Assembly (NCBI RefSeq): GCF_030209445.1
Contig: NZ_JARVSD010000010.1
Span: forward strand, 124,001 to 188,000
Length of the DNA stretch: 64,000 bases
Direction: 5' to 3'
Source of the DNA: Promicromonospora sp. MEB111
GTDB taxonomy: Bacteria > Actinomycetota > Actinomycetes > Actinomycetales > Cellulomonadaceae
Position 1 is the first letter of the stretch; each line of letters begins with the position of its first letter. The translations under genes were made by a program, and so were the position numbers. The notes beneath the pieces are model-generated. The model was not told the origin of the DNA. It did not search any database and was given only the letters and a program-made list of their open reading frames with translations. Shown piece by piece: positions 1-64,000 of this stretch.

Positions 1-1
1 G

Positions 2-148
2 ACCTGGCGCGGCCCCGGCTTCCACGTGCACGACGGCGACCTGACGCACCTCGTGTGGGGCTTCACCGCAGGGATCCTGGACGCGATGTTCGACCAGCTC
101 GGCTGGACCGAGGGCTGGGACCGAGGCCGAGAGCTGGGCATCTCGTGA
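2..148 (+). CDS. C-terminal end of an unidentified protein (truncated by window edge)
   Basis: Frame 2 is open from the window edge to a TGA at 146-148 and gives about 48 residues containing the stretches HVHDGDLTHLVWGF and AGILDAMFDQLGWTEGW. The stop overlaps the ATG of the next gene (TGATG at 146-150), typical of translational coupling, so this is very probably the real upstream gene of an operon. I do not recognise the family from the tail alone. Confidence 0.6.
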   Translation, partial: TWRGPGFHVHDGDLTHLVWGFTAGILDAMFDQLGWTEGWDRGRELGIS

Positions 149-894
149 TGTTCACGACCGACATCCGCGAGGCCCTGCGCGGGACGCTGGCGGCCGCCGC
201 ACGAGCCGACGCCGCCGTCGCGGCCGCCGCACTCGTCGGCAGCGGCGCGACCGGGCGCGAGGACGAGTGGTCGGACATCGACCTGGTGCTGCGCGTCGCC
301 GCCGACGGCGACCCGGCCGACGTCGCCGCGCGATGGACCGAGACGATGTACGCGACCCACGGGGCCGTGCACCACCTCGACGTCGTGGCCGACGGCGTGC
401 TCTACCGCGTGTTCCTGCTGAGGGGCTCGCTGCAGGTGGACGTGTCGTTCTGGCCGTACGAGCGGTTCCGCGAGACCGTACCGGGATTCCGGCTCCTGTT
501 CGGCGAGACCAACCCGCCCGCGCACCTGCCGCCGCCCGTTCCCGGGCGTCTGATCGGCATGGCCTGGCTGCACGCGCTGCACGCCCGGTCCGCCATCGCC
601 CGAGGACGCCACTGGCAGGCGGTGTCCATGCTCGACGGCGTGCGCGAACAGCTCGTCTCGCTCGCCTGCCTGCGGCACGGGCTCAGTCCCCACCAGGGCC
701 GCGGCGTCGACGACCTGCCCGCCGCGGAGCTGGAGACGCTCGCCCAGGTGCGCGCGGCTGCCGCCCGGCCGGACGAGCTGCGCAGAGCCCACGACGCGGC
801 CGTCCGGGCGCTCGGTGACGAGACCGCACGGCACGACCCCGTACTGGCCGGCCGGCTGGCAGGAGTGTTCGAAGACCTGAGGAGGACCCGATGA
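148..894 (+). CDS. Nucleotidyltransferase-fold protein (antibiotic/small-molecule NTase-like)
   Basis: The 248-residue product carries the polymerase-beta nucleotidyltransferase signature near its N-terminus: GSGATGREDEWSDIDLVL, i.e. GS followed by DID, whose two aspartates bind metal in this fold. A further candidate acidic residue lies in QVDVSFW (near residue 100). A mostly helical C-terminal half follows, as in aminoglycoside and related NTases. The likely role is transfer of a nucleoside monophosphate to a small molecule or protein; the substrate cannot be told. The ATG at 148 is preferred over an upstream in-frame start at 55 because it overlaps the preceding stop and begins just before the domain. 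The stop overlaps the next gene by 4 bp (ATGA), so the two are probably co-translated. Confidence 0.8.
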   Translation: MFTTDIREALRGTLAAAARADAAVAAAALVGSGATGREDEWSDIDLVLRVAADGDPADVAARWTETMYATHGAVHHLDVVADGVLYRVFLLRGSLQVDVSFWPYERFRETVPGFRLLFGETNPPAHLPPPVPGRLIGMAWLHALHARSAIARGRHWQAVSMLDGVREQLVSLACLRHGLSPHQGRGVDDLPAAELETLAQVRAAAARPDELRRAHDAAVRALGDETARHDPVLAGRLAGVFEDLRRTR

Positions 895-1823
895 CCGAGG
901 TGACCCGCGACGCCATCCGCGCCGCAGAGACGCTGATCCGCCCGCACGTGCGGCACACGCCCGTGCTGGAGGTCGACCTCGCCGACTTCGGCCGCCCCGC
1001 ACAGCCCGTGGCGCTCAAGCTCGAGTGCCTCCAGCACTCCGGCTCGTTCAAGGCGCGCGGCGCGTTCACCAGCCTGCTCACCCGGGACGTGCCCGACGCC
1101 GGCGTGGTCGCCGCCTCGGGCGGCAACCACGGCGCCGCCGTCGCCTACGCCGCGGCCCGGCTCGGGATCCCCGCGACGATCTTCGTGCCGAGCGTGACCT
1201 CCCCGGCCAAGGCCGAGCGCATCCGCGGCTACGGCGCCAAGCTCGTCGTGGGCGGCGACCGGTACGCCGACGCGCTGGCCGCGAGCGAGGAGTTCGTCGC
1301 CGGCACCGGGGCCATGACCGTGCACGCCTACGACCAGCCGGCCACGCTGACCGGGCAGGGCACCCTCGGCCTGGAGATCGCCCAGGACCTCCCCGACCTC
1401 GACACCCTGCTCGTCGCCGTGGGCGGCGGCGGGCTGATCGGCGGCATCGCCGCCTGGTTCCGCGGCGACGTCAAGGTCGTGGCCGTGGAGCCCGAGGGGT
1501 CGCCCACCCTGCACCGGGCGCTCGCGGCGGGCGAGCCGGTCGACGCGCCCACCGAGGGGATCGCCGCCGACTCGCTCGCGCCGAAGCAGGTGGGCGGGCT
1601 CATGTTCCCGTTGGCCCAGCAGTTCGTGGCGCAGTCCGTGCTGGTCACGGACGAGGCGATCGCCTCGGCCCAGCTCTCCCTCTGGGAGGCGGCCCGCGTC
1701 GTGGCCGAGCCGGGCGGCGCGACGGCGCTCGCCGCGTTGCTGTCCGGGGTCTACGTGCCCGAGCCGGGCGAGCGGGTCGCTGTGCTGGTCTGCGGGGCGA
1801 ACACCACGGCCGTGCGGTTCTGA
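891..1823 (+). CDS. Threonine/serine dehydratase (PLP-dependent, no regulatory domain)
   Basis: A 310-residue fold-type II PLP enzyme. The cofactor lysine is K54 in GSFKARGA, the substrate loop is ASGGNHG, and the phosphate-binding glycine run is VGGGGLIGG. It ends without an ACT domain, so it is the short catabolic or housekeeping type that converts threonine or serine to 2-oxo acid and ammonia, not the feedback-inhibited biosynthetic IlvA. A serine racemase-like activity is possible because the two cannot be separated by sequence. The ATG overlaps the stop of the nucleotidyltransferase by 4 bp. Convergent with the DUF4241 gene ten bases downstream. Confidence 0.9.
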   Translation: MTEVTRDAIRAAETLIRPHVRHTPVLEVDLADFGRPAQPVALKLECLQHSGSFKARGAFTSLLTRDVPDAGVVAASGGNHGAAVAYAAARLGIPATIFVPSVTSPAKAERIRGYGAKLVVGGDRYADALAASEEFVAGTGAMTVHAYDQPATLTGQGTLGLEIAQDLPDLDTLLVAVGGGGLIGGIAAWFRGDVKVVAVEPEGSPTLHRALAAGEPVDAPTEGIAADSLAPKQVGGLMFPLAQQFVAQSVLVTDEAIASAQLSLWEAARVVAEPGGATALAALLSGVYVPEPGERVAVLVCGANTTAVRF

Positions 1824-1833
1824 GCGGCGCCCG

Positions 1834-2544
1834 TCAGGCCGTGGCCCGCTCCGTGGCGGCCTCCTCGGCGTCGGCCTCCTCGTCGTCGGGGCCGGCGACC
1901 AGCAGGTCGATGTGCACGCCGAGCAGTGTGCCGTCGGCCGCGTGCGTGGTGACCACGGGGTAGAAGCCGTCGCCCCAGCCGGAGTGGCTGAGCACCACGT
2001 TCTCGCCGGCGGTGGCCAGCGGCATCGTGATGTTCGCGCTGCCCTCCCGGTAGTGGCCGGGGCTGTCCATGAGCTCGAACCACGACGTGGGCTCGCCCGA
2101 GTCGAACAGCAGGTCGTACCAGTCGGTCGAGTCGTCCTCCCGCGGCATGCAGCGGACGATCGCCTCGGCGTCCGCGAACCCGACCGTGCCGGCGTCCACG
2201 CCCACCCCGTAGTGCTCGCCGTCGTCCGCGGGCTCGGCGCCCTCCGGTGTGACGCCCCGCACCTCGGCGACCGGTCCGCCGTCGGACAGCACGAGCGACA
2301 GGTACGCCTCCCGCAGGTGGCTGCCGTCGCGCTCCTCGGACACGTCGGCGACGGTCACGAACGCGGGGTAGGAGCCCGGCTCGACCCGGACGACCAGCCC
2401 TTCACCGAGCGTGACGTACGGGTCCGACGCCTCGATGCGCCCCGAGGGGACGTGGAGCAGGCCGAGGTCGTGCACCTGCTGGGGGTACGGGGTGCCCTCG
2501 GGCGTCCCGTCGAGCAGGGCGAAGAAGGGGAGGTCGTAGGTCAT
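1834..2544 (-). CDS. DUF4241-like protein
   Basis: The 236-residue acidic protein has a layout I associate with DUF4241: an N-terminal segment with LGLLHVPSGRIEASDPYV, a central segment with YGVGVDAGTVGFADAEA, and a C-terminal NVVLSHSGWGDGFYPV followed by an acidic, alanine-rich tail. No catalytic motif or membrane segment is visible and no biochemical role is known to me. Its ATG at 2544 has no Shine-Dalgarno; a TAGGTT hexamer ends six bases upstream, indicating a leaderless transcript. Monocistronic, divergent from the following kinase gene region by 48 bp of same-strand spacing. Confidence 0.75.
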   Translation of the reverse strand: MTYDLPFFALLDGTPEGTPYPQQVHDLGLLHVPSGRIEASDPYVTLGEGLVVRVEPGSYPAFVTVADVSEERDGSHLREAYLSLVLSDGGPVAEVRGVTPEGAEPADDGEHYGVGVDAGTVGFADAEAIVRCMPREDDSTDWYDLLFDSGEPTSWFELMDSPGHYREGSANITMPLATAGENVVLSHSGWGDGFYPVVTTHAADGTLLGVHIDLLVAGPDDEEADAEEAATERATA

Positions 2545-2592
2545 GCGAGGAACCTAGCGGCAGCCACTGACACCCGGGAGGAGCCCCAGCAC

Positions 2593-3483
2593 TCAGCCGA
2601 AGAGCTGCTCCACCGCGTGCTCCCCGACGCCCACCATGGCCGGGTGGGTGTCGGGGTAGGCGAAGCAGATCGCGGTGTAGAGCGCGGCCCAGCCCTTCGC
2701 CCGGCGCCACGTCCCGGCGTCCCAGCCGTGGCCGCCGCGCGCCTCGGCGTCCACCACGGCCCGGAAGCGCTCGCGGCCCTCCGCGTCGAAGGTGAGCCAC
2801 ACGGTGCCGAGGTCCGAGGCCGGGTCACCGCTGGTCACGTCCCCGAAGTCGATGACGGCCGAGAGACGGTCGCCGTCGGCCACGAGGTTGGCCGGGTGCG
2901 GGTCGCCGTGCAGCCAGACGGGGGCGCCGTCGAACACGGGCGCCGCCAGGGCCTCGGCCCACACCTCGCGCGCCCGGGGCCGGACCCGCTCCGGCAGGAG
3001 CGCGACGCGCTCCTGGAAGCCCGCGTCCCGCGTCGCGACCGGGACCCCGCGGAAGGGGTTGTCGGGGGCGTCGTCCGGCGCCGGCTGGTGCAGCGCCACG
3101 AACACGCGGGCCAGGTGCTCGGCCCAGGGCGTGCGCCGCGCCGCGGGGACGGTCGCGGCCGCGACGCCGTCGGCCCACCGCACCACGGCCCACGGCCACG
3201 GGTAGCCGAGCGCCGCGCTGGGCGCGCCGACGCGGACCGGGTCCGGGACGGCGACGGGCAGCCGGGGCGCGAGCAGGGGCAGCACCCGGTGCTCGTTGCG
3301 CATGAGCTGCGACCCGAGCTCGCGCCGGGGCAGGCGCAGGGCGAGGTCCTCGCCCAGCCGGAGCATCACGTTGTCCCAGCCGTTCGCGACCAGGTCCAGG
3401 GGCCGGTCGGCGAGGTCGGGATGCTGCTCCCGCAGGAGGGACCTGGCGAGGCCGACGGTGACGTCGAGGTCGGCGGCGACCAC
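2593..3483 (-). CDS. Aminoglycoside phosphotransferase (APH)-family kinase
   Basis: A 296-residue protein-kinase-like fold enzyme. The catalytic loop is HGDPHPANL (H192, catalytic D194) and the metal-binding motif is VIDFGDVTSGDP (around residues 210-221). These are the hallmarks of the APH/choline kinase family, which phosphorylates hydroxyls of small molecules. Length and motif spacing fit a generic actinobacterial APH-like protein; there is no sequence basis for naming a drug substrate. The GTG at 3483 is supported by AAGGAG seven bases upstream, and a TAGGGT hexamer lies about 50 bases upstream, so this gene has a conventional leader, unlike many neighbours. Confidence 0.85.
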   Translation of the reverse strand: MVAADLDVTVGLARSLLREQHPDLADRPLDLVANGWDNVMLRLGEDLALRLPRRELGSQLMRNEHRVLPLLAPRLPVAVPDPVRVGAPSAALGYPWPWAVVRWADGVAAATVPAARRTPWAEHLARVFVALHQPAPDDAPDNPFRGVPVATRDAGFQERVALLPERVRPRAREVWAEALAAPVFDGAPVWLHGDPHPANLVADGDRLSAVIDFGDVTSGDPASDLGTVWLTFDAEGRERFRAVVDAEARGGHGWDAGTWRRAKGWAALYTAICFAYPDTHPAMVGVGEHAVEQLFG

Positions 3484-3546
3484 AGGGGACTCCTTCGCTG
3501 GTGCGGGTTCGCCCGTGAGGGCGCGGGGTCGTTCACCCTACCGGCG

Positions 3547-3864
3547 GTGCCGGCCGCCGACCGCACGCCGAGCCGGACGGAGCGCGATACCGGCGGGACG
3601 GCGACCACCTGGACCGACGGCGACCCCACCGCCTATCTCGACGCCGTGGCGCCTGCCGTCCGCCGCCGCGACGCGCGCACGCTGCGCGACCTCATGGAGC
3701 GCGTCACGCGGCTGGCCCGGCTCGGCCCGCACACCACCGGCGTCGGCTGCCTGTACCTGAGGGACCTGGAGCAGGTCGACCTCGCTGTGCTGGAGGACAT
3801 CCTGCGCAGGTCGTGGGCGACGGTCACCTCGGGGACGTTCGGGCAGCGGGCCCGGGAGTCCTGA
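3547..3864 (+). pseudogene. DUF1801-like protein with the central part of the domain missing
   Basis: The 105-residue reading frame joins the N-terminal signature of DUF1801 (PTAYLDAVAPAVRRRDARTL then DLMERVT) directly to its C-terminal signature (RLGPHTTGVGCLYLRDLEQV, then DLAVLEDILRRSW). From memory of the family, roughly 60 residues of core (the MWGPSIVGYG region, the FSPRKA region and the strand before the LGKH motif) should lie between them. The frame is intact across the junction, so this is an in-frame internal deletion of about 180 bp; it may be a decayed gene or a short functional variant. A GTG at 3547 is the likely start. The stop lies inside a short tandem repeat. Confidence 0.55.
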
Positions 3865-3890
3865 ACGGGAGTCCTGAACCGGGAGTCCTG
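3854..3890. repeat. Tandem repeat of GGGAGTCCTGAAC over a stop codon
   Basis: Three head-to-tail copies of GGGAGTCCTGAAC(C), the last one shortened, begin at 3854, 3867 and 3881. The first copy supplies the TGA stop (3862-3864) of the DUF1801-like frame. The repeat looks like recent slippage and its position right at the end of a damaged gene fits local rearrangement. Confidence 0.8.
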
Positions 3891-3979
3891 GGCGGCGACG
3901 CGCCCGGACGCGGTGCGGACCCGGGAACGTTCTGCGGCACGATCGCGTTGACACCAGGTTCCGACAACGAGGAGACCCG

Positions 3980-6055
3980 GTGCAGCCACGCCAGACCGAG
4001 CAGTCCGCCGAGCAGCAGTACGTCGACGCCCTGTACGCCCGGCTCGACCGCGAGACCGAGCGTGTGCGCGCGGACCTCGACGACGCCGTGCGCGCCTCGT
4101 CGACCGACCCGGCCGAGGCCTACACGCGCGAGGTGCGCGTGGCGATGCTGGGCCGGCGTGCGCGCACCCTGGGCGCCGCCGAGCACCACCTCTGCTTCGG
4201 CCGGATCGACGGCGCCGACGGCCGGACGCTGCACATCGGACGCACCGGGCTGAGCGACGGCGACGACCAGCTCCTCGTCGACTGGCGGGCCGAGGCCGCG
4301 CGCCCGTTCTACGCCGCCACGGCGGCCCACCCGATGGGTCTGCGCCGCCGCCGGCACCTGGGCCTGGACGGGCGCAAGGTCGCCCGCGTGAGCGACGAGA
4401 TCCTGGACGGCACTCAGCCGGGGCCGCACGACGTCGTCGGGGACGGGCCGCTCCTGGAGGCCATCAGCGCCCGGCGCACCGGCCGCATGCGCGACGTCGT
4501 GGCCACCCTCCAGGCCGAGCAGGACGCGATCATCCGCTCCGCGCACCGCGGCGTGACCGTCGTGGAGGGCGGCCCCGGCACGGGCAAGACCGTGGTCGCG
4601 CTGCACCGCGCCGCGTACGTCCTGGCGGGCTTCGACGAGGCACGGACCGACGGCGTCCTCGTGCTCGGCCCGGGCACGCGGTTCCTCGACTACATCGCGG
4701 AGGTGCTGCCGTCGCTCGGCGAGAACGACGTGGCGATGAGCACCGCCGACCGCCTGGTCGCCGAGGCGCTCGGCCTGACCGGTGTCCCGGCCGCGGGCCA
4801 CGAGCTGCGCCGGGCCGCCGGCGACGTCCGGCGGGCCGACGAGCTGGCCGAGATCGTGCGGGACTACCAGGCGCCGTCCGGCACCCTGACGGTGCTGGTC
4901 GACGGCGACCCGGTCACGCTGGACGAGCACGCGCTCGCCGAGGCGCGCGAGACGGCCGGGGGCACCGGCCTGCCGCACAACCAGGCCCGGGCGCTGTTCA
5001 AGGACCTCGTCGTGGAGTTCGTGGCCGACGAGGTCCAGGCGCGGGCCCGCGTGTTCCTCGCCAAGCTGGACGAGGACATCGAGGTGCTCACCGGCGGCGT
5101 GAACGTCGACAAGGCGGCGGCCGGGGACCTGGCGCGGCTGGGCTTCGCCCCCGACGAGGGCGGCGCGTTCGGGCACGCCGCCGCCGTGGCCGAGCTGGAC
5201 CCGGGCGCGCTGCAGGCGGAGCTCGCCGACGACGTCGCCCTGGAGCGGGCCGTCGAGGCCGCCTGGCCGCACCTGGTGGCCCAGGACGTGGTGCTGGACC
5301 TGCTGGACGCGCACCCGGAGCTCACGCACGCCGGGCTCGCGCTCGACGACGCGGCGGCGGACGGCGACACCGCCGCCTGGACGTCGGCCCACCTGCCCCT
5401 GCTGGACGAGGCCGAGCACCTGCTCAACGGTCCGCCCGCCCGGATCTACGGGCACGTGGTGGTGGACGAGGCGCAGGAGCTGACGGCGATGCAGTGGCGC
5501 TCGGTGCTGCGCCGGTGCCCGGGCCGCTCGATGACGGTGGTCGGCGACCTGGCGCAGGCCGGGCCGGCGACCGGGGCGGCCTCGTGGGCCGACGCCCTGG
5601 GCGCCGACCTGGCCCGCCGCGCCGACGTGCGCACCCTGACCGTCTGCTACCGCACCACCGCCGAGGTGCTGGAGGTGGCGGCGCCGCTGCTCGCCCGGAT
5701 CGCGCCGGACCAGGCGCCCACCCGCGCGGTGCGGCACGGGGACGTGCCCCGGCGCGTCGCAGCGGTGCCCGGCGAGCTGGTCGCCGCCGTCGTGCGGGAG
5801 GCGGGCGCGCTGGCGTCCGCGGCGCCCGACGACCTGGTGGCCGTCGTCGCCGCGGACGCACGGGCGCCGGAGGTCGCCGCGGCGCTGGACGGCACGCGGG
5901 TCCGGGTGGTGCCCGTCTCCCAGGTGCGCGGCCTGGAGTTCGACGCCGTCGTGGTCGCCGACCCGGACGGGATCACGGCCGCCCGGCCGGGCGGGGAGCG
6001 CGACCTCTACGTGGCGGTGACGCGCCCGACGAGGCGGCTCGTGGTCGTCGGTTAG
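3980..6055 (+). CDS. RNA polymerase recycling ATPase, HelD/HelR family
   Basis: A 691-residue UvrD/Rep-like superfamily 1 ATPase of the HelD type: an N-terminal charged, coiled-coil-like arm (about 1-60), a short beta domain, a Walker A GGPGTGKT at residues 197-204, a Walker B VVVDEAQEL, and the C-terminal helicase-like motif VAVTRPTRRLVVVG. HelD/HelR proteins insert into RNA polymerase and release it from DNA or from stalled or drug-bound states; some actinobacterial HelR proteins confer rifamycin tolerance. The GTG at 3980 is preceded by GAGGAGA. The 19-bp rifamycin-associated palindrome is not present upstream, so drug induction is not supported. Member of HelD versus HelR is uncertain. 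Confidence 0.85.
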   Translation: MQPRQTEQSAEQQYVDALYARLDRETERVRADLDDAVRASSTDPAEAYTREVRVAMLGRRARTLGAAEHHLCFGRIDGADGRTLHIGRTGLSDGDDQLLVDWRAEAARPFYAATAAHPMGLRRRRHLGLDGRKVARVSDEILDGTQPGPHDVVGDGPLLEAISARRTGRMRDVVATLQAEQDAIIRSAHRGVTVVEGGPGTGKTVVALHRAAYVLAGFDEARTDGVLVLGPGTRFLDYIAEVLPSLGENDVAMSTADRLVAEALGLTGVPAAGHELRRAAGDVRRADELAEIVRDYQAPSGTLTVLVDGDPVTLDEHALAEARETAGGTGLPHNQARALFKDLVVEFVADEVQARARVFLAKLDEDIEVLTGGVNVDKAAAGDLARLGFAPDEGGAFGHAAAVAELDPGALQAELADDVALERAVEAAWPHLVAQDVVLDLLDAHPELTHAGLALDDAAADGDTAAWTSAHLPLLDEAEHLLNGPPARIYGHVVVDEAQELTAMQWRSVLRRCPGRSMTVVGDLAQAGPATGAASWADALGADLARRADVRTLTVCYRTTAEVLEVAAPLLARIAPDQAPTRAVRHGDVPRRVAAVPGELVAAVVREAGALASAAPDDLVAVVAADARAPEVAAALDGTRVRVVPVSQVRGLEFDAVVVADPDGITAARPGGERDLYVAVTRPTRRLVVVG

Positions 6056-6085
6056 CTCGTCGGGCAGGGCGTCGGACGGGCCGGC

Positions 6086-7684
<1,599 letters not shown>

Positions 7685-7710
7685 TCACCGGGCACGACGA
7701 AAGGACGCGC

Positions 7711-9606
7711 ATGGGCTTGCTGAGCGACATCCGTTCGCCTGAGGACGTCCGGGCGATGACGCCCGGGCAGATGCCGGAGCTGGCCGAGGAGATCCGCCGG
7801 TTCCTGGTGGACAGCGTCTCGCGCACTGGCGGGCACCTCGGCCCCAACCTCGGTGTCGTCGAGCTGACCATCGCCCTGCACCGGGTCTTCGACTCGCCGC
7901 GCGACACCCTCGTGTTCGACACGGGCCACCAGTCCTACGTGCACAAGCTCCTGACGGGCCGCCACGACTTCTCCGACCTGCGCAAGCGCGGCGGCATGTC
8001 CGGCTACCCGAGCCGCGCGGAGTCCGAGCACGACGTCGTGGAGAACTCCCACGCCTCCACCGCCCTGTCCTGGGCCGACGGCATCGCCAAGGCCAACCAG
8101 GTGCGCGGCAAGGACGACCACGTCGTGGCCGTCATCGGCGACGGCGCCCTCACGGGCGGCATGGCCTGGGAGGCGCTGAACAACATCGCCGAGAGCCGGG
8201 ACCGCAAGCTCGTCGTCGTCGTCAACGACAACGGCCGGTCCTACTCGCCGACCATCGGCGGGCTCGCCAACCACCTCGACACGCTGCGCACCACGCGCGG
8301 GTACGAGGCCTTCCTCAGCTGGGGCACCCGCGCCCTGCACCGTTCCGGCCCGCCCGGACGCTTCGCGTGGCGCTGGCTGCACGGCCTGAAGAAGGGCCTC
8401 AAGGACGTCGTCGCGCCGCAGGGCCTGTTCGAGGACCTGGGCATCAAGTACATCGGGCCCGTCGACGGCCACGACACCGAGGCGCTCGAGCGCGCGCTGG
8501 GCCGCGCCAAGGCGTACGGCCGCCCCGTGATCGTGCACGCGATCACCGAGAAGGGCCGCGGCTACAAGCCCGCCGAGGACGACATCGCCGACCGGTTCCA
8601 CGCCGTCGGCGTCATCCACCCCGAGACCGGGCTGCCCGTCGCCGCCAGCCGGTTCGGCTGGACCAAGGTCTTCGCCGACGAGATCGTCAAGATCGGCCGC
8701 CGCCGGTCCGACGTCGTCGCGATCACCGCCGCCATGCTGCACCCCGTGGGGCTCGCCCCGTTCCAGGAGCAGTTCCCGGAGCGCACCTTCGACGTCGGCA
8801 TCGCCGAGCAGCACGCCGCGACGTCGGCCGCGGGCATGGCCTTCGCCGGCCTGCACCCCGTCGTCGCCGTCTACGCCACGTTCCTGAACCGCGCGTTCGA
8901 CCAGGTCCTGATGGACGTCGCCCTGCACAAGGCGGGCGTCACCTTCGTCCTGGACCGCGCCGGCATCACCGGCGACGACGGCGCCAGCCACAACGGCATG
9001 TGGGACATGGCCATGCTGCGCATCGTGCCCGGCCTGCGCCTGGCCGCCCCGCGCGACGAGACGACGCTGCGCGCCGCCCTCCGCGCCGCCGTCGACGTCG
9101 ACGACGCGCCCACCGTGGTCCGCTACCCGAAGGGCGCGGTCGGCGAGGACATCCCCGCGGTCGAGGAGCTCGACGGCGTGGACGTCGTGGGCCGGTTCTC
9201 CCCGGACGCGAACCGCACGCAGGCCCCGGTGACCCGCAAGGTGCTCGTGGTCGGCGTGGGCTCCATGGCGGCCTGCGCCATGGAGACCGGCGCGGCGCTC
9301 GCGGCGCACGGCGTCGAGGCCACGGTGGCCTCCCCGACGTGGGTGCTGCCGGTCCCGGAGAACCTGGTCAAGCTCTGCGGCGAGCACGACCTCGTGGTCA
9401 CGGTCGAGGACGGCGTGGTCGACGGCGGCGTGGGCGACATGCTGGCGCAGCGCGCGGGGGAGCAGGGCATCGGCACACCGCAGGTGCACATGGGCCTCCC
9501 GGTCCAGTTCCTCGACCACGCGAGCCGCGACCACATCGTCCGGGCGCAGCGCATGACGGCGGCCGACGCCACGCGGGACGCCCTCGCGGCGCTCGCGCTG
9601 CTGTGA
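7711..9606 (+). CDS. dxs: 1-deoxy-D-xylulose-5-phosphate synthase
   Basis: A 631-residue thiamine diphosphate enzyme that condenses pyruvate and glyceraldehyde 3-phosphate, the first step of the MEP isoprenoid pathway. Visible marks are the N-terminal [20 protein letters not shown] (catalytic-site histidine), [15 protein letters not shown], the ThDP/Mg motif [17 protein letters not shown] near residue 145-160, and the transketolase-type pyrimidine domain with [19 protein letters not shown]. Length is normal for the family. ATG 7711 has GAAAGGA upstream; a TAGAGT hexamer at 7661-7666 in the divergent region with guaB1 is a promoter candidate. Its stop overlaps the GTG of the next gene by 4 bp. 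Confidence 0.97.
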
Positions 9607-10688
9607 CGGTCACCAGGCGGACCGTCGGGGTCGAGGAAGAGCTCATGCTCGTCGGGCACGACGGGGCGCCGATCGCGCGCGCCCAGGACGTGCTCGGGTC
9701 GGCGGAGCCGGACGACGGCCCGCTGGAGCACGAGTTCATGGAGGAGCAGATCGAGACGGCCACGCCGCCGCGCTCGACGCTGGAGGACGTCGCCGTGGCG
9801 ATCCGCGAGGGCCGTGCCGGTGCCCAGGCGGCCGCCGAGCGGCACGACGCGCGCATCGCGGCCCTCGGCACGTCGCCCTTGGCCTTCGCCGGGACCACGG
9901 TCGGCAAGCTCCGCTACCTCCAGGCGCGCGCCGAGTTCGGCCTGACCGCCCGCGAGCAGCTCACCAGCGGCTGTCACGTGCACGTCTCCGTGGCCGACGA
10001 CGCCGAGGGCGTCGCCGTGCTCGACCGCATCGGCCCGTGGCTCGCGCCGCTGCTGGCGCTGTCGGCGAACTCGCCGTTCTGGATGGGCGACGACTCCGGG
10101 TACGCGAGCTTCCGCTCGCAGGTCTGGTCGCGCTGGCCCACGGCGGGCCCGACCCGGATCTTCGGGTCGCCGGAGGCGTACCACGCCGCCGTCGCAGGCC
10201 TCGTCGCGACGGGCACGATCCTCGACGAGGGGATGGTCTACTTCGACGCCCGCCTGTCGGCGCGGTACCCGACCGTCGAGATCCGGGTCGCCGACGTGTG
10301 CCTCTCCGCCGACACGGCGACGCTGCTGGCCGCCCTGGCCCGGGGCCTCGTGGAGACGGCGGCGCGGGCGGCGGACGCGCCGCCGCCCGAGGCTCCCGTC
10401 GAGGTGCTGCGCACCGCGCTGTGGCGGGCGGGCCGCTCCGGGCTGTCCGGCGACCTCGTGGACCCGCGGACCTGGCGGCCGGCCCCGGCGCACGACGTCG
10501 TGGGCGCGCTCGTGGACCACGTCCGCGACGCCCTGACGGACCTCGGGGACCTCGACACCGTGACCGAGCTGCTCGGCGGGCTCTGGGCCGGGGGCAACGG
10601 CGCGTCCCGCCAGCACGCCTGGGCGGCCCAGGCCGACGGCGACCTGGGCGCGGTGGCGCTGCACGCGGCGGACGCCACGCTGCGGTGA
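9603..10688 (+). CDS. Carboxylate-amine ligase of the GCS2/YbdK family
   Basis: The 361-residue product begins [11 protein letters not shown], the acidic metal-binding motif of glutamate-cysteine ligase family 2, with further family features [19 protein letters not shown] and [12 protein letters not shown]. Members ligate an amino group to the gamma-carboxylate of glutamate using ATP; YbdK has weak glutamate-cysteine ligase activity in vitro. Because actinobacteria of this kind mainly use mycothiol, the true substrate is unknown. The GTG at 9603 overlaps the dxs stop (GTGA), so it is co-translated with dxs, although no metabolic link is obvious. Confidence 0.88.
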
Positions 10689-10695
10689 GCGGGGC

Positions 10696-11067
10696 TCAGC
10701 GGTAGTTCCCGGCCAGCTCCCGCACCGGCTTGCGCGGCTCGGTGACCAGCACGGCGACGTCGCAGCCGAAGAGCTGTGCCAGCACGCCGACCTGGTCGAG
10801 CGTCCAGGCGGTCCGGCCCCGGAACCGCTCGGAGACGGCGGCTCGCGACAGCCCGACCTCGGCGGCGATCTGCCGCTGGCTGAGGCCCCGCCGTGCGGCC
10901 TCGAACCGGACGGCCGCCGCGCACACCAGCGCCAGGCCGTCGAGGTACAGGGTCGGAGCGGGTCGCGGGACGACGACGGGGGCGTCGACGTCGTCGTCGA
11001 GGTCGGGATCGAGGGTGCCGTCGAAGAGCGGGTCGCGGTCGAGCGGGTCGTAGTTGGTGCGTGCCAT
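10696..11067 (-). CDS. XRE-type helix-turn-helix regulator
   Basis: A 123-residue protein: an acidic N-terminal tail (about 1-40), then a Cro/C1-type HTH with RGLSQRQIAAEVGLSRAAVS followed by ERFRGRTAWTLDQVGVLAQL, and a short C-terminal strand. There is no sensor domain. It is likely a dimeric DNA-binding regulator with an unknown target. It faces a 413-bp gap containing a long palindrome, which could be its operator region, and is convergent with the YbdK-type gene seven bases away. Confidence 0.8.
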   Translation of the reverse strand: MARTNYDPLDRDPLFDGTLDPDLDDDVDAPVVVPRPAPTLYLDGLALVCAAAVRFEAARRGLSQRQIAAEVGLSRAAVSERFRGRTAWTLDQVGVLAQLFGCDVAVLVTEPRKPVRELAGNYR

Positions 11068-11480
11068 GCGACCAGCCTGCCTCGCTGCGGTCGCTCCCGG
11101 AGCGTGTCCACAGGGGCTCCCGAATCGGAGGCCGCGCGAGAGCGCTCAGGGGTAACGCACACCCGCGTGAGGGGTGTCGGGCCGGCTGAACTACGTTCGT
11201 CTCGGCACCGAGGATTCCGGCCCAGGTGGATAGTTCGGCTGAGGTGGATTCCTCGGGGCTCCGGCGGCCGAAGTTCATCCCAGCCGACACCCCTCGTCCG
11301 GGTGCGGCTTGCCCCCACGACACGCCGTCGACGCCCGGCAAGTCGTCGCTGCTCACCCCGACACGCCGAGGGGCGCGATGCCCCGTCGGCCCCAGTGGTA
11401 CGCGGTCGGTGCCCTCGCGGCCGGGATCGTGTCCCGATTTCAGGTTGCCCGCGCCCGGCGGGACCTGGAACGGTCGGGCG
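11068..11480. other. 413-bp intergenic gap holding a long palindrome
   Basis: No convincing gene is present. Reading frames upstream of the GNAT gene run through this gap but have poor, arginine/proline-rich content and no start signal. The only clear structure is the imperfect palindrome at 11169-11295. The gap separates the divergent XRE and GNAT genes and must hold both promoters. Confidence 0.7.
11169..11295. repeat. 127-bp imperfect palindrome with perfect 12-bp ends
   Basis: GAGGGGTGTCGG at 11169-11180 is exactly complementary to CCGACACCCCTC at 11284-11295. Inner blocks are symmetric about the same centre near 11232, for example CCGAGGATTCC (11208-11218) against GGATTCCTCGG (11246-11256, one mismatch) and TGAACT (11187-11192) against AGTTCA. 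About 70 percent of the arm positions pair by my hand count. It could be a MITE remnant, a cruciform-forming regulator site or a decayed inverted duplication. No target-site duplication is evident. Confidence 0.75.
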
Positions 11481-12146
11481 ATGGATCTCGCCACCGCCTT
11501 CCCGCCGTTCGGGCTCCGGGTCACCAGCGGCGACCTCGAGCTGCGCCTGCCCGACGACGCCGAGCTCGTCCGCCTGGCCGACGTCGCCGTGGCGGGTGTC
11601 CATCCGCCGGAGCGGAGCCCGTTCCTCGTCCCGTGGAACCTCGGCGAGCCGGACGAGGTGCGCCGCGGCTTCCTGCAGTTCCACTGGGCGTCGCGCGGCA
11701 AGGTGTCCTCCGAGGCCTGGGGGTTCGAGCTCGGGGTGTTCCGCGACGGCGAGCCCGTCGGCGTGCAGGGCGTGGGCGCCAGGGCGTTCGCCGCGACCCG
11801 CTCCGCCGGTACCGGCTCGTGGCTCGGCCTGGCCCACCACGGCCAGGGCATCGGCAAGCGCATGCGGCTGATGGCTCTGCATCTGCTCTTCGAGGGGTTC
11901 GGCGCCGCCGTCGCCACGACCGAGGCGTTCGACGACAACCCGGAGTCCAACGGCGTGACCCGGTCGCTCGGCTACGCGCCGAACGGCGTCGCGCTGGTGG
12001 ACCGGCAGGGCTCGCCGGCCACGGAGAACCGCTACCGGATGACCCGCGAGATGTGGGCGGCCCGACCGGACCTGCACCGGCCCGACGTCACGCTCGCGGG
12101 TGTGGCCGCCGTCCGCGCGATGCTCGGGATCGACGAGCAGGGGTAG
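11481..12146 (+). CDS. GNAT N-acetyltransferase (RimJ/RimL-like)
   Basis: A 221-residue GNAT-fold protein. The acetyl-CoA pyrophosphate loop is GLAHHGQGIGKRMRLMALHL (motif A), followed by EAFDDNPESNGVTRSLGY (motif B), characteristic of ribosomal-protein or small-molecule acetyltransferases of the RimL type. The substrate is unknown. The ATG at 11481 begins just before the domain and matches the family length; longer in-frame starts from 11226 would add a low-complexity, implausible extension. No strong ribosome binding site is seen. Convergent with the membrane protein gene 17 bp downstream. Confidence 0.85.
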   Translation: MDLATAFPPFGLRVTSGDLELRLPDDAELVRLADVAVAGVHPPERSPFLVPWNLGEPDEVRRGFLQFHWASRGKVSSEAWGFELGVFRDGEPVGVQGVGARAFAATRSAGTGSWLGLAHHGQGIGKRMRLMALHLLFEGFGAAVATTEAFDDNPESNGVTRSLGYAPNGVALVDRQGSPATENRYRMTREMWAARPDLHRPDVTLAGVAAVRAMLGIDEQG

Positions 12147-12163
12147 GACGAGCCGGCGCTGAC

Positions 12164-12841
12164 CTACTTCTTGGCGAGCGCCCACCAGATGATGCCGCCG
12201 ATCAGCAGCAGGAAGCCCAGCCCGCCGATCAGGAGGCCGATCAGGAGGACGAGTCCGCCGCCACCGATCCCGGCGACGCTGTCCGCGTTGAACGGGCCGC
12301 TCACGGCGATGCTCACGTCGTCGGTCGCCACCTGCGGGTCGACGACGATGGCGTGCGTGCCCTCCTCGTCGGGGACCAGCACCCCGACGGGGTGCACCGT
12401 CCAGCCGTTGACCTCCAGGGAGCCGGACTGGTCCGGCCGGCTGATGCGCACCGGGCCGCTCGGTCCCTCGGCGCCCACCGACGAGGTGGGCAGACTGGCC
12501 GACGAGTCCCGTGAGACCTCGAGGACCAGGTAGGCGCCCCGCTCCTGGACGTCGAAGGGCAGGGGCGTGGTGGACGGCCCCAGGGCGAGCGCGTCGCTGC
12601 CGGCCGTACCCTCGCTGGTGACCAGGTCCGTGGGCACCAGCTCGACGATGCCCCGGGCCGCCCCCGCGAACCCCACGACGGCCACGATCATGCCCACCAG
12701 CAGGACGGCGATCGCACTGAACGTGAGCACCTTGGGGCCGGTCCTCCGCGGTCGTGGCGGGGGGTACGGCTGGCCCCCGCCTGGCGCGTGCTGCTGCGGG
12801 GTGGGGCCGGGAGCGGGCTGTTCCGGAGGAGGTGCGGACAT
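12164..12841 (-). CDS. Two-helix membrane protein of unknown function
   Basis: The 225-residue protein has a proline/glutamine-rich cytoplasmic tail (1-35), one membrane segment (about 38-60, VLTFSAIAVLLVGMIVAVVGFAG in part), an extracytoplasmic beta-rich domain of about 130 residues with no recognisable motif, and a glycine-rich C-terminal membrane helix (GGGGLVLLIGLLIGGLGFLL) ending WWALAKK. This two-anchor layout is common in actinobacterial envelope proteins of unknown role. The ATG at 12841 has GGAGAG upstream. Confidence 0.7.
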   Translation of the reverse strand: MSAPPPEQPAPGPTPQQHAPGGGQPYPPPRPRRTGPKVLTFSAIAVLLVGMIVAVVGFAGAARGIVELVPTDLVTSEGTAGSDALALGPSTTPLPFDVQERGAYLVLEVSRDSSASLPTSSVGAEGPSGPVRISRPDQSGSLEVNGWTVHPVGVLVPDEEGTHAIVVDPQVATDDVSIAVSGPFNADSVAGIGGGGLVLLIGLLIGGLGFLLLIGGIIWWALAKK

Positions 12842-12909
12842 GTTCGCATCGTCTCTCCGTGCCCCGGGGCTGCCAACCAGAGCCGCGAAGTTCACCCCGG
12901 CCCGGGCAC

Positions 12910-13554
12910 TCAGCCGTAGATGGTCTCGGCGTAGCTCGGGCCGTAGTACGCGTCGAGCTCCTCGATGCTGGCGTCCTTGCGCTCCAGGGTCCGCGAGATG
13001 ACCGCGCGCCGCGGCACGGACTCCTGCCCCCACGTCTCGGGGTCCCAGGTCCTCGAGCGCAGGAACGCCTTGGAGCAGTGGTGGAACACCTCGTCGATGT
13101 CCACCTCCAGCGCGAGCACCGGCACGTTGCGGCGCACCTGGAGCCCGGCGAGGTAGGGCGCGTCGCGCACGAGGCGGGCCCGGCCGTTCACGCGCAGCGT
13201 GTCCCCGCGGCCGGGGATCACGAAGATCAGGCCCACGTGCGGGTTGGCCAGCACGTTCAGGAAGCCGTCGGTGCGCCGGTTGCCGGGGCGCTCGGGGATC
13301 GCGATCGTGTGGTCGTCCAGGACCTGCACCAGCGACCCGGCCGGGTCGCCCTTGGGGGAGACGTCGAGGTTGCCCGCGGCGTCCGACGTCGCGACCAGGC
13401 ACAGCGGCGCGGCCTGGAGCCACTGCCGGTCGAGCTCGTGCAGGGCCGGGCGGACCTTGCCCGCCGCGGCGCCCAGCGGCGGCGGGATGATCTCGCGGAG
13501 CTCCTCGACCGTCGTGACGGGCGTCCCGCCGAACTTGCTCTGCTCGTGGGTCAT
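12910..13554 (-). CDS. Pyridoxamine 5'-phosphate oxidase-fold flavin protein
   Basis: The 214-residue product has the split-barrel PNPOx layout: CLVATSDAAGNLDVSPKGDP, then RRTDGFLNVLANPHVGLIFV and RVNGRARLV. Such proteins bind FMN or F420 and reduce or bind small molecules; the specific reaction is unknown. The C-terminal part (EVFHHCSKAFLRSRTWDP) resembles the subgroup often annotated as MSMEG_1061-like. ATG 13554 lacks a Shine-Dalgarno and has TATGTT six bases upstream, so a leaderless transcript is likely. Divergent from the SNF2 gene, 64 bp between starts. Confidence 0.85.
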   Translation of the reverse strand: MTHEQSKFGGTPVTTVEELREIIPPPLGAAAGKVRPALHELDRQWLQAAPLCLVATSDAAGNLDVSPKGDPAGSLVQVLDDHTIAIPERPGNRRTDGFLNVLANPHVGLIFVIPGRGDTLRVNGRARLVRDAPYLAGLQVRRNVPVLALEVDIDEVFHHCSKAFLRSRTWDPETWGQESVPRRAVISRTLERKDASIEELDAYYGPSYAETIYG

Positions 13555-13618
13555 GCCCCCAACATAGCCCTCGTCGTAAATGGGGCATGTCAGACCATCC
13601 GGGTACGCTCGCAGCGCC

Positions 13619-15838
13619 ATGACCGAGCAGACGACCCTCCCCAGCCCAGCACCAGCCCTCGCCGCCGGCCCGCCGCGGCCGTGGAAGGCGCGCGCCGCCC
13701 GCCGCGTCCTGGAGCAGGCCGGGTCCCTGCTCGACGACGCCCGGCTGCTCACCACCGCCGATCTCGGCCTGCGCGAGCGGGTGCGCGACGCGTACACGGC
13801 GACCCGTGAGGTGCGCGTCCACGCAGACCTGCGCACCGTGCCCGTCACGGCGCTGGAGGAGCGGCGCAAGAAGCTGCGCGTCGCCGTCCTGGAGAAGGCC
13901 GGCTTCAAGCACGTCACCCAGGTGCTCGTCGCGGGGACCGACCGGCTCGTCGAGGCCGGTATCGGCGCCGGCACCGCGAAGCTCGCCACGTCCGCCGCCC
14001 GCGAGCTCGCCGACGAGGTCGACGCCGACCTGCGCTTCCGCATCGACGTCGACCCCGACGACCCGTACGCCACCGTGCTCGTCCAGTCCCTGTTCGCGTT
14101 CGGCCTGGCCACCGATGCGAGGCACCGGCACCTCGACGAGGCGCGCCGTGTCGCCGACGTCGTGCCCGCGCACCTGGAACCCGCGCGGCTCGCCACCAGC
14201 GTCTGGCGCCGGCTCGTCGCGCCCGCAGACCGGAAGGCCGCCGCCCTCGCGGCGGTCTCGGCGCTCGCGGTGCAGGTCGACGCCGCGCGGCTGACCGACG
14301 ACGCACGAGCGGTGCGCGCCGCCGTCGGGCAGCCGCCGGAGGGCGGCGAGGTGTGGGCCGACTTCGAGGCGCGGTCCGCCGAGTACTACGGGCTGTTGTC
14401 CCAGGTCGTGGACCTGGGCGACGACCACGAGGCCGCGGAGGGCGGCCTGCCCGCCGACGTCGTGCGGCGCGTCGAGGCGCAGCCCCTGGACCGGACCCTG
14501 CTGCGGGCCAACCTGCGCGGCTACCAGCAGTTCGGCGCGAGGTACGCGCTGGTGCAGCGGCGCACGATCCTCGGCGACGAGATGGGGCTGGGCAAGACCA
14601 TGCAGTCGATCGCGGTGGCCGCGCACCTGATGGCCACCGGCGGTACGCACGTGCTGGTGGTCTGCCCGGCGAGCGTGGTGACCAACTGGAAGCGCGAGGT
14701 GGAGCAGCACTCCGACCTGCGGGCCGTGGTGCTGCACGGCTCCGACCGGGAGCGGGCGGCAGAGGGCTGGCTCACGGACGGCGGCGTCGGCGTCACGACC
14801 TTCGAGGTGCTCGGCCGCCTCGACCTGCCCTACGACCTGCGGCCCGCGCTCATGGTCGTGGACGAGGCGCACTACGTGAAGAACCCCGAGACGCTGCGCG
14901 GCCGCGAGGTGCGCCGGTGGGCCGACCGCTCCGACCGCGTCCTGTTCCTGTCCGGCACCCCGATGGAGAACAAGGTCGCCGAGTTCAAGAACATGGTGGG
15001 CTACCTGCAGCCGGAGGTGGCGGCCCAGCTCGACCCCAACGCCGGCCTGTCCGGGGCGAAGGCGTTCCGCCGGATCGTCGCGCCCGCCTACCTGCGCCGC
15101 AACCAGGAGGACGTGCTCACCGAGCTGCCCGAGATGGTGCAGGTCGAGGAGTGGGAGCAGTTCGGTCCGGTCGACGGCGCCGCCTACCGCGACGCCGTGC
15201 TCGCCGGGAACTTCATGAAGATGCGCCGCGCCGCGTTCGCCGTCTCCGCGGCCGACGACTCGGCCAAGCTGGTCCGCCTGCGCGAGCTCGTCACCGAGGC
15301 GGTCGAGGCCGGCCGCCGCGTCATCGTCTTCTCCTACTTCCTGTCGGTCCTGGAACAGGTCATGGACCTGCTCGGCGACCTCGCCGTCGGGCCGCTGACC
15401 GGGTCGGTGCCCGTGCCCGAGCGGCAGACCATGGTGGACGCGCTGTCCAAGCCCGGCGGGCCGTCGGTGCTGGTCAGCCAGATCACCGCCGGGGGAGTGG
15501 GGCTCAACGTGCAGGCCGCGAGCGTCGTCATCTTCTGCGAGCCGCAGGTCAAGCCCACCATCGAGGCGCAGGCCGTGGCGCGCGCCCACCGCATGGGCCA
15601 GACCCGCACCGTCCAGGTGCACCGGCTCCTGGTCGAGCAGTCCGTGGACCAGCGGATGATGGAGATCCTCGGGTCCAAGTCGGCGCTGTTCGAGGAGTTC
15701 GCCCGGCAGTCCGAGATCACCGACGCCGCCCCGTCCGCCGTCGACGTGGCCGCACCGGCGGACGCCGCGTCGTCCGAGGCCACGCTGTCGCGCACCATCC
15801 TCGCCGAGGAGCAGGAGCGGCTGCGCCGCACACCATGA
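13619..15838 (+). CDS. SNF2-family DNA translocase/ATPase
   Basis: A 739-residue protein. Residues 1-290 form a helical, actinobacterial-specific N-terminus of unknown role. The SNF2 ATPase follows: DEMGLGKTMQS (Walker A, about 319-329), DEAH at 415-418, SGTPMENKVAEFKNMVGYL, and the C-terminal helicase lobe with ARAHRMGQTRTVQVHRLLVE near residue 655. This family moves along double-stranded DNA and remodels protein-DNA complexes. No nuclease or SWIM zinc domain is fused. The ATG at 13619 is nine bases after a TACGCT hexamer, favouring a leaderless or near-leaderless mRNA. The gene stands alone, not in a restriction-type operon. Confidence 0.88.
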   Translation: MTEQTTLPSPAPALAAGPPRPWKARAARRVLEQAGSLLDDARLLTTADLGLRERVRDAYTATREVRVHADLRTVPVTALEERRKKLRVAVLEKAGFKHVTQVLVAGTDRLVEAGIGAGTAKLATSAARELADEVDADLRFRIDVDPDDPYATVLVQSLFAFGLATDARHRHLDEARRVADVVPAHLEPARLATSVWRRLVAPADRKAAALAAVSALAVQVDAARLTDDARAVRAAVGQPPEGGEVWADFEARSAEYYGLLSQVVDLGDDHEAAEGGLPADVVRRVEAQPLDRTLLRANLRGYQQFGARYALVQRRTILGDEMGLGKTMQSIAVAAHLMATGGTHVLVVCPASVVTNWKREVEQHSDLRAVVLHGSDRERAAEGWLTDGGVGVTTFEVLGRLDLPYDLRPALMVVDEAHYVKNPETLRGREVRRWADRSDRVLFLSGTPMENKVAEFKNMVGYLQPEVAAQLDPNAGLSGAKAFRRIVAPAYLRRNQEDVLTELPEMVQVEEWEQFGPVDGAAYRDAVLAGNFMKMRRAAFAVSAADDSAKLVRLRELVTEAVEAGRRVIVFSYFLSVLEQVMDLLGDLAVGPLTGSVPVPERQTMVDALSKPGGPSVLVSQITAGGVGLNVQAASVVIFCEPQVKPTIEAQAVARAHRMGQTRTVQVHRLLVEQSVDQRMMEILGSKSALFEEFARQSEITDAAPSAVDVAAPADAASSEATLSRTILAEEQERLRRTP

Positions 15839-15904
15839 GACGCCCCGTGCCCGCCCATTTCGGTGTGATAACCGCTTCGGGTGGGATTGGGGTTCACTGA
15901 CGCT

Positions 15905-18433
15905 GTGTCCACGTTGTCGTCACGTCGCCGTACGGCGCTCGCGCACACGATGTCGCCCGGACGGCTGCTCGCGCCGGAACGACACGTCGTGCCGTTCGTC
16001 GGCCGGCGGGCCGAGCACGCCTCGCTCGTCGTGTGGTGCACCAGCCCCGAACCCGTGGGGGTCCGGCTGGTCACCGGCCCGGGTGGCGTGGGCAAGACCC
16101 GCCTCGCCCGCGAGCTCGCCCAGCACATGGCCCGCGCCGGCTGGACCTGCCTGAACGTGCCCGACGGCGCCGAGCCACGCGCCCTGGCCGCCGTCCCCGA
16201 CGGCGCCCCGGCCCTGCTGCTGGTCGACGACGCCGACGCCCGCGGGCCGGCGCTGGCCGCCCTCCTGGCCCACGCCGCCCGGGGCCGCAACGGCGCCCTG
16301 CGCATCGTGCTGGTCGCACGGGACGCGGGCCCGTGGTTCGACCGGCTCGCGGCGACCGACCTGGCGGTCCGGGAGCTGCTGGAGGCCGGCCGGGCGCGGG
16401 AGGACCTCCCGGCCGCGGTGCTGCCCGGGCAGGTGGACGCGCGGGTCGTGGCGGCCTTCGTCGAGCCGTACGCGGACGCCCTCGGGCTGCCCGCCCCGCA
16501 GGTCTCGGTGGCCTCGGTCCCGGGCGGCGCCCGGATGCTCGACCTGCAGGCGGCCGCGCTGTGCGCCGTCCTGCGCGCGCAGGCGCGGGGGCCGCGGGAC
16601 ACGCTGCCCGTGGACGTCTCGGACGCTCTCGACGAGCTGTTGGAGCACGAGCGCTGGACCTGGTACCGCTCCGCCGAGGAGGCCGGGCTGCTGGGCGAGG
16701 CGGGCGTGCTGCCCGAGGCCGTGGACGGCCTCGTCGCCGCGGCCACCCTCACCGGCGTGCGGACGGCGGACGCCGCGGGACGCCTCGTGGGTCGTGTCGC
16801 CGCCGTCCTGCCGGGCGTGCGGCCCGGCGCGGAGCACGACGTCGGCCGGTGGCTGCTCGACCTGGACCCGCACCGGGCGCTGCCGCCCCGCCTGGTGGAC
16901 CCCCACCTGCTGGCGGAGCTCACGGACGTGCCCGCGCTGCTCGGTGCGGGCCTGGCCGGAGCCGGCACCCCCGTGGTGCGCCGGGCGGCGCTGCGCACGG
17001 CCGCGATGGTCGTGGACCGCCTCGACGGGCGCTCCGGGGACCTGGACGCCGCCCTCGACCTGCTCGGCGCGGCCGTCGCGGCGCTCCCCGAGGACGCCGA
17101 CACGCTCCGCACCGTCACGGGCCTGCTCCCGCGCCCGTCGCTCACGCTCGGCGAGCTGCGCGCCGAGATCACGCTGCGCACGCTCGCCGCCACCGGTCGC
17201 GACGACGTCGCCCGCCGCGCCGAGGCCCTGGCCGACGCCGGAGTCGCGCTCGGCGACGTGGGCCGGGCCGCCGACGCCGAACCCTTCGAGCGGGAGGCGG
17301 TGGGCCTGCTCCGCGGGCCGGCGGAGGCCGACCCGCACCGGTTCCGTCCTCGGCTGGCGGCCGTGCTCGCGCACCTGGGCGCCACCTGCGCGGCCCAGGG
17401 CCGCCCGGCCGACGCGCTGCCCTGCCTGGAGGAGGCCGGGTGCCTGCTCCGCCTGGTCGCCGCGGACCACCCGGACGCCGTCGCGTTCGACCTGGCCGCG
17501 GCGGAGACGGCCGCGGCGGCGACCCGCGCCGAGCTGGGGCAGCCGCTGGTCGCGCTCGGGCCGAGCCGCGAGGCGGTCGCGCTGTGGCGTGCCGTCGCCC
17601 GCCGGAGCCCTGAGCGGTGCGCCGCGCCCCTGGCCAGCTCCCTCTCGGACGTGGCGCGCCGGCTGCTGGAGCTGGGCCGGGGTGCGGAGGCGCTGGCCCC
17701 CGCCGAGGAGGCGCTGGGGCTCCGGCGCCGCCTGGCCGCGGCCGACCCGGACGAGCACCTGCCCGGCCTCGGCGACGCGCTGGAGGTGCTGGGGAACGTG
17801 CTGACGGCGCAGGGGCGGACCGAGGAGGTGCTGGAGCACCTCGTGGACGCCGTCGCGATCCGGCGGCGGACCGCCCAGGAGAACCCGGGGTGCTACCTGG
17901 CGGACCTCGTGCGCTCCCTCCAGGCGCTGGGCACCCGGCTGTCCGACGCGGGCAGGTGGGAGGAGGGGCGCGAGCTCCAGCAGGAGGCCGTCGAGGTGCT
18001 GCGGCGCCTCGCGGCCGAGGACCCGCGGCGGTACGTCCCCGAGCTGGCCGAGGCGCTGTCCGCCCTGGGCGTCACCCACTCCCGGCTGCACCGGTCGCAG
18101 GATGCGCTCGACGCGGAGCACGAGGCGACCAGGACGTGGCGCGGCCTGGCCGACGCCGACCCACACCGCTACCGCGCCCGGCTGGCCCAGTCGCTGAGCA
18201 ACCTGGGCGCGCTCCTCGCCGTCCTCCGCCTCGGCGACGAGGCGGTCGAGCTCGTGCGCGAGGCCGTCGCCCTGCTGCGTGAGCTCCTGGCAGAGAACGC
18301 CGCGAAGTACCGCCCGCGCCTCGCCGAGGCGCTGCGGACGCTGGCGCTTGCGCTGCACGACCAGCAGCGGTTCGACGAGGCGCGGCGGGTGCGGGCGGAG
18401 GCGCTGGAGCTCGGGGGGCTGGTCGCGGCGTAG
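15905..18433 (+). CDS. P-loop NTPase with TPR array (STAND-like)
   Basis: An 842-residue protein with an N-terminal NTPase (FVGRRAEH, then Walker A GPGGVGKT at residues 58-65 and LLLVDDADARG as Walker B) and a long C-terminal array of tetratricopeptide-like repeats (about 390-840; repeated pattern AxxxLGxxLxxxGRxxEAxxxxxEAVxLxRxLA). The architecture is that of STAND signalling ATPases, but no effector domain (nuclease, protease, TIR or membrane) is visible, so a scaffold or regulator is as likely as a defence protein. GTG 15905 is preferred because TTCACT ends six bases upstream; GTG 15881 is an alternative. The next operon begins 137 bp downstream after its own AT-rich region. Confidence 0.8.
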   Translation: MSTLSSRRRTALAHTMSPGRLLAPERHVVPFVGRRAEHASLVVWCTSPEPVGVRLVTGPGGVGKTRLARELAQHMARAGWTCLNVPDGAEPRALAAVPDGAPALLLVDDADARGPALAALLAHAARGRNGALRIVLVARDAGPWFDRLAATDLAVRELLEAGRAREDLPAAVLPGQVDARVVAAFVEPYADALGLPAPQVSVASVPGGARMLDLQAAALCAVLRAQARGPRDTLPVDVSDALDELLEHERWTWYRSAEEAGLLGEAGVLPEAVDGLVAAATLTGVRTADAAGRLVGRVAAVLPGVRPGAEHDVGRWLLDLDPHRALPPRLVDPHLLAELTDVPALLGAGLAGAGTPVVRRAALRTAAMVVDRLDGRSGDLDAALDLLGAAVAALPEDADTLRTVTGLLPRPSLTLGELRAEITLRTLAATGRDDVARRAEALADAGVALGDVGRAADAEPFEREAVGLLRGPAEADPHRFRPRLAAVLAHLGATCAAQGRPADALPCLEEAGCLLRLVAADHPDAVAFDLAAAETAAAATRAELGQPLVALGPSREAVALWRAVARRSPERCAAPLASSLSDVARRLLELGRGAEALAPAEEALGLRRRLAAADPDEHLPGLGDALEVLGNVLTAQGRTEEVLEHLVDAVAIRRRTAQENPGCYLADLVRSLQALGTRLSDAGRWEEGRELQQEAVEVLRRLAAEDPRRYVPELAEALSALGVTHSRLHRSQDALDAEHEATRTWRGLADADPHRYRARLAQSLSNLGALLAVLRLGDEAVELVREAVALLRELLAENAAKYRPRLAEALRTLALALHDQQRFDEARRVRAEALELGGLVAA

Positions 18434-18570
18434 GGATGTGGCAAGGCTGTACCGGGGCTGCACCATACGAAACTGATGTTTCGTAAATATATAGACTTGA
18501 CCAATCTGTGGCTTTAGCCTTGTGTCAAGGGGACCAGGTCGTTTGTGTGCGAGTCCTGGGGGTGGTCCAC
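18434..18570 (+). promoter_or_regulatory. AT-rich regulatory region with two inverted repeats before the three-gene membrane operon
   Basis: This 137-bp gap is strikingly AT-rich for the window. It contains a perfect palindrome at 18466-18485, arms TACGAAAC and GTTTCGTA around TGAT, then TATATA, a -35-like TTGACC (18497-18502) and a second inverted repeat CTTGAC (18496-18501)/GTCAAG (18524-18529). With a 17-bp spacer the -10 would be TTGTGT (18520-18525), which is weak. The arrangement looks like an operator next to and over a promoter that a repressor or activator could control. Confidence 0.6.
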
Positions 18571-19452
18571 ATGCAGAACTGGGCACGGGGAAGTCTGCTG
18601 GTCGTCGCGCTCGGCGCGATGTCGAACCTCGCTCTCACGTTCATTCCCGACGTGATGCCGCACCGCGTGACGGTCGCGATCGTCTGGTCCACGGCCGTGG
18701 CGACGGGGGTGATCGCGGTCGTCTACCTGTTCGAGCAGACCTTCGCCGCACGCCAGCGCGTGCAGCGGGAGGCCGAGCTGGAGCGGGCCAGGCTGGTCGC
18801 CGAGCTGCGCCAGTACCGCGGCATCGAGTGGGTCAGCGCGGACCGCGAGCACCGGAACGCGTCGCTCGACATCTGGCGGGCGGCACGCCGCCAGGTCGTC
18901 GTGTTCGGCTTCGGCATGACGAGCGTCGCGCGCGACCCCAACCTGATCTGGGCGATGGTCAACCGTGGCGTGGACGTCGACGTCATCAAGGTGGACCCGG
19001 AGTGGCTCGTAGGCCACCCGGCCATCGCCGCGACCATCGACGGCTACTACGACCGGGACGAGGCGTTCATCGGCCAGGTGCTCCAGGCGCACGACCGGCT
19101 GGAGGGGCTCGCCCGGCAGATCAACGAGGCGGGCCAGGGTCAGCTGAACATTCACACCTACCGGACCACCGTCCAGTACAGCGGCTCGATCCGGGACCCC
19201 GGCACGGCCGAGGCGTCCGGCTACGTGGAGTTCCACCTGTACCGCAAGTCCATCGAACGCCTCGGCATCGGGCTGAAGCAGTACGACGGCGAGGACGACC
19301 TGAACCCGCCGATCCTGCAGCACGTGCTGCACTCGCTCGAGCTCGCCGTGGGACATCCGGTGCCGGCCGAACGCAGACCGCCGGCGCTGGGACGCGGCGG
19401 TGAACACCTGGTCCTCGGTGACGACGACGTGTCGCCCGGGGCCGCGTCGTGA
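18571..19452 (+). CDS. Two-helix membrane protein with shared unassigned cytoplasmic domain (paralog A)
   Basis: The 293-residue product begins with two membrane helices (about 5-28 and 35-58), then a charged coiled-coil linker (about 60-95) and a cytoplasmic domain (about 100-270). The domain is shared with the next two genes: VFGFGMT, IKVDPEWL, YYDRDEAF, IHTYRTTVQYS, SIRDP and GYVEFHLY. The strand pattern resembles non-catalytic phospholipase D-like sensor domains such as DUF5919, but there is no HKD motif; this is inference. The ATG at 18571 has GGGGGTGG upstream. Its GTGA overlap with the next gene shows one operon. A proline-rich C-terminal tail distinguishes it from its paralogs. Confidence 0.8.
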   Translation: MQNWARGSLLVVALGAMSNLALTFIPDVMPHRVTVAIVWSTAVATGVIAVVYLFEQTFAARQRVQREAELERARLVAELRQYRGIEWVSADREHRNASLDIWRAARRQVVVFGFGMTSVARDPNLIWAMVNRGVDVDVIKVDPEWLVGHPAIAATIDGYYDRDEAFIGQVLQAHDRLEGLARQINEAGQGQLNIHTYRTTVQYSGSIRDPGTAEASGYVEFHLYRKSIERLGIGLKQYDGEDDLNPPILQHVLHSLELAVGHPVPAERRPPALGRGGEHLVLGDDDVSPGAAS

Positions 19453-20231
19453 GGCGGCATGCCGGGTGGTCCTGGGGCGGCCTGGTCGTCGTCGCGCTCG
19501 GGCTGGCCTCGAACCTGGCCCTGGCGTTCGTGCCGGACGTCGTGCCCGACCAGGCGGCTCAGGTCGTCGTCTACTGCATGACGGCGGTGGTGGTCGTCGT
19601 GGCGCCCCTGTGGGTGTACCGCGAGGTCGTCGAGTCGTCGCGCCGCCTGGAGGAGGAACGGCGCCGGATGCGGGGCATCGAGGCGGTGGGTGGCGATCGG
19701 AGCCGGGAGGTCGACACCCGGCAGGTGTGGGGGTCCGCGCAGGAGCGAGTGCTCTGCTTCGGGTTCGGGCTGACGGAGATCTCCACGGACCGGGACCGCG
19801 TCGAGGCTGCGTTGGAGAGGGGCGTGCAGATCGACTTCGTCATGGTCGATCCGGCGTGGCTGCGTGAACGAGCCCAGCTTCGGGATCTGATGGATGTCTT
19901 CTACGACGAGGAGGAATTTGTCGCTCGCGCCGAGAGGGCGCACTCATCGCTCGTGAGGCTCGCAGAACATCACGACGGCAGCGCCGGCGAGGGGATGGTG
20001 CGGGTGCATACGTACCGGTCGTGGGTGCAGCACAGCGCGACGATCGCGGATCCTTGGTCCGAAGAGCCGAAGGGATACATCGAGTTCCACGTGTTCCGGC
20101 GGCGCCGGAGCTGGTTCAGGCTGGTCGCCTCGGGGTTCGAAGGGGCCGGCGGAGACCAGCCGTACATGTCGCACATCCTGCGAGAGGCGGATCGCCTGCT
20201 CGGATACCGGCTGGTTGAGGCGGGGGGATGA
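19449..20231 (+). CDS. Two-helix membrane protein with shared unassigned cytoplasmic domain (paralog B)
   Basis: A 260-residue paralog of the preceding protein: membrane helices at about 8-27 and 37-56, a short basic coiled coil (SSRRLEEERRRMRG), then the common domain with CFGFGLT, VMVDPAWL, VFYDEEEF, VHTYRSWVQHS, TIADP and GYIEFHVF. The GTG start overlaps the previous stop by 4 bp and its own stop overlaps the next ATG, so all three are translated as a unit. The second half of the gene is visibly less GC-biased at third positions than core genes in the window, which suggests acquisition. Confidence 0.8.
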   Translation: MRRHAGWSWGGLVVVALGLASNLALAFVPDVVPDQAAQVVVYCMTAVVVVVAPLWVYREVVESSRRLEEERRRMRGIEAVGGDRSREVDTRQVWGSAQERVLCFGFGLTEISTDRDRVEAALERGVQIDFVMVDPAWLRERAQLRDLMDVFYDEEEFVARAERAHSSLVRLAEHHDGSAGEGMVRVHTYRSWVQHSATIADPWSEEPKGYIEFHVFRRRRSWFRLVASGFEGAGGDQPYMSHILREADRLLGYRLVEAGG

Positions 20232-21118
20232 GGGCGGGAAGCGAGCGTTGGCCGGTCACCGGCCGGCGGACGCGTGAGACGGGCCGGACATGGACGGGTG
20301 GCGGGCTGCTGGTTGTCGTCCTCGGCGTATCCGCCAATCTGCTGCTGACCTTTGCGCCTGACGTCGTCCCGGCGTGGGTCGCGAGCGCGGTGGTCGTGTG
20401 CACGTCGGCGACTCTTGTCCTGGTGGCCGTTGCCGTGCTCGTCCAACGGCTCCGACAGGCTTCGGACGCCGAGGCGGCGGCCGCCCGCGCCGTGAGGGAG
20501 GCGGAAGCCAGGCGGCGAGAGCTGCGCGGTGTCGTGTCCGCGGGAAAGGAGCGCGTCCGAGGGGCCGAGTTCTCGGAAACCCTGCTCGGAGCTCGCGAGA
20601 GGCTGATCATTCACGGCGTGGGGATGACGCAGGTCTCGCGCGAGGTGGACCTGATCCGGACGGCGGCTCTGGGCGGGCTCGAGATTCACATCGTGATGGT
20701 CGACCCGCGGTGGTTGCGGAGGAGCTGGGGCATGGCAGGTGTCCTGGAGCGCTACTACGACAACCCGCACATAGTGGCGCAGGCCGAGAAGTCGCACCGG
20801 GACATCGGCGCCATGGCGCGGGAGGTCAATGCCGAGTGCGACGACGAGCGTGTGCGGGTGCACACGTATCGTGCGATCTCTCCGTTCGGCGCGACGATCG
20901 CCGAGCCGGGGACGCCGGAGGTGAACGGTCTGATCGAGTTCCACGTCACCGGCCGCTTGCCACGGCGTATCCGGTTCGGCGTCGCGTACTACCAGGATGA
21001 TGCGCGAGACCGGTCGGTCGTGTCGCAGATCATCGACTCGATCTCCGATCTGAGCGGCTACGACTTCACCGCGGCCGGTCCGGTTCGTTCACGTGGCGGC
21101 GCCGAGCAAACACCGTGA
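20228..21118 (+). CDS. Two-helix membrane protein with shared unassigned cytoplasmic domain (paralog C)
   Basis: The third paralog, 296 residues, has a longer basic N-terminus (about 1-24), membrane helices at about 25-45 and 50-72, an alanine/arginine-rich coiled coil (75-105) and the common domain with IHGVGMT, VMVDPRWL, YYDNPHIV, VHTYRAISPFG, TIAEP and GLIEFHV. It is the most divergent copy: the first glycine motif is HGVG rather than FGFG. Its 3' end overlaps the convergent methyltransferase by 53 bp, so the two transcripts are antisense at their ends. Confidence 0.8.
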   Translation: MRAGSERWPVTGRRTRETGRTWTGGGLLVVVLGVSANLLLTFAPDVVPAWVASAVVVCTSATLVLVAVAVLVQRLRQASDAEAAAARAVREAEARRRELRGVVSAGKERVRGAEFSETLLGARERLIIHGVGMTQVSREVDLIRTAALGGLEIHIVMVDPRWLRRSWGMAGVLERYYDNPHIVAQAEKSHRDIGAMAREVNAECDDERVRVHTYRAISPFGATIAEPGTPEVNGLIEFHVTGRLPRRIRFGVAYYQDDARDRSVVSQIIDSISDLSGYDFTAAGPVRSRGGAEQTP

Positions 21119-21830
21119 GCCAGGGCTTGCCCCGCATGTCTGCGGTGAGCAGGTCGGTGATCACGAATGCGTCTCCTGCGGTATCCCGAACGAGACTGAG
21201 AAAGTCGTCCTTCGGATAGTGGCCGCGCCATCGTTCCACGGCGGTCCCGTTCATCCGGGTCTTGGCAAAGAAGTTCTCATCGCGGATGTCCTCGATCGTG
21301 GTCGAGAAGAGGGCCATGCCTCCCGTGGCAACAAGGCCCAGTGCTCGACGCACGACGTCTTCGTCCGCGGGCTTCGGAAAGAGATGGACGAAGGCATTGG
21401 CCACGACCAGCTCGAACTTCCGGTCGAGTGACGCTGCTTCACCGGCGGCATCGAAGAACTCGCCGCCGAGGAACTCGCCTTCCACGAACCTCGGCCGGGG
21501 GCCGCGCGGGCGCGGTGTGCTCCTTGCGCGTGCGAGATCGATCATGCGGGAGGAGAAATCGACGGCGGTCACGGTGTACCCACGCCTCGCCAGCAAGAAC
21601 GCGTGGGCGCCGTCGGCGCAGCCGATGTCGAGGGCATGTCCCGCCGCGGCGGGTCTCAGGGGCGTACCTCGCCAGGGGTCCCGCAACCATTGCGCTGCGT
21701 GCCGCAGACGTTGGGCCGACGTCTCCTGGTAATGGTCGGCAAGTGCCTGGTACGCGTTGAGGTTTGCATCGAGCACGGAGGCGAGGTCTGGCCGGAGCGC
21801 GACGAATGCGCTCGTTGTCACGGCCGACAT
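21066..21830 (-). CDS. Class I SAM-dependent methyltransferase (paralog 1)
   Basis: A 254-residue Rossmann-fold methyltransferase: motif I ALDIGCADGAHAFLLARRG, motif II VTAVDFSSRMIDLARA, and the later VANAFVHLFP and GGMALFSTT strands. The N-terminal helical cap (NLNAYQALADHYQETSAQRL) and the C-terminal RWRGHYPKDDFLSLVRD match the methyltransferase at 22791-23561 closely, so the two are duplicates. The substrate is unknown; the fold class covers small molecules and proteins. ATG 21830 has AGGAG six bases upstream. It is divergent from the metallophosphoesterase and overlaps the membrane operon convergently. Confidence 0.85.
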   Translation of the reverse strand: MSAVTTSAFVALRPDLASVLDANLNAYQALADHYQETSAQRLRHAAQWLRDPWRGTPLRPAAAGHALDIGCADGAHAFLLARRGYTVTAVDFSSRMIDLARARSTPRPRGPRPRFVEGEFLGGEFFDAAGEAASLDRKFELVVANAFVHLFPKPADEDVVRRALGLVATGGMALFSTTIEDIRDENFFAKTRMNGTAVERWRGHYPKDDFLSLVRDTAGDAFVITDLLTADMRGKPWLTVFARRRHVNEPDRPR

Positions 21831-21891
21831 GCGGCTCCTAGGGCACGGGGATGCATGAACGGGGCGTGTCCGCCGGAATGGTGCGGGCACT

Positions 21892-21954
21892 GGGAATGTG
21901 GCCAGATGTGGCCACACGGATCTTGGCAGATCTTCTGTGAAGATGCACATTCCC
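21892..21954. promoter_or_regulatory. Nested inverted and direct repeats in a divergent promoter region
   Basis: Between the methyltransferase and the metallophosphoesterase, GGGAATGTG (21892-21900) and CACATTCCC (21946-21954) form a 9-bp inverted repeat. Inside lie two direct copies of ATGTGGCCA ten bases apart (21896 and 21906), the palindrome TGTGGCCACA, and a small hairpin ATCTTC/GAAGAT (21930-21944). The layout suggests binding of one or more regulators controlling both divergent genes. Confidence 0.5.
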
Positions 21955-22025
21955 GCTCGGTGGAGTGAACGGTTGGCCGAGGTGATGTCGGCGCGCGGGG
22001 ATCGGGATGTGGCACTATCCAGGGC

Positions 22026-22778
22026 GTGCCTTTAGAGCGGATTGCCCTGATCAGTGATGTCCATGGCAACCTCACCGCACTCGATGCCGTGCTCGACGAC
22101 ATCGAGTCACGTGGGATCGACCGGATCATCAACCTTGGCGACCTCGTCGGAAAGGGGCCACGGGGAAGCGAGGTGGTCGACCGCTGCGACAAGGCGTGTG
22201 ACATCAACATCCGGGGCAACTGGGACGACCACCTACCGGTGTGGAGCGACGAGTCGTCCCCCGAGATGATCTGGTGGCGCGACGAGCTGCGCGAGGACCA
22301 GCGCGACTGGCTCCGGGCACTGCCGCTGAGCCACGATCTGCTGATCAGTGGACGGCACATCAGGCTGTTTCACGCGTCCGCGACGAGCCCGCACGTACGC
22401 GTGCACGCCCACCACACGACCGAAGAGTTCGAGGGGATGTTCGTCAACACGCCGATGACGGGCGGCGGGGTGCGGCCGTCGATGGTGGGCTACGGCGACA
22501 TCCACGACGCTTTCGTCGAGGTGGAGCGTGGCCGGACGCTCTTCAACGTCGGGAGCGTCGGCAACCCTCTGGACGAGCCGATCCCCAGCTACGCGATTCT
22601 CGAGGGGCTGGTCGGCGAGCCGGAGCCGGCAGCTTTCGGGCTGCAGTTCGTTCGCGTGCCCTACGACATCGAGGCGGAGATCGATGCGGCCGCAAAGCTG
22701 GGCATGCCGGAGCTGGGGCCCTACGCGATCGAGCTGCGGACGGCTGTGTATCGCGGGCTGCGTGGCCCGACAGGCTGA
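22026..22778 (+). CDS. Metallophosphoesterase (calcineurin-like)
   Basis: A 250-residue enzyme with the complete two-metal signature: ISDVHGNLTALDAVL, NLGDLVGKGPRG, IRGNWDDH, a histidine pair in LFHASATSPHVRVHAHH and NVGSVGNPLDEP. It belongs with YfcE/diadenosine-polyphosphate-phosphatase-like bacterial phosphodiesterases; the substrate cannot be named. The GTG start at 22026 follows CACTAT by seven bases with no Shine-Dalgarno, so it may be leaderless. It sits between two paralogous methyltransferase genes on the other strand, ending 12 bp from the second one. Confidence 0.88.
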   Translation: MPLERIALISDVHGNLTALDAVLDDIESRGIDRIINLGDLVGKGPRGSEVVDRCDKACDINIRGNWDDHLPVWSDESSPEMIWWRDELREDQRDWLRALPLSHDLLISGRHIRLFHASATSPHVRVHAHHTTEEFEGMFVNTPMTGGGVRPSMVGYGDIHDAFVEVERGRTLFNVGSVGNPLDEPIPSYAILEGLVGEPEPAAFGLQFVRVPYDIEAEIDAAAKLGMPELGPYAIELRTAVYRGLRGPTG

Positions 22779-22790
22779 GAAGGGGCGCGA

Positions 22791-23561
22791 TCAGGCCGGC
22801 CGGTTCACGACGACGTCGACCCAGAGCTTGCCTTCGACGTCCGGGTCGACGACGACCCAGGGCTGGACCGGAACCCTCGCGCCGTACACGTCGCGGGCGG
22901 CCTCGCGCACGAGCCAGACGAAGTGCTCGAGGGTGTAGTGGTTCCGCCAGCGTGGGGCGACCTGTCCGTTCGCCCCGGTCTTGAGCTCGAGGCCCTGCCG
23001 GTTGGCTGTGGCGGCCGTCGTCGAGATCAGGGCGGTGCCGCCAGGGGCGACGTGGCCGAGCACCTTGCGCACGGCGTCGTCGTCGGCCTCGGGTGGGAAG
23101 AGGTGGACGAAGGCCGTGGCGAGCACGAGGTGGAAGCGTCTGCCTTCGAGCGAGGCGGCCGCGCCGCCCTCGTCGGTGTAGCGACCGGCCAGGAACTCGC
23201 CGTGCAGGAGCGAGGGCTTGTTCGGCAGGGTGGGGTCGGACATGAGCTCACGCGCGGCGGAGATCATCGGAGCGGAGAAGTCCACCCCCGTCACGCTGTA
23301 CCCGAGCATGGACAGGACCCGGGAGTGGGTGCCGTCCGCACAGCCCACGTCGAGAGCCGTCGGCTGCTCCGGTCCGGTGATCTCCGGTACTCGTTTGGAG
23401 AGCCACTTCTTGGCGTTCTCTTGGCGGATGTCGGTTGTGCCCTTGTATGTTCCGGCGAGCAGATCGTATGCGGCGCGGTTGATATCAAGAATTGCCTCGA
23501 GATCCGGCGGCCTGCTACTGACTGCTGGAATCAGTGCGGACACTGCGGACGGCGCGGCCAT
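22791..23561 (-). CDS. Class I SAM-dependent methyltransferase (paralog 2)
   Basis: A 256-residue duplicate of the methyltransferase at 21066-21830: motif I ALDVGCADGTHSRVLSMLG, motif II VTGVDFSAPMISAARE, LATAFVHLFPPEADDDAVRK and GGTALISTT. The N-terminal cap (NRAAYDLLAGTYKGTTDIRQ) is also conserved. ATG 23561 has GAGGGGG just upstream. A 15-bp palindrome GGATCG-TTT-CGATCC at 23582-23596 lies in its promoter region and is a likely operator. Codon use is less GC-rich than in the core genes of the window. Confidence 0.85.
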   Translation of the reverse strand: MAAPSAVSALIPAVSSRPPDLEAILDINRAAYDLLAGTYKGTTDIRQENAKKWLSKRVPEITGPEQPTALDVGCADGTHSRVLSMLGYSVTGVDFSAPMISAARELMSDPTLPNKPSLLHGEFLAGRYTDEGGAAASLEGRRFHLVLATAFVHLFPPEADDDAVRKVLGHVAPGGTALISTTAATANRQGLELKTGANGQVAPRWRNHYTLEHFVWLVREAARDVYGARVPVQPWVVVDPDVEGKLWVDVVVNRPA

Positions 23562-23814
23562 CCATCCCCCTCGCGCGCGATGGATCGTTTCGATCCGCCA
23601 TTTGACAGGAAACACGCCGAGTGCCACGTCGGGACCGGCCGAATGGCGCTTATCGTGTCACAACTTCCGAGCGCTTGCTTTCACATGTTCCTCCCGCCGT
23701 GCGTGAGGAATTATCGGGACCCTGTCTCGGCCGGAGAAAAGAATCACCGTCCAATATCGAAACTCGCACCGATTCGACTGGACTCGGGGCACCGGAACGC
23801 GCAAGACTTGAGGT
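23562..23814. promoter_or_regulatory. Divergent promoter region with a 15-bp palindrome
   Basis: No gene is supported. GGATCG-TTT-CGATCC at 23582-23596 is a perfect palindrome with a 3-bp centre, about 20 bp upstream of the methyltransferase start, well placed for a repressor. A TTGACA follows at 23602-23607 on the plus strand but has no matching -10 at 17 bp. The rest is unremarkable, moderately AT-rich sequence. Confidence 0.5.
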
Positions 23815-24045
23815 GTGAACGAGATCACAATGGAAGCCGAAGCCGACCGTCCGCACGAGGACCTCACCACGCTCGAAGCCGCGCGGTTGCTGGGAGTCTC
23901 GAAGCTGCACGTCATCGACCTTCTCGAGGCCGGTGAGATCGACTACCACATGGTCGGTGCAGACCTGATGTTCAGCGCCGCGGAGATCGAGTCGTACAAG
24001 TTCGACCGGGAACACCGCGACGCGGAGTCCCTCGTATCCGCATGA
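23815..24045 (+). CDS. Small excisionase/MerR-type HTH DNA-binding protein
   Basis: The 76-residue protein carries a helix-turn-helix of the excisionase family: LTTLEAARLLGVSKLHVIDL then LEAGEIDYHMVGADLMFSA, followed by AEIESYKFDREHR. Such proteins serve as recombination directionality factors, or as DNA-binding antitoxins next to PIN toxins. No integrase, recombinase or toxin gene is adjacent, so it is an orphan. The GTG at 23815 is used; ATG 23830 is an alternative. It closes the accessory-looking segment. Confidence 0.75.
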   Translation: MNEITMEAEADRPHEDLTTLEAARLLGVSKLHVIDLLEAGEIDYHMVGADLMFSAAEIESYKFDREHRDAESLVSA

Positions 24046-24129
24046 CCCCCGCGTCGCGGACGACGCCCTGGCGTATCCGCTGACGCAGTGCGTGTGCCGC
24101 GAACTTGCGACGCCACGCACCTGACGCCT

Positions 24130-24162
24130 GAGCGCACGTTCATCACCTGCGAACGTGCGCTC
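24130..24162. terminator. Hairpin between convergent genes
   Basis: GAGCGCACGTTC (24130-24141) and GAACGTGCGCTC (24151-24162) form a perfect 12-bp stem with a 9-base loop, followed by TTGT on the plus strand. It sits between the convergent HTH and metallophosphoesterase genes and can serve both. Weaker repeats with GACGC and GTGCG cores lie just upstream. Confidence 0.75.
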
Positions 24163-24199
24163 TTGTCATGTCCGGACCGGCCGTGCCCCGGGCCGGCCG

Positions 24200-24832
24200 T
24201 CACGCCCAGGCCAGTGGCTCCAGGTCGCGCGGCCCGTCCGCGATCAGGCCCGCGATCGTCCCGGCCGCGACCGGTCGCCCGCCCCACGCGTCGACGCCGA
24301 CGTTGATCTGCCGCCCGCGCTGCCGCCAGGTGTCGTGCACGTGGCCGTGCACGACCCAGCCGCCCCGGTCCGCGAGCCGGTACTCGACGTACCGGTCCGC
24401 GCCGTGCGAGTCGCCCTCGAAGGGGAAGTGGGACAGCTCGAAGGTATGGCCGTCGGCCGTGACCGGCTCGGGCCGGTCGTGGATCTCTGCGAAGCCCGCG
24501 GCAAGGTAGCGCTCTCGTTCCTTCGCCCGACGCCTCTCGCGGGCCTCGGGCTCGCCCTTGCGCAGGGAGCGGTCGCCCTCCCAGCAGCGGTCGTGGTTGC
24601 CGGGCACGAGGATCTTGCGCCCCGCGAGCCTGCCGATGTTGGTGAGGGACTCGTCGAGGGCGCCGAGGGCGACGTCGCCCAGCACCCACACGGTGTCGTC
24701 GTCGGTGACGGTCTCGTTCCAGAGCTGCACGAGCCGGGCGTCCATGGCTCCCACGCCGGGGAACGGGCGGTCGCAGAACCGGATGATGTTCAGGTGTCCG
24801 AAGTGCAGGTCGGACGTGTAGTACGTAGTCAT
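24200..24832 (-). CDS. Metallophosphoesterase (calcineurin-like, phage-type short form)
   Basis: A 210-residue phosphoesterase: YYTSDLHFGHLNIIRFCDRP, VWVLGDVALG, VPGNHDRCW, ELSHFPFEGD and VVHGHVHDTWR, followed by INVGVDAWGG. The DLHFGHxN start and GVDAW ending are typical of the subgroup also found in phages, acting on nucleotides or RNA ends; the substrate is unknown. It is unrelated in detail to the metallophosphoesterase at 22026. ATG 24832 follows TACGTT by five bases and has no Shine-Dalgarno, so a leaderless transcript is likely. Confidence 0.88.
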   Translation of the reverse strand: MTTYYTSDLHFGHLNIIRFCDRPFPGVGAMDARLVQLWNETVTDDDTVWVLGDVALGALDESLTNIGRLAGRKILVPGNHDRCWEGDRSLRKGEPEARERRRAKERERYLAAGFAEIHDRPEPVTADGHTFELSHFPFEGDSHGADRYVEYRLADRGGWVVHGHVHDTWRQRGRQINVGVDAWGGRPVAAGTIAGLIADGPRDLEPLAWA

Positions 24833-24914
24833 GTCGGAACGTATTCAACCGGTCCCGTGCCGCCGGGGGAACTCAATTCGGCGGCACGGGACCGGTTGGC
24901 CCGGTCGTCGGTGG

Positions 24915-26615
24915 TCAGTGTTCGTAGGTCCAGGTGCAGAGCCCGCCGCTGGCGGTGTAGCTCACCTTGTCGACCTCGTTGCCGAGCCAGCCCTGCACGA
25001 TGCCGTCGTAGCGGGTGGCCGTGATGTAGTCGCCCTTCGGGATGGTGACGGTCTTGCTCGGGTGCGTCAGCGAGTAGACGCTGCACTCGGGGTCGTCGCC
25101 CTCCGCGATGTACTCGCAGTCGTCGCACGCCTCGATCTTGACGACGCCGGTCGCGGGCCCGGTGTAGACCATCTCGAACTCGTCGGGGCTGTAGTTGTAG
25201 ACGGTCAGCGTGATCGTGCCCTCGGGCTCGTCACGGGCCGGCACCTTGACTCCCGCCTTGGGGTCCACCAGGGCGATGCCCGCGGCGATCTGGACCCGCT
25301 CGGCGTACTCGGCCTCCTTGGCCCTCGGGTACGACTCGAGCAGGCCGGCCATGTTCTGGGCCGACGCCGCGTACTGCCGCCGTTCGAGCTGCTGCACGCC
25401 GCACTTCAGCAGCCCGGCCGGCACCTTCGTGCGTGCCTCGTCCGCCAGGGCGCTGACCTTGCCCGAGTCGAACCCCGCGAGAAAACCCGTCGACCCCGTC
25501 ACGTGCTCCGTGTCGTCGCAGCCGTCCTTGCCGGCCAGGTCCTTGAGCAGCTCGTCCCGCCACTTCTCGAGGTCGCCGGGCAGGGCGGCGGCCGGGTCGC
25601 TGACCGGGTGGTCGACCAGGAGCTCGGTGAGGTACTTCTTCGCGGTGGGGAACTGGCCGAGGTCGGCGGAGCGGATCCCGCAGTCGTGCAGGGCGTCGGG
25701 CACCTCGGCCTCGGCGACACCTTGCAGCGGCCCGGGGGTGCCCGGCTCGGCGAAGTGCCGCACCACGGTCAGCGCGTTGCACGCGTCCTTGCCCTTGGCC
25801 TGCGTGTACAAGTCGTCGACGAGCCCGGGGACCCGGTCGGCGGCGCGGGTGCCGGGGTGCTCGTCCGCCGTCCGCACGTACATCGCGTACGCGGCGTCGT
25901 ACTCGTCCCGGAACGGCCCGAACACCGGGCCCGCGGACTCCAGGCTCTGCGCCGCCTGGTCGAGGTCGTAGGCGAGGTACTCCTCCAGCACCTCGTGCTG
26001 GGTCACCACGTACCCGGCGCTCAGCAGCGGCACGACGGCGAGCGTCGCCCACGCGACCCGGCCGGCGGCCCTCGGCGTCCAGACCGTCCGCTTCCGGGTC
26101 GCGCGCCGAGCCCGCCGTCGGGCGAGGAGCGCGGCGTCCAGGGCGAACAGCGCGAGCGCGCCCACGTAACCCACCGCCCACCAGGCGGCGATCGGCTCGC
26201 GCCCGATCGGCAGCGCGACCCAGGCGAGGCCCGCGGTCGCCGCCAGGGCGACGGCCAGGCGGATCCACGCCCGCAGGTGCAGGTAGCCCAGCCCGAGGCC
26301 GCTCAGGTTGAGCAGCGCGGCCGTCAGCGGGCGGGCCGACGGCGGCAGGTCGCCCGCGTGCGCGGGCTCGTCGGGCGCTCCGGTCGGGCCGCCCGGCTCG
26401 TCCGCCCCGGGCGTCCCTTCAGGCGTCGCGGCGGATGACGTCTCGGGCGCTGCGCCGGACGAGGCAGGTGCAGGCGCCGCCCCCGGGACGGCAGCCCGGG
26501 CCGCTGCCTCGGACAGCAGCTCGGAGACGGTCTCGTCGGTCGTGTCGGGCTGTTCGGACGTCGCGCCGGACGGTTCCTCGGCCGAGGCCTTCGCCGGTGC
26601 GCTATCGGTGCTCAT
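24915..26615 (-). CDS. Large membrane protein with disordered N-terminus and extracytoplasmic TPR-like domain
   Basis: A 566-residue protein of unknown function. Residues 1-95 are a Ser/Ala/Pro/Glu-rich disordered tail; then about four membrane helices (roughly 97-215, including GLGLGYLHLRAWIRLAVALA and VGYVGALALFALDAALLARR). The remaining 350 residues are extracytoplasmic, with helical repeat-like segments each containing a cysteine (KDACNAL, HDCGIRS, KDGCDDT, LKCGVQQ) and a C-terminal beta domain with KIEACDDCEY. The paired cysteines suggest disulfides. ATG 26615 has TAGCAT eight bases upstream (leaderless). Divergent from the MocR-type regulator. Confidence 0.65.
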   Translation of the reverse strand: MSTDSAPAKASAEEPSGATSEQPDTTDETVSELLSEAAARAAVPGAAPAPASSGAAPETSSAATPEGTPGADEPGGPTGAPDEPAHAGDLPPSARPLTAALLNLSGLGLGYLHLRAWIRLAVALAATAGLAWVALPIGREPIAAWWAVGYVGALALFALDAALLARRRARRATRKRTVWTPRAAGRVAWATLAVVPLLSAGYVVTQHEVLEEYLAYDLDQAAQSLESAGPVFGPFRDEYDAAYAMYVRTADEHPGTRAADRVPGLVDDLYTQAKGKDACNALTVVRHFAEPGTPGPLQGVAEAEVPDALHDCGIRSADLGQFPTAKKYLTELLVDHPVSDPAAALPGDLEKWRDELLKDLAGKDGCDDTEHVTGSTGFLAGFDSGKVSALADEARTKVPAGLLKCGVQQLERRQYAASAQNMAGLLESYPRAKEAEYAERVQIAAGIALVDPKAGVKVPARDEPEGTITLTVYNYSPDEFEMVYTGPATGVVKIEACDDCEYIAEGDDPECSVYSLTHPSKTVTIPKGDYITATRYDGIVQGWLGNEVDKVSYTASGGLCTWTYEH

Positions 26616-26737
26616 ACGCCCGGATGCTAGGTCCGACGGCCGGGCGAAAAGCCCGAAAACGCCTGGTTGGCCGGGTGATTTGTTCGCTGAGTCCGAACTG
26701 TGACGAGCCGGCCCGCCCGATGCGCCATGATCGGCAG

Positions 26738-28150
26738 GTGGACCTCGCCGTCGATCTCAGCAACCGCACCGGGCGTACCGACGCGATCTACCGCGCCCTG
26801 CACGCCGCGCTCACCACGGGCCGCGTGCCGGCGGGGGAGCGGCTGCCCTCGACGCGCGACCTCGCGCGGGACCTCGGCGTCTCGCGCGCCAGCGTCGCCA
26901 CGGCGTACGAACGGCTCATCGCGGAGGGCTTCCTGGAGACGCGGACCGGCGCCGGGACGTTCGCGACGGCGGCCGCACGCGACGCGGTGCCCGCCCGGCG
27001 GCGCAGCCCCGGCGTGCTGCGGCCGCGTGCGGGATGGCGGTGGGCGGTGCAGCCCGCCAGCGGCGACGCGCCGCCACCGGCCCACGACTTCCGCGTGGGC
27101 ATCCCGGACGCGGGCCTCTTCCCGTTCGACACCTGGCGGCGGCTGCTGGCGGCCGAGTCGCGCGCGGGCGGGGTCGCGGCGGGCTCCTACGGCGGCCCGG
27201 CGGGCCTGCCCCGGTTCCGCGCCGCCGTGGCCCGCTACGTGTCGGGGGCTCGCGGGGTCAGCTCCGGGCCCGACGACGTCATCGCGACGACGGGCGCCCA
27301 GCAGGCCCTCGACCTGGTGGCGCGCGTGCTGCTCGAACCGGGGGACGTCGTCGCCGTCGAGGACCCGGGGTATCCCGAGGCCCGGGAGCTGTTCGCGCTC
27401 CACGGGGCGCGGGTGGTGCCCGTGCCGGTCGACGCCGAGGGCCTGGTCGTGGACGAGATCCCGGCGCGCGCCCGCCTGGTCTACACCACGCCGTCGCACC
27501 AGTTCCCGCTCGGCATGCCGCTGTCGCTCGCGCGACGGCGCGCCCTCCTGGCGCACGCGGCGCGGCACGACGCGGCGGTGATCGAGGACGACTACGACAG
27601 CGAGTTCCGCCGCGCGCGCCGTCCGCTCGAGTCCCTGCAGGCCCTGGACCGGGACGGCCGCGTGGTCTACGTGGGCACCTTCTCGAAGTCGCTGCTGCCG
27701 GGTCTGCGCGTGGGGTACCTGGTGGCGCCGCCGTCGCTGCGCGAGGCGCTGCTCGCCGCGCGCCAGCTCACCGACGGGCACGGGGCCGTGCACGTGCAGG
27801 GTGCGCTCGCGCGCCTCATCGACGACGGCCTGCTCGCCCGGCACGTCCGCAAGGCGTCCGCGGTCTACGCCGAGCGGACCGAGATCCTGCTGGACGCGCT
27901 GGCCGGGCTGCCGGTCGAGCCCGTCCCGGCGGCGGCGGGCCTGCACGTGGCGGCCTACCTCTCCGACGCCGCCCCGCTGACCTCGACCGCCCTGGTCTCC
28001 CGTGCCCGACGGCGGTCCATCGGCCTGGACTCGCTGGCCTCCTTCGCGACCGGACCCCACCGGGACGGCCTCGTGCTCGGCATCGGCGCCGCGGTCACGA
28101 GCTCGATCCGGCCAGGCATCCAGGCTCTGGGTCGCCTGCTGGAGCCGTGA
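26738..28150 (+). CDS. MocR/PdxR-type regulator (GntR wHTH fused to aminotransferase fold)
   Basis: A 470-residue fusion: an N-terminal GntR winged helix (about 10-75; RLPSTRDLARDLGVSRASVA) linked to a fold-type I aminotransferase domain with DYDSEFRRARRPLESLQ and the PLP lysine motif GTFSKSLLPGLRVGYLV. MocR proteins use the PLP domain as a sensor; PdxR members control pyridoxal phosphate synthesis, others control amino acid or transporter genes. The convergent, 3'-overlapping APC permease is a possible but unproven partner. GTG 26738 begins DLAVDLSNRTG, typical for the family; ATG 26720 is an alternative. No pdxST genes are present here. Confidence 0.85.
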   Translation: MDLAVDLSNRTGRTDAIYRALHAALTTGRVPAGERLPSTRDLARDLGVSRASVATAYERLIAEGFLETRTGAGTFATAAARDAVPARRRSPGVLRPRAGWRWAVQPASGDAPPPAHDFRVGIPDAGLFPFDTWRRLLAAESRAGGVAAGSYGGPAGLPRFRAAVARYVSGARGVSSGPDDVIATTGAQQALDLVARVLLEPGDVVAVEDPGYPEARELFALHGARVVPVPVDAEGLVVDEIPARARLVYTTPSHQFPLGMPLSLARRRALLAHAARHDAAVIEDDYDSEFRRARRPLESLQALDRDGRVVYVGTFSKSLLPGLRVGYLVAPPSLREALLAARQLTDGHGAVHVQGALARLIDDGLLARHVRKASAVYAERTEILLDALAGLPVEPVPAAAGLHVAAYLSDAAPLTSTALVSRARRRSIGLDSLASFATGPHRDGLVLGIGAAVTSSIRPGIQALGRLLEP

Positions 28151-29405
28151 CGGGTGCCGCGACGGCCGCCGTGGCCCGCGCCCGGCGACGGCGCCAGACC
28201 GTCCAGGCGAGCCCGCCGAGGGCGGCGACCACGGGCCCGGTCATATGTGCCCCGGTCATCACGAGCAGGCCGAGCGCGGCCACCAGGGACACGGCCGCGC
28301 ACCACCAGGCCGCGCCCCAGCGGGGCAGCAGCCGCAGCGCCGCCGCGGTCCCCACCACGTAGAGCAGGGAGAACGTCGCGGTCGCCATGAGCAGGATCGC
28401 GTCCGTGGACTGGTGCGTCGCGGCGAGCACCGCCGTCGTACCGAGCGCGACCACCGTGATGAGGGCCAGGGAGCGGCGCGGCGTGCGGCCCGGTTCGGCG
28501 GCGAGCCAGCCCGGCAGGGCGCCGTCCCGTGCGAGGGCCGCGCCCATCCGGCTGCCGCCCGCGAAGTAGACGTTGATGGCGCCGACGGTCAGCAGCACGG
28601 CCACCACCGTGGTGACCGGCCGGGCGTGCTCGCCGAACCCGAGCACCAGCAGGTCGGACAGCGGCGCCGGGCCCGGGGTGGGCCCGAGCACCGCGACCGT
28701 GGCGAACGCGACGCCGAGGTACAGCACGCCGACCGCCGCCACGGCGATCGCCGTGGCCCGCGGGATGTCCCGGGAGGGATGGCGGTACTCGGCGGACAGC
28801 GAGCCCAGGATCTCCCAGCCGGCGAAGGCCCAGACCAGCAGCGCCGCCGCCGAGCCGACCGCGCCCCAGCCGTGCGGGGCGAACGGCGTGAGGTTGCCCG
28901 GCTGTGCGTGCGGCAGCGCCACCACCACGGCCACGGCCAGCAGCAGCGCCACCGAGCCCGCGATGACGAGCTGCGCGGTGCCGGAGACGCGCAGGTCGAA
29001 CCAGTTCATGACGGCGCAGACCGCGATGATGGCGACCGTCGTGGCCAGGGCGGTGCCGGCCCCGCCGCCGGTCGCGTCCGCGACGTAGGCGCCCGCGAAG
29101 CCCGCCGCGGCGGGTGCGCCCACCGGGATGGTCGCGTAGAACGCCCAGCCGACCATGGTGGACGCCCGCTCGCCGAACGCGAGCCGGGCGTAGGTGGCCA
29201 CGCCGCCGCCGTCGGGGTGCCTGGCGCCGAGCGCGGCGAACGTCGTGGCGAGCGGGATCGACAGGAGCACGAGACCCGCCCACGCCACGAGCGAAGCCGG
29301 ACCGGCCACGCCGGCGGCGAGGGCCGGGAGCGAGATGACGCCGGTGCCGAGCATGGCGCCGAGGGTGAGCGCCGCGCCCTGGGGGACGCTGAGACCGTTC
29401 TTCAT
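28095..29405 (-). CDS. APC-superfamily amino acid permease
   Basis: A 436-residue integral membrane protein with about 12 helices. The first helix carries GAMLGTGVISLPALAAGVAG, the unwound substrate-binding motif of APC transporters, and helix 6 carries VWAFAGWEILGSLSAEYRHP. The pattern is close to the YjeH-like exporters of methionine and branched-chain amino acids, though direction cannot be read from sequence. The ATG at 29405 is seven bases after TAGGGT and lacks a Shine-Dalgarno. Its 3' end overlaps the MocR gene by 56 bp, so the two mRNAs are complementary at their ends. Confidence 0.87.
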   Translation of the reverse strand: MKNGLSVPQGAALTLGAMLGTGVISLPALAAGVAGPASLVAWAGLVLLSIPLATTFAALGARHPDGGGVATYARLAFGERASTMVGWAFYATIPVGAPAAAGFAGAYVADATGGGAGTALATTVAIIAVCAVMNWFDLRVSGTAQLVIAGSVALLLAVAVVVALPHAQPGNLTPFAPHGWGAVGSAAALLVWAFAGWEILGSLSAEYRHPSRDIPRATAIAVAAVGVLYLGVAFATVAVLGPTPGPAPLSDLLVLGFGEHARPVTTVVAVLLTVGAINVYFAGGSRMGAALARDGALPGWLAAEPGRTPRRSLALITVVALGTTAVLAATHQSTDAILLMATATFSLLYVVGTAAALRLLPRWGAAWWCAAVSLVAALGLLVMTGAHMTGPVVAALGGLAWTVWRRRRARATAAVAAPVTAPAGDPEPGCLAGSSS

Positions 29406-29454
29406 GGTCCCGACCCTAGGCGTGCGGTGGACCGGCGAACGGTCCGATCCCGGG

Positions 29455-31257
29455 TCAGTCGTTCAGGCCGCTCGCCGCCCGGGTCAGGCCCGCCGGGGCG
29501 CTCGCCAGGTCGCGCAGGTGGAGCAGGCCCGCGGTGGTCGCGATGACGAACACCCGGTCGCCCGGGTTCAGCGTGCGGCCCTGCGAGGGCTCGAACATGC
29601 GCCCGCCCCCGCCGCTCGAGTGGGTCACCGAGTCGATCGCCAGCAGGCGGCTGCGCACGGGCGGCCCGTCGCCGTCGGGCTCCCGGGCCACGGCCCCGCC
29701 CTCGTCGAGGCCGACGTCGCTGCTGTGCGCGCCGTCGAGCGCGCTGCCGCGCTCGACCAGGATCTCGGCGAGCACCAGCACCCGGTCCCGGTAGGGGACG
29801 GTGGCCTTGACCTCCTGGCCGATCATCGCCGCCGCGAAGGACGGCGCGGCCAGGAACGACGAGCTGAGCCCCACGGAGTCCGGGATCTCGCGCCGGATGC
29901 GGCGGGCCAGGTCCCGGTCGAACACCCGCAGGACCGTGCGCAGGCTCGCCGGGGCGTCCTTGGCCCGCGGGATCGAGCGGGCCGCGAAGCTGATCCCGAT
30001 GGTCGTGGCGCCGCCGCTCGTGACCACGACGATCGCCTGGGCGGCCCCGACGTACGCGCCGCGCAGGGTCGTGGCCCGCCGGGCGTCGCCGATCACCACC
30101 GGCACGTCCCGGGCGCGCGCCACCGCGATGCCGCGGGCGGACTCGTCGACGTCGACGGCGATCACCGGCACGCCGCGGCGGTCCAGGGAGCGCACGATGC
30201 GCGTGCCGAGGTCCCCCATGCCGACGACGACCACGTGGTCGGACATCGCGTGCAGCGGGGAGCCGGTGTCGAGCAGCCGCTGGGTGCGCACCACGCCGTC
30301 GACCACCACACCCGTGACCCAGGGGATGACGGCGACGCTGACGACCGTCAGCGCCACCTGCGTGACCTTCACGACCGGGTGCGCGTCGTGGTCGGGATCG
30401 CTGCCCGCCAGGGAGGGCAGCACGGCCTCGTACAGCGCGCCGAGGAACGACGCGCCGGTGGCCAGCTTGATGGTCACGGCGCCGACGAGCACCACCACCA
30501 GGAGCACCCCGGCGGCGAGCAGGAGGTTCCACCCGGACGTGAGCGCCAGGGTCCGCAGGTACTCGCCGAACCGGCGGGGCCGGTGCGGGTCCACCTCGTC
30601 CTCGTCGGGCTCCAGCTCCGCCCGCACCTCCGGCAGCACGTCGTCCTCGCCGGCGTCCGCCAGGAGGACCTTGGGGGTCAGCGCCGCCAGCTCGCGCTCG
30701 CTCGGCAGGGCCACCACCGTGTCGGCCCCGTCGGTCGCGAACAGGACCATGCGGGTCGGTAGCGACGGCTCCTCGTCCGAGACGGTGACGAGGCGACGGT
30801 GCCGCACCGGCAGCCGCACCTGGCGCCGCAGCGCCGCGCCGACGATCTCGGGTGCGGCGAACGCGGACGACGACAGGACCGTGCAGCGGTCGTGCTCCAG
30901 GTGCCGGCCCAGCGACTCGTCGAAGATGCGGACCACGACGTGCAGCGCGGGCCAGGTCTCGCGCAGCAGGAGCGCGAGGGCCACGTTGCCGCCGTCGTCC
31001 TGGTCCACGAGGGCGGCCGCGGCGGCCCGGTCCGTGCCCGCCGCCAGGAGGGCCCTCTCGTCGACGCGCTCGGCCCCCAGGACGTCCACGCCGTCCAGCA
31101 CGGCCATCTCCTGGGCGTACCGCGACGTGCGGTCGGGCACCAGCACCGCGACAGTGCCCCGGAAGCGGGTGCTGAGGGCCCGGGTGAGGCGGAAGGCGAG
31201 GGGACCGTCGCCGACGACGACGTAGTGCGCGCGCGTGACCGGTCCGGCGGCTGTCAT
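29455..31257 (-). CDS. NAD-binding TrkA-N/RCK protein with two-helix channel-like core
   Basis: A 600-residue protein laid out as RCK-like Rossmann domain (YVVVGDGPLAFRLTRAL), two membrane helices (about 255-275 and 310-335), a second TrkA-N domain (VVVVGMGDLGTRIVRSLDRR) and a C-terminal TrkA-C-like region. The layout is that of CASTOR/POLLUX-like or Kch-like ion channels, but the segment between the helices (YEAVLPSLAGSDPD) has no TVGYG selectivity filter, so potassium selectivity is doubtful. ATG 31257 follows TACGCT by eight bases and lacks a Shine-Dalgarno, supporting this start over one at 31296. Confidence 0.8.
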   Translation of the reverse strand: MTAAGPVTRAHYVVVGDGPLAFRLTRALSTRFRGTVAVLVPDRTSRYAQEMAVLDGVDVLGAERVDERALLAAGTDRAAAAALVDQDDGGNVALALLLRETWPALHVVVRIFDESLGRHLEHDRCTVLSSSAFAAPEIVGAALRRQVRLPVRHRRLVTVSDEEPSLPTRMVLFATDGADTVVALPSERELAALTPKVLLADAGEDDVLPEVRAELEPDEDEVDPHRPRRFGEYLRTLALTSGWNLLLAAGVLLVVVLVGAVTIKLATGASFLGALYEAVLPSLAGSDPDHDAHPVVKVTQVALTVVSVAVIPWVTGVVVDGVVRTQRLLDTGSPLHAMSDHVVVVGMGDLGTRIVRSLDRRGVPVIAVDVDESARGIAVARARDVPVVIGDARRATTLRGAYVGAAQAIVVVTSGGATTIGISFAARSIPRAKDAPASLRTVLRVFDRDLARRIRREIPDSVGLSSSFLAAPSFAAAMIGQEVKATVPYRDRVLVLAEILVERGSALDGAHSSDVGLDEGGAVAREPDGDGPPVRSRLLAIDSVTHSSGGGGRMFEPSQGRTLNPGDRVFVIATTAGLLHLRDLASAPAGLTRAASGLND

Positions 31258-31271
31258 GTTCGCAGAGCGTA

Positions 31272-31327
31272 GCGGGACCCTCCGACACCGGGGCACGTCG
31301 TGTGCGCCGGGCGTCGGAGGGTCCCGC
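31272..31327 (-). terminator. Large hairpin downstream of the fadB-like gene
   Basis: GCGGGACCCTCCGAC (31272-31286) and GTCGGAGGGTCCCGC (31313-31327) form a perfect 15-bp stem, and the 26-base loop can itself pair (GCAC/GTGC). It lies between the end of the fadB-like gene and the -10 element of the channel-like gene on the same strand, so it probably ends the fad operon. No T-tract follows, as is common in actinobacteria. Confidence 0.75.
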
Positions 31328-31350
31328 GGGTGGTGCTAGCCGGCTCCGGC

Positions 31351-33504
31351 TCAGCCGACGGGGACGTTCGCCACGCCGTCCGGCAGGAACCGGCTGCCCA
31401 GGACCTTCTCGCTGTAGCCCGTGCGGTCCAGGTACGGCGTGATGCCGCCCGTGTGGAAGCCCCAGCCGGCGCCGAGGATCATGGCCAGGTCGATCTGCTG
31501 CGGCCCGGGCACCACGCCCTCCTCCAGCATGAGGCCGATCTCGGTGGTCAGGGTGGTGAGCACCGCGTCGAGCACGCCGTCGCCGTCGAGCACGACCTCG
31601 CCGTGGCGGCCGGTCTCGCCCGGCGTGAGCGCGTCGCCGAACACGGCCTGGATGGCCGGGTCGACGGGCTTGGGCAGGCCCTTGGCCGGCGCGTCGAGCA
31701 CCACGCGGGTGCCGTCGGCCACCAGCTTCTGCAGCCCGGGGGAGGCCGGGATCCGGTCGCCCAGGTCCTCGCGCAGCGAGGTGAGCACGTGCAGGCCGAC
31801 GGCGGGGCCGACCAGGTCCAGCAGCTCGAACGTCGGCATCGGGAAGCCGAGCGGCGCCAGCGCGCGGTCGGCCACGTCGACCGGCGTGCCGTTCTCGATG
31901 GCGTCCATGACCTTGCCCATGACGAGCAGCAGCAGCCGGTTGACCACGAAGCCCGGGCGGTCGCCCGCCAGGACCGCGGTCTTGCGGAGCTTCTTGGTGA
32001 CCGCGAACGCCGTGGCCAGGGCCTCCTGCGACGTCTTGTCGGCGTTGATCACCTCGACCAGCGGCATCTGGGCCACCGGGTTGAAGAAGTGGATGCCGAC
32101 CACGCGCTCCGGGTGGGCCAGGTCGGCCGCCATCTCGGTGACGGACAGCGCCGAGGTGTTGGTCGCCAGGATGGTCTCGGGGGCGATCACGCCCTCCAGC
32201 TCGGCGAACACCTTCTTCTTGAGTCCCATCACCTCTGTGACGGCCTCGATGACGAAGTCGCACGAGGCGAACTCGCCGATGTCCGTGGTGCCGGACACCG
32301 AGGAGACGATGCGGGTCGCGGCCTCCGGCGTCAGGCGCCCGCGGCCGGCCAGCTTCTCGGCCGTCTCGCGCACGAAGGCCAGACCCTTGTCCACGCGCTC
32401 CTGGTCGAGGTCGCGCATGACGACGGGCACGCCGAGGCGCTGCGCGAAGAGGAACGCCATCTGGGCGGCCATCAGGCCCGCGCCCACGACGCCGACCCGG
32501 GTGATCGGCCGGGCGAGCTGCGGGTCCGGCGCGCCCACGGGCTTCTTGCCGGCGCCCACCAGGTTGAACGCGTAGATGCTGGCGCGCATCTCGTCCGACA
32601 TGATCAGGTCCGCGAGGGCCTGGTCCTCGGCGGCGAACGCGTCCGCCTTCGTGGCGTTGCGGGCGGCGGCGATCAGCTCCAGGGCGCGGCCCGGGGCCGG
32701 GCGCGAGGTGCCGACCACGGCGTCGAGCTGCGCCTTCGCGGCGCCGACGACGGCGTCCCACACGGGCTGCGGGTCGAGCTCGCGGCGCGGCACCTCGATC
32801 GCGCCGGTGACCACCTTGGCGGCCCAGATGATGGACTGCTCCAGGAAGTCGGCGGCGTCGAACTGCGCGTCCACCAGGCCGATCTTCAGCGCCTCGGCGG
32901 GCTTGAAGGGCTTGTTCGCGGCCGGGCGGGTGAGGATGACCTCGACGGCCTTCTCCACGCCGACCAGGCGCGGCACCAGGTAGGCGCCGCCCCAGCCGGG
33001 CACCAGGCCGATGCCGGTCTCGGGCAGGCCGAGCGCGGCGGCGTCGGACGCCACGGTGCGGTAGTCGCAGTTCAGGGCGACCTCGAGGCCGCCGCCGAGC
33101 GCGAGGCCGTTGACGAACGCGAACGTCGGCACGCCCGTGGCAGCGCGCAGGTCGCCCAGGATCGTGTACGCGGCGTGGCCCATGCGGCCCAGCTCGACGG
33201 CCTCGTCGTGGCCGTTCAGGGTGGTGACGCCCTTGAGGTCGGCGCCGGCGGCGAGGAAGTACGGCTTGCCCGTCACGCCGACGGCGGCGAGCTCGCCGGC
33301 CTCGGCGCGGGTGCGGACGATCTCCAGGGCCGCCTTGAGCTCGGCCATGCCGGCCGGCCCGAGCGTGTTCGGCTTGGTGTGGTCCAGGCCGTTGTCGAGC
33401 GTGACCAGCGCGAGGACGCCGGCGCCGCCCGGCAGGGTGACGTCGCGGACGAGCGAGTGGGTGACGCGCTCCGCCGGAGCGCTGGGGGTGGTGGTCTCAG
33501 GCAC
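31351..33504 (-). CDS. Bifunctional enoyl-CoA hydratase/3-hydroxyacyl-CoA dehydrogenase (FadB-like)
   Basis: A 717-residue beta-oxidation enzyme. The N-terminal third is a crotonase domain (NGLALGGGLEVALNCDYRTV, the oxyanion-hole helix, and GLVPGWGGAYLVPRLVG). The Rossmann domain follows with VGVVGAGLMAAQMAFLFAQR, and the dehydrogenase signature HFFNPVAQMPLVEVI, then the C-terminal helical domains. It hydrates enoyl-CoA and oxidises the 3-hydroxy product with NAD+. It starts 3 bp after the thiolase stop, making a fadA-fadB operon that covers the last three steps of the beta-oxidation spiral; the acyl-CoA dehydrogenase is not nearby. Confidence 0.92.
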   Translation of the reverse strand: MPETTTPSAPAERVTHSLVRDVTLPGGAGVLALVTLDNGLDHTKPNTLGPAGMAELKAALEIVRTRAEAGELAAVGVTGKPYFLAAGADLKGVTTLNGHDEAVELGRMGHAAYTILGDLRAATGVPTFAFVNGLALGGGLEVALNCDYRTVASDAAALGLPETGIGLVPGWGGAYLVPRLVGVEKAVEVILTRPAANKPFKPAEALKIGLVDAQFDAADFLEQSIIWAAKVVTGAIEVPRRELDPQPVWDAVVGAAKAQLDAVVGTSRPAPGRALELIAAARNATKADAFAAEDQALADLIMSDEMRASIYAFNLVGAGKKPVGAPDPQLARPITRVGVVGAGLMAAQMAFLFAQRLGVPVVMRDLDQERVDKGLAFVRETAEKLAGRGRLTPEAATRIVSSVSGTTDIGEFASCDFVIEAVTEVMGLKKKVFAELEGVIAPETILATNTSALSVTEMAADLAHPERVVGIHFFNPVAQMPLVEVINADKTSQEALATAFAVTKKLRKTAVLAGDRPGFVVNRLLLLVMGKVMDAIENGTPVDVADRALAPLGFPMPTFELLDLVGPAVGLHVLTSLREDLGDRIPASPGLQKLVADGTRVVLDAPAKGLPKPVDPAIQAVFGDALTPGETGRHGEVVLDGDGVLDAVLTTLTTEIGLMLEEGVVPGPQQIDLAMILGAGWGFHTGGITPYLDRTGYSEKVLGSRFLPDGVANVPVG

Positions 33505-33507
33505 GGG

Positions 33508-34758
33508 TCAGTTCTCCTCGTCCGTGTGGCCGGAGTAGTCGGCGTGGTGCGGGTTCTCCCAGATGGCGCTGCCGCCCTGGCCCAGGCCCACGCACATGGC
33601 GGTCAGCCCGTAGCGGACCTCGGGGTGCTGCTCGAACTGGCGGGCGAGCTGCGTCATGAGGCGTACGCCGGAGCTGGCCAGGGGGTGGCCCATGGCGATC
33701 GCGCCACCGTAGGGGTTGACGCGCGGGTCGTCGTCGGCGATGCCGTAGTGGTCCAGGAAGGACAGCACCTGCACGGCGAACGCCTCGTTCAGCTCGAACA
33801 GGCCGATGTCGTCGATGGTCAGGCCCGCGGCCTTCAGCGCCTTCTCGGTGGAGGGCACCGGGCCGTAGCCCATGATCTCCGGCGGCACGCCGGCGTACCC
33901 GTAGGACACCAGGCGCATCTTCGCGGGCAGGCCCAGCTCGGCGGCGACGTCGCCGGCGGCCAGGATGGCGCCCGTGGCGCCGTCGGTCAGCGGGGACGAC
34001 GTCGCGGGGGTGACGCGGCCGCCCGCGCGGAACGGCGTCTTGAGGCCCTGGATGGACTCGAAGGAGGTCTCCGGGCGGGGCAGCTCGTCGGCGGTGGCCA
34101 GGCCCCAGCCCAGCTCCGCGGAGCGGACGGCGACGGGGACCAGGTCCGGGTCGATGTTCCCGTTGGCCAGCGCCTTGGCGTACTTGGCCTGTGACTCGAC
34201 GGCGAACCGGTCGGCGCGCTCCTTGGTGAGCTGCGGGAACTTGTCGTGCAGGTTCTCCGCGGTGACGCCCATGTTCAGGGCCTGCGGGTCCACGAGCTTC
34301 TCGGCCACGAACCGGGGGTTGACGTCGGCGTCGAAGCCCATCGGGTGGCGGCCCATGTGCTCCACGCCGCCCGCGATCACGACGTCGGCGGCGCCCATGG
34401 CGATGCCCGCGGCCGTGGTGGTGGCGGCCGTCATGGCGCCGGCGCACATGCGGTCGATGGCGTAGCCCGGCACGGACTGGGGGAGACCGGCCAGCATGCC
34501 CACGGTGCGGCCGAGGGTGAGCCCCTGGTCGCCCTGCTGCGTGGTGGCGGCGATCGCCACCTCGTCGATGCGCTCCGGGGGGAGCTCGGGGTGCCGCCGC
34601 AGCAGCTCGCGCACCACCTTGACGATCAGGTCGTCGGCACGCGTCTGCGCGTACATGCCGTCGGGCTTGGCCTTGCCGAACGGCGTCCGGGCGCCGTCGA
34701 CGAAGACGACGTCGCGTACGGCACGGCGGGCACGCGGTGTTTCCGGGGCTGCGGTCAT
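33508..34758 (-). CDS. Acetyl-CoA C-acyltransferase (thiolase, FadA-like)
   Basis: A 416-residue thiolase. The acyl-accepting cysteine is C105 in IDRMCAGAMTAATTTA, and the other active-site motifs ELNEAFAVQ, NPYGGAIAMGHPLASSG and TAMCVGLGQGG (second cysteine) are all present. It cleaves 3-ketoacyl-CoA with CoA. The ATG at 34758 has AGGAG eight bases upstream and is preferred over ATG 34797. The 277 bp upstream hold only the large hairpin at 34907-34981 and short GAAACGCA repeats, with no obvious fatty-acid-type operator. Confidence 0.93.
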   Translation of the reverse strand: MTAAPETPRARRAVRDVVFVDGARTPFGKAKPDGMYAQTRADDLIVKVVRELLRRHPELPPERIDEVAIAATTQQGDQGLTLGRTVGMLAGLPQSVPGYAIDRMCAGAMTAATTTAAGIAMGAADVVIAGGVEHMGRHPMGFDADVNPRFVAEKLVDPQALNMGVTAENLHDKFPQLTKERADRFAVESQAKYAKALANGNIDPDLVPVAVRSAELGWGLATADELPRPETSFESIQGLKTPFRAGGRVTPATSSPLTDGATGAILAAGDVAAELGLPAKMRLVSYGYAGVPPEIMGYGPVPSTEKALKAAGLTIDDIGLFELNEAFAVQVLSFLDHYGIADDDPRVNPYGGAIAMGHPLASSGVRLMTQLARQFEQHPEVRYGLTAMCVGLGQGGSAIWENPHHADYSGHTDEEN

Positions 34759-34906
34759 CAGCAGAACTCCTGGGGTTTTCGGGACGGCGGCGTCCATGAG
34801 CGACGCCGCTGGATCGAGATACACGCTACCGCGAGTACCGGTAAAAAGCACGCACGATCTGAGACCGGGTCCCGCGCGGTCCTGAAACGCAGTCTCGAAA
34901 CGCAAG

Positions 34907-34981
34907 AAGTGCGCTTCCACCCAGTCGTCGGGCCCGAAATCAGCGTGATTCCGGGCCCGACGACTGGGTAGAAGCGCACTT
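34907..34981. terminator. Very long, nearly perfect hairpin (about 35-bp stem)
   Basis: AAGTGCGCTTCCACCCAGTC (34907-34926) and the following GTCGGGCCCG pair with 34952-34981 over 30 positions with a single G-U type mismatch, and the inner AATCA-GCG-TGATT closes the loop with three bases. The whole 75-base element folds end to end. It lies downstream of the FemX-like gene and upstream of the fadA operon, so it is probably a terminator, but it is much longer than termination needs. Confidence 0.85.
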
Positions 34982-35035
34982 TCGTGTCGCTCGGCGAGCC
35001 GTGTGCGCTCCTGCGCCCCGGCGGGTGGGTGCGGG

Positions 35036-36088
35036 TCAGTTGCCGCGGAGCTTGCGGACCACCTTCTTGGCGGTCGGCAGCGCGCTGTTCCAGGTCGTGT
35101 ACCAGCGCGAGAACGACACGTCGATCGAGCCCACGAGCTCGTCCGTGTGCTTCGCGAAGCTCTTCTTGAAGTCGCTGATGCCGTCGTTGAGCAGGCCGTT
35201 CATGTCGTACCGCACGAGGCCCTGCTCGCGGGCGATCTCGATGGTGCGCCAGTAGGTGGGCGCGGTGGCCGTGGCCTTGCGGCCGGCGTCGTTGCCGCCG
35301 CCGTACAGCAGGAACGAGGTGCTGGCCGAGTTGACGCACCACGCGAAGCACACCGGCACGTCGTCGATGTAGGTGGCCACCAGCACCGACTTGTCGCCGA
35401 GCTGCCGGTTGATGTCCAGGTAGTACTCGTCGGCGTGGATGGCGAACCCGGCGCGCTGCGCGGTCTCCTTGTAGACGTCGAGCACCCGCAGCACCTCGGC
35501 GTCCTCGGTGACCCGGCGGATGTCCAGGCCGGCCCGCGAGCCCTTGCGGATCTCGTACCGCGTGGACTTGCGCATGTCGGCCAGCAGCTCGTCGGCGGGG
35601 CGCGTCAGGTCCAGGATCAGCGTGCTCGGGATGAGGATCTGGTTCGGCGCGTACCGCCGTCCGGCCAGGTCGAGCTGGGTGCCCGCGGGCCAGTCGGGCT
35701 CGATGGTGATGCCGACGCCGCCCACGTTCTCGCGCGCCCACTCCACCACCGTGTTGGTCACGGCGTTGCGCGTCGCGGTGTCGCCCACGCCGAAGACCGC
35801 CTGGGCGGTCTCGCCGTCGTGGTGCGCGACGACGGGGCCGCGCGGCACGTAGGACAGCGCCCGGAACTGGGCCGGCAGCGGCCGCACGAGGAGCTGCGCG
35901 AGGCCGACGGTCGAGCCGTCCTCGGTGACCCGCAGCCGGTGCGCGCGCCAGCTTCCGGCCGCCTTGACCTCGCCCCAGCCCCACAGCTGGAGCGGGTGCC
36001 CGCCCAGGGCGAGCACCTCGCGGTCCCATGTCGAAGGATCGGTGACGACGTCGACGGCGAGCGTGATGGGCTCCGACAGGGCTGGCAT
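35036..36088 (-). CDS. FemAB/FemX-family peptidoglycan bridge aminoacyltransferase
   Basis: The 350-residue protein has the doubled-GNAT Fem layout: early LQLWGWGEVKAAGSW, YVPRGPVV, then LILDLTRPADELLADMRKST, followed by the RYEIRKG loop, CFAWCVNSASTSFLLYGGGN and a C-terminal YDMNGLLNDGISDFKKSFAK with EFVG-like LVGSIDVSFSRWY. These enzymes move amino acids from aminoacyl-tRNA onto the lipid II stem peptide. The amino acid cannot be deduced. ATG 36088 lies seven bases after TAGAGT, a leaderless start. The gene lies between RNase D and the fad operon. Confidence 0.9.
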   Translation of the reverse strand: MPALSEPITLAVDVVTDPSTWDREVLALGGHPLQLWGWGEVKAAGSWRAHRLRVTEDGSTVGLAQLLVRPLPAQFRALSYVPRGPVVAHHDGETAQAVFGVGDTATRNAVTNTVVEWARENVGGVGITIEPDWPAGTQLDLAGRRYAPNQILIPSTLILDLTRPADELLADMRKSTRYEIRKGSRAGLDIRRVTEDAEVLRVLDVYKETAQRAGFAIHADEYYLDINRQLGDKSVLVATYIDDVPVCFAWCVNSASTSFLLYGGGNDAGRKATATAPTYWRTIEIAREQGLVRYDMNGLLNDGISDFKKSFAKHTDELVGSIDVSFSRWYTTWNSALPTAKKVVRKLRGN

Positions 36089-36121
36089 GGGGACGACTCT
36101 ACTGGGGTCGGCGCGGGGCTT

Positions 36122-37387
36122 TCACACCGGGTCCTGCGCGGCCTGCGCGAACGCCCGCTCCAGGCCCTCGGCCAGGAGCCCGACCTGCCACTCGCGGGCG
36201 CCGCGACCGCGCAGGAAGTCGGCGATCCCGGCGGCGTCCGCGGGCGACGGCGGTGTCCAGCACAGCCGGCGCAGCGCGTCGGGCTGGAGCAGGTTCTCCA
36301 CCGGGATGCTCAGCTCCTCGGACAGCGCGGTCACGAGCTCGCGGGCGGCGGTCAGGCGGCGCGCCGCGACGGCGTCACGGTCGCCCCAGGTGCGCGGCGG
36401 CGGCGGACCGTCGGAGCGCGGTCCGCGCACGGTCGGCAGCTCGGCGTCGGGCAGGGCGCGCGCGTCGTCGATCGCCTTCTGCCAGTAGGCGGCCCGGCGC
36501 TTGGTGCCCTTCCCCGCGAACTCGGGCAGCATCACGAGCTGGCCGGCGGTCCTGGGCATGGCCTTGGCCGCCGCGACGATCGCGCGGTCGGGCAGCACCC
36601 GGCCCGGCGAGATGTCGCGCGCCTGGGCGCTGGCGTCCCGCGCGACCCACATCGCCCGCACGGCCGCGACCTGGCGCGGGTTGCGCAGCACGTGCATGCC
36701 GGACGTGCGGCGCCACGGGTCGACGCGCGGCGCGGGCGGCGCGGCAGTGCGCACCGCCTCGAACTCCTGCGCGGCCCACTGCGTCTTGCCGGCCGCCTCC
36801 AGGCGCTCGGCGAGCCGGTCGCGCAGCTCGACCAGCACCTCGACGTCGAGGGCGGCGTACCGCAGCCAGTCCTCCGGCAGCGGGCGGGTGGACCAGTCGA
36901 CGGCGGAGTGCTCCTTGGCCAGCCCGAGCCCCAGCACCTCGGCCACGACCGCGGCCAGGCCCACGCGCTCCATGCCGAGCAGCCGCGCCGCGAGCTCGGT
37001 GTCGAAGACGCGGGCCGGGTGCAGGCCGTGCGCGGCGAGTCCCGGCAGGTCCTGGGAGGCGGCGTGCAGCACGAACTCGGCATCGCCCACGGCCTCGCCC
37101 AGCGCGCCCAGGTCGGGCACGCCGACGGGATCGATCAGTGCCGTGCCCGCCCCGGCGCGTCGTACCTGGACCAGGTAGGTCGCCTGCCCGTAGCGGTACC
37201 CGGAGGCGCGCTCGGCGTCGGCCGCCACGGGGCCCGAGCCGGCGGCGAACGCCTCGACGACACGTGCGAACGCACCGGGCGTCGCCACGACATCGGGCAG
37301 CCCGTCGGCGGGCTCGGTCAGTGGTGTGACGGGTGGCTGCACGGGCGTCGATGTCTCCGCAGGGACTCCTCGCTCCGTGGTGGTCAT
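36122..37387 (-). CDS. rnd: Ribonuclease D (DEDD exonuclease with HRDC domain)
   Basis: A 421-residue exoribonuclease. The DEDD motifs are visible: VAADAERASGYRYGQATYLV (first D and E-like pair), FDTELAARLLGMERVGLAAV, STRPLPEDWLRYAALDVEVL with the final YxxxD. A C-terminal HRDC domain follows (RNPRQVAAVRAMWVARDASA onward). It trims RNA 3' ends such as tRNA precursors. The ATG overlaps the DUF3000 stop by 4 bp (ATGA), an operon order that is common in actinobacteria. A TACGGT hexamer six bases before the ATG may also give a second, leaderless transcript. Confidence 0.92.
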   Translation of the reverse strand: MTTTERGVPAETSTPVQPPVTPLTEPADGLPDVVATPGAFARVVEAFAAGSGPVAADAERASGYRYGQATYLVQVRRAGAGTALIDPVGVPDLGALGEAVGDAEFVLHAASQDLPGLAAHGLHPARVFDTELAARLLGMERVGLAAVVAEVLGLGLAKEHSAVDWSTRPLPEDWLRYAALDVEVLVELRDRLAERLEAAGKTQWAAQEFEAVRTAAPPAPRVDPWRRTSGMHVLRNPRQVAAVRAMWVARDASAQARDISPGRVLPDRAIVAAAKAMPRTAGQLVMLPEFAGKGTKRRAAYWQKAIDDARALPDAELPTVRGPRSDGPPPPRTWGDRDAVAARRLTAARELVTALSEELSIPVENLLQPDALRRLCWTPPSPADAAGIADFLRGRGAREWQVGLLAEGLERAFAQAAQDPV

Positions 37388-38052
37388 GGGCCTACCGTAT
37401 GGCGTTGCCTGGATCGGTCGGTAAAACGCCTGGTGAGAGCCGCGACGCCTTCGGGCAGCGGCGGCACTCCCGCGGCCGTCGTGAGCAGGGCCGCCCAGGC
37501 GCGCAGGTGCGTCCCGAGCCGCGTGTCGACGGGCGTCCACGACGCGCGGATCTCCAGGTCCACCGCGTCGGGCGTGCCGTCCAGGGCGCCGTAGCTCTGT
37601 GACAGCACCCGGGTGACCGTGCCGCCGTCGGCCAGCGTGTCGGTGCCGGGCACCAGGCCCGCGGACTCGAGGCACTCGCCCACCCAGGACCAGGCGACGT
37701 CGGCCAGCATCGGGTCGGCGGCCATCTCGGGCTCCAGCGTGGCCCGCACCAGGGTCACCACGCGGAACGTGCCGTGCCAGGCCTCCTGGCCCGCCGGGTC
37801 GTGCAGCACGACGAAGCGGCCGGTGGCGAGCGGGTCGGTGTCGTGGTCGTGCTCGTCGGGCCGGTCCGGCTCGCGCCGGGCAGGCGGCGCGCCGGGCAGG
37901 ACGTCGCCGGAGAGCGCCACGCTGAACGGCGCCACCCGGCGCGGGGCGGGGATCTCGGTGAGGCGTACCTCGGCGCGCAGGGCCGCCCCGCGCAGGTCAG
38001 CGAGGGCTGCTGCGAAGTCGACGGGAACACCGGTGGGCGGGCCGCTGGTCAC
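37384..38052 (-). CDS. DUF3000 family protein
   Basis: A 222-residue actinobacterial protein of unknown function, with FAAALADLRGAALRAEVRLT then EIPAPRRVAPFSVALSGDV, a variable aspartate/histidine-rich loop (PDRPDEHDHDTDPLA), GRFVVLHDPAGQEAWHGTFR and WSWVGECLESAG. It is found directly upstream of RNase D in many actinobacteria and overlaps it here. The GTG at 38052 is chosen since TACGGT ends six bases upstream and there is no Shine-Dalgarno; the preceding GTG at 38055 would be only three bases away. Confidence 0.85.
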   Translation of the reverse strand: MTSGPPTGVPVDFAAALADLRGAALRAEVRLTEIPAPRRVAPFSVALSGDVLPGAPPARREPDRPDEHDHDTDPLATGRFVVLHDPAGQEAWHGTFRVVTLVRATLEPEMAADPMLADVAWSWVGECLESAGLVPGTDTLADGGTVTRVLSQSYGALDGTPDAVDLEIRASWTPVDTRLGTHLRAWAALLTTAAGVPPLPEGVAALTRRFTDRSRQRHTVGP

Positions 38053-38217
38053 CACTTCACCGTACGTCCGGGGCGGCGCAGCCACGGGGAGGCGCGCGGC
38101 TGACGCCGGATCGTGACCTGCGCGGGTGGCGAAGTGAGCCAGGGCACTAGGCTGGCAACGGGTCGCGGCGCACGTACGCGGGCGCCGGCCCGTTTCCACT
38201 GCAGAAGGAGCAAGAAC

Positions 38218-39654
38218 GTGTCAGGCACAGCACAGATCGGCGTCACCGGGCTGGCGGTGATGGGTCGCAACCTCGCGCGGAACTTCGCACGTCACGGGTA
38301 CACGGTGGCGATCCACAACCGTTCGTACGCGAAGACCGAGTCGCTGGTCGCGGAGCACGGTGACGACGGCGACTTCGTCCCCAGCGAGTCGATGGCGGAC
38401 TTCGTCGCGTCGCTCGAGCGGCCGCGCAAGGTGGTCATCATGGTCAAGGCCGGCGGTCCCACGGACGCCGTCATCGACGAGCTGGTGCCCCTCCTGGAGG
38501 AGGGCGACATCGTGGTCGACGCCGGCAACGCCCACTTCCCGGACACGATCCGGCGCGAGGCCGCCCTCAAGGAGCACGGCCTGCACTTCGTCGGCACCGG
38601 CGTGTCCGGCGGCGAGGAGGGCGCGCTGAACGGCCCGTCCATCATGCCGGGCGGCACGCCCGAGTCGTACGCGTCGCTCGGGCCCATCCTGGAGGACATC
38701 TCCGCGAAGGTGGACGGCACCCCGTGCTGCACCTACGTGGGCTCCGACGGCGCCGGCCACTTCGTCAAGATGGTGCACAACGGCATCGAGTACGCCGACA
38801 TGCAGCTCATCGCGGAGGCGTACGACCTGCTGCGCCAGGGGCTGGGTGCCTCGGCCGCGGAGATCGGCGAGATCTTCGCGCAGTGGAACACGGGCGACCT
38901 GGAGTCGTTCCTCATCGAGATCACGGCCGACGTGCTGCAGCACGTGGACGCGGACACGGGCAAGGCGTTCGTCGACATCGTGCTGGACCAGGCCGAGCAG
39001 AAGGGCACCGGCCGCTGGACGGTGCAGAACGGCCTGGACCTGGGCGTGCCGATCACCGGCATCGCCGAGGCCACGTTCGCCCGCGCCCTGTCCGGCTCCG
39101 TGCCGCAGCGCGCGGCGGGCCGCGCGGCCCTGCCGGCGCACGCGCAGGAGTGGGAGGTCAAGGACCGCGAGGCGTTCATCGAGGACGTCCGCCAGGCCCT
39201 GTACGCCTCGAAGGTCGTCGCCTACTCGCAGGGCTTCGACCAGATCGCCGCCGCCGCGGCCGAGTTCGGCTGGGACATCGACCGGGGCGCGATGGCCCGG
39301 ATCTGGCGCGGCGGCTGCATCATCCGCGCCCGGTTCCTCAACCGGATCACCGAGGCCTACGAGCGCGACGCGGACCTGCCGCTGCTGCTCGCCGACCCGT
39401 ACTTCACCGACGCCGTCGCGAGCGGCCTGCCCGCCTGGCGGCGCGTGGTGGCCGGTGCTGCCAGCAACGGCGTGCCCACGCCGGCGTTCTCCTCCTCGCT
39501 CGCGTACTACGACGGCGTCCGCGCCGAGCGGCTCCCGGCCGCCCTGGTGCAGGCGCAGCGCGACTTCTTCGGCGCCCACACCTACAAGCGGGTCGACCGC
39601 GAGGGCACCTTCCACACGGAGTGGTCCGGCGACCGCACGGAGGCCGAGGCGTGA
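38218..39654 (+). CDS. gnd: 6-phosphogluconate dehydrogenase, decarboxylating (NADP-type)
   Basis: The 478-residue enzyme of the oxidative pentose phosphate pathway. Motifs: the dinucleotide fold IGVTGLAVMGRNLARNFARH with HNRSYAKTE favouring NADP, the substrate motif VGTGVSGGEEGALNGPSIMP, catalytic lysine in HFVKMVHNGIEYADMQ, and the C-terminal AHTYKRVDREGTFHTEWSG tail. Length fits the long, dimeric form. The GTG at 38218 has AAGGAG at 38205-38210. A TAGGCT at 38148-38153 is the likely -10. It overlaps the next gene by 4 bp. Confidence 0.97.
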   Translation: MSGTAQIGVTGLAVMGRNLARNFARHGYTVAIHNRSYAKTESLVAEHGDDGDFVPSESMADFVASLERPRKVVIMVKAGGPTDAVIDELVPLLEEGDIVVDAGNAHFPDTIRREAALKEHGLHFVGTGVSGGEEGALNGPSIMPGGTPESYASLGPILEDISAKVDGTPCCTYVGSDGAGHFVKMVHNGIEYADMQLIAEAYDLLRQGLGASAAEIGEIFAQWNTGDLESFLIEITADVLQHVDADTGKAFVDIVLDQAEQKGTGRWTVQNGLDLGVPITGIAEATFARALSGSVPQRAAGRAALPAHAQEWEVKDREAFIEDVRQALYASKVVAYSQGFDQIAAAAAEFGWDIDRGAMARIWRGGCIIRARFLNRITEAYERDADLPLLLADPYFTDAVASGLPAWRRVVAGAASNGVPTPAFSSSLAYYDGVRAERLPAALVQAQRDFFGAHTYKRVDREGTFHTEWSGDRTEAEA

Positions 39655-40952
39655 GGGGTTTCCCCGCTGAGCAGGGACCGGTAGGCGGCGGGGAGCAGAC
39701 GGCTCCCGAGATGCTGGTGGTGGGGATCGGCGGCGACGTCGGGATGTACGCCCTGGTGCGCGCGTTCCACGAGCAGTACCGCACGCACGCCGTCGTGCTG
39801 TCCAAGGTGGCCACGCGCGCGATGCAGGACTCGGCGATCGCCGAGAACGTGGTGGTGCCCGGCCTGGACGACGTCGACGTGTTCCTCTCCACCCTGGAGG
39901 GCATCGCCCAGCAGCACCGCGACAAGACGCTCGTGCTGCTGACGAACGCCGACTGGCACGTGCGTACCGTCATCCTGAACCGGGAGCGGCTCCAGGCGGC
40001 GGGCTACGTGCTGCCGTACCCGTCGCTGCCGGTCCTGGAGCAGGTCAGCAGCAAGGAGGGCTTCGCGCAGGTCTGCGACCAGCTCGGCATCCCGACGCCG
40101 CGCACGGTGCCGGTCGACGTGGCCAAGCTGGTCGCCGAGGGCGGCCGGGCCGCGCTGCCGGGGCTCGCGGTGGACCTGCAGTACCCCGTGGTCGGCAAGC
40201 CGTCCAACAGCGCCGAGTGGTACTACGTGGACTTCCCCGGCAAGGCGAAGATCCACCACATCGACTCCCGCGAGGAGCTCGACGTGATCCTGGGCCACCT
40301 CGCCGACGCGAACTACCCGGGCACGTTCCTGGTGCAGGAGTTCATCCCGGGCGACGAGACGCAGATGCGGTCCCTGACCGCGTACCGCGACACGTCCGGC
40401 GAGGTGACGCTCCTGGCCACGGGCCGGGTGCTGCTGGAGGAGCACACGCCGGGCACGCTCGGCATCCCGGCCGCGATCCTGGTGGAGGCGTACGACGACG
40501 CCATGGACGCGGCCACGAGGTTCCTCGACCTGACCGGATACGTGGGCTTCGCCAACTTCGACTACAAGCTGGACCCGCGCACGGGCAAGCACGTGTACTT
40601 CGAGGTGAACCCCCGCATCGGTCGGAACAACTACTACGTGACGGCGGGCGGGGCCAACGTGGCCCGCGTGCTGGTCGAGGACTGGGTGCTGCACCGCCCG
40701 ATCCGCCCCGTGCGGGCGGTCCGCGAGGTGCTGTACACGGTGGTGCCCTTCGGCCTGCTGTCCAAGTACGTGCTGGACCCGGAGCTGAAGAACCGGCTCA
40801 AGGCCCTGCGGGCGAGCGGCGACGTGGTCAACCCGCTGAAGTACGACGGCGACTCCGGCCTCAAGCGCCGGCTCATCGTCGAGGCGATCACGCAGAACTA
40901 CCGGCGCAAGTACGCCCAGTACTACCCGGAGCCGACCGCCACGGGGTACTGA
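39651..40952 (+). CDS. ATP-grasp carboxylate-amine ligase (D-aspartate ligase-like)
   Basis: A 433-residue ATP-grasp protein: an N-terminal Rossmann-like domain (MLVVGIGGDVGMYALVRAF), the ATP-binding lobe with YPVVGKPSNSAEWYYVDF and FLVQEFIPGDETQM, and metal-binding VGFANFDYKLD and YFEVNPRIGRNNYYVT. Proteins of this type join a carboxylate to an amine with ATP; some relatives, such as enterococcal D-aspartate ligase, build the peptidoglycan cross-bridge. That role is an inference here, helped by a FemX-like gene 3 kb away. The GTG overlaps the gnd stop (GTGA). Followed by a strong terminator hairpin. Confidence 0.8.
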   Translation: MRGFPAEQGPVGGGEQTAPEMLVVGIGGDVGMYALVRAFHEQYRTHAVVLSKVATRAMQDSAIAENVVVPGLDDVDVFLSTLEGIAQQHRDKTLVLLTNADWHVRTVILNRERLQAAGYVLPYPSLPVLEQVSSKEGFAQVCDQLGIPTPRTVPVDVAKLVAEGGRAALPGLAVDLQYPVVGKPSNSAEWYYVDFPGKAKIHHIDSREELDVILGHLADANYPGTFLVQEFIPGDETQMRSLTAYRDTSGEVTLLATGRVLLEEHTPGTLGIPAAILVEAYDDAMDAATRFLDLTGYVGFANFDYKLDPRTGKHVYFEVNPRIGRNNYYVTAGGANVARVLVEDWVLHRPIRPVRAVREVLYTVVPFGLLSKYVLDPELKNRLKALRASGDVVNPLKYDGDSGLKRRLIVEAITQNYRRKYAQYYPEPTATGY

Positions 40953-40970
40953 CCCCGGCGCTCCCTCCCG

Positions 40971-41018
40971 ACGTGTCAGACGCTCAGATCACTCCGGTGA
41001 CCTGAGCGTCTGACACGT
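40971..41018 (+). terminator. Intrinsic terminator of the gnd operon
   Basis: ACGTGTCAGACGCTCAG (40971-40987) and CTGAGCGTCTGACACGT (41002-41018) give a perfect 17-bp stem; the loop contains a second small stem TCAC/GTGA. A CCTTTTC tract follows at about 41026-41032. This is one of the few hairpins in the window with a T-run, so intrinsic termination is well supported. Confidence 0.88.
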
Positions 41019-41066
41019 TAGGGGGCCTTTTCTCACCCATGGGTAGTTCTGCCCAGATTTAAGCCT

Positions 41067-41106
41067 TGCGCACTTATTGACTGATCGGGACACTATGTGC
41101 GCACTT
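41067..41106 (+). promoter_or_regulatory. Direct repeat TGCGCACTT spaced three helical turns before a DUF805 gene
   Basis: TGCGCACTT occurs at 41067-41075 and again at 41098-41106, 31 bp apart (close to three turns), in an AT-rich 100-bp stretch containing TTGACT (between the copies) and CACTAT. Two in-phase copies suggest an activator or repressor site for the tandem DUF805 genes. No confident -35/-10 pair with normal spacing could be fixed. Confidence 0.45.
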
Positions 41107-41149
41107 GCTGGAGATTTCCGGCATAAATCGTGAGAGAGGCTTCTTCCTG

Positions 41150-41611
41150 ATGTCGTTCATCGAGTCCATCCGGACCGTGCTGTCGAAGTACGCCACGTTC
41201 AGCGGCCGTGCCCGGCGCTCCGAGTTCTGGTGGTACTACCTGGCCCTGGTCATCGTCGAGAGCGTGCTCTACTTCGCGCTCATCGTGCCGGGCCTCACGG
41301 CCTACACGACGGCCACCATGGAGTACGCCATGGCCGGCGACCCGTCCGCCGCCGTGCCCACCATGCCCGGCTCCCTGGCGACCGGCTACCTCGTCGTCTC
41401 GCTCGTCGCGCTCGCGCTGCTCCTGCCGACGCTCGCGGTGATCGTCCGCCGCCTGCACGACACCGGCAAGTCGGGCGCCCTGGCGTTCCTGCTGCTGATC
41501 CCGGTCGTCAACGTCATCCTGATCATCGTGTGGGGCGCGTCCGCCGGCACCCCGGGCCCGAACCAGTTCGGCCCCGACCCCAAGGCCGTCGACCAGGCCG
41601 CCGCGGTCTGA
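41150..41611 (+). CDS. DUF805 membrane protein (copy 1)
   Basis: A 153-residue protein with four membrane helices and the family signature: N-terminal YATFSGRARRSEFWWYYLAL and C-terminal VRRLHDTGKSGALAFLLLIP followed by NQFGPDPKA. DUF805 proteins (YhaH-like) are small inner-membrane proteins of unknown function. ATG 41150 is preferred over ATG 41105 because it matches the family start and has GAGAGG upstream. A homologous copy follows five bases after its stop. Confidence 0.88.
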   Translation: MSFIESIRTVLSKYATFSGRARRSEFWWYYLALVIVESVLYFALIVPGLTAYTTATMEYAMAGDPSAAVPTMPGSLATGYLVVSLVALALLLPTLAVIVRRLHDTGKSGALAFLLLIPVVNVILIIVWGASAGTPGPNQFGPDPKAVDQAAAV

Positions 41612-41616
41612 CCCAC

Positions 41617-42039
41617 GTGTCGATCCTCGACGCCGTCCAGACCTGCCTGCGCAGGTACGGCGACTTCACCGGCCGTGCCCGGGCCTCCGAGTACTGGTTC
41701 TTCTACCTCGCGCTCGTGATCGTGAACGCCGTGATCTTCGCGGTGCTTCTCATCCCGGCCCTGGTCACGATGGACCCGGTCACGCAGGAGCCGGGGGTGC
41801 TCGGGTCGATCGGCTCGGCCCTCCTGGGGATCGTCGCGCTCGCGGCCTTCGTGCCGCTCCTCGCGGCGGGTGTCCGCCGTCTGCACGACACCGGGAAGTC
41901 CGGCTGGTTCTACCTGCTGTGCCTCGTCCCGTTCGTCGGCGGCATCATCATCGTCGTGCTGCTCGCCCTGCCGGGCGAGCCCGGGTCCAACCGGTTCGGG
42001 CCGGACCCGAGAGGCGTGCCGCAGCCGGCCGCGGCCTGA
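41617..42039 (+). CDS. DUF805 membrane protein (copy 2)
   Basis: A 140-residue tandem paralog: YGDFTGRARASEYWFFYLAL, VRRLHDTGKSGWFYLLCLVP and NRFGPDPRG. It starts with GTG at 41617, five bases after the stop of copy 1, without its own ribosome binding site, so translational coupling is likely. The extracytoplasmic loop between helices 2 and 3 is the least conserved part between the two copies. Confidence 0.87.
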   Translation: MSILDAVQTCLRRYGDFTGRARASEYWFFYLALVIVNAVIFAVLLIPALVTMDPVTQEPGVLGSIGSALLGIVALAAFVPLLAAGVRRLHDTGKSGWFYLLCLVPFVGGIIIVVLLALPGEPGSNRFGPDPRGVPQPAAA

Positions 42040-42054
42040 CCTAGTCTGGGCCGC

Positions 42055-42705
42055 ATGACCAGCTCCCGCCCCGTCCTCGTGGTCGGGGCCGGCGGATACG
42101 TCGGCAGCCGGGTCGCACGCGGCCTGGCTGCCGACGGGCGCGCGGTGCTCGCCGCGACCCGCCGTCCGCTGCCCGACGCCGACGGCGTGCTCCCCGTCCG
42201 CTACGACACCGTCGCCGACCTGCCCGGCGCCGTCCGCGCCGCCTGCGACCTGGCCGGCACCCCGCTGCCCGGCGCCGTCGTGGCGTCCATCGGCGGCTGG
42301 CACAAGGGCGCCGCCCTGCTGGACGACGACCCGGACCGGTGGGCCGCGACCCTCGCCTCCCACCTCACCGCCCACCTCGACGCCGCCCGCGCGCTCGTCC
42401 CGCTGCTGCGACCCGGCGACCCGTACGTCGTGCTCAACGGGTCCGCCTCCCGCGAGGCCATGGCCGGGTCCGGCGTGATCAGCGTGACCGGGGCCGGGCT
42501 CGCGATGCTGGTCCAGGTGCTGCGCCTGGAGGCCCCGCACGCCGGCTCGGGCGCCATCCGTTTTCATGAGCTCGTCATCGACCATGCCGTCGCGGGCGAC
42601 GACCGCAACGAGGACCCGGCCGAGACGAGAACCCCGGCCCAGGTGGTCCACGCCCTCGGCGAGATCCTCGACCAGCCCGGCGCACCCGCCGTCGTGCACG
42701 TGTGA
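42055..42705 (+). CDS. NAD(P)-binding Rossmann oxidoreductase (atypical SDR)
   Basis: A 216-residue Rossmann protein beginning VLVVGAGGYVGSRVARGLAA, with VVASIGGWHKGAALLDDD, a short central helix and YVVLNGSASREAMAGSGVIS. The classical SDR catalytic YxxxK is absent where it would be expected (SGVISVTGAG), so it may be a binding protein or an atypical reductase. ATG 42055 lies seven bases after TAGTCT at 42042-42047 with no Shine-Dalgarno, indicating a leaderless mRNA. Confidence 0.8.
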   Translation: MTSSRPVLVVGAGGYVGSRVARGLAADGRAVLAATRRPLPDADGVLPVRYDTVADLPGAVRAACDLAGTPLPGAVVASIGGWHKGAALLDDDPDRWAATLASHLTAHLDAARALVPLLRPGDPYVVLNGSASREAMAGSGVISVTGAGLAMLVQVLRLEAPHAGSGAIRFHELVIDHAVAGDDRNEDPAETRTPAQVVHALGEILDQPGAPAVVHV

Positions 42706-42758
42706 CGTTGCTCTCCTGGCACGCCCGGTGACCTGAGCCGCCGGTAATCTTCTACCTC

Positions 42759-43835
42759 GTGACAGCCCCCGCCACCACCGACACCCAGACCGCCCGGACC
42801 ACGCGGGCGCTGAGCGCCGTCCGGCCGCAGGTCCCCGTCGACCGGCTCGTCACCGACCTCGTACCGCCCCGGCACTTCGCCGCCGCGCGGTTCGCGACCT
42901 ACCGCGCCAACCCGGCGCACCCCAGCCAGGGTCGCGCCCTGGCCCGCCTGACGGAGATCGCGCAGGAGATCACGGCTCCGCGGCGCGGCCTGTTCGCCCG
43001 CCGCCGCCCGGCTCCCGCCGTGTACCTCGACGGCGGCTTCGGCGTCGGCAAGACGCACCTGCTCACCTCGCTCGCCCACGCCGTCGGTGAGGCCCTCGGC
43101 CCGGACAAGGCCGCGTACGGCACGTTCGTCGAGTACACCAACCTCGTCGGGGCCCTCGGGTTCCTCCCGACCGTCGAGGCGCTGGCCACCAAGAAGCTGG
43201 TCTGCATCGACGAGTTCGAGCTCGACGACGCCGGCGACACGACCCTCATGTCGCGCCTCATGCGGGAGCTGGCCGACCGCGGCGTCGCGCTCGCCGCGAC
43301 GTCGAACACGCTGCCCGGCGCGCTCGGCGAGGGCCGGTTCGCCGCCCAGGACTTCCAGCGGGAGATCAAGGCCCTGTCCGACCGCTTCGAGACCCTGCGG
43401 GTCGACGGCGAGGACTACCGCCACCGGGACGTCGTCACCGACCCCGAGCCGCTGACCGTCGACGAGGTCACGGCGGCCGCCGCCCGTCCGGGCGCCACGC
43501 TCGACGCGTTCGACGACCTGCTGGAGCACCTCGCCACCGTGCACCCCAGCCGCTACGGCGCGCTGCTCGACGGCGTCTCCGTGGTCGCCCTGACCGGCGT
43601 GCACCCGGTGACGGCGCAGGCCGTCGCGCTGCGCCTCGTGGTGCTCGTGGACCGGCTCTACGACCGCGACGTGCCCGTGCTGCTGGCTGGCGCGGGGGAC
43701 ACCCGCGGCCTGTTCACCGACGAGATGCTCGCCGGCGGGTACCGCAAGAAGTACTACCGGGCGCTGTCCCGGCTGGGCGCGCTGGCCGAGGAAGGGCGTC
43801 GACTCGTCACACAGGACGAGGCGAGCCGGAACTGA
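42759..43835 (+). CDS. zapE: Cell division ATPase ZapE
   Basis: A 358-residue AAA-type ATPase of the ZapE/AFG1 family: Walker A GGFGVGKT at residues 92-99, Walker B LVCIDEFELDDAGDTTLMSR, and the sensor segment VALAATSNTLPGALGEGRFA. In proteobacteria ZapE acts on the Z-ring; AFG1 relatives act on membrane proteins, and the actinobacterial role is not established. The GTG at 42759 lies eight bases after TAATCT (42745-42750). Convergent with the PPK2 gene; both stops lie in one hairpin. Confidence 0.9.
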   Translation: MTAPATTDTQTARTTRALSAVRPQVPVDRLVTDLVPPRHFAAARFATYRANPAHPSQGRALARLTEIAQEITAPRRGLFARRRPAPAVYLDGGFGVGKTHLLTSLAHAVGEALGPDKAAYGTFVEYTNLVGALGFLPTVEALATKKLVCIDEFELDDAGDTTLMSRLMRELADRGVALAATSNTLPGALGEGRFAAQDFQREIKALSDRFETLRVDGEDYRHRDVVTDPEPLTVDEVTAAAARPGATLDAFDDLLEHLATVHPSRYGALLDGVSVVALTGVHPVTAQAVALRLVVLVDRLYDRDVPVLLAGAGDTRGLFTDEMLAGGYRKKYYRALSRLGALAEEGRRLVTQDEASRN

Positions 43836-43850
43836 GCCGCGTGCGGCTCA
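43833..43850. terminator. Palindrome containing the stop codons of two convergent genes
   Basis: TGAGCCGC-GT-GCGGCTCA. The first three bases are the zapE stop and the last three, read on the minus strand, are the stop of the PPK2 gene. The 8-bp stem has only two loop bases as drawn (four if the last pair opens). It may act as a bidirectional terminator. Confidence 0.6.
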
Positions 43851-44891
43851 CGTCTCCGCGAGCCGCGCCTTCTCCGCCGCCACGTCGAAGTCGGCGGGCG
43901 GCCAGCCCAGGTCCAGCGACCGCAGGGCGTCGGTCAGCAGCTCGGTGACGGCCAGGCGGGCGTACCACTTCCGGTCCGCCGGCACCACGTGCCAGGGCGC
44001 GTCCTGCGTGGAGGTGCGGTCCAGCATCTCCTGGTAGGCCGCCAGGTACTGCGGCAGCTTGAGCCGCACGTCGATGTCGCTCGGGTTGTACTTCCAGTGC
44101 TTGTCGGGCCGGTCCAGCCGCTTGGCCAGGCGCTTCTTCTGCTCGTCGGGCGACACGACGAGCGTCACCTTCACGATCGCGGTGCCCGACGCCGCCACCT
44201 CGGTCTCGAACGCGTTCAGCTCGGCGAAGTGCTTGCGCCAGACCCGGACCGGCTCCAGCCGGTCCACCCGGACCACCAGGACCTGCTCGTGGTGCGACCG
44301 GTCGAACACCCCGAGGTGGCCGGGGCGGGGCAGGGCGTTGCGGATGCGCCACAGGTAGTCGTGCTGGCGCTCCTCCTCGGTCGGCACGCCGAACCCGCGG
44401 TGCATCACGCCCTGCGGGTCCACCATGCCCACCACGTGCCGCACGATGCCGCCCTTGCCCGAGGTGTCCAGGCCCTGCAGCACGAGCAGCACGGACCGGT
44501 CACCGCCGGTGCGGCCGTGCGCGAAGAGGCGCTCCTGCAGGTCGGCGAGCTCCTCGCCGCGTGCGGCCATGAGCCGCTCGCCGTCGGCGCGGCTCCCGGC
44601 CCAGCCGGGGGTGGCGGCCTGGTCCAGGGTGCTCAGGTCGGTGCCGCGCACCCACCGCAGCACGTCGGACGCCGGGGTCTCCCACCGGTCACCCGGCTCC
44701 CGCGGAGATGCGGACTTCCCGGAGTCCTTCGGCACGGCTGCCTTGCCCGCGGCGGCCTTGCCCGTGTCAGCCTTGCCCGCGCCACCCTTGTCGACGCTCT
44801 TCGCGCCGCTCCCGGTGCCGCCCTTGCCGGCGCGCTTCCCCGCGCTCTTTCCCGTGGACTTCCCGGTCGACCTGCCTGGCTTCTTCGCCAT
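43848..44891 (-). CDS. PPK2-family polyphosphate kinase with lysine/alanine-rich tail
   Basis: A 347-residue enzyme. The PPK2 core has VLLVLQGLDTSGKGGIVRHV (Walker A), GVPTEEERQHDYLWRIRNAL, FDRSHHEQVLVVRV (Walker B with DRSHHE) and KHWKYNPSDIDVR. It moves phosphate between polyphosphate and nucleotides; the subclass (mono- or diphosphate preference) was not assigned. The first 55 residues are a low-complexity tail of Lys, Gly, Ala and Ser (KSTGKSAGKRAGKGGTGSG and onward), similar in composition to histone H1-like tails. AAGGAGG precedes ATG 44891. Confidence 0.9.
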   Translation of the reverse strand: MAKKPGRSTGKSTGKSAGKRAGKGGTGSGAKSVDKGGAGKADTGKAAAGKAAVPKDSGKSASPREPGDRWETPASDVLRWVRGTDLSTLDQAATPGWAGSRADGERLMAARGEELADLQERLFAHGRTGGDRSVLLVLQGLDTSGKGGIVRHVVGMVDPQGVMHRGFGVPTEEERQHDYLWRIRNALPRPGHLGVFDRSHHEQVLVVRVDRLEPVRVWRKHFAELNAFETEVAASGTAIVKVTLVVSPDEQKKRLAKRLDRPDKHWKYNPSDIDVRLKLPQYLAAYQEMLDRTSTQDAPWHVVPADRKWYARLAVTELLTDALRSLDLGWPPADFDVAAEKARLAET

Positions 44892-44947
44892 CGGACGCCT
44901 CCTTCGCGCGACCGGTCGTCGCCGGTCCCCGAACCCAGGTTCGCAGG

Positions 44948-46768
44948 TCAGGTCTCCGCGCGCAGCACGGCCGTCATCCGGGGCGGCACCGTCAGCGTGT
45001 CGCCCACCAGCCGGGTCGCGCCCGGCTCCCACGCGGCGGCCAGCCGGAACGCCCCCGGCAGCGGGGCGCGGCTGGCGCCCTCGGCGGGCCGCAGCAGGCT
45101 CCCGAGCCGCAGCGCGGCCAGGCCGTGCCCCGTGTTGAGCACGAACGCCAGGCTGCCCCGCAGCACCGCGATGACCGAGCGGTCGGCGGTGGACCGGATC
45201 TCCAGGGGGAGGTCCAGCTCGTCGGTGATGGCGAGGCGGATCGCGATCAGGTCGTGCGCCCAGCTCGCGAGCCGCTGCTCGTTGGCGTTGCGCGGCACCA
45301 CGGGCACGTGCACCGTGTCGAGCACCAGCGGGTTGCCCGCGAGGATGACGGTGGCGAGCACGCTGGCCCGGATGTCGACGTCGTCCACGCCCAGCAGCGC
45401 CGTGGCGGGGCTCTCCTCGCCCGCCCACGGCACCGTGAGCTGCGCGGCGGGCAGCCGGGTGATGTCCTCCACCACGCTGGCGCCGGACCGGACCCGGCTG
45501 CGCCGTCCGCCGTTCTGCCGCGTGGCGCGGCGCACCGACGGGTGCACCAGGTCGGCGAGCATCTGCAGCGCCTGGATGTCCTCGGTCTTGCCCGGCCCGG
45601 ACAGGATGCGCAGCAGGATCGTGGTGAGCCGGTCGCTCCGGCCCGGCCCGTCCACCAGCAGGCTGAACCGGCGTTCGAGCTGTTCGCCCAGGCCGACGAC
45701 GTAGTCGGCCAGCTCGCCGAGGAACGGTGTGGGGGAGCGGTCCACGAGCGCGTCGACGTCGAGCACCAGGCCGTCCACGTGGTACTCGCGCAGCCAGTGC
45801 CGCGCGTCGTCCACGAGGAAGTCCCGGGGGCCGCGGCTGCCGCTGCCGTCGAGGTTGATGCGGTCGCCCACGTAGTCGGTCCGCACGGTCGGCGAGGACG
45901 GCACCTTGCCGGCGCGCGTGCCGATCGTGGGGACCTGGCCGGTGCGGAGCTGGATGGGGCCGGTCCGCGGCCGGTCCAGGGGCACCTGGCCGGTCCGGGG
46001 GCGCATGGCCTGCAGCGCGTACTCGCCCGCGTCGCCGACCTCGGTCCGCGCCACGCGCGGGCGGCCGCCGCCGCCCGTCAGGTAGGGGCCGTAGGCCTCC
46101 AGGCCGAGCTCGTCGGCCACGGCCCAGCGGTAGGGGATGTCCAGCACGACGGCGAGCCCCGCGGCGTGCGCGGCGTCGACGAAGCGCTGGAGTGCCCGCG
46201 GGCCGCCGTACGGCTCGTGCACGGAGTACAGGCGCACGCCGCGGGCGGGGCCGAGCGCGGGGTCGAACGCCGCGACCGGCGCGAGCTCGACGCCGTGGAC
46301 CCCGAGGCCGGCGATCGTGGGCAGCAGCTCCGCGGCGGCGTCCAGGGTGCCCGCGGGGGTGAAGGTCTCGATGTCCACGTGCATGAGCACGCTCGTGGAC
46401 AGGTCCGGCGGGGACCACGTGCCGTCGGTCCACTCGAAGGCCGGGTCGAAGACGCGGGTCGGCCCGTGGATGCCCTGCGGCAGCCACACGCTGCGCGGGT
46501 CGGGCAGCAGGGGGCCGCCGTCCACGGAGTAGCCGTAGTCGGTGCCGTGCCCGAGCACGCTGTCGGCGCCCCAGTACCCGGGCTCGCCGGCGCCCACGAG
46601 GCGCAGCGGCATGTGCTCCGGCTCCTCGTACGGGTCGTACGGCACGAGCACCTCGATGATCCGGGCGCGCGGGGCCCACACCACCGGTCTGGGCCCGGGA
46701 ACGGGCATGTCAGGGCCCGGGCGGGGCGGTGGTGTGCTGCCTCCGGTTCCACTCCTCGGTCCGGTCAC
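44948..46768 (-). CDS. TreZ-like GH13 protein lacking catalytic residues (probable pseudoenzyme)
   Basis: The 606-residue protein follows maltooligosyltrehalose trehalohydrolase along its length: CBM48-like VWAPRARIIEVLVP, DYGYSVDGGPLLPDPRSVWL, IETFTPAGTLDAAAELLPTI, VHEPYGGPRALQRFVDAAHA and INLDGSGSRGPRDFLVDDAR. But GH13 region I (normally DVVYNH) reads DIPYRW, region II (GLRLD) reads GLVLD, region III has no AES/E motif, and region IV NHD is absent. Catalysis by the GH13 mechanism is therefore unlikely. GTG 46768 follows TAGGCT by seven bases (leaderless), and that hexamer overlaps the glgX stop. A role as a glucan-binding partner of GlgX is speculative. Confidence 0.75.
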   Translation of the reverse strand: MTGPRSGTGGSTPPPRPGPDMPVPGPRPVVWAPRARIIEVLVPYDPYEEPEHMPLRLVGAGEPGYWGADSVLGHGTDYGYSVDGGPLLPDPRSVWLPQGIHGPTRVFDPAFEWTDGTWSPPDLSTSVLMHVDIETFTPAGTLDAAAELLPTIAGLGVHGVELAPVAAFDPALGPARGVRLYSVHEPYGGPRALQRFVDAAHAAGLAVVLDIPYRWAVADELGLEAYGPYLTGGGGRPRVARTEVGDAGEYALQAMRPRTGQVPLDRPRTGPIQLRTGQVPTIGTRAGKVPSSPTVRTDYVGDRINLDGSGSRGPRDFLVDDARHWLREYHVDGLVLDVDALVDRSPTPFLGELADYVVGLGEQLERRFSLLVDGPGRSDRLTTILLRILSGPGKTEDIQALQMLADLVHPSVRRATRQNGGRRSRVRSGASVVEDITRLPAAQLTVPWAGEESPATALLGVDDVDIRASVLATVILAGNPLVLDTVHVPVVPRNANEQRLASWAHDLIAIRLAITDELDLPLEIRSTADRSVIAVLRGSLAFVLNTGHGLAALRLGSLLRPAEGASRAPLPGAFRLAAAWEPGATRLVGDTLTVPPRMTAVLRAET

Positions 46769-46778
46769 GGCCGACAGC

Positions 46779-48929
<2,151 letters not shown>

Positions 48930-49069
48930 CGGACGATCATCACACCCCGCAGGGGTACGTGGGGGGAGATCTCGTGGTGGGCGTGCCGTGGTCGTGGAGG
49001 CTTGGCGGGGATTCGAAATACTGTGCCAAGCGGATGCGCCGAACCCCTGGTTCCTGCGAGAATGGGACC

Positions 49070-49315
49070 ATGATCACGGGGGAACCCCAGTCCACCAGTG
49101 ACTCGACCGATTCGGTCCCGACCGATCTCATCGACGAGTCGAACGCCTCCTACGCCCACATCGCGCCGCCGGTCGCCCGGCGCGTCGCCACCCGCCGCGG
49201 CCTGCTCGGCGGCGGTGACGTCTCCAAGGCCCCGCGCAATCTCGCCGGCTGCGAGCTCGACCCGATCTCGGGCGCCTCGAGCGGCGTGTCCTGGGACGAC
49301 CCCGACGAGCTCTGA
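49070..49315 (+). CDS. Small acidic protein of unknown function
   Basis: An 81-residue reading frame with the composition of a real protein: a Ser/Thr/Asp-rich start, the central NASYAHIAPPVARRVATRRG and the end SGASSGVSWDDPDEL. No known domain is recognised and there is no membrane segment. The ATG lies six bases after GAGAAT, possibly an extended -10 (TGCGAGAAT), which would make the mRNA leaderless. Convergent with the next small gene 21 bp away. Confidence 0.6.
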   Translation: MITGEPQSTSDSTDSVPTDLIDESNASYAHIAPPVARRVATRRGLLGGGDVSKAPRNLAGCELDPISGASSGVSWDDPDEL

Positions 49316-49336
49316 CCGCCCCTGAGGGGTGCCGCG

Positions 49337-49612
49337 TCAGCGGGGCAGCCGCGCCGGGTCCACCGGGATGAGGCGCGGCATCCCCGCGGGCGCCACCTCG
49401 CTCAGCGCCAGGTAGCGAGCCTCCGCGCGGTGCAGCCGGATGTGCTCGTCGAGCGACCACTGCGGCCCGTTGGTCAGCGTCATGCCGCAGGCGCAGTCGA
49501 TCTCCTCCCGGTCGCCCGGCAGGTGCCGCACCTGCCCCACGGTGGTGTGGGAGGCGCGGGCGTCCGCCTTGGCGCGGTGCATCACGGCGCTCACGGGAGC
49601 ATGTTCGGTCAC
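49337..49612 (-). CDS. Small protein with a possible CxC-x(n)-HxxxH zinc site
   Basis: A 91-residue protein. Its centre reads EIDCACGMTLTNGPQWSLDE then HIRLHRAEA, i.e. two cysteines and two histidines spaced like a small zinc-binding finger. It could bind nucleic acid or metal, but the family is not recognised. GTG 49612 is six bases after TAGGGT (49619-49624), supporting a leaderless start and a real gene. Confidence 0.6.
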   Translation of the reverse strand: MTEHAPVSAVMHRAKADARASHTTVGQVRHLPGDREEIDCACGMTLTNGPQWSLDEHIRLHRAEARYLALSEVAPAGMPRLIPVDPARLPR

Positions 49613-49643
49613 GCCCCCACCCTAAGCGCCCCCGTCCCGAGCG

Positions 49644-49708
49644 TTGTCGAGTGCCGGGTGTGTGCGGTCCGGAAGGCCTTGGGGCCGCACATACCCGGCA
49701 CTCGACGA
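49644..49708 (-). terminator. Long hairpin downstream of the metB-like gene
   Basis: TCGAGTGCCGGGT-G-TGTGCGG (from 49647) pairs with CCGCACA-T-ACCCGGCACTCGA (to 49705), with flanking G-U pairs extending the stem to roughly 26 bp and an 11-base loop GGAAGGCCTTG. It lies just after the stop of the cystathionine gamma-synthase gene on the minus strand, ahead of the promoter of the small zinc-site gene. Confidence 0.75.
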
Positions 49709-49713
49709 AGGGG

Positions 49714-50877
49714 TCAGATGCGGTCCAGGGCCTGCAGGACGTCGTCGAGGAGGTCCGTCACGTCCTCCAGGCCCACCGACAGGCGGACGATCGACGGCGG
49801 CACCTCGGCCTCCGTGCCCCGCACCGACGCGTGGGTCATCTCGCTCGGGTAGTTGACCAGCGACTCCACGCCGCCGAGCGACTCGGCCAGGAGGAACACC
49901 CTGGTCGACTCGGCGAACGTGCGCGCCGCCGCCTCGCCGCCGGCGAGGTCCAGCGAGATCATGCCGCCGAACCGCGTCATCTGGTGGGCGGCGATCTTGT
50001 GGCCGGGGTGGTCGGGCAGGCCCGGGTACAGCACGCGCGCGACGGCGGGGTGGTGCACCAGGCGCTCGGCGAGGGTCTGGGCCGTCTCGGAGTGCCGCTG
50101 CATGCGCACCGACAGCGTCTTGATGCCGCGCGTGGTGAGGAACGCGTCGAACGGGCTGGAGACCGCGCCCGCGGCGAACTGCACGTAGTGCACCTGCTCG
50201 GCGAGCTCGTCGGCCCCGTCCTTCACGACGACGGCGCCGCCGACGACGTCCGAGTGCCCGCCGAGGTACTTGGTCGTGGAGTGCACCACGACGTCGGCGC
50301 CGAGGTCGAGGGGGCGCTGCAGGGCGGGGGAGGCGAACGTGTTGTCGACCACCAGGAGCAGGCCGTTCTCGTGCGCGAGCTCGGCCAGCGCGGGGATGTC
50401 GCTGATCTTCATCAGCGGGTTCGACGGCGTCTCGACCCACAGCACCTTGGACTCCGGCCGGATCGCGGCGCGCACGGCGTCGAGGTCGGCCGTGTCCACG
50501 GTCGTGTGCGCCACGCCGGCGCGGCCGTGGACGGTGCGGATCAGGCGGTGCGTGCCGCCGTAGACGTCGTTCGGCACGAGCACGTGGTCCCCGGGGGCGA
50601 CCACGGCGCGCAGGAGCGCGTCCTCGGCGGCCAGGCCGGAGGCGAACGAGATGCCGTGCGCGCCGCCCTCGATCGCCGCGAGCTGCTCCTCCAGGGCCGT
50701 GCGGGTGGGGTTGCCGCCGCGCGAGTACTCGTACCCGCCGCGCAGCCCCCCGATGCCGTCCTGGGCGTAGGTGGAGGTGACGTGGATCGCGGGGATCGCG
50801 TCGCCGGTGGTCGGGTCGGGGTGCTGCCCCGCGTGGATGGCGAGCGTGTCGAAACGGCTCGGTCGGGCGTCGGTCAT
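49714..50877 (-). CDS. Cystathionine gamma-synthase/lyase-type PLP enzyme
   Basis: A 387-residue Cys/Met-metabolism fold-type I enzyme. The PLP lysine is K203 in HSTTKYLGGHSD; GYEYSRGGNPTRTALEEQLA, YGGTHRL and ETPSNPLMKISDI are also typical. Synthase and lyase differ little in sequence. Together with the upstream cystathionine beta-synthase, a lyase role in reverse transsulfuration (homocysteine to cysteine) is the better reading. ATG 50877 is preceded by GAAGAGAG. It is 31 bp behind cbs, so both are probably under the poly-cysteine leader. Confidence 0.88.
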   Translation of the reverse strand: MTDARPSRFDTLAIHAGQHPDPTTGDAIPAIHVTSTYAQDGIGGLRGGYEYSRGGNPTRTALEEQLAAIEGGAHGISFASGLAAEDALLRAVVAPGDHVLVPNDVYGGTHRLIRTVHGRAGVAHTTVDTADLDAVRAAIRPESKVLWVETPSNPLMKISDIPALAELAHENGLLLVVDNTFASPALQRPLDLGADVVVHSTTKYLGGHSDVVGGAVVVKDGADELAEQVHYVQFAAGAVSSPFDAFLTTRGIKTLSVRMQRHSETAQTLAERLVHHPAVARVLYPGLPDHPGHKIAAHQMTRFGGMISLDLAGGEAAARTFAESTRVFLLAESLGGVESLVNYPSEMTHASVRGTEAEVPPSIVRLSVGLEDVTDLLDDVLQALDRI

Positions 50878-50908
50878 GGCTGTCTCTCTTCGAAGGTTGC
50901 GTGCGGGG

Positions 50909-52276
50909 TCAGACCGCGAGGTAGTCGAGCAGGTCGGAGCGGGAGACCACGCCGAGGGCCTTGCCGCCGTCGGTCACGAGCAGTGCGGTCTCGTCGGCCA
51001 GGGCCGCGCGCAGCGTCCCGACCGGCTCGTTGACGCCGATGAGCTGCAGGGGCCGGCCGATCAGGCCGCCCACCTCGTCCGACAGGTTCGCCTTGCCGGC
51101 GAACACCCCGTCGAGCAGCTCGTCCTCGTGCACGGCGCCGGCGATCTCGCCGAGCACCACCGGCGGTTCCGCGGTGAGCACGAGCAGCTGGGAGACGCCG
51201 GACCGGGTCATCCGGTCGATCGCCTCCCGCACCGTGTCGGTCTGGTGCACGTAGAGCAGGGGCGGGGTGCGGTCGGCCTTGGCGGCGAGCACGTCCGCGA
51301 CGGTGTGGTCCTCGATGGCGGGCGCGAAGCCGTAGGACCGCATCCAGGTGTCGTTGAAGATCTTGCCGAGGTAGCCGCGGCCGCCGTCGGGCAGCAGGAC
51401 CACCACGACGTCGTCGGCGCTCAGGTCGCGGGCGGCCCGCAGGGCCGCGACCACGGCCATGCCGCTGGAGCCGCCCACGAGGATGCCCTCCTCGCGCGCC
51501 AGCCTCCGCGTCATCGCGAACGACTCGGCGTCGCTGACCGCGATGATCTCGTGCGGCACGCTCGGGTCGTACGCGGACGGCCAGAAGTCCTCGCCCACGC
51601 CCTCGACCAGGTAGGGGCGGCCGGTGCCGCCCGAGTAGACCGAGCCCTCGGGGTCGGCGCCGACGATGCGTACCGTGTCGCCCGAGACCTCCCGCAGGTA
51701 GCGGCCGGTCCCGGTGATGGTGCCGCCCGTGCCGACGCCGGCGACGAAGTGCGTCACGCGGCCGTCGGTGTCCCGCCAGATCTCCGGACCCGTGGTCTCG
51801 TAGTGCGAGCGCGGGCCGTTCGGGTTGGAGTACTGGTCGGGCTTGAAGGCACCCGGGATCTCGCGCACCAGCCGGTCGCTCACCGAGTAGTACGACTCGG
51901 GGCTGTCGGGCGCCACCGCCGTCGGCGTGACGACGACCTCGGCGCCGTAGGCGGTCAGGACGTTGCGCTTGTCCTCGCCCACCTTGTCGGGCAGCACGAA
52001 GACGCAGCGGTAACCACGCTGCTGCGCCACCAGGGCGAGGCCGACGCCGGTGTTGCCCGACGTGGGCTCCACGATGGTGCCGCCCGGCAGCAGCTTGCCC
52101 TCGCGCTCGGCAGCGTCGATGATCCGGCCCGCGATGCGGTCCTTGGAGGAACCGCCGGGGTTGAGGTACTCGAGCTTGACGAGCACGGTCGCGCTGGTGA
52201 CGCCCTCGGTCACGTGGCTGAGCCGGACCAGGGGGGTGTTGCCGACGAGGTCAACGACAGAATTGACGTACTGCAC
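50909..52276 (-). CDS. cbs: Cystathionine beta-synthase
   Basis: A 455-residue PLP enzyme with the cofactor lysine K45 in LNPGGSSKDRIAGRIID, the EPTSGNTGVGLALVAQQRGY loop, GVGTGGTITGTGRYL and a C-terminal pair of CBS domains (about 325-455). It has no N-terminal heme domain. It condenses serine and homocysteine. The CBS pair may bind an adenosyl effector. GTG 52276 has GGAAGAG seven bases upstream, and this ribosome binding site can pair with a cysteine-rich leader reading frame 60-80 bases upstream (see the uORF). Confidence 0.93.
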   Translation of the reverse strand: MQYVNSVVDLVGNTPLVRLSHVTEGVTSATVLVKLEYLNPGGSSKDRIAGRIIDAAEREGKLLPGGTIVEPTSGNTGVGLALVAQQRGYRCVFVLPDKVGEDKRNVLTAYGAEVVVTPTAVAPDSPESYYSVSDRLVREIPGAFKPDQYSNPNGPRSHYETTGPEIWRDTDGRVTHFVAGVGTGGTITGTGRYLREVSGDTVRIVGADPEGSVYSGGTGRPYLVEGVGEDFWPSAYDPSVPHEIIAVSDAESFAMTRRLAREEGILVGGSSGMAVVAALRAARDLSADDVVVVLLPDGGRGYLGKIFNDTWMRSYGFAPAIEDHTVADVLAAKADRTPPLLYVHQTDTVREAIDRMTRSGVSQLLVLTAEPPVVLGEIAGAVHEDELLDGVFAGKANLSDEVGGLIGRPLQLIGVNEPVGTLRAALADETALLVTDGGKALGVVSRSDLLDYLAV

Positions 52277-52282
52277 CTGTTT

Positions 52283-52363
52283 CTCTTCCTGTTCTGCGCG
52301 TGCGACGGCGCGCGCGGGGGACTGACGGACCGGGGTGGGTGGTCAGTGACAGCAACAGGAGAG
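52283..52363 (-). promoter_or_regulatory. Complementary segments able to sequester the cbs ribosome binding site
   Basis: On the minus strand CTCTCCTGTT (52363-52354), which encodes the Leu-Ser-Cys part of the leader peptide, is complementary to AACAGGAAGAG (52293-52283), the ribosome binding site of cbs, with a single bulged A. A ribosome paused on the following Cys codons would cover the first segment and free the second. This is the expected design for translational control by cysteine supply. Confidence 0.6.
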
Positions 52364-52375
52364 GTGTGCGAGCAC
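52343..52375 (-). CDS. Leaderless poly-cysteine leader peptide (MLAHLSCCCH)
   Basis: Ten codons, GTG to TGA, encode MLAHLSCCCH with three consecutive cysteine codons (TGT TGC TGT). A TACAGT hexamer at 52382-52387 ends six bases before the GTG, so the peptide would be read from the very 5' end of the mRNA. Leaderless poly-cysteine uORFs acting as cysteine-responsive attenuators are described in mycobacteria. Position directly ahead of a cystathionine beta-synthase/gamma-lyase-type pair makes biological sense. It is too short for normal gene callers. Confidence 0.75.
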   Translation of the reverse strand: MLAHLSCCCH

Positions 52376-52381
52376 GCCGCA

Positions 52382-52387
52382 ACTGTA
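52382..52387 (-). promoter_or_regulatory. -10 hexamer of the cbs operon leader
   Basis: TACAGT on the minus strand, six bases ahead of the leader-peptide GTG. It sits just after the DUF2277 stop (52402). No convincing -35 element is visible. Confidence 0.6.
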
Positions 52388-52401
52388 GCGGTGCGAGCCG
52401 C

Positions 52402-52725
52402 TCAGTGCGAGTGCGCGATGCCCAGCTCGTGCATCCGCTCATGCTCCTCACGTTCCTTGATGCGCTGCGCGATGCGCGCCTGGACCTCCGCCCGGCGCAG
52501 CGGCGGCACGGTCTTGGGCGGCTGACGGCGTTCGGGCAGCTCGTCGAGCAGACGCGTCACGATGTCCGCGATCTCTGCCGTGGCCCGCTCCACCGGGTCC
52601 CGGGTGGCGTCGCTCACCTTCGTCACGCCCGTGACCTTGCGCACGAACTGCAGCGCGGCGGCGGTGATCTCCTCGTCGGTCGCGGCCGGTTCGAGGCCGC
52701 GCAGCGTGGTGATGTTTCGGCACAT
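52402..52725 (-). CDS. DUF2277 family protein
   Basis: A 107-residue protein with the clear family start MCRNITTLRGLEPAATDEEI then AALQFVRKVTGVTKVSDATR, a helical middle and a basic C-terminus ending GIAHSH. The function is unknown; the conserved CRNI near the N-terminus is the most striking feature. ATG 52725 lies six bases after TACCGT (52732-52737), a leaderless start located inside the 3' part of the overlapping MFS reading frame. Confidence 0.88.
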   Translation of the reverse strand: MCRNITTLRGLEPAATDEEITAAALQFVRKVTGVTKVSDATRDPVERATAEIADIVTRLLDELPERRQPPKTVPPLRRAEVQARIAQRIKEREEHERMHELGIAHSH

Positions 52726-54257
52726 GCTCCGACGGTACGCCGGGCGGCGCCCGCGGGGGAGGGCGCCGTCCGGCGTACGGCTGGGGCCTGACCGGCGGGC
52801 CAGTGCCCGCCGGCCACCTCGCGCAGCCCCTTGACGGGGACGGTCGCCGCGATGGCCGCGGCCACCACGGCCATGCCGCAGCCGAGCAGCAGGGCGACCC
52901 GGAAGCCGCCCTCGGTGGGCAGGGTGTGCTCGCCGAACGTGGTGCTCATCCGGGCCAGCACCACGCCGATGACGGCGGCCGACACCGAGGTGCCGATGGA
53001 GCGCATGAGCGCGTTGAACCCGTTCGCGGCGGCCTTCTCGGAGGCCGGCACGGAGCCCAGGATGATCGCGGGCAGCGCGCCGTAGGCGAAGCCGACGCCG
53101 GCCGCCGCGACGAACGCCGTGAGCGACAGGCCCACGAGCGTGTCCATGAACAGCGTGGACAGGCCGTAGCCGAGCGCCATGACCAGGGCGCCCAGGACGA
53201 GCGTCGTCTTGGGCCCGCGGGCGCGGGTGATCTGCGCGCCCACGGGCGACATGAGGGTCATCGCGATGCCCGACGGCGCCATCCACAGGCCCATCTGCAG
53301 CATGGACTGGCCGAGCCCGAACCCGGTCGCGGCCGGCGCCTGCATGAGCTGGGGCAGGATCAGGGACTGGGCGTACATGGCGAACCCGATCATGATCGAG
53401 GCCAGGTTGGTGAGCAGCACGGCGGGGCGCGCGGTGGTGCGCAGGTCGACCAGCGCGGCGGGCGTGCGCAGCTCCCACCAGCCCCAGGCCAGGAGCACGA
53501 CGACGGAGCCGCCGAACAGGCCGAGCACGAGCGGGCTCGCCCAGCCCCACTCGGCGCCCTTGGAGACCGCCAGCAGCAGGGCCACGAGACCCGCGGCCAG
53601 GCCGAGCACGCCCACGTAGTCGAACGGCGTGCGCACCCGGGCGGGCGCGGCCGGGGCGGGGATCGCCCGCCAGACGACGACGCCGACCACGACGGCGCAG
53701 ACCGCGATGAGCCAGAACAGGATGCGCCAGCTCGCGAACTCGGCGACGGCGGCGGCGAACGGCAGGCCGAGGGCGCCGCCGATGCCGAGCGACGAGCTCA
53801 TCAGGGAGATGGCGCCGGCGGTGCGCTCCTTGGGCAGCAGGTCGTGCAGCATGCTGATGCCGAGCGGGATGAACCCGGTGGCCAGGCCCTGCAGGCCGCG
53901 GCCGGTGACCATGACGGGGACGGTCGTGGCCACGGCGCAGACCGCGGACCCGAGGGCCAGCGGCACCAGCGAGATCAGGATCATCTTCTTCTTGCCGTAC
54001 AGGTCGCCCAGCCGCCCCGAGACCGGGGTGCAGATGGCGCCGACCAGCAGCGTGACCGTGATGATCCAGGACGTGTCCGACGCCGGGGCGTCGAAGATGG
54101 TCGGCAGCGACGCGACGATCGGGACCACGAGGGTCTGGGTCATCGCGACCACGATGCCGCCGATCGCGAGGATGGCGACGATGCGGTTGGGGTGGACTAC
54201 GGGTGCGGTGGCCGATCCGTCAGCCGGCGGCGCGGGGCGGGACGCGGTGGTCGTCAC
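52623..54257 (-). CDS. MFS drug:H+ antiporter (14-helix type) with unusual C-terminal extension
   Basis: A 544-residue transporter of the EmrB/QacA-like branch: VPIVASLPTIF, the loop-2/3 motif GRLGDLYGKKKMIL, RGLQGLATGFIPLGISML and about 13-14 helices. The recognisable protein ends near GLREVAGGHWPAG; a further 70 residues, rich in Arg, Pro, Ser and Ala, run on to 52623 and overlap DUF2277 by 103 bp in another frame, which suggests a lost stop codon. GTG 54257 has GAGGAGA upstream. It is divergent from a MarR gene and shares its operator pair, so drug-responsive control is likely. Confidence 0.87.
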   Translation of the reverse strand: MTTTASRPAPPADGSATAPVVHPNRIVAILAIGGIVVAMTQTLVVPIVASLPTIFDAPASDTSWIITVTLLVGAICTPVSGRLGDLYGKKKMILISLVPLALGSAVCAVATTVPVMVTGRGLQGLATGFIPLGISMLHDLLPKERTAGAISLMSSSLGIGGALGLPFAAAVAEFASWRILFWLIAVCAVVVGVVVWRAIPAPAAPARVRTPFDYVGVLGLAAGLVALLLAVSKGAEWGWASPLVLGLFGGSVVVLLAWGWWELRTPAALVDLRTTARPAVLLTNLASIMIGFAMYAQSLILPQLMQAPAATGFGLGQSMLQMGLWMAPSGIAMTLMSPVGAQITRARGPKTTLVLGALVMALGYGLSTLFMDTLVGLSLTAFVAAAGVGFAYGALPAIILGSVPASEKAAANGFNALMRSIGTSVSAAVIGVVLARMSTTFGEHTLPTEGGFRVALLLGCGMAVVAAAIAATVPVKGLREVAGGHWPAGQAPAVRRTAPSPAGAARRTVGACAETSPRCAASNRPRPTRRSPPPRCSSCARSRA

Positions 54258-54277
54258 GAGTCTCCTCGAAAGATTGC

Positions 54278-54292
54278 TGTGCATCATGCACA
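54278..54292. promoter_or_regulatory. MarR-type operator 1
   Basis: TGTGCA-TCA-TGCACA, a perfect inverted repeat about 20 bp upstream of the MFS start. Together with the similar site at 54322 it fits binding by the MarR-family dimer encoded next door. Confidence 0.7.
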
Positions 54293-54321
54293 TTGGGGTT
54301 CGGTCTCAGAATGCCATATCT

Positions 54322-54336
54322 TGTGCATGATGCATA
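54322..54336. promoter_or_regulatory. MarR-type operator 2
   Basis: TGTGCA-TGA-TGCATA, one mismatch from the perfect palindrome at 54278-54292. Centres are 44 bp apart, about four helical turns, so two dimers could bind the same face of the DNA and control both divergent genes. Confidence 0.65.
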
Positions 54337-54381
54337 GACGCGAGCCGGTGCGCGAGACCGCGTGCGCGACCGTCCGTACGG

Positions 54382-54405
54382 GACCGTCTGTGCGACCGTC
54401 TGTGC
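54382..54405 (+). repeat. Tandem 12-bp repeat in the marR leader
   Basis: GACCGTCTGTGC occurs twice in direct succession, with related GACCG blocks just before and after. It lies in the 5' untranslated region of the MarR gene and looks like slippage; a regulatory role is not evident. Confidence 0.6.
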
Positions 54406-54426
54406 GAGACCGGAGGTATGACGACG

Positions 54427-54885
54427 ATGACGTCCCCGATCGACGAGATCGAGTACGAGGGCATGCTGTTCGGGCGGCACCTGGCCGCGCTCCCCGCGGG
54501 GCGCACGCGGCGCAAGGGCGGGCAGCTCGACCAGAGCGCGTACACCCTGCTCAGCCTGCTCGACGCCGGCGGCCCCGCCAGCCTCGCCGAGCTCGCGGAA
54601 GCCACCGGCCTGGACGTCTCGACGCTGAACCGGCAGACGGCCGCCCTGCGGCGCTCCGGCCTCGCCGAGCGCTTCGAGGACCCCGACGGCGGGCAGGCGC
54701 GCAAGCTCCGCCTCTCCGCCGAGGGCAGCCGGCTCCTGGGCGAGGAGCGCACCGCCAGCAGGGCGCTCCTCGCCGACCTGCTGCACGACTGGTCCGAGCA
54801 GGACCGGGCCCGGTTCGGCGAGCTGCTGGGCCGCTACAACCGCGTCATCGAGGACCGCTCGGGCCGCCACTGGCCGCGCCCGTGA
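54427..54885 (+). CDS. MarR-family transcriptional regulator
   Basis: A 152-residue winged-helix regulator: helical dimer segments at both ends, HTH SLAELAEATGLDVSTLNRQT and the wing LAERFEDPDGGQARKLRLSA. MarR dimers usually repress until a small ligand binds; here the obvious target is the divergent MFS exporter and its own gene through two TGTGCA palindromes. GGAGG at 54412-54416 is only one base from ATG 54418, so ATG 54427 is the more probable start. Confidence 0.87.
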   Translation: MTSPIDEIEYEGMLFGRHLAALPAGRTRRKGGQLDQSAYTLLSLLDAGGPASLAELAEATGLDVSTLNRQTAALRRSGLAERFEDPDGGQARKLRLSAEGSRLLGEERTASRALLADLLHDWSEQDRARFGELLGRYNRVIEDRSGRHWPRP

Positions 54886-55029
54886 CGACGGCCCGGCCCC
54901 CTGCCACGACGGCCCGGCGTCGACCACAGCAGTTGCAGCCACCGGACCCGGCTTGCTGGCAGCACCCGCTGTGCTCGACCACGAGAATCGTCGTGGCGGG
55001 ACGGGTCGGTCGTGGGGCAGGGTGAGCAC

Positions 55030-55602
55030 ATGCAGCTTTCTGTCGAGACGCCGCCCGACGCCGGCACCCGGCCCCCGACCACCGTGCGCGAGGCGGGCGC
55101 CGACGACTGGCCCGCCATCTGGCCGATCGTGCGCGAGGTCGTCCGCGCGGCCGACACGTTCGCCTACGAGCCCACGATGGGCGAGGCCGACGCGCGCGCC
55201 GGATGGCTGGAGGCCCCGCGGCGCGTCGTCGTCGCCGTGCGCGACGGCGTCGTGGTCGGCACCGCGAACATGTACCCCAACCGGCCGGGGCCGGGCAGCC
55301 ACGTCGCGTCGGGCAGCATCATGGTCGACCGCGCGGTGCGCGGCACCGGCGCGGGCCGGGCCCTCGTCGAGGACATGATCGCCTGGGCGGCCCGCGAGGG
55401 GTTCGCCGCGATCCAGTTCAACGCGGTGGTCGACACGAACACCGCCGCCGTCCACCTGTACGAGAGCCTCGGCTTCGTCACCCTCGGCATCGCGCCCGGT
55501 GCGTTCCGGCACCCCGAGCGGGGCGACGTGGGCCTGCGGATCATGTGGCGCGACCTGAGCGACGTGCCCGCCGCGGGGACCGGTCCCGAGGACGAGGCCT
55601 GA
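55030..55602 (+). CDS. GNAT N-acetyltransferase (phosphinothricin acetyltransferase-like)
   Basis: A 190-residue GNAT protein with TVREAGADDWPAIWPIVREV, the acetyl-CoA loop MVDRAVRGTGAGRALVEDMI and the motif B segment NTAAVHLYESLGF. This matches small-molecule acetyltransferases of the PAT/L-amino acid type; the substrate is unknown. ATG 55030 is preferred to GTG 55012 because GGTGAG precedes it. The stop is one base from the ATG of the flavin oxidoreductase, so the two form an operon. Confidence 0.83.
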   Translation: MQLSVETPPDAGTRPPTTVREAGADDWPAIWPIVREVVRAADTFAYEPTMGEADARAGWLEAPRRVVVAVRDGVVVGTANMYPNRPGPGSHVASGSIMVDRAVRGTGAGRALVEDMIAWAAREGFAAIQFNAVVDTNTAAVHLYESLGFVTLGIAPGAFRHPERGDVGLRIMWRDLSDVPAAGTGPEDEA

Positions 55603-55603
55603 G

Positions 55604-56476
55604 ATGCGCTGCTCCGTGAACGTCCCCAACTTCGGCGACTTCGCCGACGCCCGCGCCGTCGCGACCGTGGCCCGCGCCGCGGAGGAGGCCGGCTGGGACG
55701 GCCTGTTCGTCTGGGACCACGTGGTGCACCGCAAGGAGATGCGCCGCGGCCAGCCGTTCGGCGACCCGTGGATGCTGCTCACCGCCGCGGCGCTCGCGAC
55801 CTCGACGATCCGGCTCGGCACCCTCGTCACGCCCGTGGCGCGGCGCCGGCCCGAGCAGCTCGCGCGGCAGGTCGCGACGCTGGACGCCGTCAGCGGCGGC
55901 CGCGTCGTCTTCGGCGCCGGCCTGGGCGGGCCCGTCGAGGACGAGTTCGGCAGCTTCGGCGACGAGACCGACCCCGTGGTGCTCGCCCAGAAGCTCGACG
56001 AGGGGCTCGGTCTGCTCGCCCGCTACTGGGCGGGGGAGCGCGTCGACCACGACGGGCCGCACTACCGGGTGCGCGACGTCGAGATCCTCCCGGCCACGGT
56101 GCAGCAGCCCCGCCCGCCGATCTGGGTCGGCGGCTTCTGGCCCGCGCGCCGACCGTTCCGGCGCGCCGCGCGGTGGGACGGCGTCGTGCCCCTGTTCGCG
56201 TCCGGGCACGGCCGGCCGCCCACGCCCGACGAGGTCCGGGACGTGACGGCGTACGTCGCGGAGCACCGGACGGCGGAGGGCCCGGCCGACGTCGCCCGTC
56301 CGTTCGACGTCGTCGTGGGCGGGCTGACGACGCCGGAGGCGGCGGCCGACGTCGTGGGCCCGCTGGCCGCCGCCGGGGCGACGTGGTGGGACGAGCGCGG
56401 GCTGTACGAGTCGCCCGACCTGTACTCCCTGCCGGCCGTGCTGCGCCGGGTCGAGGCGGGGCCGCCCCAGCTCTGA
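55604..56476 (+). CDS. LLM-class flavin-dependent oxidoreductase
   Basis: A 290-residue luciferase-like TIM-barrel enzyme: EEAGWDGLFVWDHVV, STIRLGTLVTPVARRRPEQL, ATLDAVSGGRVVFGAGLG and PPIWVGGFWPARRPFRRAAR. Such enzymes use FMN or F420; the cofactor is not clear from sequence. It follows the GNAT gene with a one-base gap. Convergent with the VOC gene, 6 bp away. Confidence 0.87.
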   Translation: MRCSVNVPNFGDFADARAVATVARAAEEAGWDGLFVWDHVVHRKEMRRGQPFGDPWMLLTAAALATSTIRLGTLVTPVARRRPEQLARQVATLDAVSGGRVVFGAGLGGPVEDEFGSFGDETDPVVLAQKLDEGLGLLARYWAGERVDHDGPHYRVRDVEILPATVQQPRPPIWVGGFWPARRPFRRAARWDGVVPLFASGHGRPPTPDEVRDVTAYVAEHRTAEGPADVARPFDVVVGGLTTPEAAADVVGPLAAAGATWWDERGLYESPDLYSLPAVLRRVEAGPPQL

Positions 56477-56482
56477 GGACGC

Positions 56483-56950
56483 TCAGCCCGCCTGGCCCGC
56501 GCTCCAGCGCGCGATGTCCTCGTCGGTCACCTCGACCGGCCCGGTGGCCGGCTGCGTGACGCGGATGTGGTTGCCGAACGGGTCGCGCAGGGCGCAGTCG
56601 ATCCCGTAGGGCTGCTCGACCGGCTCCTCGGTGAACTCGACGCCCTTCGCGCTCAGCTCGGCATAGGTACGGCGGCAGTCGTCGGTGGTCAGGATGCACG
56701 CGACCCCGAGCGCACCCTTGGTCAGCAGGTCCCGGACCTGGGCCGCGACCTCCTCGCTGAGGGACGGCGGGCCCGGCACCTCCAGCAGCAGGTGGCGGTC
56801 CGGGTCGGCCGGCAGGGAGATGGTCAGCCAGCGCATGAAGCCCATGTCGACGTCGTTGCTGACCTCGAACCCGAGCTTGCCGACGTAGAAGTCGAGGGCC
56901 TCGTCCTGGTCGAGCACGGTCACGGCGGTGATGGAGATGTTCTTGAACAT
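56483..56950 (-). CDS. VOC/glyoxalase-fold protein
   Basis: A 155-residue protein with two beta-alpha-beta-beta-beta modules: ISITAVTVLDQDEALDFYVG, then ELSAKGVEFTEEPVEQPYGI and ALRDPFGNHIRVTQ. The family includes metal-dependent lyases, dioxygenases and drug-binding proteins. ATG 56950 follows TAGCGT by seven bases (leaderless), which favours it over GTG 56959. The upstream AraC-type gene on the same strand is a common partner of this VOC subtype. Confidence 0.88.
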   Translation of the reverse strand: MFKNISITAVTVLDQDEALDFYVGKLGFEVSNDVDMGFMRWLTISLPADPDRHLLLEVPGPPSLSEEVAAQVRDLLTKGALGVACILTTDDCRRTYAELSAKGVEFTEEPVEQPYGIDCALRDPFGNHIRVTQPATGPVEVTDEDIARWSAGQAG

Positions 56951-57029
56951 GCCGGTCACGCTACGACCGGACCGGTGCGCCGCGCTTCTCCGAAACTGCT
57001 CGGCCGAGCAGGCCGTCCAAAGAGGCTGC

Positions 57030-57461
57030 TCAGCCCGCCGGCCGCATCCAGCTCTTCACGAAGCAGACCGGTGCGGTGACCGGCCGGGTCCGGGCCCGGT
57101 ACCCGGTCGGGGAGTCGCCCACCACGTCCCGGAAGGTGCGGCTGAACGTCCCGAGGCTTGCGAACCCCACGAGCAGCGCCACGTCCGTCACCGGCGTCGC
57201 CGTGTCGCTCAGCAGCGCCATCGCGCGCTCGATCCGGCGCCGCTGCAGGTACCGGTGCGGCGTCTCCCCGAACGTGGCCCGGAACGTGCGGCTGAAGTGG
57301 GACGGCGAGACGTGCGCGATGCGCGCGAGCGTCGGCACGTCGAGCGGCTGGGCGTAGTCGCGGTCGATGGCGTCCCGGGCGCGCAGCAGCCGGCGGTTGT
57401 CCTGCTCGCGCGGCGACATCGTGCGCCGCGCCGTCTGGAGGTCCACCGGGCCGGGGGTCAC
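57030..57461 (-). CDS. AraC-family regulator (DNA-binding domain only)
   Basis: A 143-residue protein that is little more than the double HTH of AraC: LDVPTLARIAHVSPSHFSRT then FRATFGETPHRYLQRRRIER, VTDVALLVGFASLGTFSRTF and RDVVGDSPTGYRAR. It has no ligand-binding cupin domain, so it may respond to level or a partner protein. GTG 57461 is six bases after TAGGGT (57468-57473). It lies 79 bp upstream of the VOC gene on the same strand and probably controls it. Confidence 0.87.
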   Translation of the reverse strand: MTPGPVDLQTARRTMSPREQDNRRLLRARDAIDRDYAQPLDVPTLARIAHVSPSHFSRTFRATFGETPHRYLQRRRIERAMALLSDTATPVTDVALLVGFASLGTFSRTFRDVVGDSPTGYRARTRPVTAPVCFVKSWMRPAG

Positions 57462-57470
57462 GCGCCCACC

Positions 57471-58394
57471 CTACGACCGGGCCGGGTTCCCGAGGAACGC
57501 CGCGTACCCGTCCAGGAGGCGGGCCAGGCCGAACTCGAAGAGGGTGTCGAGGGTGAGGTCCACGTCGTTCGACGTCGCCTCCACCAGGTGCGGGTGGCGG
57601 CGTGGGTCGACGGCGGCCTGGAGGTCGGGCAGGGTCCGGTCCATCCACTCCTCGTCGGTCAGCCCGTCGTCCTTGCGGGCCTGTGCCGCCGGCTCGATGC
57701 CCACCCCCAGCCCGCGCACGAGCTGGAAGACCGACACCGTCAGGTGCATCCGCGTGTCGAGGTCGAGTCGACGGCCGGGCAGCTCGCTGAACGCGCCGAG
57801 CAGCGCCTCGGTGTGGGCGATGCCGTGCGGCAGCACCTGCGGCCGCGTCATCGACATGACGTGCGCGGCCCACGGGTGCCGCTGGAACGCTGCCCACATG
57901 GTGCGGGCGCACACCTCGGCGCGGGCCCGCCAGCCCTTCGGCAGCGGGTCCGGGAGCGGCGACGTGGCGTACACGGTGTCGAGCATCCGGGCCAGCAGCT
58001 CCTCGCGGCCCCGGACGTAGCGGTAGAGCGACATCGTGGGGATGCCCAGGTCGGTCGCGATCCGCCGCATGGACAGCGCGCCCAGCCCCTCGGCGTCGGC
58101 CGTCGCCATGGCGAGGCGCACGACGTCGTCCACCGTGGGGGCGCTCGCGGCTCGCGCCGCCGCACCGGGGCGGGCCGAGCCGGCGCCGGCCGCCACCACC
58201 GTGCCCACGCCGCGCCGCACCTCGACGAGCCCGTCGCGCCGCAGGGTGTCGAGCACCCGGCTCGCGGTGGCCATGGCCACGCCGTGCTCGGCGACGATGC
58301 GGCGGGTGGACGGGACCGCCGCGCCGGGGGCGAGCTCGCCCGACCGGATGCGGGCCCGGATCTCCTCGGCGATGCGCTCGGAGGGTGTGGTCAT
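57471..58394 (-). CDS. GntR-TetR fusion transcriptional regulator
   Basis: A 307-residue protein with two DNA-binding modules: an N-terminal GntR winged helix (about 5-70; VPSTRRIVAEHGVAMATASR) and a TetR module from about residue 85 (SMRRIATDLGIPTMSLYRYV) with a TetR C-terminal ligand domain (FQLVRGLGVGIEPAAQARKD). It is divergent from a FAD monooxygenase whose promoter carries a good palindrome, so it is probably the repressor of that gene. ATG 58394 has GGGAG upstream. Its 3' end overlaps the -10 of the AraC gene. Confidence 0.85.
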   Translation of the reverse strand: MTTPSERIAEEIRARIRSGELAPGAAVPSTRRIVAEHGVAMATASRVLDTLRRDGLVEVRRGVGTVVAAGAGSARPGAAARAASAPTVDDVVRLAMATADAEGLGALSMRRIATDLGIPTMSLYRYVRGREELLARMLDTVYATSPLPDPLPKGWRARAEVCARTMWAAFQRHPWAAHVMSMTRPQVLPHGIAHTEALLGAFSELPGRRLDLDTRMHLTVSVFQLVRGLGVGIEPAAQARKDDGLTDEEWMDRTLPDLQAAVDPRRHPHLVEATSNDVDLTLDTLFEFGLARLLDGYAAFLGNPARS

Positions 58395-58515
58395 CCTCGG
58401 CTCCCTGTACTAGTGCGGTCGCGGGTCGTACTGCCGTGCTGCGGCGCCGTGGCCTGGGCGTTCGTGGGGTGCACTACCTGGTGTACCACCGCGCCCTTTA
58501 CCCAGCATAGGGCGG

Positions 58516-58532
58516 TTCGTACGGTGTACGAA
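58516..58532. promoter_or_regulatory. Operator over the monooxygenase promoter
   Basis: TTCGTAC-GGT-GTACGAA is a perfect 7-bp inverted repeat. It covers a -10 TACGGT (58520-58525) that is 17 bp from a -35-like TTTACC (58497-58502). A second partial repeat (GGTGCAC/GTGTACC) lies near 58475-58490. A repressor bound here would block transcription of the downstream oxygenase. Confidence 0.7.
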
Positions 58533-58582
58533 GCGCCTCACCGAGATGCCTCGGCGAGGAACCTTCGAACCAGGGAGCAGCC

Positions 58583-59806
58583 ATGACCCACGTACTCATC
58601 TCCGGTGCCAGCGTCGCCGGCCCGGCCCTCGCGTTCTGGCTCCGCCGGTACGGCTTCGACGTCACGGTGGTCGAGCGGTCGGCCGGGCCCCGGCCGGGCG
58701 GTCAGGGCATCGACGTGCGCGGCGCCGCGCGGACGGTGCTGGACCGGATGGGCCTCACCGAGCAGGTCCGGGCCGTCCACACGGGCGTGCGCGGGATCGC
58801 CTACCTCGACGCCGCGGGGCGGCGCACCATGGAGCTGCCGGCCGAGATGTTCGGCCACTCGGGCGGCGTCATCGCCGACATCGAGATCCTGCGCGGCGAC
58901 CTCATGCGGATCATCATGGACGCCGCGGACGGTGTCGAGTACCTGTTCGACGACAGCATCACGGCGCTCGACCAGCGCACCGACGGCGTCGACGTCGCCT
59001 TCGAGCGCTCCGCCCCGCGCCGGTTCGACCTCGTGGTGGGCGCGGACGGCGTCTTCTCCACCACGCGGCGCCTGGCCTTCGACGGCGCCTGGCGCGCCGT
59101 CGACTCCGGCTACCACCGCGCCGTCTTCACGGCCGAGCCGGCGGGCAGCGCCGACACCTGGGGCCTCGACGGCTGGGAGCTGCTGTACTCGATGCCGGCC
59201 GGCAACGGCGTGGGCGGGCGCAACGTGCTGCTGTACCCGGCACACGGCGGCGCGCGCGGCATGGTCCACTTCGCCGGGGACCCCGTGGAGTACGACCGGC
59301 GCGACATCGCCGGGCAGAAGCGGCTGGTCGCCGGGGTGCTGGCCGGCGAGGGCTGGGAGGTGCCGCGCCTCCTGGAGGCGATGGAGCGCGCCGACGACTT
59401 CTACTTCGACCGGCACGTGAGGATCGAGATGCCGACGTGGCACCGGGGCCGGGTCGCCCTCCTGGGCGACGCCTGCACCGCCGGGTCCGTCGGGATGGGC
59501 ACCTCGCTGGCGCTCGTGGGCGCGTACGTGCTGGCGGGCGAGCTCGCGCGGGCCGGAGGCGACCCCGCGACGGCCTTCGCCGCCTACGAGACGACGGTGC
59601 GGCCCTACGCCGCCGTCAACATGAAGCAGCTCCCGGGCGGCGCACGCGGCTTCCTGCCGCCCTCACGGTTCGAGATCCGCGCCCGCACCGCGGTGATGGG
59701 CGCCCTGCTGAAGACCCCCCTCGCGGGAATGATGATGGGCGGCATCGACAAGGCGGTCGACCAGATCGACCTGCCGGACTACGCGGCCCTGACGGTCGGT
59801 CGCTGA
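58583..59806 (+). CDS. FAD-dependent monooxygenase (class A, TetX/PgaE-like fold)
   Basis: A 407-residue aromatic-hydroxylase-type flavoprotein: dinucleotide motif VLISGASVAGPALAFWLRRY (GxGxxG varies to GASVAG), VVGADGVFSTTR and GDACTAGSVGMGTSLALVGA. It uses NAD(P)H and O2 to oxygenate a small molecule; relatives act on aromatics, polyketides or tetracyclines, so an inactivation or catabolic role is possible. ATG 58583 has AGGGAG upstream. Regulated, by inference, by the divergent GntR-TetR fusion protein. Confidence 0.87.
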   Translation: MTHVLISGASVAGPALAFWLRRYGFDVTVVERSAGPRPGGQGIDVRGAARTVLDRMGLTEQVRAVHTGVRGIAYLDAAGRRTMELPAEMFGHSGGVIADIEILRGDLMRIIMDAADGVEYLFDDSITALDQRTDGVDVAFERSAPRRFDLVVGADGVFSTTRRLAFDGAWRAVDSGYHRAVFTAEPAGSADTWGLDGWELLYSMPAGNGVGGRNVLLYPAHGGARGMVHFAGDPVEYDRRDIAGQKRLVAGVLAGEGWEVPRLLEAMERADDFYFDRHVRIEMPTWHRGRVALLGDACTAGSVGMGTSLALVGAYVLAGELARAGGDPATAFAAYETTVRPYAAVNMKQLPGGARGFLPPSRFEIRARTAVMGALLKTPLAGMMMGGIDKAVDQIDLPDYAALTVGR

Positions 59807-59810
59807 CCAG

Positions 59811-59873
59811 GGTTCAGCAGGCTGTCCGCGACCGCGTCCACGCCCGTGGCGGTCGCCGATGGCCTGCTGAACC
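59811..59873 (+). terminator. Hairpin after the monooxygenase gene
   Basis: GGTTCAGCAGGC (59811-59822) and GCCTGCTGAACC (59862-59873) form a perfect 12-bp outer stem; the inner part pairs as GCGACCGC with GCGGTCGC and CACG with CGTG, separated by small mismatched bulges. It starts four bases after the monooxygenase stop. Confidence 0.75.
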
Positions 59874-59894
59874 CCGGTCAGCACGGAACGGGGC

Positions 59895-59930
59895 TTGACC
59901 CCACGGGTGGTCAAGTGATTTAGTCACTTT
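59895..59930 (+). promoter_or_regulatory. Leaderless promoter and operators of the FCD regulator
   Basis: TTGACC (59895-59900) and TTTAGT (59919-59924) are spaced 18 bp, and ATG follows six bases later. Two inverted repeats overlap it: CTTGACC/GGTCAAG (59894-59915) and AAGTGA-TTTAG-TCACTT (59913-59929), the latter a typical GntR/FadR operator shape over the -10 and start site. Autorepression is likely. Confidence 0.75.
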
Positions 59931-60620
59931 ATGACTCAAGGTAGAGCCTCGTTCTCGGAGCAGCTGGCGGACGACATCGTCGAGCTGATCCGCTCCGAGA
60001 GCCTCGGACCCGGCGACGTGCTGGAGTCCTCCCGCGACCTGGCCAAGCGGTTCGCCGTCACCACCCCGACCGTCCGGGAGGCCCTGCGGCGGCTGGAGGC
60101 CACCGGCGTGGTCGAGCTGCGGCACGGCTCCGGCACGTACATCGGCCCGGGCATCGAGCGGTCGGTGCTGGCCAACCCGCACCGGCCGCACATCACGCGC
60201 TCCTCGGTGATCGAGCTGGTCCAGGCCCGCCTCGTCATCGAGCCCGGGATCGCGGCGCTCGCCGCGAGCGCCCGGGACGCCGCCGGCCTGCAGCGGCTGG
60301 AGGCCGCGACGGCGACGGCGCTGCAGCCGCCGGTGCACGGGTTCCGGCCGGCCCTGAACTTCCACGTGGAGCTGGCGGCGGCGTCGGGCAACGGGCTGCT
60401 GCGCGAGACGGTGGAGGCGCTGCTGCACGTGCGGGCCTCGGAGCAGACGGAGATCCGGTTCCGGTACGACGACCGGCAGCGGGACCACGCGGAGCACCTG
60501 GAGATCCTGGCCGCGGTCCGCGACGGTGACGGGGCGGCCGCCGAGCGGCTGACCCGGGCGCACCTGACCACGATCCGGGAGTCGCTGGAGGCGGCGGACT
60601 TCGGGGAGGCGGCACCGTGA
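59931..60620 (+). CDS. GntR-family regulator, FadR/FCD subfamily
   Basis: A 229-residue regulator with an N-terminal winged helix (about 10-75; LESSRDLAKRFAVTTPTVRE, GSGTYIGPG) and a helical FCD effector domain whose histidines (FHVELAAASGN; RDHAEHLEIL) would hold a metal and an organic acid. FCD regulators usually control catabolic genes for acids. It heads the operon with the creatininase-family gene (GTGA overlap), an esterase and a transporter. A palindrome over its own promoter suggests autoregulation. Confidence 0.88.
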   Translation: MTQGRASFSEQLADDIVELIRSESLGPGDVLESSRDLAKRFAVTTPTVREALRRLEATGVVELRHGSGTYIGPGIERSVLANPHRPHITRSSVIELVQARLVIEPGIAALAASARDAAGLQRLEAATATALQPPVHGFRPALNFHVELAAASGNGLLRETVEALLHVRASEQTEIRFRYDDRQRDHAEHLEILAAVRDGDGAAAERLTRAHLTTIRESLEAADFGEAAP

Positions 60621-61384
60621 GCGCCCCGTTCCGCCTCGCGGAGATGACGACGGCGGAGGCGGCGGACGCCGTCGCGCGCGGCACCGTGGTGCTGATCCCG
60701 GCCGGGGCGCTGGAGCAGCACGGTCCGGGCATGGCGCTCGGGACCGACCTGGTGCGCGCCGAGGCCGTGGTGGCGCAGGTCGCCGCGAACCTGGCCGGCC
60801 GCGTGGTGGTGGGGCCGTCGATCCCGGTGGGGGTCTCGCCGCACCACATGGCGTTCGCGGGCACGGTGACGCTGACCACCACGACGTTCGCCGCCGTGGT
60901 GCGGGAGTACGTCGGCAGCCTGCACCGGCACGGCTGGACGCGGTTCCTGGTGGTCACCGGGCACGGCGGCAACAACGCGACGCTGACGACGGTGGCGCAG
61001 GACCTCCTCGTCTCCCACCCGGGGGTCCAGCTCGCCTGGTCGCCCCTGACGTCGCTCGCGGGCGACGCGGTGGCCGCGATGGAGCCGAGCGCCGTGCACG
61101 GCCACTCCGGCGAGGCCGAGACCGCGCAGATGCTGCACCTCGCACCGCACCTGGTGCACACCGACCGGCTCGAGCCGGGCACCACCACCCCGGACCAGCT
61201 CGACGACGTCTCCCGCACGGCGCGCCGCCATGCGCAGCCCGCCCTGACCCTGCCGTACGACCGGCTCAGTCCCAACGGCGTGCTCGGCGACCCGCGCCGG
61301 GCCACCGCCGAGGACGGCGCCGCGATCGTCAAGGCGATCGTCGCCCGCATCACGACCTTCGTGGAGGAGTGGCCGCCCGCGTAG
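60617..61384 (+). CDS. Creatininase-family amidohydrolase
   Basis: A 255-residue metal hydrolase: LIPAGALEQHGPGMALGTD (metal-binding E, H and D), VVTGHGGNNATLTTVAQDL and the HGHSGEAETAQML motif. The family includes creatininase, MftE-type peptidases and FAPy deformylase-like enzymes, all cleaving C-N bonds of small amides. The substrate is unknown; the linked AbgT transporter hints at an acylated amino acid or aromatic amide. The GTG overlaps the regulator stop by 4 bp. Confidence 0.88.
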   Translation: MSAPFRLAEMTTAEAADAVARGTVVLIPAGALEQHGPGMALGTDLVRAEAVVAQVAANLAGRVVVGPSIPVGVSPHHMAFAGTVTLTTTTFAAVVREYVGSLHRHGWTRFLVVTGHGGNNATLTTVAQDLLVSHPGVQLAWSPLTSLAGDAVAAMEPSAVHGHSGEAETAQMLHLAPHLVHTDRLEPGTTTPDQLDDVSRTARRHAQPALTLPYDRLSPNGVLGDPRRATAEDGAAIVKAIVARITTFVEEWPPA

Positions 61385-61484
61385 CGCCGGCCCGCCTCCC
61401 CAGCACCCCCTCGGTACGCACCTGGACCGCCAGGTGTCCGCTCCGCCGTGCCCGCACACGGGCCGGCGCCCAGAAAGGACTCGC

Positions 61485-62531
61485 ATGTCAACGACGACAG
61501 CATCACCCCGCCCCGCACCGCAGGGCCGACGGCGGCCCGGCCGGCGCGCGGCGCTCCTGACCGCCCTGGCGCTCGCTGTGGCCGGCCTGGCCGGGCCGGT
61601 CGGCGCCACGACGGCGTCCGCCACGCCCGCGCTCCGGTCCGCCGGCTGCGGCACCGATCCCGGCCAGACGCCGGGCACGAGCGTGCCGCGCACCCTGACC
61701 AGCGACGGCCGCGAGCGCACCGTGCAGCTCCACCTGCCGGACGGCTACCGCAGCGACCGGGCGTGGCCCGTGGTGCTGGTGTTCCACGGCCGCGGCAACA
61801 CGGGGGCGGGCACGGAGGCGTTCTCCGGGCTGGACGCGCTGCCCGCGATCGTCGCGTACGGCAACGGCGTGGTCGGTACGGGCGACGGCGACCGGCAGGC
61901 CTGGGAGGGCGCGCCCTACGCGGCCCCCGGCGTCGACGACGTGGCCTACACGAACGACCTGCTGGACACCCTGGAGCGGGACCTGTGCGTGGACCCGCGG
62001 CGCGTGTACGCGACCGGCAAGTCCAACGGGGCGGGCTTCACGGGCATCCTCGCGTGCGAGCTGTCGGACCGGATCGCGGCGGTCGCGCCGGTGGCCGCGG
62101 CCTTCTACGGCACGGGCCACCCGGACTGCGACCCGGTGCGGCCGGTGCCGGTGATCGACTTCCACGGCACGGACGACGTGACCATCCCGTACGCGGGCGA
62201 CGCCGACCGCGGCCTCCCCGCGATCCAGGACTGGGTGGGCGGCTGGGTGGAGCGCAACGGCTGCGACACGGGGCCGGACGTCGAGCAGACGGCGTTCGAC
62301 GTGACCACCACCCGGTGGACGGGCTGTGACCGGGGCGCCGAGGTGACGCACGTGGCGGTGCTCGGCGGCGGCCACACCTGGCCGGGGGAGGACAGCTACT
62401 CCGGCGGCGGCTACGCGACGCACAGCATCGAGGCCCACGAGGTCATGTGGGAGTTCCTGCGCGACGAGCGGCTGCCGGTGCGGTTCCTCACGGGGCACGG
62501 CACCCACGCGGAGCAGGGAGCGGCGTCATGA
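61485..62531 (+). CDS. Secreted polyhydroxybutyrate depolymerase/feruloyl esterase-type hydrolase
   Basis: A 348-residue protein with a signal peptide (arginine-rich start then LLTALALAVAGLAGPVGA, cleavage near ATTASA). It has the alpha/beta-hydrolase features of the LpqC/PHB depolymerase family: VLVFHGRGNTGAGTEAF, nucleophile S180 in ATGKSNGAG, VIDFHGTDDVTIPY and GGGHTWPG with the catalytic histidine. It would cleave esters outside the cell. ATG 61485 has AAAGGA upstream. Its stop overlaps the AbgT gene (ATGA), linking extracellular cleavage to uptake. Confidence 0.87.
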   Translation: MSTTTASPRPAPQGRRRPGRRAALLTALALAVAGLAGPVGATTASATPALRSAGCGTDPGQTPGTSVPRTLTSDGRERTVQLHLPDGYRSDRAWPVVLVFHGRGNTGAGTEAFSGLDALPAIVAYGNGVVGTGDGDRQAWEGAPYAAPGVDDVAYTNDLLDTLERDLCVDPRRVYATGKSNGAGFTGILACELSDRIAAVAPVAAAFYGTGHPDCDPVRPVPVIDFHGTDDVTIPYAGDADRGLPAIQDWVGGWVERNGCDTGPDVEQTAFDVTTTRWTGCDRGAEVTHVAVLGGGHTWPGEDSYSGGGYATHSIEAHEVMWEFLRDERLPVRFLTGHGTHAEQGAAS

Positions 62532-64000
62532 CCGCGACCTCGAAGCAGGCCGCTCCCGGGACCGAGCCGGACCGCCTGCCCCGCGTGCTGCGGGCGCTCG
62601 CCGTCGTCGAGCGCCTGGGCAACGCCCTGCCGCACCCGTTCTGGCTGTTCTGGATCCTCGCGGCGATCCTGGGCGTGACGAGCGCCGGGCTGGCCGCGGC
62701 GGGCGTGTCCGTGGTGTCGCCCGCCGACGGCGAGACCGTGGTGGTGCAGAACCTGCTCAGCGGCGCCGGTCTGGCCATGGCCGTCTCCACGGCCGTCGAC
62801 AACTTCGCGACGTTCGGCCCGATGGGCACGATCGTGGCGGTCATCATGGGCGTCGCGATCGCGGAGCGGACCGGCTTCCTGTCGGCGGCGATGAAGGTCT
62901 CCGTCTCGCGGGTGCCCGTCTCCTGGGTCGTGTTCGCGGTGGCCTTCGCGGGCACCGTCTCGCACGTCGCGAGCGCCGCCGCGTACATCATCCTGGTGCC
63001 GCTGGGCGGGCTCGCGTTCCGGGCGGTGGGCAAGTCGCCGATCCTCGGTGTCGTCGTGGCCTACACCTCCATCGCCTCGGGGTACGACGCGAGCCCGGTA
63101 CCGACGCCGAACGACGCGATCTTCGCCGGCATCACCACGGAGGCGGCGCGGATCATCGACCCGAACGCGTACGTGTCGCCGGTGAGCAACTGGTTCTTCA
63201 ACATCGCCTCGTCGCTGCTGCTGGCGATCGTGATCACCCTGGTCACGAACCTGGTCCTGGCCAAGCGGCCGGATCTCGGCGCCGACCCGGACGCGGAGAT
63301 CGACGACGTCGAGGGCCTGGAGCTCTCGCCGCGGGACCGGTCCGCGCTGCGTGCCGCGCTGCTGTCGGGCCTGGGCGCGATCCTGGTCATCGTCGCGGTG
63401 GTGCTGCCGTCGTCGTCCCCGTTGCGCGGGGAGGACGGGAGCCTGACGGAGTCGCCGTTCCTGGACGGGATCGCGGCGATCGTCGCGGTGCTGTTCGCGC
63501 TCGTCGGCGTCGTGTACGGGTGGCGGTCCGGGGCGATCACGAAGGCGGGGGACGTGCCGCGGCTGATGGCCGAGGGCGTGCGCCAGATGGCGCCGGTCCT
63601 GGTGCTGTTCTTCGCGATCGCCCAGTTCCTGGCCTACTTCGACTGGACGCACATCGGCGACGTCATCGCGGTGAACTCGGCCGAGGCGCTGGAGACCAGC
63701 GGTGTGCCGATCTGGGTGGTGTTCCTGGCGATCCTCGCGCTGCTGTCCGTGGTGAACGTGCTGGTGACCAGCGGCTCGGCGATGTGGGCCATCGCGGCGC
63801 CCGTCGTCGTGCCCATGCTGATGCTGCTGGACGTGCCCGCCGAGACCACGCAGGCGCTGTTCCGCATCGCCGACTCGGGGTCCACGGCGATCACGCCGAT
63901 GAGCCCGTACTTCATCATGGCGCTCGGGTTCCTGCAGCGGTACCGCAAGGACGCCGGCATCGGCACGCTGGCCTCGTACACGCTGCCGCTCGCGGTCTGC
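62528..64000 (+). CDS. AbgT-family transporter (3' end outside the window)
   Basis: The frame from ATG 62528 is open to the window edge (491 codons). It shows the AbgT layout: ERLGNALPHPFWLFWILAAI, NFATFGPMGTIVAVIMGVAI with AERTGFLSA, and the conserved SGSAMWAIAAPVVVPML and GSTAITPMSPYFIMA of the C-terminal half. AbgT proteins import p-aminobenzoyl-glutamate or export sulfonamides. Overlap with the esterase stop and linkage to a C-N hydrolase suggest uptake of a hydrolysis product. Only the last residues are missing. Confidence 0.9.
   Translation, partial: MTATSKQAAPGTEPDRLPRVLRALAVVERLGNALPHPFWLFWILAAILGVTSAGLAAAGVSVVSPADGETVVVQNLLSGAGLAMAVSTAVDNFATFGPMGTIVAVIMGVAIAERTGFLSAAMKVSVSRVPVSWVVFAVAFAGTVSHVASAAAYIILVPLGGLAFRAVGKSPILGVVVAYTSIASGYDASPVPTPNDAIFAGITTEAARIIDPNAYVSPVSNWFFNIASSLLLAIVITLVTNLVLAKRPDLGADPDAEIDDVEGLELSPRDRSALRAALLSGLGAILVIVAVVLPSSSPLRGEDGSLTESPFLDGIAAIVAVLFALVGVVYGWRSGAITKAGDVPRLMAEGVRQMAPVLVLFFAIAQFLAYFDWTHIGDVIAVNSAEALETSGVPIWVVFLAILALLSVVNVLVTSGSAMWAIAAPVVVPMLMLLDVPAETTQALFRIADSGSTAITPMSPYFIMALGFLQRYRKDAGIGTLASYTLPLAVC

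Follow-up and report, generated by a model that had tools for sequence, protein, structure and literature searches.

Upstream of the cystathionine beta-synthase gene (cbs) of a Promicromonospora genome lies a ten-codon open reading frame with three adjacent cysteine codons. Does this frame sense cysteine on behalf of the genes behind it, and if so, how would the signal reach them? A preliminary description proposed that a ribosome stalling at the Cys codons exposes the cbs ribosome-binding site (RBS). We examined this proposal in the window (the whole 64-kb stretch of DNA analysed) and in a broad sample of cbs loci. We think it fairly likely that the leader of the cbs–metB operon is operated by the ribosome and responds to cysteine.

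The cbs–metB Operon and Its Upstream ORF

All features described here lie on the minus strand. The gene at 50909..52276 encodes a 455-aa cystathionine beta-synthase (NCBIfam TIGR01137, 592 bits against a cut-off of 510; Pfam PALP and CBS). A metB-type gene of the cystathionine gamma-synthase/lyase family (49714..50877; NCBIfam NF005871, which bears the name cystathionine gamma-synthase, 622 bits against a cut-off of 513; Pfam PF01053) begins 31 nt after it, and the two likely share one operon. These matches agree with the preliminary description, which had named a cystathionine gamma-lyase-type gene together with cbs. Two enzymes of these kinds can convert homocysteine to cysteine by reverse transsulfuration. 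The closest named match to the window's cbs, among the matches listed, belongs to Promicromonospora thailandica (L034, 96%); upstream of its cbs the sequence is identical to that in another genome of the window's genus (L008), which identifies this genus as Promicromonospora.

A −10-like hexamer, TACAGT (52382..52387), stands 6 nt (TGCGGC, 52381-52376) 5′ of a leaderless-type upstream ORF (uORF; 52343..52375). This ten-codon frame, GTGCTCGCACACCTCTCCTGTTGCTGTCACTGA (52375-52343), runs from GTG to TGA and reads (f)M/V-LAHLSCCCH, its start codon being GTG. Codons 7–9 of the 10 are the adjacent Cys codons TGT TGC TGT (52349..52357), the putative sensor codons, and 66 nt separate the TGA from the cbs GTG at 52276. 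Hexamer, six-base spacer and ten-codon frame with three Cys codons are all present as first described. A DUF2277 gene (52402..52725; Pfam PF10041) ends just upstream of the predicted promoter and is context rather than, as we see it, part of a switch. The position of TACAGT 6 nt before the GTG implies a transcript predicted to begin at that codon. A sigma-70 consensus scan of 52250-52460 gave no promoter of the strict TTGACA/TATAAT type, so the −10 assignment rests on its conservation. The 64-kb window, part of contig 5 of a 6.2-Mb genome, holds no tRNA gene.

Conservation of the uORF Upstream of cbs

Loci were drawn from cbs protein searches of the genome itself and its relatives (the best 30 loci, representing some of the relatives that have cbs) and of named genomes (the best 80 of 562 candidates). 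With the cysK-like locus L002 excluded and L034 a duplicate of L008, this gave 109 distinct among 110 cbs loci, from each of which we took 400 nt upstream (96 nt for L070). We scanned these for TANNNT followed after 5–8 nt by ATG or GTG opening an ORF of at most 45 codons that contains two adjacent cysteines (CC). The pattern occurs upstream of cbs in 29/110 loci (28/109 distinct, among the matches listed), amounting to 29 matches in 43,696 sense-strand bases before cbs in the 110 loci listed, and has no match in the other 1,056,386 strand-bases of the same loci. On both strands of the window the scan finds the cbs uORF alone.

The 28 distinct matches comprise 11 Promicromonospora loci and 17 further loci with adjacent Cys codons. 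The uORF is present in all 11 Promicromonospora cbs loci examined, with TGT TGC TGT unchanged throughout their alignment, and it also precedes cbs in Microbacteriaceae, Ruaniaceae and other lineages. Three further loci carry uORFs with a CxC arrangement, which shows that adjacency of the Cys codons is not required and brings the total to 31 uORF loci among those listed. Their peptides are VFRLTCRCR (L043), VPVHSSCRCRR (L053) and VLPVTCPCRCR (L076). The distance from TANNNT to the uORF is 6 or 7 nt in 31/31 uORF loci, though 5–8 nt were permitted, and the gap between uORF stop and cbs is at least 60 nt. Outside the Cys run the peptides vary (VLAPLSCCCR, VNISRSCCRR, MVLCTRLCCC, VSVTCCCQLCA and others). 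The least typical scan match, at L071, has 20 codons and lies 310 nt upstream.

Two members of the genus (G002 and G004) lack a cbs of this kind; their only match is weaker and cysK-like. In G004 the DUF2277 gene is directly followed by TACTCT and, 7 nt further on, by a GTG frame (L141), so that the cbs module is missing from that spot.

Codon Choice at the Putative Sensor Codons

Cysteine is written TGT at 68/87 positions in the 31 uORFs (CxC uORFs included), compared with 2/34 in the first 450 codons of the cbs genes of the same loci, where NNY codons as a whole end in T in 103/2,223 cases. Within the Promicromonospora uORFs every other NNY codon ends in C (51/51; T, 0/51), and in the 20 other uORF loci Cys is TGT in 46/54 cases with the remaining NNY codons ending in T in 21/92. 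The bias toward T is thus strongest at the sensor codons, which suggests selection on the codon and not on the residue alone. In our model, pairing with the RBS (see below) accounts for the Promicromonospora run up to its second Cys codon; the third (TGT) has an unpaired wobble base there, so pairing is not the whole explanation, and slow wobble decoding is likely an additional cause. The TGT bias is a stronger argument than wobble invariance, which is weak as proof of RNA constraint because two-fold codons are invariant in 84/93 cases in these cbs genes.

Conservation and this extreme codon choice strongly support the uORF before cbs as a leaderless-type poly-Cys frame. The sensor half of the original reading is, at the level of sequence, well supported.

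Predicted Structure of the Leader

How might stalling at the Cys codons be passed on to cbs? The preliminary description noted complementarity, with one bulge, between a segment at the Cys codons and the Shine-Dalgarno (SD) region of cbs. The minimum free energy (MFE) fold of 52255-52374 forms this pairing, bulge included (z = −2.46; 2/200 shuffles equally stable). In it CTCTCCTGTT, which begins at 52363, pairs with AACAGGAAGAG, directly upstream of the cbs GTG (52276), over the RBS; the best fold extends this to CTCTCCTGTT-GCTG with CAG-AACAGGAAGAG and joins the first uORF bases to the cbs start region. We delimit an anti-SD arm, CTCTCCTGTTGCTG (52350..52363), overlapping the Leu-Ser-Cys-Cys-Cys codons and recovered in the MFE fold, the per-locus folds and the alignment, and its partner, the RBS arm CAGAACAGGAAGAG (52283..52296), with an SD-like AGGA at 52290-52287 (folds and RNAalifold). 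For an outer 5′ arm at the uORF start, GTGCTCGCAC (52366..52375), the predicted partner is the region of the cbs start codon, GGTGCAGTAC (52268..52277; folds), with a register of the last pairs that differs between per-locus folds and RNAalifold.

Two hairpins are predicted in the linker. Hairpin 1 (ACTGAC...GTCAGT, 52321..52347; folds) has a variable loop and a mostly kept stem, with two pairs broken or gapped in 1–2 of the 11 Promicromonospora loci. Hairpin 2 (GCGCGC..., 52298..52315; RNAalifold) changes from G-C to A-U at columns 65-82 and 71-76, in 2/11 loci each.

Folding pairs the SD to the uORF with a probability of 0.75–0.95 in 11/11 Promicromonospora loci. In the alignment of these loci the linker is divergent, but hardly a base changes in the Cys arm or the RBS arm. 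RNAalifold gives 33 pairs, of which 2 change on both sides, both in a linker hairpin; in the key helix it finds no covariation among the 11 loci (covariation term +0.15, no support), and because this helix hardly varies within Promicromonospora, it permits no covariation test of the switch. Of the two outcomes foreseen for an alignment of the leader, conserved Cys codons are thus found in Promicromonospora, and compensatory changes in the key helix are not.

Blocking a ribosome footprint at each of the three Cys codons raises the unpaired probability of the window's SD from 0.13 to 0.38, 0.47 and 0.82. The rise is smaller elsewhere (L011, 0.05 to about 0.3) and absent in L059 and L082. The SD–uORF pairing probability reaches at least 0.5 in 10/20 non-Promicromonospora uORF loci and is at most 0.09 in L059, L082, L071, L089 and L043. 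We also asked how each uORF pairs with its own RBS and with those of other groups. As isolated duplexes from 12 groups, cognate pairs beat non-cognate ones (P = 0.010), with no cognate advantage in many lineages other than Promicromonospora (e.g., L016, L035, L041, L089, L071). When uORFs were swapped in context, the test over the 12 groups was negative (P = 0.29; P = 0.51 without Promicromonospora), again with no cognate advantage in L059, L082, L071, L089 and L043. Universal cognate uORF–RBS pairing across lineages is therefore unsupported by the swap test and, in part, by the duplex test. The switch as first proposed keeps the predicted hiding of the SD in 11/11 Promicromonospora loci and the duplex result in its favor, set against the negative swap test; we regard the first reading as partly supported, and an SD switch in Promicromonospora as plausible and specific there, though sequence does not prove it.

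Proposed Mechanism and Alternative Readings

In the mechanism we favor, transcription would begin at the uORF GTG or within one base of it, and the uORF would undergo leaderless translation. As long as Cys-tRNA is plentiful, the ribosome would pass TGT TGC TGT and depart, after which the anti-SD arm could pair with the RBS arm and the uORF start with the cbs start codon, a fold that would hide the cbs RBS. With scarce Cys-tRNA, the ribosome would wait on the Cys codons and cover the anti-SD arm; the SD would then be exposed and cbs (and metB) translated, and the operon's pathway would lead from homocysteine and serine through cystathionine to cysteine. In this scheme we infer the transcription start, the translation of the uORF, the response to cysteine and control at translation rather than through Rho, whereas the leader's anatomy, its conservation, the codon bias and the predicted structure are shown by the analysis above. 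Canestrari and colleagues are said to have described stalled ribosomes that block structures sequestering an RBS.

Among other readings, the likeliest also lets the uORF sense cysteine and places the output in Rho-dependent termination within the linker, instead of or besides SD sequestration. Ample cysteine would expose the untranslated linker to Rho, and stalling of a ribosome at the Cys codons would change access to it. The linker is C-rich, a consensus scan of 52250-52460 found no intrinsic terminator (hairpin plus U tract), RBS pairing is not universal across lineages, and Seliverstov et al. (2005, PMC1262725), in their passages on these leaders, proposed Rho for the cbs leader of Bifidobacterium longum and for cys leaders of mycobacteria and P. 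acnes. We nevertheless consider this unlikely, given the specific RBS helix predicted in 11/11 Promicromonospora loci; the 2005 authors rated their own Rho-site prediction weak in the passage concerned (PMC1262725), and later papers, where they mention the experimentally studied mycobacterial system, term it attenuation of translation. A search of 49000-56000 against Rfam at gathering score gave no match to a riboswitch, T-box or other family.

The pairing could also be incidental, with cysteine sensed through translational coupling or re-initiation, or through a generic block by a structured GC-rich leader, and no dedicated anti-SD. When the leader is shuffled and the RBS kept, 6 to 64 of 100 shuffles (median 21) are as closed as the natural Promicromonospora leaders, whose closure is thus not unusual: at most 5/100 are as closed in 7/20 other uORF loci and in 0/11 Promicromonospora loci. 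Poly-Cys uORFs of other groups also pair fairly well with Promicromonospora RBSs, with duplex means of −16.5 to −21.5 kcal/mol and in-context means of 0.42–0.61 (cognate, 0.51–0.76). Against this, cognate Promicromonospora duplexes reach −24.9 to −42.5 kcal/mol where the same uORFs average only −13.8 to −16.1 kcal/mol with the RBSs of other groups, and a gap of at least 60 nt from the uORF stop to cbs speaks against simple coupling. We judge incidental pairing rather improbable.

A trans-acting peptide, for instance a metal- or redox-binding CCCH peptide, would account for the recurrent Cys-rich ends (CCCH, CCRR, CCCR), but the residues outside the Cys run differ by lineage while the uORF's placement with respect to cbs and its distance from the −10 are kept, which makes this reading very improbable. 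A chance Cys-rich ORF without function, conceivable for a frame of only ten codons, is scarcely credible and is rejected by the control scan (29 matches in 43.7 kb upstream of cbs versus 0 in 1.06 Mb), by its occurrence in 11/11 genus members having cbs and by the TGT codon bias.

Two Apparent Promoter States of cbs

Homologous loci without the Cys run, which the preliminary description said would refute its reading, do exist and make up most of the 110; many of them have a leaderless-looking cbs. Among 78 distinct loci without the uORF (including L070, with 96 nt upstream only), 42 of those listed have a TANNNT starting 11–15 nt before the cbs start codon. At exactly −12/−13 there are 37 TANNNT matches over the 78 loci versus 0.1 expected from the rate beyond −60, and between −66 and the cbs start there are none in the 31 uORF loci. 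An SD-like motif occurs in 29/31 uORF loci, 3/42 loci with leaderless-type cbs and 24/36 of the rest (P = 1e-14, Fisher's exact test, uORF versus leaderless-type, not corrected for relatedness). With a −10 just before cbs and the SD mostly missing, cbs itself looks leaderless in these 42/78 loci and so in many relatives. The leaderless-type loci are L018, L024 and 40 between L047 and L113. Adjacency of metB was considered as a mark of the uORF loci and rejected: among the loci listed metB adjoins cbs in 31/31 uORF loci and 18/36 others, and it does so in 41/42 loci with leaderless-type cbs, so it is not specific to the uORF.

On a quick cbs tree the two promoter states need at least seven changes. 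Agromyces humi (L036), which the tree makes the sister of L037, lacks both uORF and linker, and its TAGGCT (the hexamer of L038; L037 has TAGTCT) stands shortly before the RBS ACACGAGGAATGAACACGGC, the same as in L037. The simple reading of this sequence, from a locus on a short contig, is that the attenuator was lost.

The cbs protein tree nests Promicromonospora among Microbacteriaceae (Agromyces and others) and sets it apart from its family's other genera. Keeping the 20 rows of the family together is rejected (approximately unbiased, AU, test, P = 0.00033; quick tree, with the group named after the tree had been seen). Of 13 other same-family genera having such a cbs, 9 were compared; none of the nine has the uORF, and 1/9 has metB within the flank covered. 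The cbs–metB-plus-leader module was likely acquired horizontally, as this protein tree suggests. Two records, Vibrio cholerae 35D (L093) and Sporosarcina beigongshangi (L094), place their cbs beside Arthrobacter in the tree and are probably contamination or mislabelling.

One broader reading, which we hold tentatively and rate a little short of even, is that in actinobacteria the cbs–metB promoter is an evolutionary switch with two states, between which lineages move. In the first state a −10 would lie 6–7 nt before a leaderless cbs with no SD and no such attenuation; in the second the same kind of promoter would drive a poly-Cys sensor ORF, followed by an SD-led cbs whose RBS can be hidden. 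The module would travel with cbs, spreading by horizontal transfer, and its codons would be tuned to UGU as a rare and wobble-read codon. The contrast between leaderless-type and uORF-led cbs, as read from these sequences, is the freshest part of the analysis: in close relatives it offers a natural experiment on the gain and loss of amino-acid control.

Comparison with Known Attenuation Systems

In the mycobacterial type of control, several cysteine loci per genome would share one architecture (a "ribulon"). Twenty 20-kb stretches of the same genome, amounting to 800,000 strand-bases, gave no further leaderless-type CC ORF; seven of them surround cysK-like, PAPS reductase (PF01507) and NMT1-family loci, and thirteen served as background. 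There was likewise none in ten further loci and eight own-genome loci (L143-L150), the latter overlapping the 20-kb stretches in part; together with the window, about 0.5 of 6.2 Mb was covered, so a wider set may exist. Removing the −10 requirement yields a few CC-containing frames in 3/10 loci (L003, L114, L119). On C30 a sulfite reductase (PF01077) adjoins the PAPS reductase (PF01507).

The cbs leader resembles classical trp-type attenuators in having a leader peptide rich in the regulating amino acid, and differs from them in having no terminator hairpin with a U tract. The LEU element of actinobacterial leuA differs in its leucine codons and pseudoknot (Seliverstov et al. 2005, PMC1262725, passages on this element); evidence cited in the discussion of that paper indicates that Leu codon mutations are without influence on its regulation.

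Closer at hand, Seliverstov et al. (2005, PMC1262725) predicted poly-Cys leaders before the cbs gene of Bifidobacterium longum and before cys operons. As described there, those leaders share with ours a short ORF, a Cys run near its stop, a position upstream of cbs or a cys operon and no terminator. Their account in the passages on these leaders found no further attenuator element, left the mode unknown and suggested Rho, whereas our analysis predicts a defined helix with the cbs RBS and records both the leaderless-type spacing of the promoter and the bias toward TGT. A concrete, if predicted, RBS-hiding structure thus becomes available for a class of cbs leader predicted in 2005 without a mechanism.

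The nearest parallel lies in the mycobacteria. Shell et al. (2015, PMC4633059, in the section concerned) describe leaderless mRNAs whose conserved Cys-rich uORFs precede cysA2, Rv0485 and nirA, and poly-Cys ORFs of M. smegmatis regulate downstream genes by cysteine-dependent attenuation, according to the statements of PMC9031893, PMC9094748 and PMC13236596 citing Canestrari et al. 2020; PMC13236596 classes the mechanism as translation attenuation. The preliminary description had already named leaderless poly-Cys uORFs as controlling mycobacterial operons. Like the mycobacterial ORFs as described in those texts, the Promicromonospora element is a leaderless-type uORF with contiguous Cys codons, here near its end, ahead of cysteine-metabolism genes, and it would be the first ORF of the probable operon; by its sequence it fits with the leaderless polycysteine uORF attenuators. 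For the mycobacterial ORFs those texts report cysteine-dependent attenuation, whereas for Promicromonospora the response is one we infer from sequence. Poly-Cys leaders and mycobacterial leaderless attenuators being already known, this is not a new kind of control. Among the matches listed in the open-licence literature, we found none that treats a cbs uORF from Promicromonospora or Microbacteriaceae. Unlike cysA2, Rv0485 and nirA, the mycobacterial loci named in those passages, the target here would be cbs–metB, and leaderless poly-Cys attenuation would thereby extend from mycobacteria to the reverse-transsulfuration operon of other, non-mycobacterial actinobacterial families.
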